From: Akkermansia muciniphila
Lineage (GTDB): Bacteria > Verrucomicrobiota > Verrucomicrobiia > Limisphaerales > UBA9464
Reading direction: 5' to 3'
DNA length: 64,000 nt
Assembly (NCBI GenBank): GCA_945898055.1
Contig: CAMDGV010000004.1
Coordinates: 62,001 to 126,000 of the forward strand
Each line of letters starts with the position of its first letter. Position 1 is the stretch's first letter. Positions 1-64,000 of this stretch are shown piece after piece. The translations under genes and the position numbers were made by a program. The notes under the pieces were generated by a model. It did not search any database, was not told the origin of the DNA, and saw only the letters and a list, made by a program, of their open reading frames with translations.

Positions 1-1234
1 GCTTAAGAACTTCCTGCGACTGAGGCACGATCGGCGGCGGCACCTCTTGGCGGACAACCGGTTCGGCTTGCCGACGCGGTTCCTCAATTTCACGCGCGTC
101 ACGCGTCGGACGTGCCTCGCGCGCCTCGCGCGCCGGACGTGCCTCGCGTGCCGGACGGGGCTCGCGCGGTTCGCGTGCCGGACGAACCTCGCGCGCCGAC
201 TCCACATCAGGCGTCCGTCGGATTGATCGATCATCAGAACGACCCCGTTCACTATCCAATCTACCACGGGACTCATCACGGCCTCCTCGATTGGATCGAC
301 TCTCTCGTGGCTCGCGGCGTTCCCTAGAAACGCTTTCGGATCGATCGCCGCGCGGAGCGGGTTCGGAGGGATCAGTCCGATCAGTCCGATTCACCCCCCG
401 CCCTTCTGATCGGCCAACCGGTCGAGACGCGGGAGCGGTTTCACCTAAGGTCGCATAGAGCTTTGAGAGGCGACGTCCGTGCTCATCATAAGCCCGATCA
501 AACAAGTCTTCGGAACGGTCGCGCCCTACCAAAACAGGGGCGGTTAATACCGTCGGAGGGTGGCCCGCTTCGGTTAGAAGGGCCGCCACCTCAACTTTAA
601 TGGCATTGATCAAAAGACATCCACCGATCGTAGAACCAGGGCCAACTGGAGTTTCCAAACCGGGGATCTCGATCATTGCGTCCCCAACAGGAGCCCCCGT
701 ATCCAAGATTATATCGGCAAAATCTTGCAACTTGCGACCGTCCCGTCGCTGACTCCGGCTTGCTTCGCTGTGTGCCTTGGAGAGGATGGCCACCACCTTG
801 ATTCCTCGGCGCTTGAACTCTTCGGCCATTTCAATGGGAACCAAATTACACCCGCTGGACGAGGCAATCAGCGCGCAGTCTTGGGGTGTTGTCTCAAAGT
901 TCCGCAAGATGCGACCGGCTAGTCCGTGCACATTTTCCAAAAACATCGCCTGCCGCTGGCCATTGGCCCCAACGACCTGGTTATGGAAGCTCAGTGACAA
1001 CTCCACGATCGGATTGAAACCTGGGAAGGATCCATACCGCGGCCACATCTCTTCGACCAGAATCCGACTATGGCCGGACCCGAAAAGATGGACCATACGG
1101 CCCGCTAAAATTGTCTCGGAAAACAGGCCAGCAGCCTTGGCAATGGCGTTTTCCTGGGCGGATACCGTATCGATAAGTCCACGGCAGAGGTCCAAATATT
1201 CGTCTATCACTGGGCGGAGAGTAACAAGATCCAA
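1..1234 (-). CDS. SIS-domain sugar-phosphate binding protein with Arg-rich tail (3' end beyond window)
   Basis: The minus strand is open from about 1234 to the left edge without a stop, so the C-terminus is missing. The first ~240 residues look like the UPF0309/COG4821 SIS family: an N-terminal helix region (YLDLCRGLIDTVSAQENAI), then HLFGSGHSRILVEEMWPRYG, and a second core strand with ALIASSSGCNLVPIEMAEEF and KVVAILSKAHS. From about coordinate 450 to 1 the protein becomes a disordered tail of Arg, Pro, Glu and Ser (APREPREPR-type runs). SIS proteins bind or isomerise phosphosugars; the substrate here is unknown. The start is uncertain: no ATG is in frame near the domain start, so TTG at 1234 or GTG at 1210 is assumed. 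hflX lies on the same strand upstream. Confidence 0.75.
   Translation of the reverse strand, partial: MDLVTLRPVIDEYLDLCRGLIDTVSAQENAIAKAAGLFSETILAGRMVHLFGSGHSRILVEEMWPRYGSFPGFNPIVELSLSFHNQVVGANGQRQAMFLENVHGLAGRILRNFETTPQDCALIASSSGCNLVPIEMAEEFKRRGIKVVAILSKAHSEASRSQRRDGRKLQDFADIILDTGAPVGDAMIEIPGLETPVGPGSTIGGCLLINAIKVEVAALLTEAGHPPTVLTAPVLVGRDRSEDLFDRAYDEHGRRLSKLYATLGETAPASRPVGRSEGRGVNRTDRTDPSEPAPRGDRSESVSRERREPRESRSNRGGRDESRGRLDSERGRSDDRSIRRTPDVESAREVRPAREPREPRPAREARPAREAREARPTRDAREIEEPRRQAEPVVRQEVPPPIVPQSQEVLK
96..214 (-). repeat. Degenerate tandem repeat encoding the Arg-rich tail
   Basis: The forward strand carries imperfect copies of a 12-18 base unit around GTGCCTCGCGCGCCGGAC. Read on the minus strand they encode repeated A-R-P-A-R-E units in the tail of the SIS-domain protein. 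The repeat is coding, GC-rich, and a likely site of length variation. Confidence 0.6.
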
Positions 1235-1409
1235 AGGCCGATGGGGATACGAAAGATTAAAATTGAGACAGAATTTACAAAACTGCCATTTGAGGTAAAA
1301 CCGCCCCAAATCCCGACCGTTTTCCCTTTGGACAGACTTTTTTCTGTCAAAAAAAGAAAAAAAGAACTGCTTCCACTCCTATCGCTCGCCTTCAGAAAGG
1401 ACGTTTGGA

Positions 1410-2696
1410 TCAATTTTCCGGCAGGACAAAGCGCTCGAATTCGTGACGGACATACGGCGGAATCCGAACCCGGAACCAAGCCTCCGGCCCAGAATAGTTC
1501 TGCTCGACAATCTGCCCCAAGGCATGCAGTCGACTGATCGCTTTTTGTTCCCCGTGCGGAATCCGAACCTCCACAAAATCTCGGATTGGTTTTAACATCG
1601 CCCCCAGTTCAGCGAAGAGACTATCAAATCCTATCTTCTCCCGAGACGAAACGGCAACCGCCTTGGGAAACTGCTGCCCCAGAAGTTCAGCGGCTTCCCG
1701 AGCCCCCTGTTTATCCACCTTATTAAAAACCATTAAAACCGGCTTTTCCATGGCGCCAATTTCCGACAAGACGCTATTGACGGCTTCAATTTGCTGAGCG
1801 CATTGCGGATGACTGGAGTCCACCACATGGATTAGTAATTCTGCTTCAACGACTTCTTCTAAAGTAGCCTTAAAAGCTTCCACCAAACCGTGGGGTAGTT
1901 TGCGAATAAAACCAACAGTGTCACTGAGCAGAACATTCTGATTTGACGGCAAGCGTAACCGGCGAGTGGTGGGGTCCAAGGTGGCGAAGAGCATATCTGC
2001 GGCTAGCACGTCGGCCCCCGTCAAAGCGTTCAGCAAGGTCGACTTACCGGCATTTGTATACCCGACAATCGACGCCAAGGGCCACTGGTGCCGCTGACGC
2101 CCAGCGCGCTGAGTGGTGCGCTGCTTCCGGACAATCAATAATTCATCGCGGATTTTTTCGATCCGTTCTTGAGTCTTACGACGGTCACTTTCCAACTGAG
2201 ACTCACCTTCGCCGCCGATGGAGCCGGTGGAACCTCGCTGCCGAGACAAATGGGTCCAATACCGGGTCAAGCGGGGCATTAAGTACTGCAACTGAGCCAA
2301 CTCCACTTGCAATTTACCTTCTCGGGTCCGGGCACGATGACCAAATATCTCAAGGATTAAGGCCGTTCGATCCATGACCTTGCACCCAAAAAGTTCTTCT
2401 AAATTGCGAGCCTGTGCACCGGATAATTCATCATCAAATATGACAGTATCCGCTCCCAATTCTCGACATTCACGAGCTAATTCCTCGGCTTTGCCGGCAC
2501 CAATATAAGTGCCGGGATGGGGCGCTTCTAACTTCTGCATCCCCCGACCCACAACCGCCGCACCCGCAGTGGTGGCCAATTCGGTTAATTCATCCAACGA
2601 ATCAACCACGTCCCAAGACGTACGGTTCCTTAATTCCGCACCAACCAAAAAGGCGCGCTCCGTCTTCCGGTCGGCGGTTTGAATGAGTGCTTTCAA
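1410..2696 (-). CDS. hflX: GTPase HflX
   Basis: 428 residues, the usual length for HflX, a GTPase that binds and splits stalled 70S ribosomes. The N-terminal HflX domain (about 1-200) contains the family glycine-rich signature SRQRGSTGSIGGEGESQLES near residue 151-170. The G domain has P-loop GYTNAGKST at 212-220, DTVGF at 259-263 and NKVDK at 325-329. The start ATG at 2696 gives a complete N-terminus (MKALIQTADRKTERAFLVG). It is transcribed away from glgA, with 130 bp between the divergent starts. Confidence 0.95.
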   Translation of the reverse strand: MKALIQTADRKTERAFLVGAELRNRTSWDVVDSLDELTELATTAGAAVVGRGMQKLEAPHPGTYIGAGKAEELARECRELGADTVIFDDELSGAQARNLEELFGCKVMDRTALILEIFGHRARTREGKLQVELAQLQYLMPRLTRYWTHLSRQRGSTGSIGGEGESQLESDRRKTQERIEKIRDELLIVRKQRTTQRAGRQRHQWPLASIVGYTNAGKSTLLNALTGADVLAADMLFATLDPTTRRLRLPSNQNVLLSDTVGFIRKLPHGLVEAFKATLEEVVEAELLIHVVDSSHPQCAQQIEAVNSVLSEIGAMEKPVLMVFNKVDKQGAREAAELLGQQFPKAVAVSSREKIGFDSLFAELGAMLKPIRDFVEVRIPHGEQKAISRLHALGQIVEQNYSGPEAWFRVRIPPYVRHEFERFVLPEN

Positions 2697-2826
2697 TCGG
2701 CTTCTTGGTTCGAAAATCCAAGTCTAGGGACTAAACCAATGCAGGCCTATCACAAACCGACAAACCCCATGCAAAAGAGACTTCACTCTTGTCTCCTACC
2801 TCTTTCGCGTCAGAGACTCTAGCAGC

Positions 2827-4299
2827 ATGCATGTTCTGCTCGCCGCAAGTGAGCTTCATCCCTTTTCTAAGACGGGTGGATTAGCCGATATGGTCGGGTC
2901 TCTAGCGCATTCGCTGGCTGATGCCGGCGTGCAAATCTCGGTTATTACCCCCCTTTACCGAGGAATTACCTCCCGTTTTCCTTCCATAAAAGCCGCGCAA
3001 TGGCGCTTCGCTGTCCGCCTAGGAAACGAACAGTTCGAAGGCCAATTTTTCCGACTATCCCCCTCCCCTGAGCTCACTGTTTGGTTCGTCCAACAGGATA
3101 GCTTCTACGACCGAGCCGGCCTCTATAGCAGTTCCGGCTTGGAGTACCTCGATAATGCCACGCGCTTTCTCTTCCTGACTCACGCGGCATTGATCCTGGC
3201 TCGGCATCTGCCTAATCCACCGAAAATCATCCACAGTCACGACTGGCAAACTGGGTTACTTCCTCTTTACCTGCAATATGCCCGTGCCGCCGGCGACTGG
3301 CCCACGGCCCCTCAAAGCATTTTTACCCTCCATAATCTCGCCTACCAAGGGTCGTTTCCCTCAACCGACTGGGCTCTCACCGGACTCCCCACCGCTTGGT
3401 TTCATCTGGAAAGCGCACAACATTTTCAACGGCTCAATTTTCTTAAAGCCGCCCTTACTCAGTCCACGGCCATTACCACAGTGAGTCCGAACTATGCCCG
3501 CGAAATCCTCACCCCAGAATACGGGTGCGGTCTCGAAGGCCTGCTGATTAAACGCGCCAACGACCTTACCGGTATTCTCAATGGTGTTGATTATTCGGAG
3601 TGGAATACCACCGCCAATCCCGCCCTTCCCGCCTCCTTCACTTCCGACGATCTCTCCGGCAAAGCCCTCTGCAAAGCCGCGGTACAGACTGAACTAGGTC
3701 TCCCTGTGCGTCAGGATTTACCGCTCTTCACCAATATCACCCGCTTGACCGACCAAAAGGGCTCGGAACTTATCCTCGTCGCTCTCGAACGACTGCTGCT
3801 CGACGGTGTTTCTTTCCAATTTGCCCTGCTCGGCAGTGGCGATCCTCTTCTAGAACAAGGTTACAAATCTCTTGCGACTCGATTCCCAAATCAAGTGTCC
3901 GCGCGTATCGGCTTTGATGCTGCCCTCGCTCATCGTCTTGAGGCCGGATCTGATTTTTACCTGATGCCTTCTCGGTTTGAACCCTGCGGTCTAAACCAAC
4001 TGTACTCGCTCCGCTATGGCTCTATTCCAGTGGTGCGAGCCACGGGTGGACTTCACGATTCCATTATTGATCCACGGGAAGATGCCGATCGAGCCAACGG
4101 TATCAAGTTTCATACCTACGATTCCCGCGCACTCGAACAGGCCATTCGTAAAGCCCTCGCGGTCTGGGCCGAACCTAGCTGGATTGACCATTTACGACGC
4201 AACGGAATGACCGCCGACTTTTCTTGGAAACGTCAAACAGTTCACTATATCGCCCTCTACAACGAGGTCGCTCAACTTAAACCGGCCAGCGCTCGATGA
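2827..4299 (+). CDS. glgA: Glycogen (starch) synthase, GT5
   Basis: 490 residues, full length for bacterial GlgA, which adds glucose from ADP-glucose to alpha-1,4-glucan. The ADP-glucose binding motif KTGGLADMVGSL starts at residue 15. IHSHDWQTGLLPLYL and ITTVSPNYAREIL follow in the N-terminal Rossmann domain. The C-terminal domain has the acceptor/phosphate loop region MPSRFEPCGLNQLYSLRYGS and VVRATGGLHDSI. No other glycogen gene is adjacent, so it appears to be a single transcription unit divergent from hflX and convergent with rsgA (46 bp gap). Confidence 0.96.
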   Translation: MHVLLAASELHPFSKTGGLADMVGSLAHSLADAGVQISVITPLYRGITSRFPSIKAAQWRFAVRLGNEQFEGQFFRLSPSPELTVWFVQQDSFYDRAGLYSSSGLEYLDNATRFLFLTHAALILARHLPNPPKIIHSHDWQTGLLPLYLQYARAAGDWPTAPQSIFTLHNLAYQGSFPSTDWALTGLPTAWFHLESAQHFQRLNFLKAALTQSTAITTVSPNYAREILTPEYGCGLEGLLIKRANDLTGILNGVDYSEWNTTANPALPASFTSDDLSGKALCKAAVQTELGLPVRQDLPLFTNITRLTDQKGSELILVALERLLLDGVSFQFALLGSGDPLLEQGYKSLATRFPNQVSARIGFDAALAHRLEAGSDFYLMPSRFEPCGLNQLYSLRYGSIPVVRATGGLHDSIIDPREDADRANGIKFHTYDSRALEQAIRKALAVWAEPSWIDHLRRNGMTADFSWKRQTVHYIALYNEVAQLKPASAR

Positions 4300-4345
4300 G
4301 TAGAAGGCTTCAGGCCTGGTGCGTTTCCAAAAGGCAGCCCTTAAC

Positions 4346-5407
4346 TCAGGCATCTCCACCGTCGTCCCAAGCATCCGGCCGCCCCGGCACCGGCCGCCCA
4401 TTGTCACTCCGCCGACCGTTGCGCCGCGCAATAACTACCTGAATCAGTTCCTGCCTGAGCTTTTGGAAACTATCGTAACGAACCCGAGGTAACCGCCCCA
4501 CCCCCAGGGCGTCCTGCACGGCGCACCCCGGTTCCGTCGCATGAGTGCAATCTCGAAAACGGCACCCCACCCCGAGCTGGGCAATATCAGGAAAAGCTTC
4601 ATCTAATCCTTCATCGGCGAACCACAACTGAAATTCCCGCATTCCTGGGGTATCTATCACCAACCCACCGCTCGGCACCGGATGAATTTCCCTCCACGTC
4701 GTCGCATGACGTCCCTTGGAATCTTTCTCGCGGACTTGAAGAGTCATCTCAACTTTCTCTCCCATGAGACGGTTGATCAAACTCGACTTACCGACCCCTG
4801 AAGTTCCAACAAAAACCGCGGTTCGACCCGGCCCTAAATGCTCCCGCAATAAGCCTGTCCCCTTCCCTGTCTTTGCACAAACCGTCAAAACCGGTGTATC
4901 TAAAGAAAGCCCACGAACCTGTTTGATCAGGGCCTCGGGATTCTCACAAAGATCCAACTTATTCATCACCACAACCGGGCGCGCCCCCCCTTCGTGAACC
5001 ATGACCAAAAAACGCTCAATCCGACGGGCGCTAAAGGTGGAATCCATGGCTTGGACCACAAAAACCGTGTCGATATTAGAGACGATAACCTGAGCTTCGC
5101 TGGCTTTACCGGTCACTTTGCGCACAAGGACCGTTCGCCGAGGTAAAACCTCGTGAATCACCACCTTGGATTCTCCCGGCACCGCGGCCACCGCCACCCA
5201 ATCGCCCACTTTGGGTAGAGCCGCATCCTGCCGAAATCGATGACGAAGACGCCCAGTAATCAGGGCCGGATGATCGCCATCGGCACCCACGACGACATAG
5301 GAAAGTTTATCTTCATGGGCGACACGCGCCGGCTGAAATCCAGCCAACCGGTGAGGCTCAAAGGCGGTCGCTCGCGCCGCATCCCACCCCAATTCAGTCA
5401 AGTCCAT
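4346..5407 (-). CDS. rsgA: Ribosome small subunit-dependent GTPase A
   Basis: 353 residues. RsgA is a circularly permuted GTPase that checks late 30S maturation. The order is visible: N-terminal OB-fold (about 40-110, GRLRHRFRQ, VGDWVAV), G4 NKLD at 149-152, then P-loop GTSGVGKSS at 201-209, then G3 DTPGMREFQLW. The C-terminal zinc site CRFRDCTHATEPGC is intact. It starts 30 bp after the end of the fumarate hydratase beta gene on the same strand, so the two are probably co-transcribed, although the functions are unrelated. Confidence 0.95.
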   Translation of the reverse strand: MDLTELGWDAARATAFEPHRLAGFQPARVAHEDKLSYVVVGADGDHPALITGRLRHRFRQDAALPKVGDWVAVAAVPGESKVVIHEVLPRRTVLVRKVTGKASEAQVIVSNIDTVFVVQAMDSTFSARRIERFLVMVHEGGARPVVVMNKLDLCENPEALIKQVRGLSLDTPVLTVCAKTGKGTGLLREHLGPGRTAVFVGTSGVGKSSLINRLMGEKVEMTLQVREKDSKGRHATTWREIHPVPSGGLVIDTPGMREFQLWFADEGLDEAFPDIAQLGVGCRFRDCTHATEPGCAVQDALGVGRLPRVRYDSFQKLRQELIQVVIARRNGRRSDNGRPVPGRPDAWDDGGDA

Positions 5408-5437
5408 GCGATGGGCCTCACCTCGTTTTGCATCAAC

Positions 5438-6013
5438 TTAGACACGTTCGAGCAGGGCCGCTTGACTTGCAGCAAACACTTCCGCATGCAAGGAACGTCC
5501 ATGGGAATCCATGGTCACCACCGCTGGAAAATCAACCACCTCCAATTCCCAGATGGCCTCAGGCGACCCAAACTTCTCCAACATATAAACCGCCCGCACT
5601 GATTTCACGCATTCGGCCAAAACCTGAGCCGCTCCACCGATAGCATGGAGATAAACACACCCGTGTTCCCGACAGGCCGCGAGTGTTCTGTCGCCCATTC
5701 CCCCCTTCCCGATCACCCCTCGGAGCCCGAACCGACGGATAATATCAGCTTGATAAGGTTCCTCACGGATCGAGGTCGTCGGCCCAGCAGCCGTCACTTT
5801 CCACCCTCCATCCGCTCCTTTCATCACCACCGGCCCACAATGATAAATCAGACCGTTTTCCAACTGAACTTCGGCCGGCAAATCCCCACCTTCGTGAAGA
5901 TATTTATGAACAGCATCGCGGCCCGTAAAAACAACGCCACTAATCAAAACCTCATCGCCAACTTTGAGCGCTCGGATTTTTTCAGCGTTAAATGGAGTTG
6001 AAAGCGGAATCAT
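5438..6013 (-). CDS. Class I fumarate hydratase / tartrate dehydratase-type beta subunit
   Basis: 191 residues matching the C-terminal (beta) domain of Fe-S-dependent fumarate hydratases and L-tartrate dehydratases. The N-terminus STPFNAEKIRALKVGDEVLI, then GVVFTGRDAVHKYLHEGG and YHCGPVVMKG, are typical. GAAQVLAECVKSV and the C-terminal WELEVVDFPAVVTMDSHGRS follow. In this family the beta domain works with an alpha subunit that holds the [4Fe-4S] cluster. No alpha gene lies in the window; the genes on either side are rsgA and rnhA. Which of fumarate, tartrate or another dicarboxylate is the substrate cannot be told from the beta chain. Confidence 0.85.
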   Translation of the reverse strand: MIPLSTPFNAEKIRALKVGDEVLISGVVFTGRDAVHKYLHEGGDLPAEVQLENGLIYHCGPVVMKGADGGWKVTAAGPTTSIREEPYQADIIRRFGLRGVIGKGGMGDRTLAACREHGCVYLHAIGGAAQVLAECVKSVRAVYMLEKFGSPEAIWELEVVDFPAVVTMDSHGRSLHAEVFAASQAALLERV

Positions 6014-6186
6014 ACCTATAAAATAATACCTATGGAATCAGGCTAAACAAAACGGGCCGTCGTCACCAAGGCCCATTAGGCGCGAGCCAGTCCCAATGAG
6101 CAAGGGCAGGAATTAGCATCGTTCAACTCGAAATCCCTCCTCCTTTCCTCCACTCTTGCCAACGACTCAATTTCGTTCAGCTAGAC

Positions 6187-6684
6187 ATGCCCAATCCGCC
6201 GCCTCTTTCGTCCCCTGCCAAACCTCCAATCCCCAAACAGGTGGTTGTCTATACCGACGGCGGTTGCCACGGCAATCCTGGGCCGGGCGGATGGGCGGCC
6301 GTCCTTCGCTGCGGAAACCAAGAATTAGAGGTCGGCGGCGGCGACCCAGATACGACCAATAACCGAATGGAACTGGCCGCTGCCATCGGTGCCCTCTCCG
6401 TTTTAAATCAACCCTGCACGGTCGAACTCTTTACCGATTCTCAATACGTTCGCAAAGGCATTACCCAGTGGATCCACGGTTGGAAACGCAAAGGCTGGAA
6501 AACGGCTGCAGGCGATCCAGTTAAGAACGACGATCTGTGGAGACGTCTCGATGCGCTTACCCAAAAACACACCATCCAATGGCAATGGGTTAAAGGGCAT
6601 GCCGGTAACGAATTAAACGAACGCTGCGATCGCCGTGCCAATGCTGAGATTGCCAAGGTCAAGACCCACCGACCGTCCCGTTAA
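6187..6684 (+). CDS. rnhA: Ribonuclease HI
   Basis: 165 residues. RNase HI cuts RNA in RNA-DNA hybrids. The acidic catalytic set is present: D24 in [16 protein letters not shown]62 in [14 protein letters not shown]84 in [12 protein letters not shown]148 in NERCDRRAN, plus H138 in VKGHAGNE. The basic protrusion ([20 protein letters not shown]) is also kept, as in E. coli RNase HI. The N-terminus carries about 18 extra Pro-rich residues before the first strand. Single gene; the 117-bp gap to argD has no obvious terminator. Confidence 0.96.
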
Positions 6685-6801
6685 TCCCTCGCTGGATCGC
6701 GATTATCGCTCGTCAAACAAAACGGGAGACATGACATCTTGAATTGTTCGGTATTTTTCTTTGCGTTCATCAGCAGGACGACCCCATAACCCGCCAACAC
6801 A

Positions 6802-8112
6802 ATGAAAGATTTGGTTTCCCCGACACCTCCTCCTCCCATTATTCAGAATCGGCATTCGGAGATTCGTGAACTGTTTCAACGCTACGTGGTGCCCAGTTAT
6901 GGCCGCTTCGATCTCGTTCTCAGCCACGGAGCAGGAAGCTACGTCTGGGATGTCAGCGGCAAACGCTACCTCGACCTCGGCGGCGGCATTGCGGTGTGTT
7001 CCCTCGGTCATTCTAATCCAGAAATCACCGAAGCAATCGTCGAACAATCTCGGCGTCTCGTTCACGTCTCCAACCTTTACTATCAAGAACCGCAAGGCCG
7101 CCTCGCCATGGCACTCACCCAGTGCATCGCACCGGGTAAAATCTTCTTTTGTAATTCAGGTGCCGAAGCCAACGAGGGACTTTATAAAGTCGCCCGCAAA
7201 TTCGGTCACGACTCCGGTCGATTTGAAATTCTGACCGCTTTTAATTCCTTTCATGGGCGGACGCTCGGCGGAATTTCAGCGACCGGTCAAGAGAAGGTAA
7301 AGAAGGGTTTTGAACCGATGATTCCCGGCTTTCGCCACATCCCCTTCAACGACCTTCAAGCCGCGCACGACGCTCTCTCCCCATCCACCGCCGCGATTCT
7401 TATCGAAGGAATCCAAGGCGAAGGTGGCATCACCCCAGCGACACCTGAATACCTCCTCGGGCTGAGGCGCCTCTGCAATGAAAAAGGCCTACTTCTCTTC
7501 ATCGATGCCGTCCAGTGTGGGCACTTCCGCTCCGGCCGATTCCAAAGCTATCAACGCATCTTAGAAGGTGTCTCAGGTGGCGAAAGCTTCGTTCCCGACG
7601 GTATTTCGATGGCCAAATCTTTAGGTGGCGGCTTTCCAATAGGTGCCTTCTGGCTGAGGGAGGCTGTCCACGGTGTCAACTTGGCCGATAGTCTCAGCGC
7701 AGGAACCCACGGCACAACTTTCGGCGGCACGCCCCTCGGATGCGCTGTTGCGCTTAAAATCCTCGAGGTGATCGATCGCGACTCGCTTGCTGACCATGTC
7801 CGAGTCACTGGTGACTGGCTCCAATCTGCCATCCAAGACCTTGCCAACCGCTTTCCTAATGTGGTTCGCGCTCCAAGGGGACTCGGATTTATGCTTGGCA
7901 TCGAGCTCCAAGAAGCGGATCAGGTTCCCAGCTTTTCTACTAGTCAAACACCCCCCAGTCTTCAAGTGGTTCATCGACTCCACGAAGCAGGAGTCTTGAC
8001 CATCCCGAGCGGCAATCAAATCGTTCGACTTCTCCCCGCTCTAAATTTACCACGTGCTCAAGCTGAAGAAGGAATCACGCTCATCACCAAAGTTATTCAA
8101 TCCTTCGCCTAA
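6802..8112 (+). CDS. argD: Acetylornithine-type class III aminotransferase
   Basis: 436 residues, PLP-dependent class III aminotransferase. It most resembles acetylornithine/succinylornithine transaminases of arginine synthesis (GGIAVCSLGHSNPEITEAI, FFCNSGAEANEGLYKVARKF, FHGRTLGGISATGQEKVKKG). The PLP lysine is K272 in SMAKSLGGGFPIGAFW. The motif around the PLP-ring aspartate reads FIDAVQCG (D235-A236), where most family members have DEVQ. The 25-residue N-terminal extension is Pro-rich. No other arg genes are adjacent, so substrate assignment is by similarity only. Confidence 0.85.
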   Translation: MKDLVSPTPPPPIIQNRHSEIRELFQRYVVPSYGRFDLVLSHGAGSYVWDVSGKRYLDLGGGIAVCSLGHSNPEITEAIVEQSRRLVHVSNLYYQEPQGRLAMALTQCIAPGKIFFCNSGAEANEGLYKVARKFGHDSGRFEILTAFNSFHGRTLGGISATGQEKVKKGFEPMIPGFRHIPFNDLQAAHDALSPSTAAILIEGIQGEGGITPATPEYLLGLRRLCNEKGLLLFIDAVQCGHFRSGRFQSYQRILEGVSGGESFVPDGISMAKSLGGGFPIGAFWLREAVHGVNLADSLSAGTHGTTFGGTPLGCAVALKILEVIDRDSLADHVRVTGDWLQSAIQDLANRFPNVVRAPRGLGFMLGIELQEADQVPSFSTSQTPPSLQVVHRLHEAGVLTIPSGNQIVRLLPALNLPRAQAEEGITLITKVIQSFA

Positions 8113-8358
8113 CTCCCGCCGCGGGGCCCCACCTCGCTGGCCGGGTGGTTGGGAATCTGAAAGTTTGCCATAAAGCTCACATCTCCTTGCCAACCGATGC
8201 CTGCACCGAGGTGCCGAAGGTGAGTTTATTTTTGTGGTGAGCTTCTTGGTGCGTGTTCAAGAAACAGGTGCCTAACTTATAGTTTGCCCCCGCAGAAGGG
8301 CCGCCTCGACTACGCGACTTGCAACTTTCAAAAAGCCTCATCAAATTCGCTAACTCTC

Positions 8359-9687
8359 ATGCGCTTCTTTGCCGCCTTCTTTGTCGCCCTTGCCAATTCT
8401 GCCTTCGCACAGCAACCGCCCTATGACCTCGCACCGGAAGTGCGCCCTCCTTACTACCGAGTTCGTCACGAGGCTTCGGTTCGGCCGGGCGAATTGGCTT
8501 TTCCTGTGAGCTTTACCTTATGGGTACCGCCCGGAATAACTTCGCTCCGGGGTGTCATCGTGCATCAGCACGGTTGCGGCGAAGGTTCCTGCAAATCGGG
8601 GTTCAGCGGCGCGTTCGATCTGCATTGGCAGTCACTCGCGCTCAAGCACAATTGTGCGCTTCTTTCCCCCGTCTATGAGCAACCCGAAAAGGCGGACTGC
8701 CAACTCTGGTGCGATCCGCGCAGAGGATCAGATGTCGCTTTTCAACAAGCGTTGAAGGAGTTGTCGGTTATTTGCAGCCAACCGGAGCTTGCACTTGTTC
8801 CCTGGGTGCTTTGGGGCCACAGCGGTGGTGGACATTGGGCCGGCGGAATGGTGCTTTTACATCCCGACCGCGTCGCCGCCGCGTGGCTCCGCTCCGGGGT
8901 GCCTCCGATCCAAGCGGTTGAAGGTCGGCCTACGCCCTACCCGATTTCTGAGGCCGCTTGCGCTGTGCCAGTGATGTGCAACCTCGGCTCGAAGGAGGGC
9001 GTCACCGACCTGACTAACCGTTTCGCTGGAGTCTGGCCGGGGGTGAAGATATTCTTCAAAGCTATGCGGGCTAAAGGAGCCCTGATCGGGATCGCGATCG
9101 ATCCATTGACAAGCCATGAGTGCGGGAATCAACGTTATCTTGCGATCCCATGGCTCGATGCCTGTCTCACCTCCCGGTTGCGATCCAAAACCAATTCTAA
9201 GTGGACCTTAATGCCGGCCCCAAAAGGGTGGTTAACCGCCATGAACGAGGAGGGAATCGCCGCTCTTGAACCCGTCTCGGCTGATAAGTTTATTGGGCTA
9301 AAGGAACGATCCATCTGGCTGCCCACTGCGGCGATCGCCCAAGCTTGGTCTGAGTATGTCAAAGGTACCGCCGTAATCGATACCACCCCGCCACCGACCC
9401 CAAGAAATCTTCGGGTCAAAGGCAACCAATTAAATTGGGAGGCCACAGCCGATATCGAAAGCGGACTCGCCCAATTTATTATCGAGCGCGATGGTCAATT
9501 TCTCGACACGGTGCCCGAACACGGCAAGAACCCCTACGGTCGCCCAGTTTTCCAGAACCTCCAATATAGCGACACGCCAACCCTACCTTTGGTTCCGATG
9601 CACTACATCGACCGAACAGCAGAGGTGGGCAAGCGGCATCGGTACCGAGTGATCGCGGTAAATACGGTGGGCCTCAGATCCAAGTAG
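8359..9687 (+). CDS. Secreted alpha/beta hydrolase-like protein
   Basis: The frame opens at 8284, but ATG at 8359 gives a clean signal peptide ([18 protein letters not shown]) and is chosen. The mature protein has an alpha/beta hydrolase fold: [16 protein letters not shown], then nucleophile elbow [13 protein letters not shown] with the likely catalytic Ser, then [13 protein letters not shown] late ENxCGNQR-like stretch ([16 protein letters not shown]) may supply the His region. The last ~90 residues (from [20 protein letters not shown] to [15 protein letters not shown]) look like a fibronectin type III-like domain. Exported esterase or similar is inferred; the substrate is unknown. Confidence 0.7.
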
Positions 9688-9880
9688 TTTCGCCTTCTAA
9701 GGTCCCAAATCATGGATCATTTCGAACAAATCCATCACCCGAGTGATTAGAGAATCGATCGGGTCTTTTGCTGCAGCCAATGCTCCGATTCTTGGAATCC
9801 TGGACACAAGCGCTGCACCTCTGAGCAAAACAGTGAGAAATGAATCATAGACCTCTACAAGGGCGAGTCTTCGCAAAACG

Positions 9881-10276
9881 ACTTCGGCCCGATGCCTTCC
9901 CGAGTTCTGAGTGAGGGTCGCCCACTTGGCCAGCCCTCTGTTGGGCGCGGTCGCGCGTCAGATTGGGCAGAACTGGCAGGCCCGCTTCGGACATGGCTTG
10001 GATTGGCTGGAGAGTTTCGTGGATCGGGAGCGATTCCGGGGCAGTTTTTACCGGGCGGCTAATGGGCAGTGCGTGGGACAGACCCGAGGACGAAGCCGGC
10101 AGGAGCGGGACCGGGAACTTCAGGTGCCGGTCAAGGGTGTCTCTCTGGACGAACTGAGACGGAGGGCCCGTCTGGCCTACACGGCAACCGTGGTGGGCTC
10201 GCAGGAAAAGGCCGAAGCGATGGCGACAAAATGGGGGACTCCGGTGAGGGACGACTGCGTGTTTCAACCGGTCTAG
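9881..10276 (+). pseudogene. Remnant of a DruA/DUF4338-family protein
   Basis: From 9911 the frame reads VRVAHLASPLLGAVARQIG, then WQARFGHGLDWLESFVDRER, FRGSFYRAANGQCVGQTRGR and SRQERDRELQVPVKG. These are the recognisable core motifs of DUF4338 (DruA) proteins, known from Druantia defence loci and widespread, often multicopy, in PVC genomes. The N-terminal half is missing: only TSARCLPEF and then a stop (9908-9910) precede the core in frame. After the PVKG motif the sequence no longer resembles the family. It is therefore a decayed copy. A longer open frame on the opposite strand (9845-10342) is a shadow of it. Confidence 0.6.
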
Positions 10277-10321
10277 CGCCTTAGGGAAAAGGCCGGAAAG
10301 TTGGGGGCGAGTGAGGTATAG

Positions 10322-10333
10322 ATAGCCTGCCCC
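10322..10333 (+). repeat. Isolated box C (ATAGCCTGCCCC) copy
   Basis: The 12-mer ATAGCCTGCCCC occurs here, 46 bp after the DruA-like remnant, and again at 54858, 55599, 55776, 57617 and 57801 inside the palindromic repeat units. The flanks agree only partly (GATAGCCTGCCCC here and at 54.86 kb), so this is a fragment of that repeat family rather than a whole unit. Confidence 0.55.
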
Positions 10334-10443
10334 TTCGTTCACGACCCGGGGCGGATCACTTGGAGTGACGTCACCGCTTTCGCCTCGCCCACCGTTCGAA
10401 ACTGGACCTTAAAGTCCGGATTGAAACCGGATCAATCCTCAGC

Positions 10444-10468
10444 AAAATCCCCCGAAATTTGGGATTTT
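10444..10468. repeat. Perfect 8-bp inverted repeat
   Basis: AAAATCCC at 10444-10451 and GGGATTTT at 10461-10468 pair perfectly around a 9-base loop. It lies 143 bp before the UPF0261 start. It could be a hairpin in the leader RNA or an operator; there is no following T-run on either strand to make it a clear terminator. Confidence 0.4.
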
Positions 10469-10610
10469 GAAGGGTCGTCTCATTGTTGAGATTTACCCCG
10501 AAAATTCTGAGGTCTGACCTTAACGAAGAATCGCCGAAAGGATTTAGCGGAATTTTGATTCACAGACTTGGTCTTCTTGGGAGACCTTCAGTCGTCTTTA
10601 AAAACCCATT

Positions 10611-11816
10611 ATGGCTACCATTGCTGTCCTCGGAACGTTTGACACCAAAGGCGACGAGCATGCCTATGTCGCGGAACTTATCCGGTTGCGTGGGCACCAG
10701 ACTTTACTCATCGATGTAGGGATATTGGCGGCTCCGCAAGTGGTCCCTGATATCGACCGTTACGCGGTGGCGTCTGCGGCTGGGATTGATCTGAAGGCAG
10801 TGGTAACGAGGAGGGACCGAGGCGAGGCGGTGGGAATGATGACGGCTGGGGCTCCCCTTGTTTTGGGACGTCTGCAACACGAAGGCGTTATTGACGGAGT
10901 TATTTCGCTCGGTGGCGGTGGAGGCACGGCTATTTGTACAGCGGCGATGCGTGCCCTCCCGATCGGTTTTCCCAAGTTGATGGTGTCGACCTTAGCCAGT
11001 GGAAATACTGCATCTTATGTTGGATTGAAGGATATCGTGATGATGCCAAGCGTGGTGGATGTGGCTGGTTTAAATCGGTTATCTCGCAAGCTGCTCGCTC
11101 AAGCGGCGGGAGCCATCTGCGGTATGGTGGAGGCCCGCGTGCCCGAGTCAGCGACGAAGCCGGTGATCGTGGCGTCTCAATTTGGGAATACCACAGCGTG
11201 TGTGACCCATGCGCGACAGCGTCTTGAAGCCGCGGGATACGAAGTGATGATTTTTGCAGCAACCGGAATGGGTGGTCGCACGATGGAATCGCTCATTGAG
11301 AGCGGTCTGATTTCGGGGGTGTTAGATATAACCACTACAGAATGGGCCGATGAACTAGTGGGCGGTGTGCTGACGGCCGGGCCGAGGCGATGCGAGGCAG
11401 CAGCCCGAGCGGGGGTCCCGGCGATCCTCACCCCTGGTTGTTTAGATATGGTTAATTTCGGCGAACCCGACTCGGTACCGGTGCGGTATCGTGACCGGCG
11501 GTTTTATCATCATAATGCGCAAGTGACACTGATGCGAACTACACCCGAAGAGTGTGCTGTTTTAGGTGGTATCTTGGCGGAGAAGTGCAATTTATCGACT
11601 GGGCCAGTTGAAGTTTTTCTGCCCTTAAAAGGGATCAGTGTGATCAGCGCCCCAGATCAACCTTTTTATTGGCCTGAAGCAGATGCGGCCCTTTTCGACA
11701 CGTGGAAAGCGGGACTGCGATCAGAGATCCGAGTGACCGAATACGATGGAAACATCAATGATCCTGCCTTTGCCGACTTGTGTGTGGCAGGATTGCTTCG
11801 TTTGCTTCCCAGTTAA
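10611..11816 (+). CDS. UPF0261 / Tm-1-like ATP-binding domain protein
   Basis: 401 residues covering the whole UPF0261 family: N-terminal MATIAVLGTFDTKGDEHAYV, a glycine-rich ISLGGGGGTAICTAAMRALP, and the C-terminal half with FGNTTACVTHARQRLEAAGY and FAATGMGGRTMESLIESGLI. Plant Tm-1 N-terminal domains share this fold and bind ATP; the bacterial function is not established. The neighbour downstream is a DUF5069 gene 165 bp away, possibly not in the same transcript. Confidence 0.9.
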   Translation: MATIAVLGTFDTKGDEHAYVAELIRLRGHQTLLIDVGILAAPQVVPDIDRYAVASAAGIDLKAVVTRRDRGEAVGMMTAGAPLVLGRLQHEGVIDGVISLGGGGGTAICTAAMRALPIGFPKLMVSTLASGNTASYVGLKDIVMMPSVVDVAGLNRLSRKLLAQAAGAICGMVEARVPESATKPVIVASQFGNTTACVTHARQRLEAAGYEVMIFAATGMGGRTMESLIESGLISGVLDITTTEWADELVGGVLTAGPRRCEAAARAGVPAILTPGCLDMVNFGEPDSVPVRYRDRRFYHHNAQVTLMRTTPEECAVLGGILAEKCNLSTGPVEVFLPLKGISVISAPDQPFYWPEADAALFDTWKAGLRSEIRVTEYDGNINDPAFADLCVAGLLRLLPS

Positions 11817-11980
11817 GGGAAGAAAGAGCGAAAGGACCGTTCTCCAGCGGGTAAATAAGGGGCGTTAGTCTGTACAAAAGTGCCCGGCACAGGGCGTTGT
11901 AAGTCAAAGAGATTAAGCAGAGTTATTTCGAGCAATGCCGGTTGGACGAATCGAAAGATTTCCGCATAGTCAGGCTTTGC

Positions 11981-12406
11981 ATGCGTGAAACAATCTATCC
12001 ACGAAGCCCCCGTGAAGTGATGAATGGCTGGCTGTATTTGCCTCGATTTATTGATAAAATCAGGCTTTCCAGTGCCGGACGATTACACGAGGACTATCAA
12101 CCCAATTTTGCCAAACGCGGCTTTGATGCCCAGTGGTTGAAGGCCGCAGGCCTTGAAGCCGAGGCCTTTATTGCCGTGGTGGTCAATTCACTAACTGATG
12201 GACAGGTTTCCGATTGGATCGGTCGCCACGTTGATCGTCCGGCCGAGCAGGGGGCCTTCAATCAGTGGTTAATCCAGCATGGTCGAGAAGACGATGCTGA
12301 TTTACTGGCTCGTCTGGAGACGCGCAAAGCTCAGGCGGGTTTGGCACACCGCAATGATATTACCACTTTTGTGGATTTCATTGATGCGGATGAAAAGCGT
12401 CTTTGA
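11981..12406 (+). CDS. DUF5069 domain protein
   Basis: The domain begins RETIYPRSPREVMNGWLYLP, followed by RFIDKIRLSSAGRL, which is the DUF5069 pattern (Pro-Arg-Ser-Pro, then L-P-R-x-I-D-K). Later ending features are SDWIGRHV and FVDFIDADEKRL. ATG at 11981 places the start just before the domain; a TTG at 11942 would add 13 residues with no family support. 141 residues, cytosolic, function unknown. It converges with the NAD(P)HX repair gene, 31 bp apart. Confidence 0.8.
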   Translation: MRETIYPRSPREVMNGWLYLPRFIDKIRLSSAGRLHEDYQPNFAKRGFDAQWLKAAGLEAEAFIAVVVNSLTDGQVSDWIGRHVDRPAEQGAFNQWLIQHGREDDADLLARLETRKAQAGLAHRNDITTFVDFIDADEKRL

Positions 12407-12437
12407 CGAAGACGAGAGGCAGAGAAAATGAGATGAG

Positions 12438-13859
12438 TTAATCAGATCGGCCCGAGCCAATTTCCTCAGCGAGATCCTCCGACGTCCAGTTGCGAGTCCG
12501 CCGTTCCAATCGGTCGGCGGCTGCACCGTGTTCCCAAACGGCATAGGGAAGAGTCCGTTCGGGAATGGAAGCCAAGCGAGGTTGCGCTAACAAGCCGCCG
12601 AGGAATCCGGCCAAAACATCACCGGTGCCGCCTTGAGCGAGCCCGATATTGCCCGTGGAATTGATCCAAACAGGTCCTTCAGACCGGCCGATCAGGGTTT
12701 GATAGCCTTTAAGAATCACCCAAACATTTCCCAATTGCCGCGAAAGCAGACGAAGAGCGGTGAGTCGGTCGGCTTGGACCTGTTCCGATTTGCAACCGAG
12801 TAGGGATGCGGCTTCACCCGGATGAGGGGTAATAACTCGACAATAACGGCTAATGGGGACTCGTTTGGGGAGCCAAGCAAGGGACGAAGCATCGAAGATA
12901 AGGGGAGCTTCGAAGTCGTTCCACAACCGTAGGCTCCAATCACGCAGCGCAATCGATAATTCAGTGGCTGCCAATCCCGGGCCAAGGAGGAGTGAAGTCG
13001 TCGTCTCAGGTAGGCGTAAGTTGGCGGTCCAAGCACGAACCATGGGGGCCGCTAACTGAGCGGCAACGACTGCTAAAATCTCTGGCTGAACAATACAACT
13101 GGTCAGGCCGGGTCTCGCCCTCAAGGCCCCATAGGTGGCAAGAACCGCAGATCCATGATAGCCGCTACTGCCGGCCACAACCGCTGCGTGCCCAAAGGAT
13201 CCTTTGTGTCCATCGACATTTCGCGGTGATGGAAATCTCCCGAAATCAGTGTCGGCCATCCAAAGCAGAGGGCTGCTGGCCACAGGTCGACCGATCAGTC
13301 CAAGGTCAGAAAAGACCCTGATTCGACCCGTAAAAGGGGGGGCTTTCTCGGCGATGAGCCCTGCCTTCGGAGCACCGAGAGTCCAAGTCTCATCGGCTTC
13401 AAAGCAGGCACCTCTGGCTCGGCCAGTATCCGCATCGAGACCCGAAGGACAATCTAGCGCAATCCGTTGGCAGCGAAACAGGTTCAAGAGTTCGATGATC
13501 TGTCGCCAAGGACCCTCGAGGTTTCGGTTAAGTCCAATTCCAAAAACACCATCGAGAAGAAGCGAGAAAGGCATATCAAGTGCCTGACGCAACTGGCTTA
13601 GACCTAATTCCGGATCCGTGACATCAATCAAAAGGGTATCGCGGTCCGTTAGTTGGAGAGCACAGGCGCGGGCATCGTTGCCATTGTTACCGGGGCCCGC
13701 GACGAGGAGGACACGATCGTTAGGGCGAGTTCGCTCGAGGATAGCTTTAGCGATTAGGGAACCGGCGCGTTGAATAACATCTCGAGGATTGAGACCCGCC
13801 TCCCATGAGGAAGCTTCCCAATCGCGCATTTCTTGAACAGTGAGTATCGGGTAACCCAT
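12438..13859 (-). CDS. nnr: Bifunctional NAD(P)H-hydrate epimerase / ADP-dependent dehydratase
   Basis: 473 residues with both halves of the NAD(P)HX repair enzyme. The N-terminal YjeF_N epimerase (about 1-210) has VLLVAGPGNNGNDARACALQ, where the usual NNGGDG reads NNGNDA. The C-terminal YjeF_C kinase-like dehydratase (about 220-470) has VITPHPGEAASLLG, VWVILKGYQTLI, INSTGNIGLAQGGTGDVLAG. The product restores NAD(P)H damaged by hydration. The start lies 25 bp after the stop of the sigma-54 regulator gene on the same strand, so both are probably in one transcript. Confidence 0.93.
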   Translation of the reverse strand: MGYPILTVQEMRDWEASSWEAGLNPRDVIQRAGSLIAKAILERTRPNDRVLLVAGPGNNGNDARACALQLTDRDTLLIDVTDPELGLSQLRQALDMPFSLLLDGVFGIGLNRNLEGPWRQIIELLNLFRCQRIALDCPSGLDADTGRARGACFEADETWTLGAPKAGLIAEKAPPFTGRIRVFSDLGLIGRPVASSPLLWMADTDFGRFPSPRNVDGHKGSFGHAAVVAGSSGYHGSAVLATYGALRARPGLTSCIVQPEILAVVAAQLAAPMVRAWTANLRLPETTTSLLLGPGLAATELSIALRDWSLRLWNDFEAPLIFDASSLAWLPKRVPISRYCRVITPHPGEAASLLGCKSEQVQADRLTALRLLSRQLGNVWVILKGYQTLIGRSEGPVWINSTGNIGLAQGGTGDVLAGFLGGLLAQPRLASIPERTLPYAVWEHGAAADRLERRTRNWTSEDLAEEIGSGRSD

Positions 13860-13884
13860 GGTGGATAAAGGTCGGAAAGGGGAC

Positions 13885-15390
13885 TTAAGTGACGTTAAGT
13901 TCCTTACGAATGGCGAATTTGTCGATCCGTTTTCTTAAAGTCGCGCGAGTGATTCCCAGCATCCGAGCTGCTTGAACCTGATTTCCCTGAGTTTCTTTGA
14001 GTGCTTCGATCACCAGTTCGCGCTCGATGGCAGGGATTATTTTAAAATCTGAATGGGACTGCGCCCAGCGGAAAAGCCATCGAGAGACTTCAGTAAGATC
14101 GAGAGGAACTCCAACTGACGCAGTAATCGGTTGCCGAATAGGTGCGTTAGAGAGGCTAGGAGCCTGAATTTCCGTTGGAGGCAGGGCAGTCGACGCCGGT
14201 GAAGTCGTAATCCGAGAAGGGTTGTTGTGTAAAATGTCGAGAGGAAGATCGCTCGGTAGAATGGCCGGGCTCTTGGCGACAACGACGGCTCGGCGCAGGC
14301 AGTTTTCTAATTCGCGGACATTGCCCGGCCAATTAAAATTCTCCAAGGCCACAAGGGTCGATTGGCTAATCGATTTTTGGCCTCCAGAAGTGGATCCAAT
14401 TTTCCGAAGAAAATAGTCAACGAGAAGAGGAATATCACCGCGACGTTGCCGGAGTGGCGGCAAAGGAATACGAACCACGTTCAGCCTGTAAAAAAGATCT
14501 TCACGAAATTCTTTACGAGCTACCGCTTCTTCGAGGTGTTTATTAGTGGCGGCGATAATACGAACGTCTACCTGAACTGGGGTATTACCGCCCACCCGCT
14601 CGAACGATCCATTCTGGAGGACACGCAAAATCTTCGTTTGAGTGGCAGGAGACATATCACCGATTTCATCGAGAAAAAGAGTGCCCCGATTACATTGTTC
14701 AAAACGACCAATGCGCTGAGACGTCGCACCGGTAAAGGCACCTCGTTCGTGGCCGAAGAGGTCACTTTCGAGGAGATTTTCAGGAATGGCCGCACAATTA
14801 ATCGCCACGAAAGGTTCCTTGGCTCGGCGACTATTTTGGTAAATGGCGCGTGCCACCAATTCTTTGCCTGTGCCGCTTTCGCCCGTGATCAAGGCTGTGG
14901 CGTCCGATGTCGCCAACTGGCCTATTAGTTTGAAGACTTCCTGCATTGATTCGCTGCGGCCAATGACCCCGAGATCGTAGTCCTGTTGTTCCAACTGGGG
15001 TTGAACCACGACGACCTGACTCATATCCCTCGCCGCCCTTAAAGCGTCCTCAACCAATTGCTTGAGTCGCGGAACATCGAAGGGTTTGAGTAGGTAATCA
15101 TAAGCCCCCAGTTTCATCGCTTCGATCGCCGTCTGGGTGGTGCCGTAGGCGGTCATGAGAATCACCGGCAGCTTGGGATCCATCTGCCGGATACGCCGCA
15201 AGGTCTCGAGTCCGTTCAATCCAGCCATGCGGATATCGCTCAGCACCAAATTTGGCTGGATGCGAGGAATCATTTTGAGAGCTTCCTCGCCACTGGAGGC
15301 AGTGTGTAGTTCTAGATCTGGCGAATTGAAAATACGACGAAACGAGTATTGCACGTCAACCTCGTCATCTATCAGAAGAACTTTATCCAT
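13885..15390 (-). CDS. Sigma-54-dependent response regulator (NtrC family)
   Basis: 501 residues in three domains. Receiver domain about 1-120 with acidic pocket D8-D9, phospho-acceptor D52 (LVLSDIRM), T80 and K102. AAA+ domain about 140-375 with Walker A GESGTGKE at 170-177, the sigma-54 loop GAFTGA at 217-222, and DEIGDMSPATQTKILRVLQN. C-terminal Fis-type helix-turn-helix (EALKETQGNQVQAARMLGIT, RATLRKRIDKF). It activates RpoN promoters after phosphorylation. No sensor kinase gene is in the window, so the signal is unknown. A Ser/Pro/Thr-rich linker of ~50 residues precedes the DNA-binding domain. Confidence 0.95.
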   Translation of the reverse strand: MDKVLLIDDEVDVQYSFRRIFNSPDLELHTASSGEEALKMIPRIQPNLVLSDIRMAGLNGLETLRRIRQMDPKLPVILMTAYGTTQTAIEAMKLGAYDYLLKPFDVPRLKQLVEDALRAARDMSQVVVVQPQLEQQDYDLGVIGRSESMQEVFKLIGQLATSDATALITGESGTGKELVARAIYQNSRRAKEPFVAINCAAIPENLLESDLFGHERGAFTGATSQRIGRFEQCNRGTLFLDEIGDMSPATQTKILRVLQNGSFERVGGNTPVQVDVRIIAATNKHLEEAVARKEFREDLFYRLNVVRIPLPPLRQRRGDIPLLVDYFLRKIGSTSGGQKSISQSTLVALENFNWPGNVRELENCLRRAVVVAKSPAILPSDLPLDILHNNPSRITTSPASTALPPTEIQAPSLSNAPIRQPITASVGVPLDLTEVSRWLFRWAQSHSDFKIIPAIERELVIEALKETQGNQVQAARMLGITRATLRKRIDKFAIRKELNVT

Positions 15391-15724
15391 CGAAGGCCCT
15401 CAGGCTAAAGGGCTTGCCCTAGGATGCAATCCACGGATCGACCAAATCACAATCGACCAAATCACAGTTGACTAGACGGGTAGCGGTCGATGGAAACAAA
15501 GCTAGAGTTCCCCTTCTCTCCGTGACTTTTCCAACTCACCGGCTCAGCCATCGCAGGGCTGCATCAATTCATACTATTAACAGTACGTGCATCCCATTGT
15601 GAGGGCCGAAACTTTTGTGGATCCCAAAATCGTCCGAGCCACTGCTTATAGAGCCAGCGGTTGGCCTCCTCGACTATTTTGAGTCGTTAAAAGATTGGCG
15701 TCAGTCGATCGGCAGACGGCCTAG
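15391..15724. other. Intergenic, no feature recognised
   Basis: This stretch lies upstream of the response-regulator gene. I see no open frame with protein-like composition, no tRNA and no strong terminator. It contains the near-duplicated short sequence AATCGACCAAATCACA, AATCACAGTTGACTA around 15440-15474, probably incidental. Confidence 0.4.
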
Positions 15725-15928
15725 CTTGGTGACGGTGATGGCGACGGTCGCAGCGACGTTCAGGCGTTATTGGATTGGATAAAGAATCGTCCCTGCTGTA
15801 GCCAAAATGCTGAACAGAATTTGCAGAACGCAATCAATGGGCTCAACTCTGCGTTGGGGATTGCCCAAACTATTGCAAACAACGACGAGGCGGCTATGGA
15901 TTATTGGAACGCTGCCGCGCGAAAGTGA
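15725..15928 (+). pseudogene. Fragment with EF-hand-like Asp-Gly repeat
   Basis: In one forward frame, directly after a TAG at 15722-15724, the sequence reads LGDGDGDGRSDVQALLDWIK, then NRPCCSQNAEQNLQNAINGL, then NSALGIAQTIANNDEAAMDY and WNAAARK before TGA. The composition is protein-like, and the DGDGDGxSD start resembles a calcium-binding loop as in dockerin or EF-hand tails of exported proteins. There is no start codon and the upstream frame is closed, so it is taken as the leftover C-terminus of a lost gene. Confidence 0.4.
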
Positions 15929-15968
15929 TATCAATCACCGGTCCCCCCCGCCCCCGCGCTCATTGCCA

Positions 15969-16085
15969 CTAGGTTATATCCCTCCACTTTCGGTAAAGCT
16001 CAAAACCCCGCCCCATCCACTCCGGATCCGCCTCGATGATGGTCGCCTCCGGATCAGGCCGAAGGTGTTCGATTACCCTCCGCGT
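15969..16085 (-). pseudogene. C-terminal fragment of a PIN-domain (VapC-like) toxin
   Basis: On the minus strand the frame reads RVIEHLRPDPEATIIEADPE, then WMGRGFELYRKWRDI and a stop. Many PIN toxins have this pattern (acidic residue, then R-G-x-x-L-Y-x-x-R-x-D) just before the catalytic W-S-L-T-D-C segment, which is missing here. The 5' end of the fragment coincides exactly with the box A repeat at 16083, so the gene seems to have been cut there. Confidence 0.5.
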
Positions 16086-16109
16086 CAAAAAAGCAAATTC
16101 CTATCAGTT
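16083..16109 (+). repeat. Box A copy at a gene-fragment junction
   Basis: Contains GCAAATTCCTATCAGTT after CGTC and an A-run. It differs by one base from the core at 51.40, 54.78, 55.70, 55.88 and 57.72 kb. It separates the PIN fragment from the truncated IS66 TnpA. Confidence 0.75.
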
Positions 16110-16118
16110 TTTTACGGT

Positions 16119-16379
16119 TCAGGCGGCAGAACTCGCTGAGGCTGGCAGCGTGCAGAGCACGGGAACGAAGGCCGGACTATTTTTGGAGGCGATGAAATGG
16201 GTTGGCTGCGGTGACTGGCTTGGCTGAGTGATCCGCAGCCAGCGATCCATCGAAAGAGGATGAACACCCACTCTCGCAGCAAACTCAGTCTTCGAGAGTC
16301 CCGAGCGTTTAAATTCAGCGATCCGCAGTTGGATTTCAGCAAGACCACGACGCTTCCGAGACAGTACCATTGTGTTCAT
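16119..16379 (-). pseudogene. Truncated IS66-type TnpA (orf1)
   Basis: 86 residues. The N-terminal half LAEIQLRIAEFKRSGLSKTE, then FAARVGVHPLSMDRWLR, is the helix-turn-helix of IS66 accessory protein TnpA in Verrucomicrobia and Proteobacteria. After about residue 60 (PAFVPVLCTLPASASSAA) the family sequence stops and the frame ends 10 bp from box A. No tnpB, tnpC or terminal repeats are found around it. It is an inert relic. Confidence 0.6.
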
Positions 16380-16472
16380 CCGCGCAGGCTAAACCCAAGT
16401 AGGACGAATTAGGAACCATGGGCTTGGGCGTACGCTTACTCTGGTTAAGCGCTTGGTCGCATTGCGAATAAC

Positions 16473-16625
16473 TCATTGGTCCTGATCCGCGCGCCGGAAA
16501 TCGCCTCGCGCAATGCCACTCTGCGTCAGAACTGTCCGCAGCGTAGAACCCTTGATCGTGTGGTGTCCTGGCAGCGTCATTCGAGTAACGGTTCCGTCTG
16601 GTTCAGTGCGAGCGAGCTAAAACTA
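16473..16625 (-). pseudogene. C-terminal fragment of a HicA-like toxin
   Basis: Read on the minus strand: ARTEPDGTVTRMTLPGHHTI, then KGSTLRTVLTQSGIARGDF and a stop after RRADQDQ. HicA mRNA interferases end with this pattern (strand, conserved His, K-x-G-T-L-R-x-I-L-x-Q-A-G, then E/D-F). The N-terminus with the catalytic His region is absent and no HicB partner is present. Confidence 0.5.
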
Positions 16626-16655
16626 GCAGGAAAATGGGTCAGTTCTTGATATTGG

Positions 16656-17158
16656 CTACTCCCCGCCCAGCTTCCTCCGGCGATCCAAGAGAGGGTTCAG
16701 AGAATCGCGCATGCCCATCGCCAAACGCTCAGCGATCCACCCCACCGTCACCGTCGTCTCCGCCCGACAGCGCGCCGCCAAAGCCAACTTCACTGAGTTC
16801 CCCTTGGGCCGAGTTTTGAGAGCAGCTTCCTGCCCCCGCCCCCGCTTCAACTCCTCCGCGATGATTCGTTCCGCCAGCGCCTCCGCCGGTTGAAGCGACT
16901 CGTGTCAGTGCTCAGCAACCATTTCATCTCGGCGACCCGATGGGTCTGCGGCGTCTCGACCACCCACTGAAAATGATTCGGCCTGAGGACAGAGGCGTGA
17001 ACCTGCCAGCCCGTCTTGGCGCAAACCTCGCCCAGCGTCTCAACGAAGCGCTGGCGATCCGCAGCATCCCTGAAGATCCGTTCGCGCCGGTCACCGCGAT
17101 TCATGACGTGATCAATCGCGCCAGCCTACTCGACTCTCAACTGGCGGGCCCTGCTGTG
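16656..17158 (-). pseudogene. REP-associated tyrosine transposase (RAYT/Y1-Tnp) remnant
   Basis: The minus strand still reads ARQLRVE, a TAG at 17126-17128 where the family has Tyr, then AGAIDHVMNRGDRRERIFRD. Next come CAKTGWQVHASVLRPNHFQW and VVETPQTHRVAEMKWLL. The HUH metal motif is HFQ instead of HFH. After TSRFN the central part with the catalytic Tyr region is deleted. The sequence resumes, in another frame, with the C-terminal PAEALAERIIAEELKRGRGQ, then LKTRPKGNSVKLALA and TTVTVGWIAERLAMG. So three defects are visible: a nonsense codon, a motif change and an internal deletion with frameshift. RAYTs normally move REP palindromes. Confidence 0.8.
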
Positions 17159-17409
17159 AGAGGGGCTTTGGCCGCTTCACATGTTAAGATTAAGAACTGA
17201 CTCTTTGATCGGAGAACACGGTCCAATCGCAATCATGCCAGCATTATTATCAAAGAAACCGATGACTAAAGACACTGGGAGGTTCCCCGCTGTTTTCAGG
17301 TGATCGCTTACTAACTTTCTATTCGTAGCCACGACGAAAGATTTAGAACTTAATTCTCCACGCATTAAATTCATAGTGGCGAGATTATTTGGACCTTGTA
17401 CGGTTAAGA

Positions 17410-18165
17410 ATGAAACCGACACCCGAACAGCGCCTCGCCGTGCGACTACCACCACATGAACTTCCTGTCATGCAGCAGCGTTGGGCAGGGTTGTTATTTC
17501 TTCATTGGCCAGTCGACCCGGCGCTGATTGCCGCCCGATTGCCCGCGGGCCTTCACGTGGATACGTTTGACGGAAAAGCATGGCTGGGTTTGGTGCCATT
17601 TTTCATGGAACGAGTCCGTCCCGCAAATCTACCCGCACTGCCGTGGCTCTCGTGGTTTCACGAACTCAACGTGCGTACTTATGTCCACGACGAAATGGGG
17701 AACCCTGGAGTTTGGTTTTTCTCGCTAGAGTGTGATCAACCGGTTGCCGTGGAGATCGCTAGACGAGGGTTTCACTTGCCTTATCAGCATGCCAGCATGC
17801 GAAGCACGAAATCCTCAGGACGCATCGACTTCAGCAGCCAAAGAAAAGTACTTGGAACGGCTTGTTCGAAATTTGAATATGCCACTCCAAAAATTACCAG
17901 ACCCGCAGAAATTGGTTCGCTCAATTGGTTTCTCGTCGAACGTTATCTGTTGTTTTCCTCTCGTCCTTCGGGGCAAATTTTTCGTGGGCAAGTTCATCAC
18001 TTACCTTATCAAATTTCACCTGCCGATTGCAGTCATTGGTCGACCGAACCACTCCGACTCGATGGTTTCTCTGAACCCACCGAAGCTCCAGCCTCCATGC
18101 TGGTCGCTGCCCCGGTCGACGTTCAAATTTTCTCTCTAAAGCCCCTGCGCTCGGCTTCCACTTGA
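17410..18165 (+). CDS. DUF2071 (YqjF-like) protein
   Basis: ATG at 17410 is preferred over the in-frame TTG at 17389. 251 residues; the start RWAGLLFLHWPVDPALIAAR, LPAGLHVDTFDGKAWLGLVP and FHELNVRTYVHDEMGNPGVW are the hallmarks of DUF2071/YqjF proteins. The fold is related to acetoacetate decarboxylase; the bacterial role is unknown. It stands alone, with the 3' neighbour on the opposite strand. The 251 bp between the RAYT relic and this gene hold nothing recognised, and neither do the 288 bp after it. Confidence 0.85.
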   Translation: MKPTPEQRLAVRLPPHELPVMQQRWAGLLFLHWPVDPALIAARLPAGLHVDTFDGKAWLGLVPFFMERVRPANLPALPWLSWFHELNVRTYVHDEMGNPGVWFFSLECDQPVAVEIARRGFHLPYQHASMRSTKSSGRIDFSSQRKVLGTACSKFEYATPKITRPAEIGSLNWFLVERYLLFSSRPSGQIFRGQVHHLPYQISPADCSHWSTEPLRLDGFSEPTEAPASMLVAAPVDVQIFSLKPLRSAST

Positions 18166-18453
18166 TATTGCAACCACTGCTTGGATCGGAACGACTGGGT
18201 GGCGCGTGACCCTCTGGAGATAATTGGTATAGATCATTGGTACGGGGTTACCTCTGGTCCCTCAACCGCACACTATCGTTTCCACACTCTCTCCGACCTG
18301 CGGGAAGGTCTATCTATTGCTCCTTTTTTGGCGACTTACCCCCTATACCCTTGCTCAACCTGCCCCAAAACCACGCTAGAAGTGCTGCAGTCGCTACCAA
18401 GCCCTACAAAATCCTCCTGGGAACCACTCCCCTCTCCGTCGAAAACGCAGTCC

Positions 18454-19308
18454 CTATTTTAAAATGCTATTTCTCAACTTTTCTTCTAACAACGCTAGTT
18501 TTTCATTAGCGGTTCTCAATCGTTTCGCTAAAATGCAAGCCACGATATTACCCGGATGATCTTGTCCATCAGACCGTTTATCTAAAAGATCAGCGGCCCG
18601 AAAACCAAGAAGCTGACAGCGGCCCTTAGCTGCTGCTGAAGCGAGTCTTGGACTATTCTGTATAACTCCCATTTCCCCGAACACGCCGCCTGGTTCCACT
18701 GTTTCAATCTCAGCACTGAGACCGTTTGACTCACGAGTAATAATAACTTTACCACTTCGAACGACAAAAAACTTATCGCTCGCTTCTCCCTGACGAAATA
18801 TGACTTGTCCATCAGCAAACTCGACTGTTGCTTTACGGATATCTGCATTTACCATTTCCGTTCGGATATAAGACCCTATAAATCGGCCCACTATTCCAAA
18901 ACCAACTCCTGTGGCCACCGCTAGACAATTGGTGGTTAAATCACCTTTTAAATCCATGGTCCTGCCGAACATGGGTTGTAGCATTTCTAAACCGGCACTT
19001 AACCCAGCCACACCTATAATACCGAAGGGCCATAACTTGGGCTGTAACCCCATAATTAAAAGCATTCCCAAAAGTGTGTAGCCTACAAAATGCACAATTT
19101 TATCCGCTCCAACAGCGACTCCTTTCGGGGCCATCAAACTACCAAGAACCGCACATATCATTCCAGCTAGCGACAAAACGATCATCACGTTTCGGAGATG
19201 GGGCGGAATATCTAAATAAGGTGTTTTATATTTTCTAACAACCGAATTTTCCGAATCCGACTTTTTTGATTTCACTCCGACAATAGATCCCTGACTATTT
19301 GAATTCAT
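18454..19308 (-). CDS. Fusion of a VanZ-like membrane domain and a cyclic nucleotide-binding domain
   Basis: 284 residues. About 40 polar N-terminal residues precede four probable membrane segments (VMIVLSLAGMICAVLGSLM; VHFVGYTLLGMLLIMGL; FGIIGVAGLSAGLEM; LAVATGVGFGIVGRFIG). The pattern DKIVHFVGY, then GLEMLQPMFGR and DLTTNCLAVATG fits VanZ-like domains. Residues ~160-265 are a CRP-type nucleotide-binding domain: FADGQVIFRQGEASDKFFVV, RSGKVIITRE, and the phosphate-cassette region GGVFGEMGVIQNSPRLAS with Glu and Arg kept. The C-terminus is a short charged helix (TANEKLALLEEKLRN). There is no DNA-binding domain. Likely a cyclic-nucleotide-responsive membrane protein. Its DNA is AT-richer than the neighbours. 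Confidence 0.75.
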   Translation of the reverse strand: MNSNSQGSIVGVKSKKSDSENSVVRKYKTPYLDIPPHLRNVMIVLSLAGMICAVLGSLMAPKGVAVGADKIVHFVGYTLLGMLLIMGLQPKLWPFGIIGVAGLSAGLEMLQPMFGRTMDLKGDLTTNCLAVATGVGFGIVGRFIGSYIRTEMVNADIRKATVEFADGQVIFRQGEASDKFFVVRSGKVIITRESNGLSAEIETVEPGGVFGEMGVIQNSPRLASAAAKGRCQLLGFRAADLLDKRSDGQDHPGNIVACILAKRLRTANEKLALLEEKLRNSILK

Positions 19309-19394
19309 TTTAATATCTAATGTAGCTTAGTAACTGTTAAAACAGAGAGGTCTAATTTTAAATTAACTTAATAATGCTACCTCTAATCTAATAC

Positions 19395-19410
19395 GAAAGA
19401 TGCATCTTTC
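19395..19410. promoter_or_regulatory. Perfect 16-bp palindrome upstream of the VanZ/CNB gene
   Basis: GAAAGATGCATCTTTC is a perfect palindrome, 87 bp upstream of the start of the VanZ/cNMP-binding gene, in AT-rich intergenic DNA. Its position suits an operator for that gene. The binding factor is unknown. Confidence 0.45.
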
Positions 19411-19554
19411 CACAAGAAAAATTTAAATACTTAGCTCCCACGTCGAGTTTAAAAGAATGAGTTAATTTATCTAAATTCTGAATTTAATCAGGCTCATCTC
19501 AATGGCTCGCGAATCCTCAGTCTCTCAATCCTAGCTAATATCAAGTGGCCTCGG

Positions 19555-20730
19555 TCACCTCGGCTCCGGCTTGGACTCCAAAGTGATCACCAAAGCATTA
19601 CCCGTGGGACGTTCCGCCCGTTCACATGGATTATTAAGCACTTGTCCCAACACCCACAAAGTCGAAGACCCGCCACCGTCGAGGTTCAGGGCCTCGGTAC
19701 AACCCAAATCTAAAAGATACCGAGTTAACTCGGATAACGTCATCCCGACAGAAACCGAAGGTTGACGTCCATCTACCTGCATCAAGAAAAGCATTTCTTT
19801 ATTCCAACCAAGAGCACTCCGCGGATGCCGTACTTCCCCACTTCCTAACTCTGTTGAGCGCCCGCCACGAATCAGTGCAGGCCCCCCTCCAATGGCGGTC
19901 CGTGCGCCCTTCAAATTAGGAAGAGTCGAGGAATCGATCATCAAAGTACTCCCCACCCTGAGTTGCTTATCCTCGGCCCGCAGGTTGGAGGGCAGAACCA
20001 AGAGCATTCGTCCCTTTGCAATGCGGGATCTGCCGCCTTGGCCCACTTCGACCACACGAAAAGCGCGCCTCTCGCCCACCCTTAATCCCTCCACTTCTGG
20101 GTCTAGTGTCTCCAGTACAATTTCCGAGTCTGAGGAAGGCCGCGTCACCCCAACTGCCTCCTCTGTATACAAGACCGCCCGATCCTCGCGTTCCTCGTTC
20201 AAACCGAGGGGTGTTTGCGATCCATCCGGCCAAACCACGGCCAAGAGGGAGATCACGTTGGTCATATGGAACGAACCGTCTGGCTCAACCCAGAAACAGC
20301 TTTTCTCTGAGGGCATCGACACCAATCGTCCTTCAAAGATACACAGTCCTTCCGGGTCACCCACCCAGGCCCCAGAGCGAACAAAATAGTCGCCGTTAAT
20401 GGCTGCTACTGGGCGACCCCGTGACCTAGGAAAGCGGCGCACTTGTTCCGACACTGAGCTTGCCCCCAAGGCGTTGCCGCCACCGAGGGTCACATGCAAC
20501 TGCAGATCGACCCGAGAGCGGCGAATACGAACCATATGAATCGCCCACGGCCCTTCTGAGCGATCGTCCTGAAGATAAGTAAACGCATCGCTGAACCGAG
20601 GTTTCCGAAGGGTATTGGTGGTTTGGGCGGACAAACTCAGCGCCCCGAGTAACAGAGAAAAAAGTAAATACCCCAAGCAAACACCGCCCCCGCTGCCTGA
20701 AGGAGAGTTTGAAAAGTCACGCGTCTCCAT
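19555..20730 (-). CDS. Phosphodiester glycosidase (NAGPA/DUF2233 family), paralog 1
   Basis: 391 residues with an N-terminal membrane/signal segment (YLLFSLLLGALSLSAQ). The catalytic domain motifs are PVAAINGDYFVRSGAWVGDP, TAIGGGPALIRGG, RHPRSALGWN, and ALNLDGGGSSTLWV near the C-terminus. This family includes the human uncovering enzyme and bacterial enzymes hydrolysing GlcNAc-1-phosphodiesters, so a periplasmic role on cell-wall teichoic-like or glycan phosphodiesters is inferred. Its start overlaps the stop of paralog 2 by one base (TAATG), so translation is coupled; it is the last gene of the MoxR operon. Confidence 0.85.
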   Translation of the reverse strand: METRDFSNSPSGSGGGVCLGYLLFSLLLGALSLSAQTTNTLRKPRFSDAFTYLQDDRSEGPWAIHMVRIRRSRVDLQLHVTLGGGNALGASSVSEQVRRFPRSRGRPVAAINGDYFVRSGAWVGDPEGLCIFEGRLVSMPSEKSCFWVEPDGSFHMTNVISLLAVVWPDGSQTPLGLNEEREDRAVLYTEEAVGVTRPSSDSEIVLETLDPEVEGLRVGERRAFRVVEVGQGGRSRIAKGRMLLVLPSNLRAEDKQLRVGSTLMIDSSTLPNLKGARTAIGGGPALIRGGRSTELGSGEVRHPRSALGWNKEMLFLMQVDGRQPSVSVGMTLSELTRYLLDLGCTEALNLDGGGSSTLWVLGQVLNNPCERAERPTGNALVITLESKPEPR

Positions 20731-21878
20731 TAAAATCGTTCGGTTTTCTGCTCTGTTCCCGACTTAGGTTGAGCCCTTTCTACAACCATAAGACTGGTCG
20801 CAGTCTGACGTTCGTGACCGTAACAGGGACTATTTAAAATACGATTTCCAAGGAGTAGTTCCGTAGAACCACCCCCGTCCAAGTTCATCGCCTCGGTACA
20901 ACCCAACCCCTGAAAATAACCAGCTAACTCTGGCAAGGTCATTCCCACGGATAAACCTGGCTGCCGACCATCCACCACCACGAGAAACCAATACGACGAG
21001 TTCCACCCCAGAGCCGAGCGGGGATGACGCTCTCTCGATTTCACCACACGCATCGCTGTCGGTTGTCCACCCGACAACAAAGCGGGACCGCCCCCTAGAG
21101 CCGTCGTGACTCCGAGCAGAGAGGGATTTGTTGCGGTTGAAAGACGCACCTTGGCTCCCAACTTGATCGCAGGCGCCAAAGACGAGGAGGGTAGCAGCAG
21201 GAGTTGTTGCGCCGTAGGCCCTTCGGCCCTCGCCTCCATCCGACCCAACACCACACCAGAGAAAACTCCGCCTAGCTTCAAGGGCAACCCGGCACTGGGA
21301 TCTACCGATAGAATCCAACCTCTTCGAGAATCTCCGCGTAACGCCCCAGTCGCCGCCGTAGTGTAGACCACCGTCTCCGAACCGTCATAGTCGGCGTTCA
21401 AGACAAAGGTATCGGAAGCTTCAGGACCCACACGAACCGTAAAAAGATTGCGAACCATTCCAATTCTAGGGAGTCCATTAGTGTCCATCCAAAAGCAGTC
21501 TCGTTCAATCGGATTGCTAACCAACTGACCTTCGAACACAAACAATCCACGCGGATCGCCAGGCATTGGATCATTTTCGGTGGCATAAAAATCGCCATTA
21601 ATCGCGGCAACTACCCTACCTGCAAATTCAGGAATAAGAGAAATTTGTTCACTCAAGGTATTAAGACCGATGCGATCACGAAAGCCGAGTGAGGGCAAAA
21701 ACCGAAATTCTAGATGATCCCGATTGATACGCACGACATGAACCGACCACGGCTCGTTGAAAGTGTCATGAGCCTCGGCCACACCGGGGCGAACGATCTT
21801 AAACACAGTGGCCGCGACGATCTCCAAACCACCGGAGATAAATCCGAGCATGAAAACCAATCCCTTCACCCACTTCAT
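20730..21878 (-). CDS. Phosphodiester glycosidase (NAGPA/DUF2233 family), paralog 2
   Basis: ATG at 21878 is chosen because it forms an ATGA overlap with the stop of the upstream VWA protein and begins a clean signal peptide (KWVKGLVFMLGFISGGLEI). The longer frame from 21947 runs into that gene. The same motif set as paralog 1 is present: RVVAAINGDFYATENDPMPG, TTALGGGPALLSGG, RHPRSALGWNSSYWFLVVVD, MNLDGGGSTELLLG. The two neighbours share order and motifs and look like an old tandem duplication, but the DNA is well diverged. Periplasmic or outer-face enzyme is inferred. Confidence 0.85.
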   Translation of the reverse strand: MKWVKGLVFMLGFISGGLEIVAATVFKIVRPGVAEAHDTFNEPWSVHVVRINRDHLEFRFLPSLGFRDRIGLNTLSEQISLIPEFAGRVVAAINGDFYATENDPMPGDPRGLFVFEGQLVSNPIERDCFWMDTNGLPRIGMVRNLFTVRVGPEASDTFVLNADYDGSETVVYTTAATGALRGDSRRGWILSVDPSAGLPLKLGGVFSGVVLGRMEARAEGPTAQQLLLLPSSSLAPAIKLGAKVRLSTATNPSLLGVTTALGGGPALLSGGQPTAMRVVKSRERHPRSALGWNSSYWFLVVVDGRQPGLSVGMTLPELAGYFQGLGCTEAMNLDGGGSTELLLGNRILNSPCYGHERQTATSLMVVERAQPKSGTEQKTERF

Positions 21879-24193
21879 GCCAACCCCTTCCAGCGCCGAA
21901 GACTCCATTCCAAAGTCAAAAAACCGAGAATCAGTCCTAAAACCCAAGGCTTATCCCAAAGCGCTCTGCGATCAAACTCCACCGTGGGTGCTGGGATGTT
22001 TTTCCATAACGTCTTCAATCCAACGACCTCAGTATCCGTCAATTGATGAGCCATTCCGCCGCCAGCCGCAGCGATGCTTTCCACCAAAACAGGGCGTGCC
22101 CGCAAATCGACCATTTCTCGCTCGACCGTCTCGCCGACCAATAATTGTCGATCTTCTCCCAAGAGGTTGGTTTTGCCTTGGGCAACGGCGGTCACAATGA
22201 AGGCTCCCACTTGACGGAGCGGTATCTGCCCTTGATAAGCGTGCGTGGCTGGATCGTAGCGAGCGGTAGCCACCGCATTGCTCGAGATTCCATCGCCCAA
22301 ATAAAAGGTGACAGTAGCACCCGCGACTTCACCCAAGGAAATGTCTCGAACTTTGACCGAAGCCGCAATCGTATCACCGGGTGCTGCATAGCCCGTGCTT
22401 AATTCTAAAATAACCGGTTGATTCGTTTTACTGCTGCGACCCGCGGCCAACCACCGGACGGCGTTCACCCAGAAACCTCGATAATATCGAGAATCACAAT
22501 TCTCTTCACTGAGCCCCCAGTTCTTGTTGATCGGTTCGCCCCACAAAGTCTCAAATTCCTCCCCCCAAGCCCGCGTTGTATCCGAGGTAAAAGCCATACT
22601 CCGACCTCGTCCCACCTCCTGCACCGCCAAGACGACCGTCCCAACGCCACCGGTAAAAGGTTCATCGGTGGTGGCCAGAAGAGTGGCTCCAGGTTTCACT
22701 CGCTCCATTCGATTCAATCCCTTCAACGTTGGAAATTTCTCACCCCAAATCTTCGCGGTCTCAACTCGATTCGCTCCAAAAGCAACGAGGGGATGGGTCA
22801 ACGCGGCCCGCGGCACTTTCAACCGAAATTCGGTGCGATCAGAATCGTAAGCCCCTTCCATCGCCACCGGAATAATCCGATCGAGTACGGTCTTATGATA
22901 ACCACCACGACCAAAAGCAGAGTTGCCACCAATCATCACAAAACCGCCTCCAAATTCTTCAACCAGCCGGGCCATATTGGTCAATTGATCCCCGGAAAAG
23001 GATTCCCTTTTAATATCACTATGGATGACGACGTCATATTCGAGCAGTCCATGGAGCGTCTTTGGAAATCCCCGGGTTGGGTGCTCGACCGGATAGATCC
23101 GTTCGCCGGTTTGCTGATCCACATCTACGGTATTTAAATATTGGCCGTTACCACCAAATTGACGATAGAGGGTAGTCACCTTAATCCCTGGATCCGACTG
23201 CAACGCATCTTTTAAATACTTCCATTCTGGCTTGGGACTCGCATTATTTTGAGGCGTCCCTTCCATGTAAAGAACCCGCAGAGTGGGGTCAGTAACTTCC
23301 AACCCAAATTGACGGCGATTATTCGATGCCAACCACTCTCCTTCCAACGGCAAAACGGCTACTTCATAAATTTGAAACCCTCTTCCTCGAGGAGTGAACT
23401 CGATTTCCGTCCGCTGCGAAGGTCCAGTCAAGGTCACCTTCTGACTTGCCAAAACATCCTTCTCCCGTCGGACCACTACAACCACTGATCGCCCTTCAAA
23501 CCCTGGCGATCGAAGGATCACCGCCAACCGGGTAGGAGCTTCATTAGGAACCGCTCGCTTCACCTGTACATTCTCCACGATCACATCGCGCATCTCATTG
23601 GTCGTTCCGGTCAGGAGGGTGTGAACGGCTAGCCCACGTCGTTGCAAACGTCGCGCCGTTACCTCCGGGAGACCGGAAGCCGTTTCAATGCCGTCGCTTA
23701 CTAAAATCACGCCGGTCAAGGGTGAATCGCCGGGTGCCGACAGCATCGATTCTAATGCCCCTGCCAAGGCGCTGGAAGACCCTGTCGCGGCTAGGGCAAT
23801 CCCATTCGTTTCTAAAATAACCTTATCACTGAATCCGTAGCTCAGTAGATCGACGTCTGCGGGTTTAACTGCCTCAATGTTTTTAGCAATCCAAGCGCGA
23901 CCCGCCCCCAAACGACCGCCGGCAACATCCAAAGTAGCCATACTCTTCGAGGTATCGAATAACACAGCCAAACGCGCCTTATGATGCTGGGTGAACTTCT
24001 CCACCCACTGTGGATCCAGAAGACAGATAACCAGTGCGCCTACCACGGTGGCCCGAAGTAAAGTGGCCACGACTCGCGGCCATCCGCCCGATCGCCCTTT
24101 ACCGGTGGCGTAACTGGTAATAATCAGGATCAGAGCGGCCACTCCACCCGCAGCAATCCAGCGGAGATCGGGAAGGTAAGTGAATTGAGTCAT
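21875..24193 (-). CDS. Membrane-anchored VWA / glutamine amidotransferase-like protein
   Basis: 772 residues. Two N-terminal membrane segments (LRWIAAGGVAALILIITSYA; ATLLRATVVGALVICLL) are followed by a VWA-type domain with the metal-site motif DTSKS (LAVLFDTSKSMATLDV) and VILVSDGIETASGLPEVTAR. The middle part resembles the class I amidotransferase-like domain of such proteins (VVIHSDIKRESFSGDQLTNM, then ARLVEEFGGGFVMIGGNSAF). A last membrane segment (WVLGLILGFLTLEWSL) ends the protein. Typical partner of MoxR/DUF58 operons in PVC and Bacteroidota, presumably an envelope complex driven by the MoxR ATPase. Confidence 0.8.
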   Translation of the reverse strand: MTQFTYLPDLRWIAAGGVAALILIITSYATGKGRSGGWPRVVATLLRATVVGALVICLLDPQWVEKFTQHHKARLAVLFDTSKSMATLDVAGGRLGAGRAWIAKNIEAVKPADVDLLSYGFSDKVILETNGIALAATGSSSALAGALESMLSAPGDSPLTGVILVSDGIETASGLPEVTARRLQRRGLAVHTLLTGTTNEMRDVIVENVQVKRAVPNEAPTRLAVILRSPGFEGRSVVVVVRREKDVLASQKVTLTGPSQRTEIEFTPRGRGFQIYEVAVLPLEGEWLASNNRRQFGLEVTDPTLRVLYMEGTPQNNASPKPEWKYLKDALQSDPGIKVTTLYRQFGGNGQYLNTVDVDQQTGERIYPVEHPTRGFPKTLHGLLEYDVVIHSDIKRESFSGDQLTNMARLVEEFGGGFVMIGGNSAFGRGGYHKTVLDRIIPVAMEGAYDSDRTEFRLKVPRAALTHPLVAFGANRVETAKIWGEKFPTLKGLNRMERVKPGATLLATTDEPFTGGVGTVVLAVQEVGRGRSMAFTSDTTRAWGEEFETLWGEPINKNWGLSEENCDSRYYRGFWVNAVRWLAAGRSSKTNQPVILELSTGYAAPGDTIAASVKVRDISLGEVAGATVTFYLGDGISSNAVATARYDPATHAYQGQIPLRQVGAFIVTAVAQGKTNLLGEDRQLLVGETVEREMVDLRARPVLVESIAAAGGGMAHQLTDTEVVGLKTLWKNIPAPTVEFDRRALWDKPWVLGLILGFLTLEWSLRRWKGLA

Positions 24194-24232
24194 CGTGACA
24201 TTTTAGCGTTTTATCAGGCTTTCCACTTCGAA

Positions 24233-26920
24233 TCATTCAGCTCGGGTCAATCGCTTAAAATACTCACTGATCTGGCCTTCGAATCTCTTGGGGGCTTCCT
24301 CAGCGGAAACATCAGACAAGAGCGGTTTCCCAGAAATCACCCTCTCCAAAAGGTCAGCAGCCGAACTCAATCCGGCGGCACCTGAGGCGCTTGCAGCTCG
24401 GGCTCCCTCTTTATTGGCTTCCTCCAGTGCCTGCGCGGCCGCGTCAACTTGACGCGAAGCTTCAGCTAAACGTTTCCCCGCTGCCTGCCCCGGCTTCGAA
24501 TCCTTAGCCACCAACTGCTTGACCTTTTCCCCCAGCTTCTTTGCTTTCTCGCCCAACTGTTTTTCCGCAGCCGCAAGCGGGCCTCCGCCCGGTTGGCTTC
24601 CTCCTTTTCTGGTGCCTTGACCCAGTTCCTTGCCCTGACCTTTTCCGACGCCCTGACCGGGTTCTTTGCCCTCACCTTTGTTAGGCTCTTTTCCGGGTTC
24701 TTTTCCAGCAGACTCCCGTGGCTTAGCGCGGGAGGCCATCTCTTGCAGCCGCGCGGCCTCCTTCGCTTGCTTTGAATCCTTGGCTAGTTCCGATTCCTTA
24801 CTAGGCTCCATCGCCGAATTCTTGGGCTTGCCTTGCCCCTTCCCTCCCCCTTCCCCTTCTCCTTGCCCCTCCCCTTCCCCTTCAATTGTAGAAGCGATCT
24901 CACTTTGAGCCTTTGCTAATTCGCGCGCCTCCGTCAAAGCCTCCTTCAGCTCTTGCAAATTGGGAACTTCCTCCGGCTTCTTTTTCAACTCTTCCAGCAC
25001 GACACTTACCGGTTCTTTGGCCGCGGGTTCCGGTGTTTGTTCAGGCTTCTTTTCACCCAACTCCATCGGTCGGGTGGGAAGATTCTTCAATTGTGGCATT
25101 GCCTTGATCGCCTCGTATAGGTGAGCCAAAGCTTTCTCTTCCCTCGGCACGGCTTCTCCTTGACTGAGTCGGGTCAATGATTTCGCTGCTTGGCCCATTT
25201 CTTCCACCGCCGCTTCAATCGCGCCTTGTGCGGCAAAGGGAGCTCCGGCCTCCTCCAACTTCAGCCGATACATTTCAGCAAATTCGCGGGCATCTCGCTG
25301 CCTTTGAGCTAATTCAGCGAAAACAAGAGGTGCCGCATGGGTGGGCAGCGAGGTTGTGTCAGCGACAATCCCCTTTTGAATCGCTAACAGATTCAATTTC
25401 TGTGAGGGCGGCCCTTTCCGCTTTGATGCGGGTGGCGAAGTGGGATCCGCAATTTCAATAAAGTAGGTTGGCGACCGTCCAATACCCGGGCCGTCAAAAT
25501 CATTGTTGTCACGGGCTTCAGCATAATAAGCCAAGACATCAAAGGGGCGAAGTTTCATTCCCTCCAAACGTAAGACGGCCGCCGCCAATGTTTCTCCGTC
25601 TTTTACATGGCGGTCGCGCACCTCCAAAGTCGTGTTCGATCCGCCCAACTTATGATAAATAATCCGGAGACTGGCGATGCCAAAATCATCAGTTGCCTTC
25701 ACCATCAGTGGCACTTTTTCAGAGGGTTCAGCTCGGATATCTTCGCCGGGTTCGGTGATGTCCACCTTAGGAGGTTGATCTGGCAAGGCTCGAATCCGGA
25801 ACAGGCTGCGGTCAATCCCAGGCCGCCCTTTTAAATCGATCAAAGCATACTCATAAGCGGTGTCGTTGGTCAGGGTCAACTGAGCCGTCCAAAAATTAGA
25901 TCCCGCCGAACTTAATAATACCTCAGTGCCATTGGTGAATCGCAACGAGGCACTCCCCAATGGGACGTTTCCTTCCACACGAAAGAGAGCGCGGGTTCCT
26001 CGAATGACAGTGAGATCGCCCATTGATTGTTCGGTCGGCCCAATTCGAGTGTAAGCGGGTGGGGTTAAACCGACCGTCGCCGTCTGAACCTTGGCCGGAA
26101 TAAAAGCCTCCACGATATACTCAGGTGACACCGCATCCCCAGCAATCACTCGGTAGGTCCCGGACAGTGCCACTTCCAAACGATGCACTGCGGTTAAATT
26201 ACTCAAGACCGTTATAGGCACCCGAGTCCATGTATTCGACCCCTTGATCCGCCATTGGAACACGACCAAGTTGGGTGTTCGGCCGGAAAACTTACTAAGA
26301 ATAGAAAGCGAACTGCCCACCGGCCATTCACCTCCTTGCGGCGAAACCTCGACCTCGGTAAACGTGGTACTAGTCCAAGGCACCAAAGCTCGAAGGAAAG
26401 CCTTGCCGGAAGAGGGCGCGAAGAGAAGAAAAGAGACGAATCCAACAAGGACGCCCCCTCCCCCTATGAAGGCAGGAATGAGAAATCGCTGAGTGTAAGG
26501 CGTTTGATTTCGTTCCAACGCCAAGGATGCTCGAGCTTCCAAAGCTTCGGCTAAAAGGGTCTCATAGCCTGCCGACGCCGTCTGTTGGCCCGATAAATAT
26601 TCTGCTGCCGTCGAGACGTCGCATCCCAAATCGGTGACTCGACCCTCGGCATCCAAAGCAACTTCTTTCAGACCGGTTGATTGACCCAAAATGCGCACGA
26701 TGAATCTCACTGCACCGACCAAGAATCCACAAATCACAATCAAACCAATCCCCCGGATCCAAGGCGGCACGATGAGCCAATAATCGGTCAAAGCGAGGGC
26801 GAGCAACACCAATAGAACGCTGGAGCCTGCGGCCAGCCCAACACCCGCTCGGCGAGCAAAGTCCTTACGATGAGCCGCGGCGGAAAGTGTGCGGCGAGCG
26901 TGATCAGCGGTGGAGTTCAT
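24233..26920 (-). CDS. DUF4175-like large membrane protein with low-complexity C-terminus
   Basis: ATG at 26920 (MNSTADHARRTLSAAAHRKD) is 4 bp from the preceding stop and is preferred over 27037, which would overlap the upstream gene. About 895 residues: two or three membrane segments in the first ~170 residues (GSSVLLVLLALALTDYWLIV; IGLIVICGFLVGAVRFIV; FIGGGGVLVGFVSFLLF). Then Ig-like repeats follow (IPAKVQTATVGLTPPAYTRI, LPDQPPKVDITEPGEDIRAE). The tail is long and rich in Glu, Gly, Gln and Lys (GEGEGQGEGEGGGKGQGK), with helical Ala/Lys stretches. It fits the DUF4175-like member of this operon type; biochemical role unknown. Confidence 0.75.
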   Translation of the reverse strand: MNSTADHARRTLSAAAHRKDFARRAGVGLAAGSSVLLVLLALALTDYWLIVPPWIRGIGLIVICGFLVGAVRFIVRILGQSTGLKEVALDAEGRVTDLGCDVSTAAEYLSGQQTASAGYETLLAEALEARASLALERNQTPYTQRFLIPAFIGGGGVLVGFVSFLLFAPSSGKAFLRALVPWTSTTFTEVEVSPQGGEWPVGSSLSILSKFSGRTPNLVVFQWRIKGSNTWTRVPITVLSNLTAVHRLEVALSGTYRVIAGDAVSPEYIVEAFIPAKVQTATVGLTPPAYTRIGPTEQSMGDLTVIRGTRALFRVEGNVPLGSASLRFTNGTEVLLSSAGSNFWTAQLTLTNDTAYEYALIDLKGRPGIDRSLFRIRALPDQPPKVDITEPGEDIRAEPSEKVPLMVKATDDFGIASLRIIYHKLGGSNTTLEVRDRHVKDGETLAAAVLRLEGMKLRPFDVLAYYAEARDNNDFDGPGIGRSPTYFIEIADPTSPPASKRKGPPSQKLNLLAIQKGIVADTTSLPTHAAPLVFAELAQRQRDAREFAEMYRLKLEEAGAPFAAQGAIEAAVEEMGQAAKSLTRLSQGEAVPREEKALAHLYEAIKAMPQLKNLPTRPMELGEKKPEQTPEPAAKEPVSVVLEELKKKPEEVPNLQELKEALTEARELAKAQSEIASTIEGEGEGQGEGEGGGKGQGKPKNSAMEPSKESELAKDSKQAKEAARLQEMASRAKPRESAGKEPGKEPNKGEGKEPGQGVGKGQGKELGQGTRKGGSQPGGGPLAAAEKQLGEKAKKLGEKVKQLVAKDSKPGQAAGKRLAEASRQVDAAAQALEEANKEGARAASASGAAGLSSAADLLERVISGKPLLSDVSAEEAPKRFEGQISEYFKRLTRAE

Positions 26921-26924
26921 AAGT

Positions 26925-27344
26925 TTAGGCGGCACCCATTTCGGGAGGAGATACGGATTTGGTTTCGACTTTTCGGGAACAAAAACGGGAGGAGTAAGAG
27001 GCGCGGCAACCCAACGATTTCCAAAGCCAGCGTGCAATCACTAACGAGGTGCTACCAAAAAGCAGAGTTACCATCAGTTCAGGGAAATTGCGCCCCAGTG
27101 ACCCCACCCCATCGGCCCAAAGATTGACGATTGAAATGCTCACTAAAACCAATCCCACCAACGCCGAGGGTAAAGCAGTGATGCATCGTAAGAACGACCA
27201 GAGCAGACCGTTCATCGGCGACCTGAAAAAACGAACAGGCAGCCAGAAGATCAAGGAGACGATCAACCCACCCACGACCGGCAGAAGGCAGATATCGCGC
27301 ATCTGACTCACTGCAAGGGCCAAGGGTAGAAAGGGGTAAGGCAT
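26925..27344 (-). CDS. Small integral membrane protein of the MoxR operon
   Basis: 139 residues with about three or four membrane segments (CLLPVVGGLIVSLIFWLPV; FLRCITALPSALVGLVLVSI; LMVTLLFGSTSLVIARWLW). I do not recognise a family. It lies 5 bp after the BatA-like gene and 4 bp before the DUF4175-like gene, so it is almost certainly translated as part of the operon. Probably an assembly or scaffold component of the same membrane complex. Confidence 0.7.
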   Translation of the reverse strand: MPYPFLPLALAVSQMRDICLLPVVGGLIVSLIFWLPVRFFRSPMNGLLWSFLRCITALPSALVGLVLVSISIVNLWADGVGSLGRNFPELMVTLLFGSTSLVIARWLWKSLGCRASYSSRFCSRKVETKSVSPPEMGAA

Positions 27345-27349
27345 CCGTC

Positions 27350-29461
27350 TCAGGCGGTTGTTCGGTTAGAAACCAAGGTTTCTGTGAAGACCAACACCAA
27401 CGCTGCTAGCATCAGCAAGCGCCAAAATTCTTCACGTTGACGATCATTTCCAAAGAGTCGGAGCGGTCGTTGACTTTCCTCGGTGCGCCACACGATGCGC
27501 CGCTCCGCCTCGAGTACGGGCATCGCCGTTAAGTCGGATTCTTGCGAGGGCACATTGGCCGCTAAACGAAGCCACTCGCGTCCGACTCCATCGCGAAGAC
27601 TATGAACCCCCGGTTCGCTCATTTCAAAAGCGATCTTTCCCTGCGAATCCGCTTTCTGGCTCAAGGCGGATCCACCGACCGGCGTCAAAGTAAAAGCGGT
27701 TTTGGCCGCAGCAATTCCTACTTCAAGCACTGCTTCTCTAGCGGTCACAAAGTCTAACCCGGTCTCCCAGACTCGGTCCCCGCTGCGACCTGCCAAAAAC
27801 GAAGTCGCTGCCCACAGCCAAGGAACATAGGACTTATGTTTCGGCCAATCCGTCCACGCGGTGTCAGCAGACATATTGGCAAACAGAAAGCGGCCCTGCC
27901 CGACCGTTGCTTCCAATAGAAAGGGAATCCCATCGTCGAAACGCGCCAACACAACCAAGCCGGGCCCAGCTTGAATCGTCTGCCGACGAGTAAACTCCGC
28001 AAGCGTAGGCGTCCCACCGCCGTCTTGAGCAAACACAGAAAACACCGGACTCCGGCGATCAAACATCCCAATGCGCCAAGGGACTTCTTCGTCAGCCGCC
28101 ACCGCTTCGCCCAGTTGTATTGGAAGGATTCCGGCAAACTCTGCATTGAATCGTGTTGGAGACACCCCGTCGCCACCCAACAACAAGAGCCCTCCGCCAC
28201 TCCGCACAAACCGCCCTAACCCACTCGCAGCCTCTCCGGGCAAGGTTTGCAAGGCGGGCAAAATCACCACATCAAAAGCGGCCGTATTTGTTCCTAGCCC
28301 GATTACCGGCCGCTGCTCCCGAAGCTTTCCAACCAGTCCTTCTGGATAAACCTGCTCAATATGAAATCGTCCTGCACGGGCGTTGGTCATCCCAAAAAAC
28401 GGATCAAGTGCGGCGAGAATAAAAAAAGTTTGCTCTTCAAATGAACGCACTCCCACTCGATTTTCGACCAACAAAACCCGAATAGGCGCTGGCACCAGAA
28501 AGGTCGCTTGCCGGGCATCGTCCGCAGTCAATGCATCCTTTCCGCTCAGTTGAATCACCACATCATGCCAACCCGGAGCGAGACCCAAAAGCGACAAAGT
28601 AAGATTGGTGACGCTACCTGCTTCTAGGGAAATTTGTTGGCTCCAAACGGTTTTACGATCCAAGCGAAACTCCACGGTCACCGAACCGGTGGCTTCACCA
28701 AAATTAGAGACGGTGGCCGATGGTTTATTGGTTTCCGATAGGGCTAGATCCAGTCCGGTGACTGCAAAATTGGGAGCGCCAATCCCGCCAACAGAAAGAA
28801 AATTTACTGGCACTTCTCGAGGCATAGCCACCGCTCCTAAAGTCTCTGCTGCTGAGCGCTGCAAATCACTAATGACCACGATCGACGAATCAAATCCGGC
28901 ATCACTCGCCGCAATAAGCCGGGTCGCCTCGGCTAACCCCTCTCCTAACTCTGAGGTCGACGCCTCAACTTTCAAGATCTCCAATTTACGAAGAGTCACC
29001 GACGCTGAAGCGAAACCGGCAAGAACGACTGCACGCGAACCGCAGCCGACAAGAGCGGCTCGATCCTCCGATCCGAGTTCATTCAATGTCTTCCGAGCTG
29101 CCTCCATGGCTTTGGTCCACCGAACTATTCCCCCTTCCTGAGCTGACAAACTCAAAGAATGATCGAGCACAATCACTACCTGCCGACGCGGACGAATCCC
29201 AAGATTCCCTTGATTTTTGGGCCAGAAAGGTCGCGCAAAGGCCAGAATTATCAGGGCAAAAATCAGCAAACGGAGCAGCAAGAGAAATAAATTCCTCAGT
29301 TTACGACGTGAGGTACTGCGGGTCTCCTGCGTTTCAATAAATCGAAGTGTACTGAATTTGATCCGCTGATTCCGCCGCTTTAACAACAGATGCAGAAGCA
29401 CAGGAATGCCTAAAGCCGCTAAGGCACTTAATAAGAGAGCGTTAGTGAAAAGAAAGGGCAC
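27350..29461 (-). CDS. BatA-like protein with N-terminal membrane domain and VWA domain
   Basis: 703 residues. The N-terminus (FTNALLLSALAALGIPVLLH, LLLKRRNQRIKFSTLRFI, then ETRSTSRRKLRNLFLLLLRL) is the BatA_N aerotolerance domain with two membrane segments. A VWA domain follows with DHSLSL (DxSxS metal site) and SSIVVISDLQRS. After that come Ig-like domains, an amidotransferase-like region (FDVVILPALQTLPGEAASGL, GRFVRSGGGLLLLGGDGV) and a final membrane helix (EEFWRLLMLAALVLVFTETL). It sits 45 bp after the DUF58 gene. Family knowledge links it with MoxR chaperone ATPases. Confidence 0.85.
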   Translation of the reverse strand: MPFLFTNALLLSALAALGIPVLLHLLLKRRNQRIKFSTLRFIETQETRSTSRRKLRNLFLLLLRLLIFALIILAFARPFWPKNQGNLGIRPRRQVVIVLDHSLSLSAQEGGIVRWTKAMEAARKTLNELGSEDRAALVGCGSRAVVLAGFASASVTLRKLEILKVEASTSELGEGLAEATRLIAASDAGFDSSIVVISDLQRSAAETLGAVAMPREVPVNFLSVGGIGAPNFAVTGLDLALSETNKPSATVSNFGEATGSVTVEFRLDRKTVWSQQISLEAGSVTNLTLSLLGLAPGWHDVVIQLSGKDALTADDARQATFLVPAPIRVLLVENRVGVRSFEEQTFFILAALDPFFGMTNARAGRFHIEQVYPEGLVGKLREQRPVIGLGTNTAAFDVVILPALQTLPGEAASGLGRFVRSGGGLLLLGGDGVSPTRFNAEFAGILPIQLGEAVAADEEVPWRIGMFDRRSPVFSVFAQDGGGTPTLAEFTRRQTIQAGPGLVVLARFDDGIPFLLEATVGQGRFLFANMSADTAWTDWPKHKSYVPWLWAATSFLAGRSGDRVWETGLDFVTAREAVLEVGIAAAKTAFTLTPVGGSALSQKADSQGKIAFEMSEPGVHSLRDGVGREWLRLAANVPSQESDLTAMPVLEAERRIVWRTEESQRPLRLFGNDRQREEFWRLLMLAALVLVFTETLVSNRTTA

Positions 29462-29505
29462 AGATCAAATTCCAATCAGCACGTTGAAGTGGCCTAAGGC
29501 TAAGA

Positions 29506-30393
29506 TCACACGCTGCTCCTCCGTTCAAGATAGGCCATCAAAGCTTTATCCAACGGGGCATCGGTGCGGAGTTGCACATAATCAAATTCGTAGCCTACAC
29601 ATTCCGATTTCACCCTGTCACAAAAAGCGGTCAGACGTTGCTTGTACTGAGCGCGCACGGCGTCCACATCCACCACCCGCTCCTCTGCGGTCTCGCTATC
29701 CTCCAAAATCCATTCTCCTTCGTAGGGCAAATCTAATTCCTCAGGGGCTAATAATTGGAAGACGAGGGTTTCTTGGCCGTGCCCATGAAGCTGTTTTAGC
29801 AGGTCAAAGGCCGTATCTTCGGCGGTAAAAAAATCCGAGATAACCACGGATATCCCTCGGCGCACCACAGCCTGAACAATACCCAAAAGAGCGGGACCCA
29901 CTACCGTACCACCTCCTGCCTTCGTGTTGGCTAAAAGAGCAAACAAATCCAGCGCATGGTGCCGATGAGCCGCACAGGGCAGCGCCTGACGGCTATCTGA
30001 ACCAAACAAAACCAAGCCCGGTGCATCCCTCTGCAAAACCATCAAGTGCGCCAAGGCAGCAGCCAACAAGCGCCCGCAAATAAACTTATTGGCAGCGCCC
30101 TCCCCGAAATCCATCGAGGCCGAAGTATCTAGATAGATTTGTGCTCGATAGTTCGTGTCATCCTCAAACTGCTTCACATACAAAGCATCGCTCCGCGCCC
30201 AAACCTTCCAGTCAACATGCCTTAAGTTATCTCCCTGAACATACTGCCGATAACTTGCAAATTCAGTCGAGTACCCCAAAAACGGACTGCGATGCAACCC
30301 GTCGAAGAAACCTTCCACCACCGTTCGTGCCATTAAGGGAAGATCCTCCACGGTGGCCAGTAACCGCGCATCAAGTTCAAGATCTGAAGCCAT
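29506..30393 (-). CDS. DUF58 domain protein
   Basis: 295 residues. The signature YRQYVQGDNLRHVDWKVWAR, then SDALYVKQFEDDTN, identifies DUF58. It is followed by a VWA-like core with DTSASMDF (DxSxS) and GISVVISDFFTAE. Soluble, predicted cytosolic adaptor between the MoxR ATPase and the membrane VWA proteins. The preceding gene, 91 bp upstream, is moxR, the standard order. Confidence 0.93.
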   Translation of the reverse strand: MASDLELDARLLATVEDLPLMARTVVEGFFDGLHRSPFLGYSTEFASYRQYVQGDNLRHVDWKVWARSDALYVKQFEDDTNYRAQIYLDTSASMDFGEGAANKFICGRLLAAALAHLMVLQRDAPGLVLFGSDSRQALPCAAHRHHALDLFALLANTKAGGGTVVGPALLGIVQAVVRRGISVVISDFFTAEDTAFDLLKQLHGHGQETLVFQLLAPEELDLPYEGEWILEDSETAEERVVDVDAVRAQYKQRLTAFCDRVKSECVGYEFDYVQLRTDAPLDKALMAYLERRSSV

Positions 30394-30484
30394 GATCTAA
30401 TTAAAATGCGAAGGCCCAACCCACACCCCTGCGGTTGCAGTTCAAAAATAAGTCGAGCAAAGTCGTCATACACTCACCACTGAG

Positions 30485-31504
30485 TCACTGGATTGGCACG
30501 TCTTTTAGCAGCCGATCAATCAAGGTTTCCACCGTCACCTTTTGAGCGCGTGCGTTAAAATTGGGATTGATTCGATGCCGCAAAACCTGCCTTGCCACGA
30601 AACGAACCCCCTCGTAATCGGCACATAATTTACCCGTCGTCGCGGCCCGGGCTTTGGCCCCTAAAACGAGGTACTGGGAGGCTCGAGGACTGGCACCCCA
30701 ACGGATAAATTCTTTCACATAGGCCGGAGCTGACGGGTCCTCCGGTCGGGTCCTCGCCACCAATCGCACCGCGTAACGAATGACCTCATCACTCACCGGA
30801 ATGGAACGGACCAACTGTTGCGCTTCCAATAGTTCCGCTCCTGTCAGCACTGGGGTAATCACCGCTTGCCCACTGCCCGTGGTCTGACGCACCACCCGCT
30901 CCTCGTCAGCATTGCTGGGATAGGTGGTATTTAAACAAAACATAAACCGATCAGCTTGCGCCTCGGGCAAGACATAGGTTCCCTCTTGTTCAATTGGATT
31001 TTGTGTCGCAAACACATGGAAAGGTTGAGGTAACGGATAAGTTTTACCTCCAACTGTGACCTGACGTTCCTGCATCGTTTCCAACATCGCCGCCTGTGTC
31101 TTGGGTGGAGTACGGTTAATTTCGTCGGCCAAGACCAGATTTGCAAAGACGGGCCCCGGCAGAAACACCTGACGCCGTCGCCCCGTCTCCGGATCTTCCT
31201 CGAGGATATCGGTACCGGTGATATCGCTCGGCATCAAATCGGGGGTAAACTGAATCCGGTTGAACTTCAAATCCACCACTTGGCCCAACGATCGAATGAG
31301 TAAGGTCTTGGCCAATCCGGGAACGCCGGTGATTAAAGCATGACCGCCGGCAAACAAGGTCAACAACGAGTTCTCAATAATCTCGTGTTGCCCGATAATG
31401 ACCCGACCCAATTGATCCACCAAAGCCTGCCGGCGTGCGGCAAGTTGTTCAATGGCGAGAACCGGAACCTCGGCAGCGGAAAAAGAAGATGTGGCCTGAC
31501 TCAT
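30485..31504 (-). CDS. MoxR-family AAA+ ATPase
   Basis: 339 residues, full length. Walker A is GVPGLAKT (ALITGVPGLAKTLLIRSL), Walker B LVLADEINRTPPKTQAAMLE, sensor 1 FATQNPIEQEGTYVLPEAQ, followed by ADRFMF. MoxR ATPases act as chaperones for VWA proteins. First gene of an eight-gene minus-strand operon running down to 19555. It is divergent from the RDD-family gene, with 184 bp between the starts that must hold both promoters. Confidence 0.95.
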   Translation of the reverse strand: MSQATSSFSAAEVPVLAIEQLAARRQALVDQLGRVIIGQHEIIENSLLTLFAGGHALITGVPGLAKTLLIRSLGQVVDLKFNRIQFTPDLMPSDITGTDILEEDPETGRRRQVFLPGPVFANLVLADEINRTPPKTQAAMLETMQERQVTVGGKTYPLPQPFHVFATQNPIEQEGTYVLPEAQADRFMFCLNTTYPSNADEERVVRQTTGSGQAVITPVLTGAELLEAQQLVRSIPVSDEVIRYAVRLVARTRPEDPSAPAYVKEFIRWGASPRASQYLVLGAKARAATTGKLCADYEGVRFVARQVLRHRINPNFNARAQKVTVETLIDRLLKDVPIQ

Positions 31505-31688
31505 TTTGAACGGATTGCTTAAGTGATTAAATTACACCGTGAATTCGACTCGGTTACAAACAAAGCATTAAAAAATAGATGTCCTCTACTGACCCACGAT
31601 TTTATCTTCCTTCGCTAAGATCATCCCACGCTACTGCGTCCTTGCGGTTGCACAAATCCATTGAAGGTCCTATTTAAGGCAGACGCAG

Positions 31689-32372
31689 ATGCTCAATGAC
31701 TACAAAATGATCGGGGCCGACGGCAAGGAATACCCAGGAACGCTTGAAGACTTACGGGCGTGGATCGCCGAAGGTCGACTGGGATCGGAGAGTTGGATCT
31801 GGAAAAAGTCGGATGAATGCTGGTTTCGTGCTGATCAATTGCCGGAATTAAGTTGGGACCTACCCCAGCCCATTCCGTCTCCACCCATTCTCCCCAAATC
31901 AATCACCGCCGGATTTGTCCCGCGACTTGCTGCTTATCTCTTTGATACATTCGTGCTCCAGCTAATTTTTATGGTGGTTCTCTTCCCGTGGACGGCACAA
32001 CTCAAAGAGATTTTTGAACTCGCTGTCTCCCAATACGATTTCACCAACAATGCTACACCTGACATTCTACCCGTTTTAAAAGCACAACTGATTTTTATGG
32101 GCATCTATGCTCCAGTTAGTCTGATTTATTGGGTCGGATTTAATGGCCGCTATGGGGCAACTCCCGGTAAGAAAATGTTCGGTATTCAAATAGTCAATCT
32201 CGACGGCCTCCCTATCGGTTACGCTCTGGCTTTCCGACGCTACTGCGCTGAAGTCATTAGCCTGCTGCCCTTGGGCATGGGCTACCTAATGATCCTCTCT
32301 TCACCCTCGCGACAGGCTCTCCACGACGTCATGACCGGTACTCGAGTCGAATTTCGGTCTCGGAACGACTAA
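31689..32372 (+). CDS. RDD family membrane protein with GYF_2/DUF4339 domain
   Basis: 227 residues. Residues ~4-55 form a GYF_2-like domain (DYKMIGADGKEYPGTLEDLR, then IWKKSDECWFRADQLPEL). Residues ~75-225 are an RDD domain: AGFVPRLAAYLFDTFVL, YWVGFNGRYGATPGKKMFGI, ALAFRRYCAEVISLLPLGMG, and a conserved end SRQALHDVMTGTRV. Three membrane segments. This pair of domains is common in PVC and Bacteroidota; the transported or bound substrate is unknown. Confidence 0.88.
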   Translation: MLNDYKMIGADGKEYPGTLEDLRAWIAEGRLGSESWIWKKSDECWFRADQLPELSWDLPQPIPSPPILPKSITAGFVPRLAAYLFDTFVLQLIFMVVLFPWTAQLKEIFELAVSQYDFTNNATPDILPVLKAQLIFMGIYAPVSLIYWVGFNGRYGATPGKKMFGIQIVNLDGLPIGYALAFRRYCAEVISLLPLGMGYLMILSSPSRQALHDVMTGTRVEFRSRND

Positions 32373-32511
32373 CCTCAAAATCTGTTCCTCTGAAAAACCA
32401 AGCGGGACACTCAGTGTTTTTCCTAAATTACCCCTCAAGATGGTCCTCCGTTTCCTCCCTCTTGATTCCTTTCGCTGGGTCCACGGATAACCTCCCAATC
32501 GTCTCCCTCGT

Positions 32512-33288
32512 ATGTTCCGCCCCTGCATCGATCTGCGTAACGGTAAAGTAGTTCAGATTGTCGGTGGTACACTGACCGACTCCGGCAACGATACCGTGAC
32601 TCGTTTCGAATCGAGTCAACACCCTCGCTGGTATGCGGACTTGTATCGACGCGACGCTTTAACCGGCGGCCACGTCATTGCTCTTGGCCCCGGCAATGAA
32701 GCTGCCGCGCTCGATGCCCTTTCCGCTTGGCCCGGAGGTCTCCAATATGGGGGAGGAGTTACTGCCGACAACGCTGAAAATTGGCTCGAAGCCGGTGCCG
32801 CAAAGGTCATTGTCACCTCTTGGCTTTTTCAAAATGCCCGACTCGACTTTAACCGCCTTGAAGAACTTGTCCGACGTATCGGTCGGGAACGTCTCGTCTT
32901 GGATCTTAGTTGCCGTCGACGCGACGATCGCTTCTGGATCGTGACCGATCGCTGGCAGACTTTTACCGACGTTTCGGTTGATGCGACTTCCTGCCAGCAT
33001 CTTGCCCAATTTTGTTCCGAATTCCTCATTCATGCCGCCGATGTCGAAGGCCTTTGTCGGGGTATAGATGAAAAACTTGTCCGCATTCTGGCCGAGGGAT
33101 GTCCACTGCCAACCACCTACGCGGGCGGAGCAAAATCGCTCGAAGATCTCCACAGTGTCCAGCAAATCGGTTCCGGACGAATCCATCTAACAATCGGCAG
33201 TGCCCTTGATATTTTTGGTGGATCCGGGGTTCGTTACGTTGATTGCGTCGCTTTCAATCAGCAACAACAACGCTTAGGCTACACCTGA
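32512..33288 (+). CDS. hisA: Phosphoribosylformimino-AICAR ribotide isomerase, eukaryotic HIS6 type
   Basis: 258 residues of the eukaryotic-type HisA. RPCIDLRNGKVVQIVGGTL, HVIALGPGNEAAALDAL, GAAKVIVTSWLFQNARLDF, RLVLDLSCRRRDDRFWIVTD and EFLIHAADVEGLCRGIDEKL match plant and yeast HIS6 more closely than ordinary bacterial HisA. TYAGGAKSLEDL and GSALDIFGGSGVRYVDC fit as well. It catalyses the fourth step of histidine synthesis, opening the ribose ring of ProFAR. No other his genes are nearby. The following permease starts 27 bp downstream. Confidence 0.92.
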   Translation: MFRPCIDLRNGKVVQIVGGTLTDSGNDTVTRFESSQHPRWYADLYRRDALTGGHVIALGPGNEAAALDALSAWPGGLQYGGGVTADNAENWLEAGAAKVIVTSWLFQNARLDFNRLEELVRRIGRERLVLDLSCRRRDDRFWIVTDRWQTFTDVSVDATSCQHLAQFCSEFLIHAADVEGLCRGIDEKLVRILAEGCPLPTTYAGGAKSLEDLHSVQQIGSGRIHLTIGSALDIFGGSGVRYVDCVAFNQQQQRLGYT

Positions 33289-33314
33289 ACCCCTCTCCTT
33301 CGTCCGGCATCAAC

Positions 33315-34199
33315 GTGGCGCTTTCCCTTCTGGTCGCGGTCCTTCTTTGGGGTGCCAATAACGTCGCCCTCAAACAAATCATCGGTCAATGGCCGCCTTT
33401 GTTTACCGGCTCAACTCGCTTCATGAGTGCAGGGATTTTGCTGCTGGCTCTCATCCACACGACCCGTCTTTTCGGTACCGTCACCGCCCCAAATCTCGCC
33501 CTGCGACACGGCTTATGGCGGGGCGGTCTGGTTCTCGCTTTTTATGTGGCCGCCTGCAACTGGACCCTTCGATTCCTCCCGGCCTCCCAGTTCGCCCTGC
33601 ATATGGCAGCCTCACCGGCGTGGGCTCTTCTTCTTGAAGGTCGGACCACCAAACCTCTCCGCCGCTGGGGTGCGGTCGGACTTACTTTTGTTGGAGTATT
33701 GATTCTTCTACTTCCTTCCTTTCAATCCGGTGGCGAATGGGTCGGACAACTTCTCGGTGCATCAACCGGACTCCTTTGGACTCTTTACAGTCGGGAATGC
33801 CGACGCCTCGGACTCACTTGGTCGGGTGCCGCCGTCTCCGCCCATACCCTGTGGCGCGGGGGCGTTCTCCTTCTACCTGGCGCCGCACTAGAACTCATTT
33901 GGGCCAAGCCCATTCCCGAATTCCTTCCACGCACTCTCGCCTTGCAACTCTTCTGTATTGTCCTCGGCGGAGTCGTCCCCTTCGCACTCTGGACTCAAGC
34001 TCTTACCCGTTGGCCAGTTTCTCGTGTCGCTCTCTTCGGAAATCTAATTCCTGTTTCCACAACTGCTTGGGCTTGGATTCTTCTCAATGAAACGGTTTCA
34101 CCCTCTTTTGGTCTCTCGATTGGCCTCGTTCTTAGTGGTGTTTTCCTCGGTCACTCAGACTGGCCTCTAACGGCTCGCCCATCCACGTCCAAGAACTAA
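33315..34199 (+). CDS. EamA/DMT-family permease
   Basis: The frame opens at 33243 inside hisA, but the protein proper begins with VALSLLVAVLLWGANNVALK, so GTG at 33315 is the likely start (about 294 residues). Ten membrane segments in two EamA repeats; the second repeat ends RVALFGNLIPVSTTAWAWIL, LNETVSPSFGLSIGLVLSGV, as in drug/metabolite transporters. Substrate unknown. Close spacing to hisA suggests one transcript. Confidence 0.85.
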   Translation: MALSLLVAVLLWGANNVALKQIIGQWPPLFTGSTRFMSAGILLLALIHTTRLFGTVTAPNLALRHGLWRGGLVLAFYVAACNWTLRFLPASQFALHMAASPAWALLLEGRTTKPLRRWGAVGLTFVGVLILLLPSFQSGGEWVGQLLGASTGLLWTLYSRECRRLGLTWSGAAVSAHTLWRGGVLLLPGAALELIWAKPIPEFLPRTLALQLFCIVLGGVVPFALWTQALTRWPVSRVALFGNLIPVSTTAWAWILLNETVSPSFGLSIGLVLSGVFLGHSDWPLTARPSTSKN

Positions 34200-34208
34200 G
34201 ACCGCCCT

Positions 34209-34898
34209 TCAGCGACCCTCATACCACTCTCGCAATTGGTGCGGATTCACTCCACGAGCATACCCCCAGAGCACCCAACTCATTTGAGCATAGGTGCGTA
34301 GGACACCTTGCTGACGAAAGCGGCGGGCGGAGGTACTGACCGTTTCTACCAATAAGACGCAGTCTCCAACGGTGCGAAGGCGTCGGATCAGTTCAAACTC
34401 TTCCATCAAGGGTAGGTCTGGAAAACCACCAATCGCTTCAAGACTGGTGCGTCGCACAAAAATCGCTTGATCTGCGAACGGACGCCCGGTCAAACGAAAC
34501 CATAAAATGGACCTCAAACGTGAACCTCGCATCAACAAAGGCGGGGCTCTTAATTGCTTCCGAAAGGCGCCCGCAACTACAGGTTTTAGGCCTGATCTAG
34601 GGCCGAGCGCGTGCACAATGGCCGCCCCTCCAGCGGAGGGAAGCCAAGTGTCAGCATGCAGAAAAATGACACCTGCACCGGTCGCTCTCTCGGCACCTGC
34701 CCGACACTGAATCCCCCGCCCTGCGGGGCCGGTGATCCATTCGGCTCCCGCTTCCAAAGCAATCTGACGGGTCGCGTCACCACTACCGCCATCCGACACA
34801 ATTAATTGCTTCACTTCAGCAATTGTTCTCACCCGACGCAACGTCTCTGGGAGTGCCTCAGCTTCATTCAGAGTCGGAATAACCACCGAGAGGTGCAT
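34209..34898 (-). CDS. TIGR04283-type glycosyltransferase (arsenosugar-like)
   Basis: 229 residues. GT2 fold with LSVVIPTLNEAEALPETLRR, LIVSDGGSGDATRQIALEAG, the family-specific PAGRGIQCRAGAERATGAGV, and FLHADTW. These fit the TIGR04283 family, named from arsenosugar synthesis loci but found more widely. No arsenite methyltransferase or radical SAM partner is in the window, so the arsenosugar role is not supported by context. It follows the PfkB kinase gene by 12 bp on the same strand. Confidence 0.82.
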   Translation of the reverse strand: MHLSVVIPTLNEAEALPETLRRVRTIAEVKQLIVSDGGSGDATRQIALEAGAEWITGPAGRGIQCRAGAERATGAGVIFLHADTWLPSAGGAAIVHALGPRSGLKPVVAGAFRKQLRAPPLLMRGSRLRSILWFRLTGRPFADQAIFVRRTSLEAIGGFPDLPLMEEFELIRRLRTVGDCVLLVETVSTSARRFRQQGVLRTYAQMSWVLWGYARGVNPHQLREWYEGR

Positions 34899-34910
34899 CG
34901 GCCGCCGGGA

Positions 34911-35816
34911 TTAAAACCGAGCAATTTTTTCCAATTCACGAACCCGAGCATCGATCGATGCCCTTACCGTGCGGGTTGTCACATTCAGTCCAAATCCTTC
35001 GCAACAGAACGAGGCCACAACTGAACCATGCACAATTGCACGGCGTAGATTTGTTTCGATGGTTCCCGTTTTCTGCGCCGCCAAATAGCCGATCAATCCG
35101 CCCACAAAAGAATCACCAGCACCGGTTGGATCAATCACTTTTTTTAACGGATAAGCGGGTGCTACAAAGAGACCATTCGGGCCTGATAACACGGACCCAT
35201 GCTCGCCCTTTTTGATAATGACATACTTCGGCCCAAGCTTATGGATCTTCGGTAAGGCGTTGATCACATTATCCTCCTTCACCAATTGCCTCGCTTCGCT
35301 GTCGTTCAAGACCAAACAATCGACCCGTTTAAGCAATTTCAAGACCTCCGGAAGGGCAATGTTCAACCAAAGATCCATGGTATCGGCGATCACAAATCGC
35401 GACTTGGAAACTTGATCCAAGACTCGGTGCTGGACCTGCGGTGAGATATTAGCGAGCAAAACAAAGGGGGTCGTCTCGTAACCGGCAGGAAGAACAGGTT
35501 GCCAAGTCTCGATCACTCCCAGAACAGTATCCAAGGTCCTGCGATTATTCATATTGACCTCGTATTCGCCTGACCAATGAAAGGTCCGACCGGTTGCCAC
35601 TCTTTCCAAGCCGTTGAGGCAAATCCCATGCTTCTGATAAAGCTTGAGGTATTTGGCTGGAAAATCGCCACCGACCACTCCCACCAATCGAGTCGGTGCA
35701 AAAAAACTAGCGGCAACCGCCGCGTGGCTCGCCGAACCACCGAGAAGCAAGGGATTCTCAGTCTTCGGTGTCTTGATCGAATCAAGCGCAGTAGTACCAA
35801 CAACAAGGACGCTCAT
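34911..35816 (-). CDS. PfkB-family carbohydrate/nucleoside kinase
   Basis: 301 residues. PfkB signature 1 region GGSASHAAVAASFFAPTRLV, and signature 2 DPTGAGDSFVGGLIGYL with the catalytic Asp. The protein starts VLVVGTTALDSIKTPKTENP, which fits the ribokinase/adenosine-kinase-like group common in PVC. Substrate unknown. Probably the first gene of a two-gene unit with the glycosyltransferase. Confidence 0.88.
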   Translation of the reverse strand: MSVLVVGTTALDSIKTPKTENPLLLGGSASHAAVAASFFAPTRLVGVVGGDFPAKYLKLYQKHGICLNGLERVATGRTFHWSGEYEVNMNNRRTLDTVLGVIETWQPVLPAGYETTPFVLLANISPQVQHRVLDQVSKSRFVIADTMDLWLNIALPEVLKLLKRVDCLVLNDSEARQLVKEDNVINALPKIHKLGPKYVIIKKGEHGSVLSGPNGLFVAPAYPLKKVIDPTGAGDSFVGGLIGYLAAQKTGTIETNLRRAIVHGSVVASFCCEGFGLNVTTRTVRASIDARVRELEKIARF

Positions 35817-35901
35817 AATTTAAATAGGGTTACCGACGGCGCCCAAGAGTAATCGCACCCTGATTTTCAAGGCAATGCTGAGGTTTTGCCGAAAGAGATT
35901 C

Positions 35902-36882
35902 TTAAGAGGGTGGCAATTGGGATGGGGCGAGTTTATTGCGAGAGACTTCCACCTTAATAAAATGAAGTAAAACAGGTGCAAGAATCATCCCTGGAATCCC
36001 CATCAGCTTTTCACCAATCACCAATCCAAGAAGAGTCAACCACATCGGATTACGAATCCGATCGCCGATGATTTTTGAATTCAGGAAGTACTCGCCCTTA
36101 TGCAGGATCACCAGAAACATTAGGGCTGCAAAGGGCATATTCGTTGAGACATTGAATCCAATGCCCACGATCAAAGCATTACTCAAAAGATTGCCAATGA
36201 TCGGAAGCATTCCGCAAAGAAAAGTGAGGACAATGATCACACTAACGTAGGGATAGCCGTTCCAGAGAAGAAAGGTCGAGGTAAACGCGGTATTGATGGT
36301 TGAAATCAACATTTGTGCGCCCATCACTCGAGCAAAACTGCTGTAGAAGCCACGAAAACGTTCGGCGATTTCGCGTCCAGTGGCCGTGTAAAGATTGTCT
36401 TCGCCCGCCTCAGGCTCAGCCCCAAAATCTAGCCGAACACTTAAAAATAAACTCACCGCTACCACCACTCCGATCATCAATGAAACGGCTTCCACGGCGG
36501 CTGTCCTCGCGTACTGACCCACATTCACAATCTTTGATTTCACCATCTCCAACGCCGAAATCTTAAAGCTCGCCAAATCAGTGAAGGGCAATTCAGCACC
36601 GATTCTCTCCGCATATTCAACCACTGCAGGAATGGTTTTATCAGCAATTTCAGGAAGGACAATGTAGGCGTGCTTGATGAATAAAAAGAAACCAGCACTC
36701 ACCCCGCCAAAGACCAAAAGAAACAAGGTCAAGCCCAGCCAACGGCTTCGTCCAAAGGACAAGAAAGTCATCGCAAAGTAAGCGAACAAGGCTGTTAGTA
36801 AGGGCGTGGCCAATTGAAGAACCCCAACCAAAAGCAGCAAAATACTTATGAAAACATACGAAATTCGATGAGGTGATCGCAT
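35902..36882 (-). CDS. AI-2E family transporter
   Basis: ATG at 36882 (MRSPHRISYVFISILLLLVG) is chosen; the longer frame to 37095 overlaps the GNAT gene and its extra residues are a shadow of it. About 326 residues, eight or so membrane segments. The AI-2E family C-terminal part is clear: NGYPYVSVIIVLTFLCGMLP, then IIGNLLSNALIVGIGF and GDRIRNPMWLTLLGLVIGEK. The substrate in this family ranges from AI-2 to ions; unassigned here. Confidence 0.88.
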   Translation of the reverse strand: MRSPHRISYVFISILLLLVGVLQLATPLLTALFAYFAMTFLSFGRSRWLGLTLFLLVFGGVSAGFFLFIKHAYIVLPEIADKTIPAVVEYAERIGAELPFTDLASFKISALEMVKSKIVNVGQYARTAAVEAVSLMIGVVVAVSLFLSVRLDFGAEPEAGEDNLYTATGREIAERFRGFYSSFARVMGAQMLISTINTAFTSTFLLWNGYPYVSVIIVLTFLCGMLPIIGNLLSNALIVGIGFNVSTNMPFAALMFLVILHKGEYFLNSKIIGDRIRNPMWLTLLGLVIGEKLMGIPGMILAPVLLHFIKVEVSRNKLAPSQLPPS

Positions 36883-36946
36883 AACAGCCCTGAGAGTTAC
36901 CGTTCCGTCGACAGAATACCAACTCCACTGAGTTAATGAGACTTTA

Positions 36947-37450
36947 TTAAAGCAGATACTGCAAGTAGACGACGTCCAGCCAACGCCCAAATTTAAAGCC
37001 CACCTGTCGCACGACACCCACTCGCTCAAAGCCATGCCGTGCATGGAGCCGGAGACTGGACTCATTGGCCGCATCGATCGCCGCCAAGACCACATGCAGT
37101 CCGCGCGCTCGTGCCGCTGGAATTAAGGGAGCCAACAATAACCCGCCCAACCCCTGCCCTCGATATCCCTCGTCGACATACACGGAATTCTCTGCAGTAA
37201 AGCGAAATCCCATTCGGTCATGATATCGATTTAGGGCGCTCCAACCCAAAATCTTACCACCGACATCCTCAATCACAAAAACCGCATAGCCATCTCTTTG
37301 ACGTTCCGCTAGCCACTGCTGCCGGTGCTCCAGCGTCCGCGGTTCATAATCATAGGTCGCCGTTGTCTTCAGCACCGCATCATTATAAATCGCTAAAATT
37401 CCAGGGCAGTCCCGGTCTTCAGCGGGTCGAATTGTGGGTTGACTCATCAA
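36947..37450 (-). CDS. GNAT N-acetyltransferase, phosphinothricin/methionine-sulfoximine type
   Basis: 167 residues. The start TIRPAEDRDCPGILAIYNDA, the insert TTATYDYEPRTLEHRQQWLA, and the acetyl-CoA loop VDEGYRGQGLGGLLL match Pat/MddA-like acetyltransferases. NESSLRLHARHGFERVGVVR, then KFGRWLDVVYLQ, ends the protein as in that family. Such enzymes acetylate amino acid analogues. It precedes the AI-2E gene by 64 bp on the same strand. Confidence 0.9.
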   Translation of the reverse strand: MMSQPTIRPAEDRDCPGILAIYNDAVLKTTATYDYEPRTLEHRQQWLAERQRDGYAVFVIEDVGGKILGWSALNRYHDRMGFRFTAENSVYVDEGYRGQGLGGLLLAPLIPAARARGLHVVLAAIDAANESSLRLHARHGFERVGVVRQVGFKFGRWLDVVYLQYLL

Positions 37451-37511
37451 AAATTAAGCGCAATTGCCTTCGAATTCACAAGGGCTCTTTAAACGTGACC
37501 TACAGCTTAAA

Positions 37512-40500
37512 TCAACGTCGTGTCAAAAGGTAGTTTAGAAGATGCTGAAATTCAGGCTCCGTTATCGACTCTCCAAAATTGTCTGGCATCAAGGATAACG
37601 CTCCCTCCTCACGCTGGAGGACCGAGGACTTAGGCACGGTAAATTCGACTCCCAATCCGTTGGCTAAGACCAACACTTCTCCTTCTTCCCGACGGAACAA
37701 TCCGGAGACGGTCTCGCCGTCGTTTAAGGTCACCAGAGTCTGACGAAATGCAGGATCGACCGTCCGGTTGGGATCCAAAATATCTTCACATAACCGTTCC
37801 ACCCCTCGATTCCCAATTCCAGTTAATTGCGGCCCAACTAGTCCGCCTTTACCCTCTATCTGGTGACAAGGCGCGCAGTGAGTTTCAAATACTTTCTGCC
37901 CTAGGTCCGCCCGGGTTGCAGATTGAGTATAACCGACGCGTCGAGTTGTGATAAATCGATCACGCACCTCATCAAAGGAACTCAATCCGCGAGTCAACTT
38001 CTCCATCCGCACTTGCCCATTTGCAGGAACTGCTCGTTGGATTCGGTCTCGAAGGCTCGGTACTTGAAGCAAACGAGGTGAGGCCACCCCCAGCTCCACT
38101 GCCTTGAGCACTAACGACGCTCCCTCCACGTGTCCCACCAAGGCCGTCGCCCATACCTGTTGAACGCGATAAGACATCCCCTTGAAGGCATCGGTCACCA
38201 GAGCGTGCCCCGTCGGAAGGGGCCCTTCACTCAAAATCAACCCCATCCGTTCTCTCAAATTTATCGACTGCAACGGATCGACAACTAAGGGCCCAAGACC
38301 CACCACCGCATCGCTCGGATCCATCTGCATCCATCCACGCGCCGCGGCGGCCCGTACTTCCGTATTTTCAGCGCTCAGTGCCATTACTTTGAGCCTCGGT
38401 ATTAAACCGGTCTGCCCGGTGCGCGCTGCCAATCCAGCCGCCGCAACCATCCGTTCGGCTCTGGCCCTCGGAGAACTTGCAGGCAAGGCGGGGCCCCCTT
38501 CGATCCCTCCAATGGCAATCCAAGCGTAGGCATCGCCATCGTCTCCATCCACCACTTCTAAGATCACACGGCGGCCTAAAAAGGGATCGGTTTTCCACTG
38601 AACACGAAGGGCAATATCACTACGGGGCGGTCGCACCTCAAACAAAAGAGTTCCTTGAATGGCGTCCCTCAATCGGACCGCGTTTACCTTTTTTGCGGGC
38701 TTATCCGGATACCCATCGTGGCCACAAAGCGAAAAGGTTAAACTCGACCCAGCGATAAACTCAGGCGATCTCACGGTGCCCGTCTTTTGTTCACCGCGCA
38801 TTAAACTGGAAAGCACCCTCAAAGTGCTTCCGTCGGCTCGATTTCGCACTTGAAAATCCCACGGACTCTCGGTCGTCGATCCCTCCTTCGATTGATGACT
38901 CCAGCCGCTCTCGGTCGATTCGCTCAGAAGACGTTCGGCCAAATCTAAACCCCATTCCTTGAGGCTAGGAGATAACCCACTTCCTCGTTGCCCAAGTCCC
39001 TGTTCCATCGATCGAAATAATCCAAGTTGGAAATCAACTTCACCAGCAAATCGTCCACGAATGATCGTCACTAGATCCGGCAAAACAGCCTCCGACGCAT
39101 ACCGTGCGGAGTGCTTCAAAGCATCTCCAAGACTTGGCAAAGTCGTGCCTGACAATTGAGGCAATTCGCGAATCAGAAAGCGGGCCGCTTCAGGTGAATT
39201 CACAGAGAGGGCGATCCCTGACAATAACCGACTCTCCAGCAAATTTAATTGGGCCCATCCTAGGACGGACTCGAAAAGAGCAGGCACCGCTAAATGATCT
39301 CGTAACGCTTTTCGTACAACATACTGAAGATGTGTATCCTGTGCTTCTGTTGAGGTCAGAAGTGCCATCAAGGGTCGCACCGACTCAACGGTGGGCCACG
39401 CTCCCAGCACTTCAACTGCGCAACGTCGCACCAACGCATCCGGATCCGATATTCTTCGCAGTAAGATGGCTCGAGCGGCTTCAGGACGTTCCAATGGAAA
39501 AGTTAATGCACCGTTTTTGTCGCGTCGGACCCTTCGTTCGACCGCCATCCTTAGCCCGTGAATTCGAACCACTGGCTCAGGGGCATTCCAAGTTTCAATG
39601 AGCTCTGCCTCCGTTAAGGCTCCCAGATTCTCTAAAGCCCACAGCGCGTGAACGCGCGCTCGCACCCGATTATCAGCCTCTCCCGAACCCTCGGAGGTTC
39701 GCGACTTCTCTCTTAATGCCAATACCGCCGATCGACCATAACGATCGTTGATCTCGTGTTGTGCCAATAAGCGGCGACCCAGATTCGGTGAATCTAATTC
39801 CCAAAGCAAACCCTCTAAACCCACGGCCAAGGCGGGGGAACGTAACACTGGGCGTCCGTCCTTCCCTGTGTACACGATGCGCCACAACCTCCCCTTGTCT
39901 CGGTCTCGTCCGGGATGAGTCAATGGTACCTCATAATGCCCAATAATGCGGTTATAGAAGTCAGCGACATAAAGCGCTCCGTCCGGGCCAAGAAGAGTGT
40001 CCACGGGTCGAAACCAAGAATCATCCGAGGTCAAAAAATCAGGCTGCTCGATCGCCTTCGGCGTTGAACCAACGAACTCAATTCGATCCCGATTTAGTCG
40101 ACTGGTCATCACATTTCCAATCAAGAACATATCCTTATACTCTGAAGGCCAAAGTGCGTCCTCGTAGTAAAGTGCTCCATCGATTGCCGTACTTCCGTGG
40201 GCGTGTTCTAACATCACTGGAGCAAAACCCAAACCATCGTGGGGCTTACCGAAACTAGGATAATATCCGCCAGCCAAAAGTTGATAAATCGGAGCACTAT
40301 GACAATCGCTAGAATACAGATTTCCTCTTGAATCCCAGGTGAGCCCAAACGGATTCACCTGTCCGTGGGTATGGTGCTCAATCCGTGATCGATCCAACCG
40401 CACCCGATACGTATTGCCGGAGTTTAAATCCACCCGACTCCCATCCAAGGCGGTCACATGCGAGTCATTGTTAAACCCATGTGAAGCATACATCCAACCA

Positions 40501-41060
40501 TCAAATCCACGCCGAAATGAGGCCTGATTTCCATGGGTATCGCGGGTATGATCGAAGGGCCCATACAAAACGGTTCGCTGATCGGCCTTGCCATCTCCGT
40601 CAGTGTCTTCGAGCAACCATATATTCGGGATGCTCCAAACAATCGCTTTCCAATGCTGATCATCGGTTCGAAAGGGATAAACCCCAATGGGGATATTCAA
40701 CCCTCCCGCAAATTCTGTGGTCTTTCTCGCCCTTCCATCCGGACCAAAATCCTCAAAAATCATCAATCGATCCAAGCTCGGTCGATCGGCCGGGGCAGCC
40801 CAAGGATACTCAATACTGGTGGTGACCCACAGTCGACCGATAGCATCGAAAGCCAAGTTCATCGGCTTATTAATCTGCGGTTCGGCCGCGACCAGTTGGA
40901 TCTCAAATCCCGGTGGCAAATGAAAGCGATCCCGCTGCTTTTCTGCCGCTACCGGTTCTGTGGTGCGAACCCCTAACGCTAATTCGTCAGCCGCTTGCAG
41001 CGTCCTAAAAAGCCACGGCCAGCCGAGGGCAAGAATCAAAAAAAACGAGAAATTTCTCAT
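37512..41060 (-). CDS. PVC-type membrane-bound dehydrogenase with HEAT repeats and c-type heme domain
   Basis: ATG at 41060 starts a signal peptide (MRNFSFFLILALGWPWLF); the frame can extend to 41141. About 1182 residues. The N-terminal beta-propeller is the PVC putative membrane-bound dehydrogenase domain (FHLPPGFEIQLVAAEPQINK, FDAIGRLWVTTSIEYPWA, GPDGALYVADFYNRIIGHYE). The middle region holds HEAT-like repeats. The C-terminus is a cytochrome c domain with CAPCH (FETHCAPCHQIEGKGGLVGP, then LTGIGNRG) and the ending NFGESITEPEFQHLLNYLLT. Exported; probably oxidises a sugar or related compound. Very large multi-copy family in Planctomycetes and Verrucomicrobia. Confidence 0.88.
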   Translation of the reverse strand: MRNFSFFLILALGWPWLFRTLQAADELALGVRTTEPVAAEKQRDRFHLPPGFEIQLVAAEPQINKPMNLAFDAIGRLWVTTSIEYPWAAPADRPSLDRLMIFEDFGPDGRARKTTEFAGGLNIPIGVYPFRTDDQHWKAIVWSIPNIWLLEDTDGDGKADQRTVLYGPFDHTRDTHGNQASFRRGFDGWMYASHGFNNDSHVTALDGSRVDLNSGNTYRVRLDRSRIEHHTHGQVNPFGLTWDSRGNLYSSDCHSAPIYQLLAGGYYPSFGKPHDGLGFAPVMLEHAHGSTAIDGALYYEDALWPSEYKDMFLIGNVMTSRLNRDRIEFVGSTPKAIEQPDFLTSDDSWFRPVDTLLGPDGALYVADFYNRIIGHYEVPLTHPGRDRDKGRLWRIVYTGKDGRPVLRSPALAVGLEGLLWELDSPNLGRRLLAQHEINDRYGRSAVLALREKSRTSEGSGEADNRVRARVHALWALENLGALTEAELIETWNAPEPVVRIHGLRMAVERRVRRDKNGALTFPLERPEAARAILLRRISDPDALVRRCAVEVLGAWPTVESVRPLMALLTSTEAQDTHLQYVVRKALRDHLAVPALFESVLGWAQLNLLESRLLSGIALSVNSPEAARFLIRELPQLSGTTLPSLGDALKHSARYASEAVLPDLVTIIRGRFAGEVDFQLGLFRSMEQGLGQRGSGLSPSLKEWGLDLAERLLSESTESGWSHQSKEGSTTESPWDFQVRNRADGSTLRVLSSLMRGEQKTGTVRSPEFIAGSSLTFSLCGHDGYPDKPAKKVNAVRLRDAIQGTLLFEVRPPRSDIALRVQWKTDPFLGRRVILEVVDGDDGDAYAWIAIGGIEGGPALPASSPRARAERMVAAAGLAARTGQTGLIPRLKVMALSAENTEVRAAAARGWMQMDPSDAVVGLGPLVVDPLQSINLRERMGLILSEGPLPTGHALVTDAFKGMSYRVQQVWATALVGHVEGASLVLKAVELGVASPRLLQVPSLRDRIQRAVPANGQVRMEKLTRGLSSFDEVRDRFITTRRVGYTQSATRADLGQKVFETHCAPCHQIEGKGGLVGPQLTGIGNRGVERLCEDILDPNRTVDPAFRQTLVTLNDGETVSGLFRREEGEVLVLANGLGVEFTVPKSSVLQREEGALSLMPDNFGESITEPEFQHLLNYLLTRR

Positions 41061-41443
41061 CGGATTTACTAAAATGAACCTCGCCAGCCTACGCTTAATT
41101 CGTCGACAGAAAAGGCTGATGCGATCCAGAAATAAAATCATTTGCCTGGCTCACTCCAGAAATAGGCTGCCTCGTCTCATTCTCAAAAGGCTCAAACACC
41201 TGACTCGGCTTCATTTAGGTCTCAGGCAGAGAAATCCACAAATCCGGCCGCCCCAAATTGTAATGAACAGATCGCCCCAACACTGGGCCTAGTCTGAGCT
41301 CATTGTGATAAGTATCCGCTACTACGGCCCCTTCAGATCACACTCTTGTCCCACTTTACCGAAGGACAAAGAGGATCGTTAAAATTGGGAAACTCTCTTT
41401 GCCGCTTGGTCTCTGGCTCCGATTCCAGAATCATCAACGTCCG

Positions 41444-43009
41444 ATGCCACGATGGCTTTCTTCTTCCGGCGCTGCCGGAATCGCTACCCTGCTCAGCCGG
41501 ATCCTTGGATTTGCTCGAGAATCTGCCTACGCCGCCTTTATGGGCACAGGACCGGTCGCTGATGCCTTTTTTCTCGCCTTCCAAATTCCTAATCTTCTTC
41601 GACGATTACTTGGGGAGGGGGCTTTATCGGCCGCTTTCATCCCTGTTTTTAAAGAAACCGAGCGAAACCAAGGTCATGCTGCTGCTTGGCGCGTTGGGGT
41701 CGCCTTCATTTGGTCCATTCTCTTGGCTACCTCAGTGATTTGCCTGGTCCTCGGACTCTTCCTCACCTGTATGGTCACGGTTTCTAACGTCAACAGTCAG
41801 ACCGAACTCATGTTTCGTCTGATGCGCTGGATGCTCCCGTACTTGCCGATGGTCTGCGTGGCCGCTGCATTAATTGGTATGCTCAATGCCCGGCGCATTT
41901 TCTTTTTGCCCGCTCTCGGTGCCACAATGCTCAACGCCACAATGCTCGGATCTATCTGGTTTCTCGCCCCACGTTTTGGATCTAGCCTCGAAACACAAAT
42001 CTTCGGGCTCGCCTTGGGTGTGGTGGTGGCCGGATTCCTCCAGTTAGCGTTTCAAGTACCCTCTCTCTGGAAGGAGGGTTTTCGCTTTCATTGGCTCGAC
42101 CCTCGGAAAGAACCCGCAGTCCATGAAATCGCTCGCCGTATGGGCCCCTCCATCCTCGGTGTCGCCGCCTTTCAAATCAGCACGGTTCTCTGCCAAACTC
42201 TGGCCTATTCCCACGGCGATGATCTCGTCTCCTCTTTCAATTATGCCATTCGGCTGATGGAACTTCCTCAGGGTGTGGTTGGTATCTCTCTCGCCACCGT
42301 TCTGCTGCCAGAACTCAGCGATCTAGCGGCTGATAAGAAATTCCCAGAGTTCAGATCCACCCTCTCTGAGGGCCTTCGACAAGTCTTCTTCCTCACCCTT
42401 CTACCCGCGATTATTTTGCTAGTTTTGTCTGAACCTATTGTGCGTCTTTTATTCGAACGGGGCGAATTCAAACCCCATTCCACCGGTCAGGTCGCTCTCA
42501 TGCTCGCGTGTCTCACTCCAGGCCTTCTCGCGTTCTCACTTAATAATATCCTCGCACGCGCCTTCTTTGCCCTCGGCGATACCGCAACCCCGATGCGAAT
42601 CAGCCTCGTCGCGATCGGCGTCAATGTCGTGACCGCTTTATTTTCCCTCGGTATTTATCCGCGGGCCGGTCTCGCTATCGCTAATTCTCTTAGCGGTCTG
42701 GTTAATTGTATCCTTCTCTTCTACGCCATAAAAAGGGCTCAACCCAAATTCGACATCTTCGCCTTCCGTCCAGCACTCCTCCGAATGCTGATCGCTGCTC
42801 TCGCCGCCGCAGTCGTGGCTTTCGCCGTCCGTTTCAGTTGCACTCAGTGGATCGGTCACTCATCCCTCCTTCCTCGTCTCGCCGAAGTCTTTATCCCAAT
42901 CGCTTTTGCCGCCCTCACCTACGGCGCGGTGGCTTTTGCCGTGGGACTCGGTGAAATACGAGATGTCATCAACGCTCTTCGGCGACGTCATCCCATCACT
43001 GTACCATGA
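41444..43009 (+). CDS. murJ: Lipid II flippase MurJ
   Basis: ATG at 41444 (MPRWLSSSGAAGIATLLSRI) is chosen over 41399. About 521 residues and 14 membrane segments, as expected for MurJ/MviN, which flips lipid II across the inner membrane. Family motifs: SRILGFARESAYAAFMGTGP, ADAFFLAFQIPNLLRRLLGE, GALSAAFIPVFKE. RLMELPQGVVGISLATVLLP and LLFERGEF follow in the second half. Its last codons overlap the start of the following hydrolase gene (ATGA). Confidence 0.95.
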   Translation: MPRWLSSSGAAGIATLLSRILGFARESAYAAFMGTGPVADAFFLAFQIPNLLRRLLGEGALSAAFIPVFKETERNQGHAAAWRVGVAFIWSILLATSVICLVLGLFLTCMVTVSNVNSQTELMFRLMRWMLPYLPMVCVAAALIGMLNARRIFFLPALGATMLNATMLGSIWFLAPRFGSSLETQIFGLALGVVVAGFLQLAFQVPSLWKEGFRFHWLDPRKEPAVHEIARRMGPSILGVAAFQISTVLCQTLAYSHGDDLVSSFNYAIRLMELPQGVVGISLATVLLPELSDLAADKKFPEFRSTLSEGLRQVFFLTLLPAIILLVLSEPIVRLLFERGEFKPHSTGQVALMLACLTPGLLAFSLNNILARAFFALGDTATPMRISLVAIGVNVVTALFSLGIYPRAGLAIANSLSGLVNCILLFYAIKRAQPKFDIFAFRPALLRMLIAALAAAVVAFAVRFSCTQWIGHSSLLPRLAEVFIPIAFAALTYGAVAFAVGLGEIRDVINALRRRHPITVP

Positions 43010-44040
43010 AAAATCACCGAACCCACTTTCGACTCAGCTGCTTTTGGCTCTTCGTTCGACTTCTAATCGCTGGATTTCTCGGTCCGGGTCTGACTCGTGC
43101 AGACTCAATCGGCCCTGCCACTTGGCGCGCAGCCCTGCAGCAAATCACCGGCCCGCTACCACCCCTCTCTCGTCGAGGCCCTCTTCATCTTCAGCTTGGG
43201 GAAGCTGTGAACTGCGATGGCTATGTGCGTCAACGCATCAGTTACGAAAGTGACCCCGGAGCGCGCGTTCCTGCCTTCCTTCTGATCCCCAACCCTGCCC
43301 TTACCAACAATCGACGCTCTTTCCCAGCGGTTCTCGCACTGCACCAAACTCATCCCGCTGGAAATAAAGTGGTCGTCGGCCTTGGCCAATCTCCCGATGA
43401 CGAATATGGGGTTGAACTGGTTCGACGCGGTTACGTCGTCCTAGCCCCCCCTTATCCGCATCTAGCCGACTACACTCCCGATCTCAGTCCCTTCCAAAGC
43501 GGTACTCTCAAAGCCATTTGGGACAATTCCCGAGGCTTAGACCTATTAACTGCTCTCCCTTACGTCGCCACAAATCGCGGCTTTGCTGCGATCGGGCACT
43601 CTTTAGGTGGCCACAATGCACTCTTCACCGCCGCTCTCGATCCCCGTATCTCAATCGTTGCTACCAGTTGTGGATTCGATTCTTTCCAAGATTATATGGA
43701 CGGACAAGAAGCTGTTTGGCAAGCCGGACGCGGTTGGTGCCAAGACCGCTATATGCCGCGTCTAGCCGCTTACCGCGGTCGCCTTGCTCAACTCCCCTTC
43801 GACTTCCCAGAAATCCTCGCTGCCATCGCACCGCGACCGATCTTTGTAAATGCGCCGCTCGGTGATTCTAACTTTCGATGGCGCAGCGTCGACCGCGTCG
43901 TGACCGCCGCCCGCCAACTTTCTAAACAAGCAGGATTCCCTAGCCAAATCACCGTCGAACATCCCGATTCATCCCATCGGTTTCCCTCCGACCTTCGGGA
44001 AAAAGCGTATCAAATGTTCGATACCACTCTCCGGCGTTGA
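43006..44040 (+). CDS. Secreted alpha/beta hydrolase (dienelactone hydrolase/acetyl xylan esterase-like)
   Basis: 344 residues with a signal peptide (CFWLFVRLLIAGFLGPGLTR, then ADS). The hydrolase core reads RSFPAVLALHQTHPAGNKVV, nucleophile elbow IGHSLGGHNALFTAALD, RISIVATSCGFDSFQDYMDG. The late His is in VEHPDSSHRFPSDLREKAYQ. Family members act on esters of polysaccharides or aromatics. The ATGA overlap with murJ implies translational coupling, although a link with lipid II is not evident. Confidence 0.8.
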   Translation: MKNHRTHFRLSCFWLFVRLLIAGFLGPGLTRADSIGPATWRAALQQITGPLPPLSRRGPLHLQLGEAVNCDGYVRQRISYESDPGARVPAFLLIPNPALTNNRRSFPAVLALHQTHPAGNKVVVGLGQSPDDEYGVELVRRGYVVLAPPYPHLADYTPDLSPFQSGTLKAIWDNSRGLDLLTALPYVATNRGFAAIGHSLGGHNALFTAALDPRISIVATSCGFDSFQDYMDGQEAVWQAGRGWCQDRYMPRLAAYRGRLAQLPFDFPEILAAIAPRPIFVNAPLGDSNFRWRSVDRVVTAARQLSKQAGFPSQITVEHPDSSHRFPSDLREKAYQMFDTTLRR

Positions 44041-44089
44041 CCCCCAATGTGCCCACTGAAACTGCACTCCGATTTTTTGCTGGATGGCT

Positions 44090-44370
44090 CCCAAGATTCC
44101 GGTAGGCCCCAATTCGAAGCGGCGGGCTCCAAAGAATGGAGCGAAACTCTTGTTTTCTTGATCCGTTGGAGACCGATCACCTGAAGCTTGCCGGTAGCTG
44201 ATTGCTAACTTAGGTGTCCAAGGGCCAGCAGGCGTTGTGCCCAAAGAAAACTGGGAAAACCAAGCTGAATGATTCAGCTCGGTCAATAGCCCCGTACCTA
44301 ATCGAGAAGTCCCTCGTTGAAAGGCTCCTTCAACTTCAAAATCGAAAGGCCCGCGCGCAGGATAACGCAC
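44090..44370 (-). pseudogene. Fragment of an alginate-export-like outer-membrane beta-barrel protein
   Basis: On the minus strand: RYPARGPFDFEVEGAFQRGT, WFSQFSLGTTPAGPWTPKLA, ISYRQASGDRSPTDQENKSF. These are typical beta-strand motifs near the C-terminus of AlgE-type alginate export proteins (strand, then A-x-G-D, then P-x-D). No N-terminus is present and the frame leaves the family after GILGAIQQ. It sits next to the tRNA-Gly on the same side as its terminator. Treated as a relic. Confidence 0.5.
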
Positions 44371-44437
44371 CCTCCGAATTCCCGGTGTTGACAGTCAAAA
44401 CGGATCCAAGCCGTTTAAAAGTAAATCATGACCCGAT

Positions 44438-44471
44438 AAAAAAAACGCGGTTCCCGTTTAAAGGAACCGCG
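44438..44471 (-). terminator. Rho-independent terminator of the tRNA-Gly gene
   Basis: On the minus strand a perfect 9-bp stem (CGCGGTTCC at 44463-44471, GGAACCGCG at 44446-44454) with an 8-base loop is followed by eight T (44438-44445). It lies 10 bp after the tRNA 3' end. Confidence 0.85.
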
Positions 44472-44480
44472 GCCAAAAAA

Positions 44481-44557
44481 TGGAGCGAGTGAAGGGATTC
44501 GAACCCTCGACATTCACCTTGGCAAGGTGACGCTCTACCAGGCTGAGCTACACTCGC
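44481..44557 (-). tRNA. tRNA-Gly (GCC anticodon)
   Basis: 77 nt with the 3' CCA encoded. Acceptor GCGAGTG pairs with CACTCGC. The D arm is GCTC..GAGC, the anticodon stem-loop reads TCACCTTGCCAAGGTGA with anticodon GCC, and the T arm is GAGGGTTCGAATCCCTTC. It decodes GGC/GGT. Followed by a strong terminator; the upstream neighbour on the same strand is the ABC permease. Confidence 0.97.
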
Positions 44558-44644
44558 AAACCCGACAAAGCAAACGATGCCGAAAAGAGAGGGGAATTGG
44601 CAAGCGCTGTTTTTAAGAAGTTAACCGAAAGTGAATTTAGCGGT

Positions 44645-45631
44645 CTAAGCGGCCTTATTTTGCCGCCATTTATCCAACCACACAGCCATGATGATAACCA
44701 TCCCAATGATGATCTCTTGAACGTAAGAGTCCCATCCAAGCTGATTGGTTCCATTCCGAAGGACCGCCATCAGGAGGGCTCCAAGGAGCGACCCACCGAT
44801 GCCACCGGTGCCTCCATTCAGACTGGCTCCACCGATAACCACAGCAGCGATAATGTCGAGCTCGAGACCCACCGCAACCGTGGGATCACCTTGAGTGAGC
44901 CGCGACTGCTGCATCAGGCCAGCCATCCCAAAGAAAGCTCCGGCGACCGCATACAAAAGAAGTTTTACCCGCGGAACACGAAGACCACAAAGCCGAGCGG
45001 CAGCTTCGTTGGAACCAATAGCGTAGACATGGCGACCAAAGACACTGCGTCGCATCACCAAGCTAGCCACCGTAGCAAGCCCAAGTGTAATCCAAACGCC
45101 GGGGGGTAATGGTAAAAAGCCACTCGGATTAGTTCGTTCCATCAAAGTGTTGAGCCCAGTGTTTTCTGGGTTATAAACCGCTTGTTTTCCACTAATCCAC
45201 TTTGCGCCGCCCCGGACGACGCCCATCATCCCTAGGGTAATGATAAAAGGGGGAAGCCGTAGTCCCGCAATGAGACTCCCATTCAGAGCGCCAATGACCG
45301 CACCGGTCGCAACGACCGCAACTGCCGCGACCCAAGAAGACGTGCCAGCAACTAGTAATTTAGCGCCCACAACCGAACTAAAAGCGACTGCAGCTCCGAC
45401 GCTCAGGTCTATACCTCCACCGACTATAATCAGGGTCATGCCTAAGGCGCCGAGCGCGACAATCACCGTTTGGGTGAGGACGATAGCGGCATTGCGGCCA
45501 GTGAAGACTGTGGGTCGGGCCTCGTCACTCAGGGCAAGAAGCCCAAGGACAAAGAAAAGCCCCAGCAAAGGGCCCGCTGACTGGAAAAACTTCCGCCAAG
45601 CGGGCGGCGACAGTTTAGATTGTTTCGACAT
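44645..45631 (-). CDS. Sugar ABC transporter permease (RbsC/XylH type)
   Basis: 328 residues, eight to ten membrane segments. The family motif is clear: ALGMTLIIVGGGIDLSVGAA, LRLPPFIITLGMMGVVRGGA, YAIGSNEAAARLCGLRVPRV and VVIGGASLNGGTGGIGGSLL, then GALLMAVLRNG. It belongs to BPD_transp_2 permeases for ribose and related sugars. No ATPase or substrate-binding protein gene is next to it: a tRNA lies downstream and the divergent pheA upstream. Confidence 0.93.
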   Translation of the reverse strand: MSKQSKLSPPAWRKFFQSAGPLLGLFFVLGLLALSDEARPTVFTGRNAAIVLTQTVIVALGALGMTLIIVGGGIDLSVGAAVAFSSVVGAKLLVAGTSSWVAAVAVVATGAVIGALNGSLIAGLRLPPFIITLGMMGVVRGGAKWISGKQAVYNPENTGLNTLMERTNPSGFLPLPPGVWITLGLATVASLVMRRSVFGRHVYAIGSNEAAARLCGLRVPRVKLLLYAVAGAFFGMAGLMQQSRLTQGDPTVAVGLELDIIAAVVIGGASLNGGTGGIGGSLLGALLMAVLRNGTNQLGWDSYVQEIIIGMVIIMAVWLDKWRQNKAA

Positions 45632-45883
45632 GCCAAGGTTTGTAATCGGTCAGAGGCTGAAGCTTGCAAGGGTTGTCTGCCAATAGCCGAAACGCGTTTC
45701 GGTGCTAATTTTCTGTGATCAGTGCGAAAGATAGTTTCAGTGACACAACCTCTTCCTCGCTTGATTTTATCCAGCTAACTCCATTTAGAAGCGGCTGGGA
45801 CCCGCAAAACCGCTCTTTTTCCTGAGCCCCAACGAAAAACCTACTTCGCCGCGAGCCCTTTTTACGTCAGCCTCACTCCTGTC

Positions 45884-46945
45884 ATGTCTTTGCAGGAACA
45901 CCGCCGGGCCATTGATTCTATCGACGCAGATATCGTCCGGCTTCTGAACGAGCGCACACAGCATGTTCTGGAGATCGGGGCGATCAAGACGCTTGAGGGT
46001 CAAGAAATCTATGCTCCACACCGGGAGAGAAGTGTCTTTCAACGGGTGACCCAGTTGAATGCGGGACCGATCACCAACGAGGCTTTAAGAGCAATTTATC
46101 GGGAGGTTATGTCGAGTGCCCTCTCCTTGGAACGAAGTTTAAAGATCGCCTACCTCGGTCCTGAAGCCACCTTTACCCATCAAGCCGCGATCCGAAGGTT
46201 TGGTCAGTCTCTATCTTATGTGGCCCAGAAGACCATTGCCGACGTCTTCCATGAGGTGTCCAAAGGCCGTGCGGATTACGGAGTCGTGCCGGTCGAAAAT
46301 TCGACCGAAGGGGTGGTAACTCACACCTTAGACATGTTTGTGGACAGCGATTTAAAAATCGTTTCGCAAATTGTCCTCAAAATTTCCCACTGTCTTGCAG
46401 CTAAGGTGCGATTGAAATCCGTGCAACGTTTGTATGTCCACCCACAGACCCTTGCCCAGTGCCGAGGTTGGATCCAAAGGACTTTGCCGCAGGCGGAGTT
46501 GATTGAGACCAGCTCAAACGCCCGATCAGCTGAGTTGGCAGCTAAGGATAAGACCTCGGCTGCAATCACCGGTGAACTCGCCGCTGAACGGTATAAAGTG
46601 ACTTTATTGGAACGTGACATTCAGGATAATGCAGCGAATGCCACGCGCTTTTTAGTGCTGGGGCGGCAGTGTGGTCCAAGTTCAGGGGCCGACCGCACCA
46701 GTCTCATGTTCAGCATCCGAGATGAAGCGGGGGCCTTGCATAAATCATTAGCTCCCTTTCGGCGCTTCCATATTAACATGACCAAGATTGAGTCCCGACC
46801 TTCGAAGAGAAAGGCTTGGGAATACTTTTTCTTTGCCGATGTCGATGGTCATTCTGAGGACCCAAAATTAGCCAAAGCAATCGAACAACTGGGAACGCAC
46901 TGCAGCTTTGTTAAAGTCCTTGGTTCGTATCCCAATGGCGAATAA
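45884..46945 (+). CDS. pheA: Bifunctional chorismate mutase / prephenate dehydratase
   Basis: 353 residues. Chorismate mutase domain 1-90 (LQEHRRAIDSIDADIVRLLN, ERTQHVLEIGAIKT). Prephenate dehydratase from about 90 (KIAYLGPEATFTHQAAIRRF, DYGVVPVENSTEGVVTHTLD, NATRFLVLGRQ). C-terminal ACT domain with the Phe-binding ESRPSKRKAWEYFFFADVDG, so Phe feedback is expected. Normal length and arrangement. Single gene, 73 bp before the convergent GspE gene. Confidence 0.96.
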   Translation: MSLQEHRRAIDSIDADIVRLLNERTQHVLEIGAIKTLEGQEIYAPHRERSVFQRVTQLNAGPITNEALRAIYREVMSSALSLERSLKIAYLGPEATFTHQAAIRRFGQSLSYVAQKTIADVFHEVSKGRADYGVVPVENSTEGVVTHTLDMFVDSDLKIVSQIVLKISHCLAAKVRLKSVQRLYVHPQTLAQCRGWIQRTLPQAELIETSSNARSAELAAKDKTSAAITGELAAERYKVTLLERDIQDNAANATRFLVLGRQCGPSSGADRTSLMFSIRDEAGALHKSLAPFRRFHINMTKIESRPSKRKAWEYFFFADVDGHSEDPKLAKAIEQLGTHCSFVKVLGSYPNGE

Positions 46946-47018
46946 GCAGGGCACTGTGTTCGCGAATAAAAGCCGAATCGAAGGAAGGCTAGGCTCCTTT
47001 GACCGAGTTCAATGGGGA

Positions 47019-48236
47019 CTAAAAACCCTCCATACCAATGACCCTGAGGACCTCCTCAAGGGTTGTTTCACCTCGAACGACCCGTTTTAAACCGGCGTCC
47101 CAAAGGGTTCGCATTCCACGGCCCACGGCAACCTCTTGAAGCTTGCGCGTGGCCATTTTTTGCATAATTGCATCCCGCATCACTTCGTCGAGGAGGAGCG
47201 TTTCCATCACCGTAGCCCGACCACTAAACCCAGTGTGACTGCAGGCCGGACAACCCCCACCGCGTCGGAAGTCGATCGACTCTCTGATTTGCTCAGGCAA
47301 ATTCCGCAAAACTGAGTCTTCGGGCCGATACGATTCGGAGCAAACTGGACAGTTTTTACGGATAAGCCGCATACCCAGAACTCCCGCAATCGACGAAGAA
47401 AGAAGAAAGGGTTCAATCCCCATATTAATCAGCCGAGCGAACACTCCAGCCGTGCTACCGGAGTGAATGGTACTAATCACCAAATGCCCAGTAAGCCCTG
47501 CTTGAACGGCGATGTGAGCCGTTTCTGTATCACGAATTTCGCCGATCATGATGACTTGAGGATCCTGCCGCATCAGGGAGCGAAGCGCGATTGGGTAAGT
47601 ATAATCTCGAGCTACATTACACTGCGACTGAGCTATCAAAGGGAGATTAAATTCCACCGGATCCTCCACCGTGGCGATACTAATGCTCGGGCCAGCACGT
47701 TCAATAATGTGATAAAGCGACGCGTAAATAGCTGTGGTTTTACCAGAACCAGTGGGCCCAGTCATTAGGACTAAACCAGTCGGTCGCACCAGAAGCATTT
47801 TGAGGGTTTGAATCGTGTCATCCTCCATTCCGAGAGCTTCGAGATTAAAGGCACGATTGGTTGGATCAAAAATTCGAATCACCGTTTTCTCGCCGCGAAC
47901 CGTCGGAAATGTCGAAACACGTAAGACGACATTGCCGGCTTCTGGAAACGTATTCGCTCGGCCTTCCTGCGGGAGTTGAGTTTCATGGCCAATCAGGTTT
48001 GCCATCACCTTTAGTCGCCCAGTCACTCTGGGAAGGAGATCACTAGGAAGGTGAACTAATTCGTTGAGAACGCCGCTCAGTCGAACCCGGACGGCGATGC
48101 TAGATTCCCAAGGTTCGATATGAATATCGCTCGCACCAGCGCGGACAGCATCAATGATAACACAGTCCACCAGACGAACGATGTCGATTTCAGCGTCCGA
48201 GGCGCAAGATTGGAGGAAGCGGACCGTTTCGTTCAT
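47019..48236 (-). CDS. GspE/PilB-type secretion ATPase, short form
   Basis: 405 residues, whereas full-length GspE/PilB has 550-570; the N-terminal N1 domain is absent. The rest is intact: N2 region with GASDIHIEPWESSIAVRVRL, Walker A GPTGSGKTTAIYAS, Asp box TVEDPVEFNLPLIAQSQCN, Walker B PQVIMIGEIRDTETAHIAVQ and His box TGHLVISTIHSGSTAGVF. The zinc site has four Cys (CPVCSESYRPED, CPACSHTGFSGR). No other pilus or type II secretion genes are adjacent. Upstream of the ATG at 48236 no family sequence continues. Confidence 0.88.
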   Translation of the reverse strand: MNETVRFLQSCASDAEIDIVRLVDCVIIDAVRAGASDIHIEPWESSIAVRVRLSGVLNELVHLPSDLLPRVTGRLKVMANLIGHETQLPQEGRANTFPEAGNVVLRVSTFPTVRGEKTVIRIFDPTNRAFNLEALGMEDDTIQTLKMLLVRPTGLVLMTGPTGSGKTTAIYASLYHIIERAGPSISIATVEDPVEFNLPLIAQSQCNVARDYTYPIALRSLMRQDPQVIMIGEIRDTETAHIAVQAGLTGHLVISTIHSGSTAGVFARLINMGIEPFLLSSSIAGVLGMRLIRKNCPVCSESYRPEDSVLRNLPEQIRESIDFRRGGGCPACSHTGFSGRATVMETLLLDEVMRDAIMQKMATRKLQEVAVGRGMRTLWDAGLKRVVRGETTLEEVLRVIGMEGF

Positions 48237-48482
48237 AATGTAAAAATCTGACTAAAGAAAAACAGTAACTACTCAGGAAGTTCCCAGCCTAAAAATGCCC
48301 ATGGGTTAAGTGAACGACAGCATCCGTCTGCCACCCAACCTCTCACTCAAGAATCAACCGACAAGCACGACAAGTTCTGCACTGAAAGAATGATCTTCAG
48401 AAACTAAGATCGTTCGAGACAAGAGTCGCTTCAATTCGATCACGCCGGTGAGTGGGAAGAATAATTGTCGTTGAACACAAAA

Positions 48483-48701
48483 GACGAGTCAGGCTTCCCC
48501 CTCGTCGTGCCCACCGAAAAAATCCGCGCGAAGAACGGGAATCTGCGCATCCCGCTCTCTGTCGGCGAGGAAACGACGGCTTAAACGGATGCTGCCGCTG
48601 AGACGGCGGCAACCACGGCGCTGCCAGATGCGCTGGCGGGGTGGCTCCAAAGCTCCACCGCCGTCCGTCAGTCGCTCCAAACCCTCCTCTCCGCCAAATA
48701 A
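48483..48701 (+). pseudogene. hsdM: C-terminal fragment of a type I restriction methylase (HsdM)
   Basis: In frame: DESGFPLVVPTEKIRAKNGN, LRIPLSVGEETTA, a TAA at 48582-48584, then TDAAAETAATTALPDALAGW and LQSSTAVRQSLQTLLSAK before the final stop. The N-L-x-I-P-L-x-V motif, then W-x-x-S-x-x-x-R-x-x-x-x-x-L-L, is the usual C-terminus of HsdM N6-adenine methylases. Everything upstream (catalytic NPPF) is lost. It ends 9 bp before the direct-repeat array of the next operon. Confidence 0.5.
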
Positions 48702-48710
48702 ACTCGCGAA

Positions 48711-48785
48711 CTTCAAATCAAGTTGCGACTTTAATTTCGAGTTGCAGCTTTGATATTCAATTGCAGAATTTACATTAAACCTGCA
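48711..48785 (+). repeat. Four 18-19 bp direct repeats in front of the AbiE-like operon
   Basis: Units at 48711-48728, 48729-48747, 48748-48766 and 48767-48785, period 19. The middle two read CTTTAATTTCGAGTTGCAG and CTTTGATATTCAATTGCAG; the shared core is an A/T half followed by TTGCAG (TTGCGA in unit 1, CTGCAA in unit 4). The array lies 25 bp before the ATG of the first gene, so it is a candidate operator for autoregulation by that gene's helix-turn-helix product. Confidence 0.7.
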
Positions 48786-48788
48786 AGT

Positions 48789-48816
48789 TATTTCCATGCT
48801 GATATTTCCATGCTGA
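48789..48816 (+). repeat. 14-bp tandem duplication across the start codon
   Basis: TATTTCCATGCTGA occurs twice, head to tail (48789-48802 and 48803-48816). The second copy holds the ATG used by the AbiEi-like gene (48810); the first creates a second ATG at 48796 in another frame. No purine-rich ribosome site is seen before either. Confidence 0.85.
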
Positions 48817-49865
48817 CAATCTCAGAGAAACCGCAGCACTCACCACTTCGTCACGAGGTGAATGCAGAAATTGGCGATTCCCTATTTGAAGTAAAAACGG
48901 GTGTGGACTCCCATCGAACGCTGAACACCGCTTTGGTAAAGCTGGCCTACATCCTCGGCGAGCGCCCAAGATTTCGTGGGTTTCTCGTGTTGGCGGGCTC
49001 AACGATCACGGAGCCTCGCCTCCAAGCTGAATGGCTGCGTGCGACGAAAATCCTCCGACCGGACCTCTTGGAACGATTGCACCTGTGCGTGGTGAAAGAC
49101 GGGCACGTCCAAGGAGTGCCCGCAACGCCCGACGCCGAGACCCAGCGAACCATCATGGAGGTCGTGGAAAAAGAACGCACCGCGATCGTCTCGCCCCATT
49201 CCAACCGGAGCACAGAACCATTTTACGACATCCTCCGCATCCTCATCAACCAGTGGTTCAAACAAGCTGGCCCGCTCACCTCGCGCTGGCTGGCGGAAGC
49301 CGCTGGCTGCTCCTACCCGACCATCGCTTCGGCGTTGGAGAAGCTCGAAAAATACCTCACCCGCCAAACCGACCGACGTGTGGAACTCAAAGCCTTCCCA
49401 AAAGACGAATGGTCCCGCCTCGTCGCCAATGCCGACAAAGTGCGACAGACGCTCCGTTTTGCTGATCACTCCGGCCAGCCTCGCTCCATTGAATCCCTCG
49501 TTTCACGCTTAGAGCGCGTTCGCACCGACGACATCGCGATTGCCGGCGTTCTCGGTGCCCGGCGGCGCTACTTGGCGCTTGACCTCATCGGCACTCCGCG
49601 TCTCGACCTCACCATCCATTGCCGAACGCGAAAGCTGGACCTGTCATTCCTCCGCCAGCTCGACCCCGCATTGAAGCCTGTCCGCTCCGATGAGCCAGCC
49701 CGACTGGTGATTCACACGCTGCGCTATCCGCACATCTTTTTTGAAAAAGCGCCCGACGGCTCCGTGTGGGCGGATCCTGTGGAATGCCTGCTCGACCTCC
49801 ACGAAATGCGGCTTGAATCCCAAGCCAAAGAGTTCCTCCAGTATCGCGTCATGAACACGCTATGA
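48810..49865 (+). CDS. AbiEi-like antitoxin/transcription factor of a type IV-like toxin-antitoxin pair
   Basis: 351 residues from ATG 48810 (the open frame can reach 48750, but that part lies in the repeat array). The C-terminal two thirds resemble AbiEi-family antitoxins: winged helix FKQAGPLTSRWLAEAAGCSY, PTIASALEKLEKYLTR, and the end segment VWADPVECLLDLHEMRLESQ, AKEFLQYR. The first ~130 residues (FEVKTGVDSHRTLNTALVKL, then GFLVLAGSTITEPRLQAEWL) are not part of classical AbiEi and are unassigned. Its stop overlaps the next gene's start by 4 bp (ATGA), the usual sign of a coupled pair. Confidence 0.65.
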   Translation: MLTISEKPQHSPLRHEVNAEIGDSLFEVKTGVDSHRTLNTALVKLAYILGERPRFRGFLVLAGSTITEPRLQAEWLRATKILRPDLLERLHLCVVKDGHVQGVPATPDAETQRTIMEVVEKERTAIVSPHSNRSTEPFYDILRILINQWFKQAGPLTSRWLAEAAGCSYPTIASALEKLEKYLTRQTDRRVELKAFPKDEWSRLVANADKVRQTLRFADHSGQPRSIESLVSRLERVRTDDIAIAGVLGARRRYLALDLIGTPRLDLTIHCRTRKLDLSFLRQLDPALKPVRSDEPARLVIHTLRYPHIFFEKAPDGSVWADPVECLLDLHEMRLESQAKEFLQYRVMNTL

Positions 49866-50776
49866 GCCTCGTTTCACCACGCTCAGTATTGGAAAAAATC
49901 GCGGTGGCGATCCCCGATGATTGCCGGGAAAACCTCGTCGTCATCGGCAGTCTCGCAGCGGGTTACGGGTTCTTCGGGGACCACGCCTCGCTCGAAGTCC
50001 GCACCAAAGACGCCGACTGTCTGCTCTCGCCTCGGTTCCGCGCCATCCCCGCGGGCATTGCCGTCACGGAGCAATTGTTTGCGGCAAACTGGACCTTTCA
50101 CCCGACGGAAGAGTTCCCCCCGCCCGGCACCGCAGAAACGCCGGATGCCAGACTCCCCGTGGCGCGACTCCAGCCGCCCGGCTCGCAGGATTGGTTCATT
50201 GAGCTGCTCACCGTCCCGGAATCGCCGGAAGACCTCGCGCAGCGTTACATCCGTCTGCCCACGGCCAACGGCCATTTCAGCCTGTGCAGTTTCGGATTCC
50301 TCTCGCTGACTGACTACGAGCCCATCGCCACGGAGTTTGGCATCCGCGTGGCGCGCCCCGAAATGATGGCGCTCGCCAATCTTCTGAACCATCCCGCTCT
50401 CGGCCCACAGACCATGACCGGCCTCATCGGCGGACGGAAAATAAAGCGCAGCAACAAAGCCCTAGGGCGCGTCCTCGCGTTGGCGCTGCTCGCCGAGCGG
50501 AAAAATGAAGACACCCTGCTCACATGGGCACCGCTCTGGGCGGAGGCCCTGCAAACCCGCTTCCCCGCCCGCTGGCGGGAACTCGCCCTCCAATCAGGAC
50601 ATGGATTGCGGCAGCTTCTCGGGGAAAAAGCGGAGGACGATTTCGAAGAAGCGCTCCACACCTCCGCCTACGGTCTTCTGGCTTCACAACCGCCCACAAA
50701 CACCCTGCTCCGCACCGCGGGCGAACGACTCCTCGCAGACGCCATCGAGCCGCTGGAGAGATTAGCCACCGCATGA
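49862..50776 (+). CDS. AbiEii-like nucleotidyltransferase toxin
   Basis: 304 residues. Near the N-terminus VVIGSLAAGYGFFGD gives the nucleotidyltransferase G29-S30 motif, and EVRTKDADCLL the Asp pair D50/D52 (D-x-D). The rest is helical (PEMMALANLLNHPALGP, ALGRVLALALLAERKNED). This fits the MNT-fold AbiEii/AbiGii toxin group, whose members transfer nucleotides to tRNA or other targets. Both genes look intact. The ATGA at the end overlaps the start of the hsdS fragment, so the pair was once inside a longer operon. Confidence 0.65.
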   Translation: MSLVSPRSVLEKIAVAIPDDCRENLVVIGSLAAGYGFFGDHASLEVRTKDADCLLSPRFRAIPAGIAVTEQLFAANWTFHPTEEFPPPGTAETPDARLPVARLQPPGSQDWFIELLTVPESPEDLAQRYIRLPTANGHFSLCSFGFLSLTDYEPIATEFGIRVARPEMMALANLLNHPALGPQTMTGLIGGRKIKRSNKALGRVLALALLAERKNEDTLLTWAPLWAEALQTRFPARWRELALQSGHGLRQLLGEKAEDDFEEALHTSAYGLLASQPPTNTLLRTAGERLLADAIEPLERLATA

Positions 50777-50898
50777 CCGCCACTCTCCCTTCTCTTGCCA
50801 ATCTGAAGCCCCATCCCGCCTAGGCTACTCCCCCGCTCTTCGACCCCACCGACTGGACGCGCATGGCGTTTGGGGCGTTTGCGGAGAGCATCGGGCAT
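50773..50898 (+). pseudogene. hsdS: N-terminal fragment of a type I restriction specificity subunit (HsdS)
   Basis: ATG at 50773 overlaps the stop of the AbiEii-like gene. It reads MTATLPSLANLKPHPA, a TAG at 50821-50823, then ATPPLFDPTDWTRMAFGAFA and ESIG. The D-W-x-R-x-x-F-G-x-x-x-x-x-I pattern is the typical start of HsdS. The target-recognition domains are absent and the frame soon merges with the YhcG fragment. Confidence 0.5.
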
Positions 50899-51112
50899 GG
50901 GGCGGATGATTGTCGAGCGGCCGAGCGCCGCCAAACATGGATTGGCCATCGCTGAGCAACTCGCCGCCGATCGACGTTCGGAATTTTTAGGGACCGCTGG
51001 TTTTTCGCGCCCGAACCTCTTTTACATCCGCCAGTTCTTTCAGAGCTTCCGAGACGACACAAAAGTGCAACCACTGGTTGCCCCAATCGCCCGGAGTCAC
51101 AATCTGTGTAAA
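50897..51112 (+). pseudogene. Fragment of a YhcG/DUF1016 PDDEXK nuclease
   Basis: The frame reads GRMIVERPSAAKHGLAIAEQ, then GFSRPNLFYIRQFFQSFRDD, then VQPLVAPIARSHNL. This is the N-terminal DUF1016 core (I-G-R-x-I-V, G-F-S-x-x-N-L-x-x-M-R-x-F, W-S-H). The C-terminal nuclease domain is missing. YhcG proteins occur in defence islands, often beside type I restriction genes, as the hsdM/hsdS pieces here suggest. The 288 bp that follow show no gene. Confidence 0.6.
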
Positions 51113-51400
51113 AAAAGAAACGCCCCCAACGCAACAAGGCTTCAATGGGCCTCAACCGTGAGGGTGAGGAAGGCGGGACTTCGGAGAGGACGATCATTCG
51201 TTGAATCCTCGCTTCTCCTGCCGATCCCGATCTCCAGCGTATCCAAGCAGCGGTGCCGGCTCAGGTGCCCATCCCGTGAGGGGTGTGGGTCGTGTTCTAC
51301 AGAGGGGCTAAGAGTTTTGGGCTGACTTGCGTCGCACCGAGTTCTTGAGGCAAAATTCGTCTTAATCCTTGGAGAATCCCTGATTTCTTTTTGCCCTTCG

Positions 51401-51426
51401 CGTCAAAAAGCAATTTCCTATCAGTT
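51401..51426 (+). repeat. Box A copy
   Basis: CGTC, an A-run and GCAATTTCCTATCAGTT. It lies between the restriction-locus remnants and the secreted hydrolase. It is not followed by the palindromic part of the repeat. Confidence 0.75.
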
Positions 51427-51526
51427 GCTGGACTGGATGACACAATCCCCTTGGAATTGCAGAGCGGACTTCACCCCTACTTCACAGCGCGCATCCTCCG
51501 GTTTTAATATCCGAAGGGCACTACAC

Positions 51527-52507
51527 CTACTTCAGGTGTTGCTTTACCCACGCCAGCGCGTCGGGCACGTAGATTTCTCCCAACTGATGGCCCTTGTCGT
51601 ACCAAATGATTTTCGTGTTCGGCGTTTCGATGTATTGACGGTAGGACGCCTTCACTTTTTCGGCGATGCCCAATCCGTCCTTGCGTCCCATAAGCATGAG
51701 GAACGGTCGGTTGCCGATGCCCCAACTGTAATCCACGGGCGAGGCCGGGCCGTAGCCGATGCTGAGCAGTGGCGGCACAACGGCCACGGCCACCGTGATT
51801 CTCGGCTCAACCGACAGCAGGTAGAACGAATCCATACCGCCCATGCTATAGCCTAAGAGGCCGACGCCGTTGGTGTCCACGAGGCCGCGTTCGTAAACGA
51901 AATCTAGCGCGCGGCGATAATCCTTCACCGTCTGGATGGAAACCTCGGCGTACGTGAAATAACTGCGGCGCGACGGCGCCTTAGGATCGCCGAACGTATT
52001 GACGTGCTGATAATCAATTTCGTTGCTCCGCTCGCCGTGCGTGGCCGCGTCCAACGCGAGGACCGCGTAGCCGGCATCCAGCAACGCCTTTCGCATCACG
52101 CCGCCATTGATGTAATTGTCGTCCTTGTACCAGTCCTCTTTGCCGCCGGACCAACCGTGGAGGAGCAAGACCAGCCGGTAAGGCTTCTGGTTGGTTTTTG
52201 GAAACTCGACATAGCCGGGCACTAGGAAGCCCTGCGCGCCCCGGAAAACAAACTTCTGGCGCAGTCCACCGTTTTGTTTCCACTCCTGCACGATCCGTCC
52301 CTCGAGCGGCAAGGTCTTGTCGTAATCAAAAAACGGCAGCCGCGCCTTGAAGGCTTCTTCGCTGATTCGTGGGTAGGCATTCGTGTCTTCGGAACGGGCT
52401 GAGCTTGGCGGACCACATAGGCAGCCCAAGAATGTCAGTAATAAAAAGCACATTTGCATGCGAGCTGACTTGCTTTGCGTGAGCCGCCGATGAAGAACTT
52501 TAGGCAT
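51527..52507 (-). CDS. Secreted alpha/beta hydrolase
   Basis: The frame opens at 52546; ATG at 52507 is taken, and ATG at 52459 (MQMCFLLLTFLGCLCG) would give the shortest signal peptide. The hydrolase core: YRLVLLLHGWSGGKEDWYKD, GYAVLALDAATHGERSN, nucleophile elbow GLLGYSMGGMDSFYLL, Asp in MLMGRKDGLGIAE and His in IWYDKGHQLGEIYVPDALAW. Lipoprotein-like Cys residues follow the hydrophobic segment. Substrate unknown. Box A copies lie beyond its 3' end (51401) and degenerate ones beyond its 5' end (52659). Confidence 0.8.
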   Translation of the reverse strand: MPKVLHRRLTQSKSARMQMCFLLLTFLGCLCGPPSSARSEDTNAYPRISEEAFKARLPFFDYDKTLPLEGRIVQEWKQNGGLRQKFVFRGAQGFLVPGYVEFPKTNQKPYRLVLLLHGWSGGKEDWYKDDNYINGGVMRKALLDAGYAVLALDAATHGERSNEIDYQHVNTFGDPKAPSRRSYFTYAEVSIQTVKDYRRALDFVYERGLVDTNGVGLLGYSMGGMDSFYLLSVEPRITVAVAVVPPLLSIGYGPASPVDYSWGIGNRPFLMLMGRKDGLGIAEKVKASYRQYIETPNTKIIWYDKGHQLGEIYVPDALAWVKQHLK

Positions 52508-52658
52508 TGCCGCAAGCGAAGCAGATGGTGGTTCAAGTGCAACCAAGGAACCGACACCAAGGGACCGGGTTCTTGGATTTCACGCACGGGCCAGCTTCTC
52601 GATGAATCATGCGGTTGCGGTTTTTGCACAGACTCGCAAAATTTCAATTTAAACTCCT

Positions 52659-52684
52659 CGTCAAAAAACGATCTCCTGTCAGTA
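52659..52684 (+). repeat. Degenerate box A copy
   Basis: CGTC and an A-run followed by CGATCTCCTGTCAGT, with about four changes from the core. Order and spacing are kept. Confidence 0.45.
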
Positions 52685-52803
52685 GGTTTGGAGCTTATTA
52701 CTTCAGTTTGTCGCAATTTTGTTTCCTATTTATTGCGTGAATCATACTCACATTTTTGGTCTAATTTGACCGATCAAGGGGCCTACCCTTAACTCCTCTC
52801 CCT

Positions 52804-52829
52804 GTCGAAAAAGCGACTTCCTATCAGTT
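52804..52829 (+). repeat. Box A copy abutting the cytochrome start codon
   Basis: Contains GCGACTTCCTATCAGTT and ends two bases before the ATG of the multiheme cytochrome. It occupies the place where a ribosome-binding site would be, and no purine-rich site is visible. Confidence 0.7.
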
Positions 52830-52831
52830 CC

Positions 52832-54745
52832 ATGCATCGCGCCTGTATCGAACCTTGGCTGACGAAGGCGACCTGCTGGGCATCGCTGCTTGCTGCCTGC
52901 TTGTTGACGGTCGCCGCCGCCGAACCCGAGGCGGGCAGGACGAACGTCCCGTCCCGCGTCCTAGATTGGCTCACGAAGCAGCTTCCGCAGCCGCGGCCCG
53001 AAGCCGGCTACGTGTCCTCGGCCGCGTGCGTGGGATGCCACGCCGACGAGCACGCATCTTGGCATCGGTCCTATCATCGGACTATGACCCAGCCTGCGAC
53101 GCCCGACACCGTCCTGGGCCGCTTCGACGGCACCACGGTCCCGTCGGGAGGGCTCGATTACCGGGTATCGACGGAGGGCGCCACGTTGGTCGCCGAGATG
53201 CCCGACCCAGACGTGCTGATGTACGTGATCCAGGGCGGCCGGAAGCTCCCGTTGGAGAAGATTCCCCGGGTCAAGCGACCGGTGGTGATGGCGACCGGCT
53301 CGCACAACTACCAGACCTACTGGGTCACGAGCCCGCGGTATCCGGGCCTGTTGCAAACGTTGCCGCTGGTGTTCCTCCCCGAGACCGGCCAGTGGATCCC
53401 GCGCGAACAGGCCTTCATGCGGGCACCGGACGACAAGGAGCGGTTAGTCACCCAGTGGAACCACCACTGCATCCGCTGCCACAGCACCGGCGGCAACCCC
53501 GGCCTCGACGAGAAGGGCCAACTCCGGTCCAAGGTCGGCGAGCTCGGCATCGCCTGCGAGGCCTGCCACGGCCCCGGTAAGGCGCACGTCAACAAGCACA
53601 GCCTCGTAGGAGCGGCGGCGACCCGCGGCAAGAAGGAAAATGATCCGACCATCGTCAACCCGGCGAAGCTCGACCCGGTCCGCTCGACCCAGGTCTGCGG
53701 CCAGTGCCACGGCAACTACATCATGCGGGACGAATTCGCGATGGAGTCCGCCCGCAGCGGTCCGCTCTATACCCCCGGAGAGGACCTCCACCGCACGCGC
53801 TACTACATCCAGTTCCCCGGCAAGGATGCCACGCCGGAGCAACGCGCCGAGTTCGCCAAGAACCGGGATTTCTATGCAAGCCGCTGGTGGGACGACGGCA
53901 CGGTCCTTGCCGGCGGCCGCGAGTACACCGCCTTTCTCTCCACCCCGTGCCATACCCGCGGGATGATGACCTGCCTGTCCTGCCACTCGATGCACGACAG
54001 CCCTCCCGACGATCAACTCAAGCGCGGCCATGACGGCCCAGCATCGTGTGTCCAGTGTCATCGCGAGGAACGCTTCGGGGCCCGCCTCGCCGAGCACACC
54101 CACCACGCCGCGGGTTCGGCCGGGAGCAATTGTGTCGACTGCCACATGCCCCATACGACCTACGCGCTGTTCAAGGCCATCCGGTCGCACCAGATCGCGT
54201 CGCCGCGCATCGGGGCCGGCGTCCGCGATGGCGCGCCGAACGCGTGCAACCTCTGCCATCTCGACCGGACGCTCGCGTGGACCCAGGAACAGCTCTCGAC
54301 GTGGTACCGGCAGCCGAAGGTCCCGCTGACGGAAGAGCAAAAGACCGTGCCGGCCTCACTGCTGTGGTCGTTGAAGGGACACGCCGCCCAGCGCCTCATC
54401 ACCGCGTGGCATTTCGGATGGAAGCCCGCCCAAGCGGCCTCGGGCACCGATTGGAGCGCGCCGTATATCGCGCGGTTGCTCGACGACAGCTACGGCCCGG
54501 TTCGGTTCGTCGCGGCACGTTCATTACGAACGCTGCCCGGCTTCGCGGATTTCAAGACCGATTTCCTCGCCGATGCCTCCGGCCTGAGAGCGGCCAAGAC
54601 CAATGTCCTAGCGCGGTGGACCGAAGCGCGCCGGACGAAGCCACCGGCCCCCGCCGCCCCGGCTCCAGCCAACTCGCTCGACGAGGCCCGCATCCAGCGG
54701 CTGCTCGACGAGCAAGACCCGCGGCCGGTCACGATCCAAGAGTGA
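52832..54745 (+). CDS. Secreted octaheme-type c cytochrome
   Basis: 637 residues with a signal peptide (WASLLAACLLTVAAAEP). Eight CxxCH heme sites: CVGCH (66-70), CIRCH, CEACH, CGQCH, CLSCH, CVQCH, CVDCH and CNLCH. The architecture resembles the cytochrome c554/multiheme family annotated in PVC (ACVGCHADEHASWHRSYHRT, GIACEACHGPGKAHV, NCVDCHMPHTTYALFKAIRS, HQIASPRIGAG). The last ~130 residues have HEAT-like character without hemes. Periplasmic electron transfer is inferred. The gene is much richer in G/C at third positions than its neighbours and is bounded by box A on both sides. Confidence 0.85.
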   Translation: MHRACIEPWLTKATCWASLLAACLLTVAAAEPEAGRTNVPSRVLDWLTKQLPQPRPEAGYVSSAACVGCHADEHASWHRSYHRTMTQPATPDTVLGRFDGTTVPSGGLDYRVSTEGATLVAEMPDPDVLMYVIQGGRKLPLEKIPRVKRPVVMATGSHNYQTYWVTSPRYPGLLQTLPLVFLPETGQWIPREQAFMRAPDDKERLVTQWNHHCIRCHSTGGNPGLDEKGQLRSKVGELGIACEACHGPGKAHVNKHSLVGAAATRGKKENDPTIVNPAKLDPVRSTQVCGQCHGNYIMRDEFAMESARSGPLYTPGEDLHRTRYYIQFPGKDATPEQRAEFAKNRDFYASRWWDDGTVLAGGREYTAFLSTPCHTRGMMTCLSCHSMHDSPPDDQLKRGHDGPASCVQCHREERFGARLAEHTHHAAGSAGSNCVDCHMPHTTYALFKAIRSHQIASPRIGAGVRDGAPNACNLCHLDRTLAWTQEQLSTWYRQPKVPLTEEQKTVPASLLWSLKGHAAQRLITAWHFGWKPAQAASGTDWSAPYIARLLDDSYGPVRFVAARSLRTLPGFADFKTDFLADASGLRAAKTNVLARWTEARRTKPPAPAAPAPANSLDEARIQRLLDEQDPRPVTIQE

Positions 54746-54772
54746 ACCCGCGGTGGGCCGTTTTCCCCTCCC

Positions 54773-54890
54773 CGTCAAAAAAGCAATTTCCTATCAGTTT
54801 TTCACGCCCGCTTCGCTCAAGACGCCAAGACGCAAAGGATTCAAGGGAGAGGAATAGATAGCCTGCCCCATAGTTTTACCCCTCCCAATC
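54773..54890 (+). repeat. Partial unit of the palindromic repeat (box A, left arm, box C)
   Basis: Box A at 54773-54799, then the left hairpin arm (TTCACGCCCGCTTCGCTC, AAGACGCCAAGACGCAAAG) and box C at 54858-54869. The right arm is absent. It starts 28 bp after the stop of the cytochrome gene. Confidence 0.8.
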
Positions 54891-54924
54891 CTCGAACGTT
54901 CGGCAAAAAAATCTGGAATTTCAT

Positions 54925-54945
54925 AAGCAATACGGCATATTGCTT
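54925..54945. promoter_or_regulatory. Palindromic operator candidate of brnTA
   Basis: AAGCAATA (54925-54932) and TATTGCTT (54938-54945) form a perfect 8-bp inverted repeat around CGGCA, ending 8 bp before the brnT ATG. BrnA antitoxins repress their own operon by binding such sites, so this is the probable operator. Confidence 0.6.
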
Positions 54946-54953
54946 CGGCTGGT

Positions 54954-55247
54954 ATGCCGAACCTTAAATTTGAGTGGAATCCAAAGAAGGCCGCATCGAA
55001 TGCGATAAAGCATCAAATTACGTTTGATGAGGCACGAAGTGTTTTCCTGGATGAGTATGCGCTCGTGATTCCAGATCCGGAACATTCTGCTGTTGAGGAC
55101 CGTTTTGTGATTTTAGGTCTTAGCGCTGAAAAGCGAGCGCTCGTTGTTGTTCACTGTTTTCGTGAGGCAAAATCAGTGATTAGGATTATTTCTGCGAGGA
55201 AAGCCGGAACCAAAGAACAAATTCATTATTGGAGAAATAAATTATGA
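54954..55247 (+). CDS. brnT: BrnT-family ribonuclease toxin
   Basis: 97 residues. The start FEWNPKKAASNAIKHQITFD, then EARSVFLDE, followed by RFVILGLSAEKRALVVVHCF and IRIISARKAGTKEQIHYW are the standard BrnT motifs. BrnT has a RelE-like fold and cleaves RNA. It overlaps brnA by 4 bp (ATGA), toxin gene first, as usual in this family. AT-rich compared with the flanking cytochrome gene. Confidence 0.93.
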   Translation: MPNLKFEWNPKKAASNAIKHQITFDEARSVFLDEYALVIPDPEHSAVEDRFVILGLSAEKRALVVVHCFREAKSVIRIISARKAGTKEQIHYWRNKL

Positions 55248-55471
55248 AAACTGAATATAACTTCGCAAATGCAGTTCGTAATCCTTATATTAAGAAGGCG
55301 AAGAAGACCGTCACCATTCGTCTTGAGAATGATGTCATTGAGTATTTTAAAGCTATGTCTACTGAGACCGGAATTCCGTATCAGAATTTGATAAATTTAT
55401 ATCTTCGAGACTGCGCGGAGCATAGCCGCAAGCTTAGCTTGGTTTGGAATAGAAAGACGCATACCGCCTAA
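55244..55471 (+). CDS. brnA: BrnA-family antitoxin
   Basis: 75 residues. N-terminal part NAVRNPYIKKAKKTVTIRLE, then NDVIEYFKAMSTETGIPYQN and LINLYLRDCAE, is the ribbon-helix-helix form of BrnA. It neutralises BrnT and should bind the palindrome at 54925-54945. Intact pair. The repeat cluster begins 117 bp downstream. Confidence 0.9.
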   Translation: MKTEYNFANAVRNPYIKKAKKTVTIRLENDVIEYFKAMSTETGIPYQNLINLYLRDCAEHSRKLSLVWNRKTHTA

Positions 55472-55587
55472 TCAAAGCGTATGAATTTCTCTGGAGCCAG
55501 AAACCCAGAAACTAAACAGCCGAACTAGGCACTACAGCCTATGGCGAGGAGTGATCGGCCAAGTTTTCCGACAAAACACCACCCCTT

Positions 55588-55894
55588 AAGAGAAATCAAT
55601 AGCCTGCCCCATAGTTTTACCCCTCCTAATCCCCTTCCCCCTTTGCGTCTCCGCGTCTTTGCGTGAGACCTCATCCGCCCTTTCCCGTCCTCCTAAAAAA
55701 GCAATTTCCTATCAGTTTCTCACGCCCGCTTCGCTCAAGACGCCAAGACGCAAAGGATTCAAGGGCGAGAAATCAATAGCCTGCCCCATAGTTTTACCCC
55801 TCCCAATCCTCTTCTCCCCTTTGCGTCTTCGCGTCTTCGCGTGAGACCTCATCCGCCCTTTCCCGTCCTCCTAAAAAAGCAATTTCCTATCAGT
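55588..55894 (+). repeat. Tandem palindromic repeat cluster (right half, one full 178-bp unit, box A)
   Basis: A right half-unit (55588-55694), one complete unit (55695-55872) and a following box A (55873-55894). The full unit has left arm TCTCACGC...AAGACGCAAAGG from 55718 and right arm CCTTTGCGTCTTCGCGTC ...GCGTGAGA to 55846, able to form a long imperfect hairpin with box C (55776-55787) in the loop. The second box A continues straight into the leader of the GDSL hydrolase gene, which shows nothing else recognised before 56097. Confidence 0.85.
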
Positions 55895-56096
55895 CTCTGC
55901 GCGTTCGCTGTGACGGAGCCGGAACACGTCTGGCCCTTGACTCTTAATTGATAGACGGGCCGCGAACGTGGACGAAAGTGCCGAATCGGCACCTTCCCAT
56001 CGCTCCGTTCCATCGCCCACTTCTAACGATTCGGGCTCGATTCCGCCTTCGTTCCGCAGGATGGTTTCGCGCGAAGCCCCAACCCCACCGCATTTT

Positions 56097-56804
56097 ATGT
56101 TCCGCCGATTGCTCTCTTCCCTCGTCGCCTTCGTGTTCCTGCCTCTCGCGCTCGGCGCGCAAACGGCGGCGCCCACGTGGCCGAAGCCGAAACCCGCGTC
56201 CAACGATTTTTCAAAATGGGAAAAGGCTGTGTCTGCCTTTGAAGCCGCGGACAAAATCGATCCCCCTCCGCAGGGTGCCGTGCTCTTCGTCGGCTCCTCG
56301 ACCATCGTACGATGGAAGTCGCTCGCCGCCGATTTTCCTTCGACCGCCGTCCTCAATCGCGGCTTCGGCGGCAACCAGATCAAGGACTGCACGCACTACG
56401 CCGAGCGGATGATCTTTCCCTACGCGCCCAGCGCGATCTTCCTCCGCGCCGGCGGTAATGACCTCAACGCCGGCTGGCCCGTCGAGCAAGTGTTCGCTGA
56501 TTTTAAGGCCTTCGTCGTCAATGTTCGCGGCAAACTACCCAACGTCCCCATCTTCTTCATCAGCCTTTCGCCCTCGATCAAGCGCCTCGAACAAGTCGCC
56601 GCCGGCAACCAGCTCAACGATCTCGTCGCCGCTTACTGCAAGACCGAGCGCGGCCTGACCTACATCGACACCCGCACCCTCACCCTCGACACCGTGGGCA
56701 AAGTGCGGCCCGAAATCTTCGCCGCCGACCTGCTGCATCTCAACGGCGAGGGCTACAAACTGCTCGTGGCTGCGGTGCGCCCTTTTGTGCCGAAGACGAA
56801 GTAA
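56097..56804 (+). CDS. Secreted SGNH/GDSL hydrolase
   Basis: ATG at 56097 begins a signal peptide (MFRRLLSSLVAFVFLPLALG); the open frame reaches 55968. About 235 residues. SGNH blocks: block I LFVGSSTIVRWKSLA (Ser), block II region LNRGFGGNQIKD, block III FLRAGGNDLNAG with GGND, block V DLLHLNGEGYKLLV with Asp and His. Typical of PVC exported lipases and carbohydrate esterases. The sulfatase begins 66 bp downstream on the same strand, which suggests a polysaccharide-degradation pair. Confidence 0.88.
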   Translation: MFRRLLSSLVAFVFLPLALGAQTAAPTWPKPKPASNDFSKWEKAVSAFEAADKIDPPPQGAVLFVGSSTIVRWKSLAADFPSTAVLNRGFGGNQIKDCTHYAERMIFPYAPSAIFLRAGGNDLNAGWPVEQVFADFKAFVVNVRGKLPNVPIFFISLSPSIKRLEQVAAGNQLNDLVAAYCKTERGLTYIDTRTLTLDTVGKVRPEIFAADLLHLNGEGYKLLVAAVRPFVPKTK

Positions 56805-56870
56805 GCGGCGCAATCGCGCCTCCTCGTTGCGCTCACCTCCGCCTTTTCCGTTTCGAAACTTCCCCTGAAA

Positions 56871-57557
56871 ATGAAAATATCCCTCGCGCTCCTGTTCGCC
56901 GGCGTCCTCGCGACGCTCGCCTCCGTCGCCTCGTCCGCCGAACGCAAGCCCAACGTCCTCGTCATCCTCGCCGACGATCTCGGTTGGGGTGAGCTCACGT
57001 GCCAAGGTTTTACCCGGGATATTCCCACGCCCCACATCGACTCGATCGCGAAGAACGGCATCCGGTTCACCAACGGCTACGTCAGTGGGCCGTATTGCAG
57101 CCCCACTCGCGCTGGCTTCATGACGGGCCGCTATCAGCAGCGGTTCAGCCACGAGTTCAATCCCGGACCCGCCGAGGCGGCGGTGAAGAATTTCGGACTG
57201 TCACTCCAGGAGACGACCATTGCCGACCGGTTGAAGACGGTCGGCTACGCGACCGGGTGGTTCGGTAAATCGCATTTGGGCTACGAGCCGCAATTTCATC
57301 CGCTCAAGCGCGGCTTCGACGAATTCTTCGGCTTCCTCGGTGGCGCGCATTCCTACCTCGACGCCGCCAGCGACAAGAGCAACCCGATCCAGCGCGGCAC
57401 GACGCCCGTCAACTCACTCGACTACACCACCGACGCCTTCGGCCGTGAGGCCATCGCGTTCATTGAGCGCCACCGCGACCGCCCGTGGTTCTGTTACCTG
57501 CCGTTCAACGCCGTGCACGCGCCGCTGCAGTCGACCGAAAAATCCTATCAGTGTTAG
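56871..57557 (+). pseudogene. Type I sulfatase truncated by the repeat
   Basis: Signal peptide (ISLALLFAGVLATLASVASS) and the sulfatase N-terminus RKPNVLVILADDLGWGELTC. The active-site signature is CSPTRAGFMTGRYQ, with the Cys that becomes formylglycine. GWFGKSHLGYEPQFHPLKRG follows. The family runs to about 450-500 residues; here the frame enters the repeat after FNAVHAPLQSTE and ends as KSYQC. The second half, with more metal and sulfate ligands, is missing, so the product should be inactive. Confidence 0.88.
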
Positions 57558-57826
57558 TTCTCACGCCCGCTTCGCTCAAGACGCCAAGACGCAAAGAATT
57601 CAAGGGAGAGAAATCAATAGCCTGCCCCATAGTTTTAACCCTCCCAATCCTCTTCTCCCCTTTGCGTCTTCGCGTCTTTGCGTGAGACCTCATCCGCCCT
57701 TTCCCCCTCCTCCTAAAAAAGCAATTTCCTATCAGTTTCAGTTCTCACGCCCGCTTCGATCAAGACGCCAAGACGCAAAGGATTCAAGGGAGAGAAATCA
57801 ATAGCCTGCCCCAGAGTTTTAACCCT
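57536..57826 (+). repeat. Second tandem palindromic repeat cluster
   Basis: A degenerate box A (57536-57552, CCTATCAGTG core) begins a complete unit to 57714. A second box A (57709-57737), left arm and box C (57801-57812) follow and then stop. The spacing between CCTATCAG cores is 184 bp, against 178 bp in the 55.7 kb cluster. It interrupts the sulfatase gene and ends about 65 bp before the next chromosomal gene. Confidence 0.85.
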
Positions 57827-57890
57827 TGAGGTCATCGGGAGATTTCAGGAATTGTCCAATTTTTAATTCGCGAGTAAACTTTGTTTAACG

Positions 57891-58640
57891 ATGAAAGTTC
57901 TTGTTCTTGCCGCTGGCTACGCTACCCGCTTGTACCCACTGACTTTGACTCAACCCAAGCCACTTCTTTACGTCGCTGGAAAGCCAATGGTGGACCACGT
58001 TCTCGATAATTTGGCACCAATCGGCTCCATCGACCGGGTCTACGTCGTTACCAACGCGAAGTTTGCCGAGCAGTTTGCGATATGGGCGGACAATTATAGG
58101 GCGATGAAATCGTCAACCTTAAATTTTACTATCGTCAACGACGGGTCGACCGATGAGACCAATCGACTTGGGGCTATTGGCGATCTGCAGCTCGTTTTAG
58201 ATCGAGAGTGTGTGGACGATGATTTGATCGTTGTCGCTGGGGATAACCTCTTTAACCAAAGCTTAGTTGGATTTGGTACTTATTGCCGATCACAGACCGG
58301 GCCGGTTCTTGGGGTTTACGATGTGGGGAGTCTTGAACAAGCGAGGAAGTATGGAGTAGTGGATGTGGATAACACAGGGCAGATCACCAGTTTCGTTGAG
58401 AAGCCGAGCGCTCCAGCGAGTACTTTAATTGGTATTGCACTCTATTATTATCCAAAGGCATTTTTACCTGAAATTCGGCGCTACTTGGACGAGGGTAATA
58501 ATCCAGACCAACCCGGCCGTCTAATTCAGTGGCTTTATTCGCGAACCCCGGTGATGACGTGGAGCGTCCCAGGTATCTGGTATGATATCGGATCCAAAGA
58601 GACACTAGAGGAGGCGAATCAAATTTTTTCTCGACGCTGA
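57891..58640 (+). CDS. Sugar-1-phosphate nucleotidyltransferase
   Basis: 249 residues. N-terminal pyrophosphorylase motif MKVLVLAAGYATRLYPLTLT (G-x-x-T-R-L-x-P-L-T), QPKPLLYVAGKPMVDHVLDN with the Lys of PKP, DLIVVAGDNLF with the metal Asp, and FVEKPSAPASTLIGIALYYY. C-terminal WYDIGSKETLEEANQIF. This fits the RfbA/GlmU-like group that makes NDP-sugars; which sugar is unknown. No envelope polysaccharide cluster is adjacent. Nothing is recognised in the 270 bp that follow. Confidence 0.9.
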   Translation: MKVLVLAAGYATRLYPLTLTQPKPLLYVAGKPMVDHVLDNLAPIGSIDRVYVVTNAKFAEQFAIWADNYRAMKSSTLNFTIVNDGSTDETNRLGAIGDLQLVLDRECVDDDLIVVAGDNLFNQSLVGFGTYCRSQTGPVLGVYDVGSLEQARKYGVVDVDNTGQITSFVEKPSAPASTLIGIALYYYPKAFLPEIRRYLDEGNNPDQPGRLIQWLYSRTPVMTWSVPGIWYDIGSKETLEEANQIFSRR

Positions 58641-58910
58641 ATCGGTGACTAATCAAGACCGATGCGAAGTTCGGGTCGGCAAATTCTCGAGATGAACCTT
58701 TCGTCGAGTCGAATCAAGGCGAACTGAAGACATTTTATTTTCGCACCTGCCTCCACCGAAATCCAGCGTAGGTAAAGAGGGGCCTGTCTTTGAAAAACCA
58801 CTTAATTTTCTGAAGTTTTTGAGCGATATATTTATCCTCTAGGTGCAGTTTGCGGTCATTGCTTTTTATCATTGCCCCGGTCTTTCCAGCCTTCTGAGCA
58901 GTCAAACTTT

Positions 58911-60413
58911 ATGAATCAATCCACGCCCGTCAAAGGCTTCGCCGGCTTTCTTCAAAAGTTTCTCTGCTTACGTACCGCTCCGCGCGAATTATGGATCATC
59001 TACTTTGCCTATATTTTCGAAAATCTAGCCTACAAAGCAGGAGCGGCTAGCGTTCTTACACTTTGGCTTTCCGACGACCTTGGTTTCGACGACGTTAAGG
59101 CTGGAGCGATGGTTGCAGGATGGTCGGCGATTATGACTTTAATTACCGTCTTTGTGGGATCGCTGACCGACGCACTGGGGATCCGCAGGACCTTTCTCCT
59201 TGGGTTCATCATCTGCCTAATTTCGCGACTGGTGATGACCTCCAGCACCAATCCATGGATTGCCTTACCGGGTGGACTGTACCTTCAAGCCATCGGACTT
59301 GCCTTGATGGTTCCAGTGATGATTATGGCAGTGAAACGCTATACGAACGCGGCTCAACGTTCGATGGCTTTCTCCCTCTACTACGCTTTGATGAATCTCG
59401 GTTACGCCTGTGGTGATTGGATTCTGGATACCGTCCGAGCCAAGCCACCCATTGGGCTCGGTGAACACGGTTCGTGGCTACTGCCGTGGACCTCGATTGA
59501 ATTGAGCACCTACCGAGTCCTAATTCTTTTAAGTGTTATTTTTACGGTTCCCGGCCTGTTGCTAATCTGGGGGTTTGTTCGTAACGGGGTTGAAATGACC
59601 GAAACCGGAGTCAAAATTACCCCTCAGGTTTCCTCAACAGACATCGGCACGCCTTGGCTGCTAACGCTGTGGAACAACGGCAAGGCCACTGCCATTCACA
59701 CCGGCAAGATCTTCTCCGGCCTCTGGGGACAGCCAAAAATTTATCAATTTCTCCTTTTTATGTCATTGGTAGTCGGTGTGAAGATGATTTTCTTCCATCT
59801 CAACTTCACTTTTCCCAAGTTTGCCATTCGCGAACTCGGAGACGGTGCGCCTTTTGCTAAACTGACGGGAATGCTCAACTCCTTATTGATCGTAGTCTTG
59901 GTTCCAATTTGCGGTGCTCTAACCCAGAAGGTCACTGCCTATCGAATGGTCACAGTGGGCAGTTTAATCTCGGCGTTATCCGTGTTTTTTATGGCAATGC
60001 CGCCCGAGTGGTTTAAATCGCTCGCCGACGGTTGGCTTGGTCAGACCATCGCCACCCGTCTTGGGGTCGCCGGACAAGTGAATCCGCTCTTTGTATCGAT
60101 TTTCTTTTTCGTGATTTTTCTCTCCATTGGCGAAGCCCTGTGGTCGCCCCGTCTTTATGAATATTCAGCGGCCATTGCGCCCCGCGGCCAAGAGGCATCC
60201 TATATGGCTTTGTCGTTGTTACCCTTTTTTGGAGCGAAGTTGTTAGTGGGCGGAATTTCGGGACCGTTGCTCACTCACTACTGTCCCTCCACCGGTCCTC
60301 GCAATTCTGGGATGATGTGGCTAATCATCGGTAGTATTGCTCTGATCACACCGGTTGGAGCCTACTTATTTCGGAATAAAATTCAGGTTCAAGAAGAAGG
60401 CCGAAATAAATAG
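58911..60413 (+). CDS. Major facilitator superfamily transporter
   Basis: ATG at 58911 (MNQSTPVKGFAGFLQKF) is preferred to the frame start at 58872. About 500 residues with 12-14 membrane segments. The A-loop-like SLTDALGIRRTFLLGFIICL, then QRSMAFSLYYALMNLGYACG and a long insert in the middle (MTETGVKITPQVSSTDIGTP) suggest a POT/MFS-type carrier. IGEALWSPRLYEYSAAIAPR, then GQEASYMALSLLPFF, is conserved in PVC members. Substrate unknown, peptide or sugar possible. The following 230 bp hold no gene. Confidence 0.8.
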   Translation: MNQSTPVKGFAGFLQKFLCLRTAPRELWIIYFAYIFENLAYKAGAASVLTLWLSDDLGFDDVKAGAMVAGWSAIMTLITVFVGSLTDALGIRRTFLLGFIICLISRLVMTSSTNPWIALPGGLYLQAIGLALMVPVMIMAVKRYTNAAQRSMAFSLYYALMNLGYACGDWILDTVRAKPPIGLGEHGSWLLPWTSIELSTYRVLILLSVIFTVPGLLLIWGFVRNGVEMTETGVKITPQVSSTDIGTPWLLTLWNNGKATAIHTGKIFSGLWGQPKIYQFLLFMSLVVGVKMIFFHLNFTFPKFAIRELGDGAPFAKLTGMLNSLLIVVLVPICGALTQKVTAYRMVTVGSLISALSVFFMAMPPEWFKSLADGWLGQTIATRLGVAGQVNPLFVSIFFFVIFLSIGEALWSPRLYEYSAAIAPRGQEASYMALSLLPFFGAKLLVGGISGPLLTHYCPSTGPRNSGMMWLIIGSIALITPVGAYLFRNKIQVQEEGRNK

Positions 60414-60644
60414 TTCCTGACCCAATAAAATCTCCATAAGAGAGGTAAAATTTTAAAATAAACTCGGTCGCACCCACGAATCAACTAAGAGCGGCCATTT
60501 TCACTTTCTTAACCCGCGACTCTCTTGCTTTTCATCTCAAGTTTCATCAGTCAACTCAAGGATCGATCAATGAATTGAAGGTTTCAGATTTTCTAAAACT
60601 GACCCCTCAAGGAATTTAAAATTGAGATTTCTGACCTCACTCAC

Positions 60645-62084
60645 TTAGGCCAACAAAGATGAAATAATTTGGGCATTCTGTTTATGGGTCAAACTGAGTT
60701 CCTGCCCGTTTCGCTGGTAAATTAGTTTATCATGTTCGAAGCCGAAGAGGCGCAGAAGCGTGGCATGATAATCGTAGTGATGGACCACATTCTTCACCGC
60801 ATGATGGCCCCAATCATCGGTCTCGCCATAAGCAAAGCCTTGTTTGAAACCGCCGCCAGCGAGCCACATACTGAAGCCATGGGTATTATGGTCGCGCCCC
60901 ACTTTCTCTCGACCTGTGTCGTTCTGCAGAACGGGTAATCGGCCCATCTCGCCCCCCCAATGGACGACTGTCGTGTCGAGTAATCCAAGGGACCTGAGGT
61001 CCTTGACCAAGGCGGCAGACGGTTGATCCACCGCGGCACAGGAGTCGGGTAAGGCTTTAACTAATCGACTGTGATGATCCCACGACTGCCCGACGTTCAA
61101 AACTTGGACAAATCTCACCCCTCTCTCGACCAATCGCCGAGCAATCAGGCAACGCGTCCCGTAATCGCGGGTTACCTCGACGTCGACTCCATACAACCTC
61201 CGAGTGGCCACACTTTCTTTGGAAATATCCAAAGCTTCCTTGGCGGCTACTTGCATCCGTGCAGCCAACTCATAGCTGGCGATGCGCGCCTCTAAATCCA
61301 ATTCCCCTGGGTGCCCTCGCAAATGATCGCGATTGATCGACTGAATCAGGTCGATCTGCCGGGCTTGGGCCAGTCCCAATAAGGAGTCAGGGGGATCAAG
61401 ATTCAGTAACCGCGGTTCCTTGGCGCGTACATGGGTTCCTTGATAAAGAGAAGGCAACCCTCCGCTCGTCCAGTGTTGACTAGCGAACTGCGGTAAGCCC
61501 CGCGGATCACTCATCGCCACATAAGCTGGAAGATCTTGTGTTTCAGATCCAAGCCCATAACTGAGCCAACTTCCCAACGAAGGTTGGCCGCTACGAAAAG
61601 TCCCTGAATTAAGGGCTAAGAGAGATTCGAGATGATTATTGACTCCCGTCTTCATCGATCGAACTAAGGTGATTTCGTCGACTATGGTGGAAAGGTGCGG
61701 CAACAAATCGGAAATCTCAATCCCGCATTGTCCTCGGGGAGCAAAGCGAAACGGACTGGCAAAGACTTTAGATGAAGCTTCCGCAGCGTTGTCATATTTG
61801 ATGTTATCAGGGAAGGGTTGCCCATCATAGCGAGCCATCTGAGGCTTGGGATCGAACAAATCAAGATGGCTGGGACCACCCATCATAAACAGAGAAATCA
61901 TTGCCCGCGCCTTCGCTTGCAGTGGAGGGCTTTTAGGAAGGAGGTTAAACTTCTGCGAATCCAAAGTGGGTTTAATAGGTGCGGCGAGTAACCCCTCATC
62001 TCGCAGCAGACAGGCCAAGGCGAGCGAACTGAGACTAAACGAACTCGACTTGAGAAAATGTCTGCGTGAACAAAAGGAATTCAT
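60645..62084 (-). CDS. DUF1501 protein (Tat-exported)
   Basis: 479 residues. The N-terminus has a twin-arginine motif SRRHFLKS before a hydrophobic stretch (SFSLSSLALACLLRDEGLLA), so export by Tat is likely. DUF1501 motifs: ARAMISLFMMGGPSHLDLFD, PKPQMARYDGQPFPDN, QSWDHHSRLVKALPDSCAAV, TTVVHWGGEMGRLPVL, GRDHNTHGFSMWLAGGGF. Sulfatase-like fold; function unknown. Directly downstream of a DUF1549/DUF1553 gene (12 bp), the standard PVC pair. Confidence 0.94.
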   Translation of the reverse strand: MNSFCSRRHFLKSSSFSLSSLALACLLRDEGLLAAPIKPTLDSQKFNLLPKSPPLQAKARAMISLFMMGGPSHLDLFDPKPQMARYDGQPFPDNIKYDNAAEASSKVFASPFRFAPRGQCGIEISDLLPHLSTIVDEITLVRSMKTGVNNHLESLLALNSGTFRSGQPSLGSWLSYGLGSETQDLPAYVAMSDPRGLPQFASQHWTSGGLPSLYQGTHVRAKEPRLLNLDPPDSLLGLAQARQIDLIQSINRDHLRGHPGELDLEARIASYELAARMQVAAKEALDISKESVATRRLYGVDVEVTRDYGTRCLIARRLVERGVRFVQVLNVGQSWDHHSRLVKALPDSCAAVDQPSAALVKDLRSLGLLDTTVVHWGGEMGRLPVLQNDTGREKVGRDHNTHGFSMWLAGGGFKQGFAYGETDDWGHHAVKNVVHHYDYHATLLRLFGFEHDKLIYQRNGQELSLTHKQNAQIISSLLA

Positions 62085-62096
62085 AATTGGCTAGGG

Positions 62097-64000
62097 TTAT
62101 TCGACGTAGAGAAATCGGTTAGCACTGATCAGTGCCTGACAAAGGCTGGCCAAGGCTTCGGTCTGGGAATCCGCTTCGGTCCGAAGTGTCTCAGGTTTGC
62201 CCGGTACGACCTGACTAGAAGGCGACAAAGGGAGGGTCTTTGAGCGAATCTGAACGGTTTGATCGGTCAGGTAACTTAATCCTGACTCCAATTCGTGTTC
62301 GAGCGGTTCCACACCGTAGACCCACCTCCACGCTTGACCCACTTGGGTTCTTAAATCGTTCGGAGATTCCGTTTTTAATCGCTCCGCAAAATAGCGCGAT
62401 TGTTGAACCACAAAAGGATCGTTGAGCATCATCAATGCTTGGGGTGCAACCGTGCTCTCCTGTCGTACAGCACAATTTGGAGACATTACTGGTTCATCAA
62501 AAGTATCGAGAATAGTCAGCGGAAAAGATCGTCGCACCTCACCATAAACTGTGCGCCTAAAAGCGCGTTCACCGATGTCTTCAACCAAAGTTGGATCTCC
62601 GTTTCCATTCGTCTTCTGCTGTCCTGTCACCACTCGACCTGCGTCGTCACGCGCAATCGGTACCGGTGGTCCAAATCTCTCGTAGTTGATCTTGCCACTC
62701 ACCCAAAGAATTGAATCTCGAAGAGTTTCGGCGTCAAATCGACGCAAAGTCATCCGCCCATAATAGCGATTATCCGAATCGATGCGCAGCGAAGCCTGAT
62801 TTGAACTCGATTGACGATAAACAGCTGAGTTCAAAATCAACCGATGAAGCGGCTTCAGTCTCCAACCGGATGCCATAAACTCGCTAGCCAACCAATCGAG
62901 CAACTCAGGGTGAGTTGGGCGTTCGCCTTGTTGCCCAAAATCGGTTGGTGAGTTAACCAAACCTCTCCCAAAGTGATGGAGCCAAAACCGGTTAACCAAA
63001 ACCCGCGCGGTCAACGGGTGCTGGCCCAGCGTCAACCACCGTCCAAAGGCTAACCGACGACCCGATGAACTGAGCTGAGTGGGCTTATTAGAAAATGTTA
63101 AGCCGGCCGAATTTACCGCCTGACGCAAGATCTCGAACTCACCGGGTTCAATTTTCTGTTTGGGTTGATCATGATCTCCTCGATGAAAAAGAACGGTTTC
63201 AGGGATCTTGCCGGCCTGTTCGGTAAGAGCCGAGACAAAGTCTTCTGTCGGCTTTGTCGCCCGTACTTTTGCTGCTTCCGCCTGCTTAGCTAAGACCTTC
63301 TTAGACGCTTCAGGATCGTAGAGATCCAAAGCACCCTGCACATCTGCACTCGGATTCCTTTTCAAAAGCGCGACCTGTTCGGGCGATCGTTTGTCTCGAG
63401 ATGTATTACGGGCACTCTGCACACCTTTGCGCAACTCCTCCGGCAGTTTGGCCAACTCCTTCTCAAAGACGATCTCTAGAAACGCTTTCCGTAGTTGCTC
63501 AGCAGACTCGTCAATTTGACGCGCCGAAGCCTCGATGGTTTCGGCCGTTTGCCGGTCCTCAACTGAATAGAGAGAGACCAATCGATTTCCCGGAGTGCGC
63601 CAACTCTTCCAATCCAAGGCGGGCTCAAACAAGGATCTCATTCGGTAATAGTCCACCTGTGATATAGGATCATACCGATGATCGTGACATTGAGCGCACC
63701 CCACGCTGAGTCCCATCAAGGACGATGAAACAATTTTAATGGTCTCGGCCACAACTTGGTTCCGCGCCAGATTTTGATCCCCAACATCATCACCTGTGCC
63801 GTCGGGTGCCATTCGGAGAAATCCAGTCGCCGCCAAGAGTTCCTGAACTCGACCATCCAGTGCCTTAGCGACAGCGTTTTCTTGAGTGACCTCGGCGAGT
63901 TCGTCGCCGGCCAGTTGTTCGAGCAGAAACTGATTCCAAGGTTTATCGGCATTCATCGCACGAATCACATAATCACGGTAACGCCAAGCGTGTGGGCGAG
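62097..64000 (-). CDS. DUF1549/DUF1553 protein (PSD1 family), 5' end beyond window
   Basis: The frame is open to the right edge, where it reads HAWRYRDYVIRAMNADKPWN (a DUF1549 motif), so at least 634 residues are present and the start lies outside. DUF1549: FLLEQLAGDELAE and VGCAQCHDHRYDPISQVDYY with the CxxCH. DUF1553: DFGQQGERPTHPELLDWLAS, EFMASGWRLKPLHRLILNSA, FDEPVMSPNCAVRQESTVAP, then QALMMLND. Planctomycete-type cytochrome (PSCyt) domains usually precede these. Partner of the DUF1501 gene. Confidence 0.94.
   Translation of the reverse strand, partial: RPHAWRYRDYVIRAMNADKPWNQFLLEQLAGDELAEVTQENAVAKALDGRVQELLAATGFLRMAPDGTGDDVGDQNLARNQVVAETIKIVSSSLMGLSVGCAQCHDHRYDPISQVDYYRMRSLFEPALDWKSWRTPGNRLVSLYSVEDRQTAETIEASARQIDESAEQLRKAFLEIVFEKELAKLPEELRKGVQSARNTSRDKRSPEQVALLKRNPSADVQGALDLYDPEASKKVLAKQAEAAKVRATKPTEDFVSALTEQAGKIPETVLFHRGDHDQPKQKIEPGEFEILRQAVNSAGLTFSNKPTQLSSSGRRLAFGRWLTLGQHPLTARVLVNRFWLHHFGRGLVNSPTDFGQQGERPTHPELLDWLASEFMASGWRLKPLHRLILNSAVYRQSSSNQASLRIDSDNRYYGRMTLRRFDAETLRDSILWVSGKINYERFGPPVPIARDDAGRVVTGQQKTNGNGDPTLVEDIGERAFRRTVYGEVRRSFPLTILDTFDEPVMSPNCAVRQESTVAPQALMMLNDPFVVQQSRYFAERLKTESPNDLRTQVGQAWRWVYGVEPLEHELESGLSYLTDQTVQIRSKTLPLSPSSQVVPGKPETLRTEADSQTEALASLCQALISANRFLYVE

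Follow-up and report, generated by a model that had tools for sequence, protein, structure and literature searches.

A VanZ-like membrane domain joined to a predicted cyclic-nucleotide sensor in an Akkermansia muciniphila genome

Results

We analysed a stretch of 64,000 nucleotides (hereafter, the window) from an Akkermansia muciniphila genome (assembly GCA_945898055.1, contig CAMDGV010000004.1, positions 62,001 to 126,000). On its minus strand, an open frame with an ATG start (18454..19308) encodes a 284-aa protein with a VanZ-like part followed by a cyclic-nucleotide-binding (cNMP) domain, both matched in Pfam; the protein features given below all lie on this strand. The VanZ-like part (residues 36-145; 18874..19203) has four predicted membrane helices, placed by hydropathy, a low-confidence structural model and a Pfam VanZ match at residues 64-137. 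The cNMP domain (residues 160-243; 18580..18831) was delimited with Pfam and by alignment to PKA regulatory subunits, and contains the phosphate-binding cassette GGVFGEMGVIQNSPRLASAAA, which spans residues 207-227 (18628..18690), includes E212 and R221 and was located by PDB alignment. At the place of the CRP C-helix, the low-confidence model puts a C-terminal helix (residues 252-283; 18460..18555).

The cNMP_binding match of the window protein was clear (residues 162-243, E = 5.4e-20, 71.6 bits, Pfam cut-off 27.5), and its VanZ match was below threshold (E = 2.1e-5, 25.6 bits, cut-off 30.1). NCBIfam gave sub-threshold matches only, chiefly to cNMP-containing families. VanZ scores were 20.2-20.9 bits in the three close relatives scanned, below the cut-off, and 35.4, 34.4 and 36.4 bits in three distant relatives scanned; because these distant proteins of the same build exceed the cut-off, we count the window protein as a probable VanZ member. 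The domain pair named in a preliminary description of this DNA, made from its letters and open frames, was right. So was its statement that the protein lacks a DNA-binding domain: no HTH family in Pfam matched the window protein, which does not carry the C-terminal HTH of CRP/FNR-type regulators.

The VanZ-cNMP gene is flanked by a DUF2071 gene on one side and two NAGPA-domain genes on the other. The DUF2071 gene (17389-18162; Pfam, E = 1.4e-66) is its neighbour. The NAGPA (phosphodiester glycosidase) genes are tandem paralogues (19558-20730 and 20733-21947; Pfam) with at least one relative in 18 of 19 genus genomes, many of which have two side by side. As the preliminary description had it, the VanZ-cNMP gene is AT-rich: its GC content is 43%, with 33% in the 246 bp upstream, compared with 54% for the window, and its GC3 is 0.356, compared with 0.49-0.57 in nine other window genes. 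GC3 in all 18 relatives described below is 0.58-0.92, far from that of the window gene. Searches at an E-value threshold of 1e-15 detected the gene in none of the further genomes examined from the genus (n = 18), the family (n = 17) and the order (n = 23), whose completeness was 57-98%.

Comparison with the closest sister genome (G394) bears on how the gene came to this site. The sister has 92% identical DNA from about position 19424 of the window rightwards and 88% identical DNA over about 13883-15750, the latter on a different contig; from about 15750 to about 19424, the two genomes have nothing in common beyond dispersed repeats. Because repeats or foreign DNA interrupt both sister contigs at these points, an insertion is likely but not proven, and we rejected the sister as a proven empty site for the same reason. 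Recent acquisition of the stretch that holds the VanZ-cNMP and DUF2071 genes is likely. No other genus genome matches the DUF2071 stretch among the matches listed, and joint arrival of the two genes is therefore possible. Two dispersed, multi-copy repeats lie at 16112-16443 and 16627-17212, and each recurs many times, at about 80-96% identity, here and in other genus genomes; the second overlaps a short open frame (16847-17104, minus strand) that matches Y1/REP-associated transposases in Pfam and NCBIfam.

Upstream of the VanZ-cNMP gene, 86 bp from the start codon, the perfect 16-bp palindrome GAAAGATGCATCTTTC (19395..19410) noted in the preliminary description was confirmed, but a role as a functional operator is not supported. 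The window contains two perfect 16-bp palindromes, compared with about 0.97 expected from base composition; for the 246-bp upstream stretch alone about 0.009 are expected, a figure for a stretch that was chosen because a palindrome had been seen in it. With up to two mismatches allowed, GAAAGATGCATCTTTC has a single copy in the 4.63-Mb genome and is thus not a regulon site. It also falls outside the DNA shared with the sister, which begins just beyond it at about 19424. Promoter-like sites in 18300-19600 number four, compared with 2.4 (s.d. 1.6) in shuffles. On these grounds we rejected the operator; the palindrome looks like a chance occurrence.

A search for proteins with the same domain pair, which the preliminary description had proposed, yielded 18 full-length relatives with both domains. 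Across the phylum (387 genomes, the window's own included), four other genomes matched both domains among the matches listed (G227, G247, G159 and G023); the remaining listed matches covered the cNMP part, a few of them extending beyond it. For class-level searches we used a profile of 10 sequences, the window protein included. Of 240 genomes in the class of G227, nine have both domains (eight of the family of G227, plus G023) and four have the cNMP part only; that family numbers eight carriers in 29 genomes. In the window's own class (286 genomes), the fusions belong to one family, f137, with nine full-length proteins and two partial ones at contig edges, together in 11 of the 15 f137 genomes listed with any match. 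The f137 proteins are 55-62% identical to the window protein over its whole length (n = 9), and the other relatives 25-29%. Our alignment of 19 sequences comprises the window protein, the nine full-length f137 (same-class) proteins, the eight from the family of G227 and that of G023 (together, the other-class relatives); the two partial proteins were left out.

Three further candidates (G126, G020 and G320), whose matches extended past the cNMP part or lay in long frames, were rejected as VanZ fusions, two being protein kinase-cNMP proteins and one a cNMP-HTH regulator. Single bacterial chains in which a cNMP domain comes after a protein kinase domain were seen in two genomes of the phylum (L145:567-2036 and L147:1154-2671). 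Mobile carriage on plasmids or viral contigs was likewise rejected: the plasmid search gave two records only, both partial (30-41% of the query covered), and the viral contigs searched held no relative. A scan of public genomes returned one partial locus, restricted to the cNMP region, in an Azospirillum MAG.

In f137, the fusion gene directly follows what we take to be an argH-like gene in 9/9 genomes, mostly with a presumed mutY-like gene next, and in the family of G227 a presumed mutL-like gene is two genes away in all four loci shown; these names were read off the sequences. The neighbourhoods, including that of the window gene, give no link to the envelope or to any other pathway. Homology to VanZ could suggest a glycopeptide-resistance-type protein with an incidental sensor, but there is no van-type gene among the seven other window genes scanned with Pfam, the neighbourhoods of the relatives, as read, are not of van type, and we consider this explanation very improbable.

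We next consider the membrane part. In the hydropathy profile of the window protein, the first segment is strong, and those near residues 80, 101 and 137 are weaker. A single-sequence AlphaFold2 model has helices at residues 36-58, 68-88, 90-114 and 123-157, then strands, then the helix at 252-283; with a mean pLDDT of 44.5, only its helix pattern was used, and cautiously. Four candidate core helices are seen by hydropathy and in the model, whose confidence is too low to show a pocket. We assigned the fourth membrane helix to 123-about 145, which the model extends to residue 157.

Along these helices, the alignment revealed a set of invariant residues. S57, D69, K70, H73, F74, E108, Q111, G115, R116, D123, N127, G134, G138 and R142 are identical in 19/19 sequences, and D119 is kept in 18/19. 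The polar ones among them that form the predicted active site (18928..19104) are D69, K70 and H73 in helix 2, E108 and Q111 in helix 3, and D119, D123 and N127 in helix 4. According to the lipocone study of Burroughs, Nicastro and Aravind (eLife 2025, PMC12419801), the ancestral lipocone active site consists of a helix-2 His, a helix-3 Glu and a helix-4 Asp, together with a polar residue at the helix-3 end or close to it, another after the helix-4 Asp, and a late Gly in helix 4. The window protein matches this pattern with H73, E108, D123, Q111, N127 and G134/G138. Its place among the VanZ families of that study is less clear-cut. A conserved helix-2 Asn and a helix-4 DxDDxxxN motif mark VanZ-1 proteins; the Asn is missing from the window protein, and its helix-4 motif, D119xxxD123xxxN127 (DxxDxxxN in distant relatives), is only a partial fit. 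The marks of VanZ-2 proteins are a helix-2 RKxxH and a helix-4 DxxxD; the window protein partly fits with DKxxH and DxxxD, yet has ExxQ in helix 3, which is described there as a VanZ-1/Skillet mark.

The likely orientation of these residues follows from charge. By the positive-inside rule, basic flanks mark the cytoplasmic side of a membrane protein. As read from its sequence, the window protein has many Lys and Arg residues in the tail that precedes helix 1 and a basic stretch behind helix 4; with four helices, this suggests a topology with both termini inside. The cNMP sensor would then be cytoplasmic and the conserved polar residues would sit at the opposite membrane face; that is, if the N-terminus is inside, they should lie at helix ends facing away from the cytoplasm. 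The lipocone study (PMC12419801) predicts outer-leaflet head groups as targets and expects such a placement for them. The statement in the preliminary description that VanZ-like domains have no clear function is out of date at the level of prediction, since that study predicts a lipid head-group enzyme.

The same source raises a reverse direction of signalling for VanZ-HTH and VanZ-RHH fusions, by which the VanZ part here would sense an envelope lipid and the cytoplasmic domain would be the output. Two features argue against this: Pfam finds neither an HTH nor another output domain after the cNMP domain of the window protein, and the full conservation of catalytic-type residues argues for an enzyme. 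We therefore hold a sensory VanZ part to be unlikely.

A PDB search paired the cNMP part with regulatory subunits of cAMP-dependent kinases (E about 2e-17). In this alignment, Glu and Arg of the cassette FGEMGVIQNSPRLASAAA fall on Glu and Arg of the kinase-subunit cassettes. These residues, E212 and R221, are those expected to hold the cyclic phosphate. The window protein has both, in addition to passing the cNMP_binding cut-off. At position 212, the window protein and 9/9 f137 proteins have Glu, and 9/9 other-class relatives have Val or Ile; at position 221, the former have Arg and the latter Gln or Leu. By alignment, the family therefore has two branches, one (with the window protein) whose predicted nucleotide site is intact, the other having lost it while keeping the predicted membrane site. 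Since the other-class relatives keep the membrane site and lose both cassette residues, nucleotide control appears dispensable for the membrane part in general.

We also looked at class III cyclases. The window genome has three PF00211 matches above the cut-off, on contigs C53, C37 and C8, all distinct from the contig of the window (C4), and there are 2-6 class III cyclase matches per genome in 10/10 genomes with an intact cassette. A class III cyclase is present in 10/10 intact-branch and 2/9 other-branch genomes (P = 0.0007, Fisher exact test), a contrast of two lineages. In the family of G227, cyclases occur in 1/8 carriers and 3/21 non-carriers. We therefore do not count the cyclases as separate evidence that the protein binds a ligand: their presence is a lineage trait, the family of G227 mostly having no cyclase regardless of carriage. 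Given this two-lineage contrast and the rarity in carriers and non-carriers alike, the pattern is consistent with nucleotide binding but is not independent proof of it. The direct cyclic-nucleotide control proposed in the preliminary description is plausible for the window protein, which keeps E212 and R221 in a genome with three class III cyclase genes; as a property of the whole family it does not hold.

A cyclic nucleotide could also act in defence, as in Pycsar systems, with a phage-induced signal activating a membrane-damaging VanZ part. Like Pycsar effectors, the window protein joins a cNMP domain to a putative effector domain, and PADLOC models matched it weakly (PycC, E = 2.2e-5; TIR effectors, E = 3.1e-5 and 0.0014; PycTIR, E = 0.0016); the gene is also patchily distributed, AT-rich and close to dispersed mobile repeats. 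However, the PADLOC matches are confined to the cNMP region, the protein has no TIR domain, its membrane part is VanZ-like, and no cyclase lies beside the gene, the three in the genome being on other contigs. Nor is there a cyclase among the nameable genes in the neighbourhoods of relatives, and the stable position behind the argH-like gene in 9/9 f137 genomes is unlike that of a defence island. An anti-phage role is, in our estimate, quite unlikely.

All nine full-length f137 proteins are longer than the window protein, with about 150 more residues at the C-terminal end, and part of this extension is conserved. The conserved part is about 125 residues long (loci L085-L093), with no Pfam match at cut-off and no recognition in the PDB. 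Among the seven of the nine f137 C-terminal stretches that were given to Pfam, FHA matched four (best E = 0.0041); in one f137 protein it scored 14.8 bits (cut-off 20.7). A PDB search of the seven stretches gave two hits, neither of them an FHA chain. The third domain may be FHA-like, which is unproven; both cNMP and FHA domains are among the VanZ-1 fusions listed in PMC12419801. A profile of the nine f137 C-termini found no such tail or remnant in the window protein or in six frames of the window, and we rejected the idea that an FHA-like tail had been lost from the downstream end of this gene.

These extensions and the other-class relatives raise the possibility that the cNMP domain is a ligand-independent dimerization or docking module, that the VanZ part is constitutive and that the FHA-like domain performs recruitment in same-class proteins. 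In its favour, 9/9 other-class relatives retain a cNMP domain without E212 and R221, and 9/9 full-length same-class relatives carry the third domain after it. Set against this are the retention of both residues in 10/10 proteins of the window's clade, the class III cyclases in all ten of its genomes and the weakness of the FHA match. We regard a docking module as possible, though rather unlikely.

Discussion

VanZ-cNMP fusions, and the idea that nucleotides regulate VanZ through the fused cNMP domain, were already published in 2025 (Burroughs, Nicastro and Aravind, PMC12419801). The window gene is therefore not a new kind but a further example of that pairing. Among the matches listed, this study was the only literature that linked VanZ domains with cyclic nucleotides; the papers listed for VanZ-like membrane function are mostly on streptococci and resistance. 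Like the published VanZ-1/cNMPBD lipocone fusions, the window protein carries a predicted VanZ-type four-helix domain and a predicted cytoplasmic cNMP domain on one chain, with a conserved His/Glu/Asp site and predicted nucleotide control. It differs from them in helix 2, with DKxxH in place of the VanZ-1 Asn, and in helix 4, with DxxxDxxxN in place of the full DxDDxxxN. Our analysis adds to this an invariant membrane site, an FHA-like extension and a division of the family into two branches by their sensor sites.

The sensor can be compared with PKA regulatory subunits and the cNMP domains of the CRP family. They have in common the fold and a phosphate-binding cassette with Glu and Arg. The window protein differs in that it has no kinase-inhibiting or DNA-binding part and is joined to a membrane domain; it also has Leu at position 222, which is Ser or Ala in the same-class relatives.

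Our preferred reading, in which we place somewhat less than even confidence, is that the protein is an enzyme acting on lipid head groups in the outer leaflet, and that a cyclic nucleotide in the cytoplasm gates it across the membrane. The analysis itself shows the domain order, the conserved residues, the intact binding cassette and the cyclase genes in the same genome. Weighing against this reading are the low confidence of the structural model, neighbourhoods that offer no envelope link, the loss of both cassette residues in the other-class relatives and the lineage character of the cyclase association. Under the predicted topology, an inner-membrane lipocone protein would use its four helices to set H73, E108, Q111, D123 and N127 at the outer membrane face. 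There, the polar site may cleave or exchange a lipid head group attached through phosphate; the presumed substrate would most likely be a head group on an undecaprenyl-linked envelope precursor. The cytoplasmic C-terminal cNMP domain would bind a purine cyclic nucleotide, the ligand probably being cAMP, through E212 and R221. A change in conformation or dimer state would then pass via helix 4 and the following linker helix and switch the membrane site, with control running in the inferred direction from sensor to enzyme.

A fuller version also covers the relatives. According to it, a cyclic nucleotide directly gates, via one membrane helix, an enzyme acting on lipid-linked precursors in the outer leaflet; one lineage has gained an FHA-like recruiting domain and another has lost the ligand site, leaving the enzyme constitutive or rewired. 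This fuller account is possible, and we put it forward with considerable reserve.

For the widespread VanZ-type proteins, activity remains a prediction. The fused domain is soluble and testable for ligand binding, and so offers a handle: if cAMP binding alters membrane behaviour, VanZ activity becomes assayable. Clades with and without the ligand-binding residues, on the same predicted membrane site, form a natural control pair. If the proposed gating is true, this protein would be a one-protein second-messenger switch for envelope synthesis.
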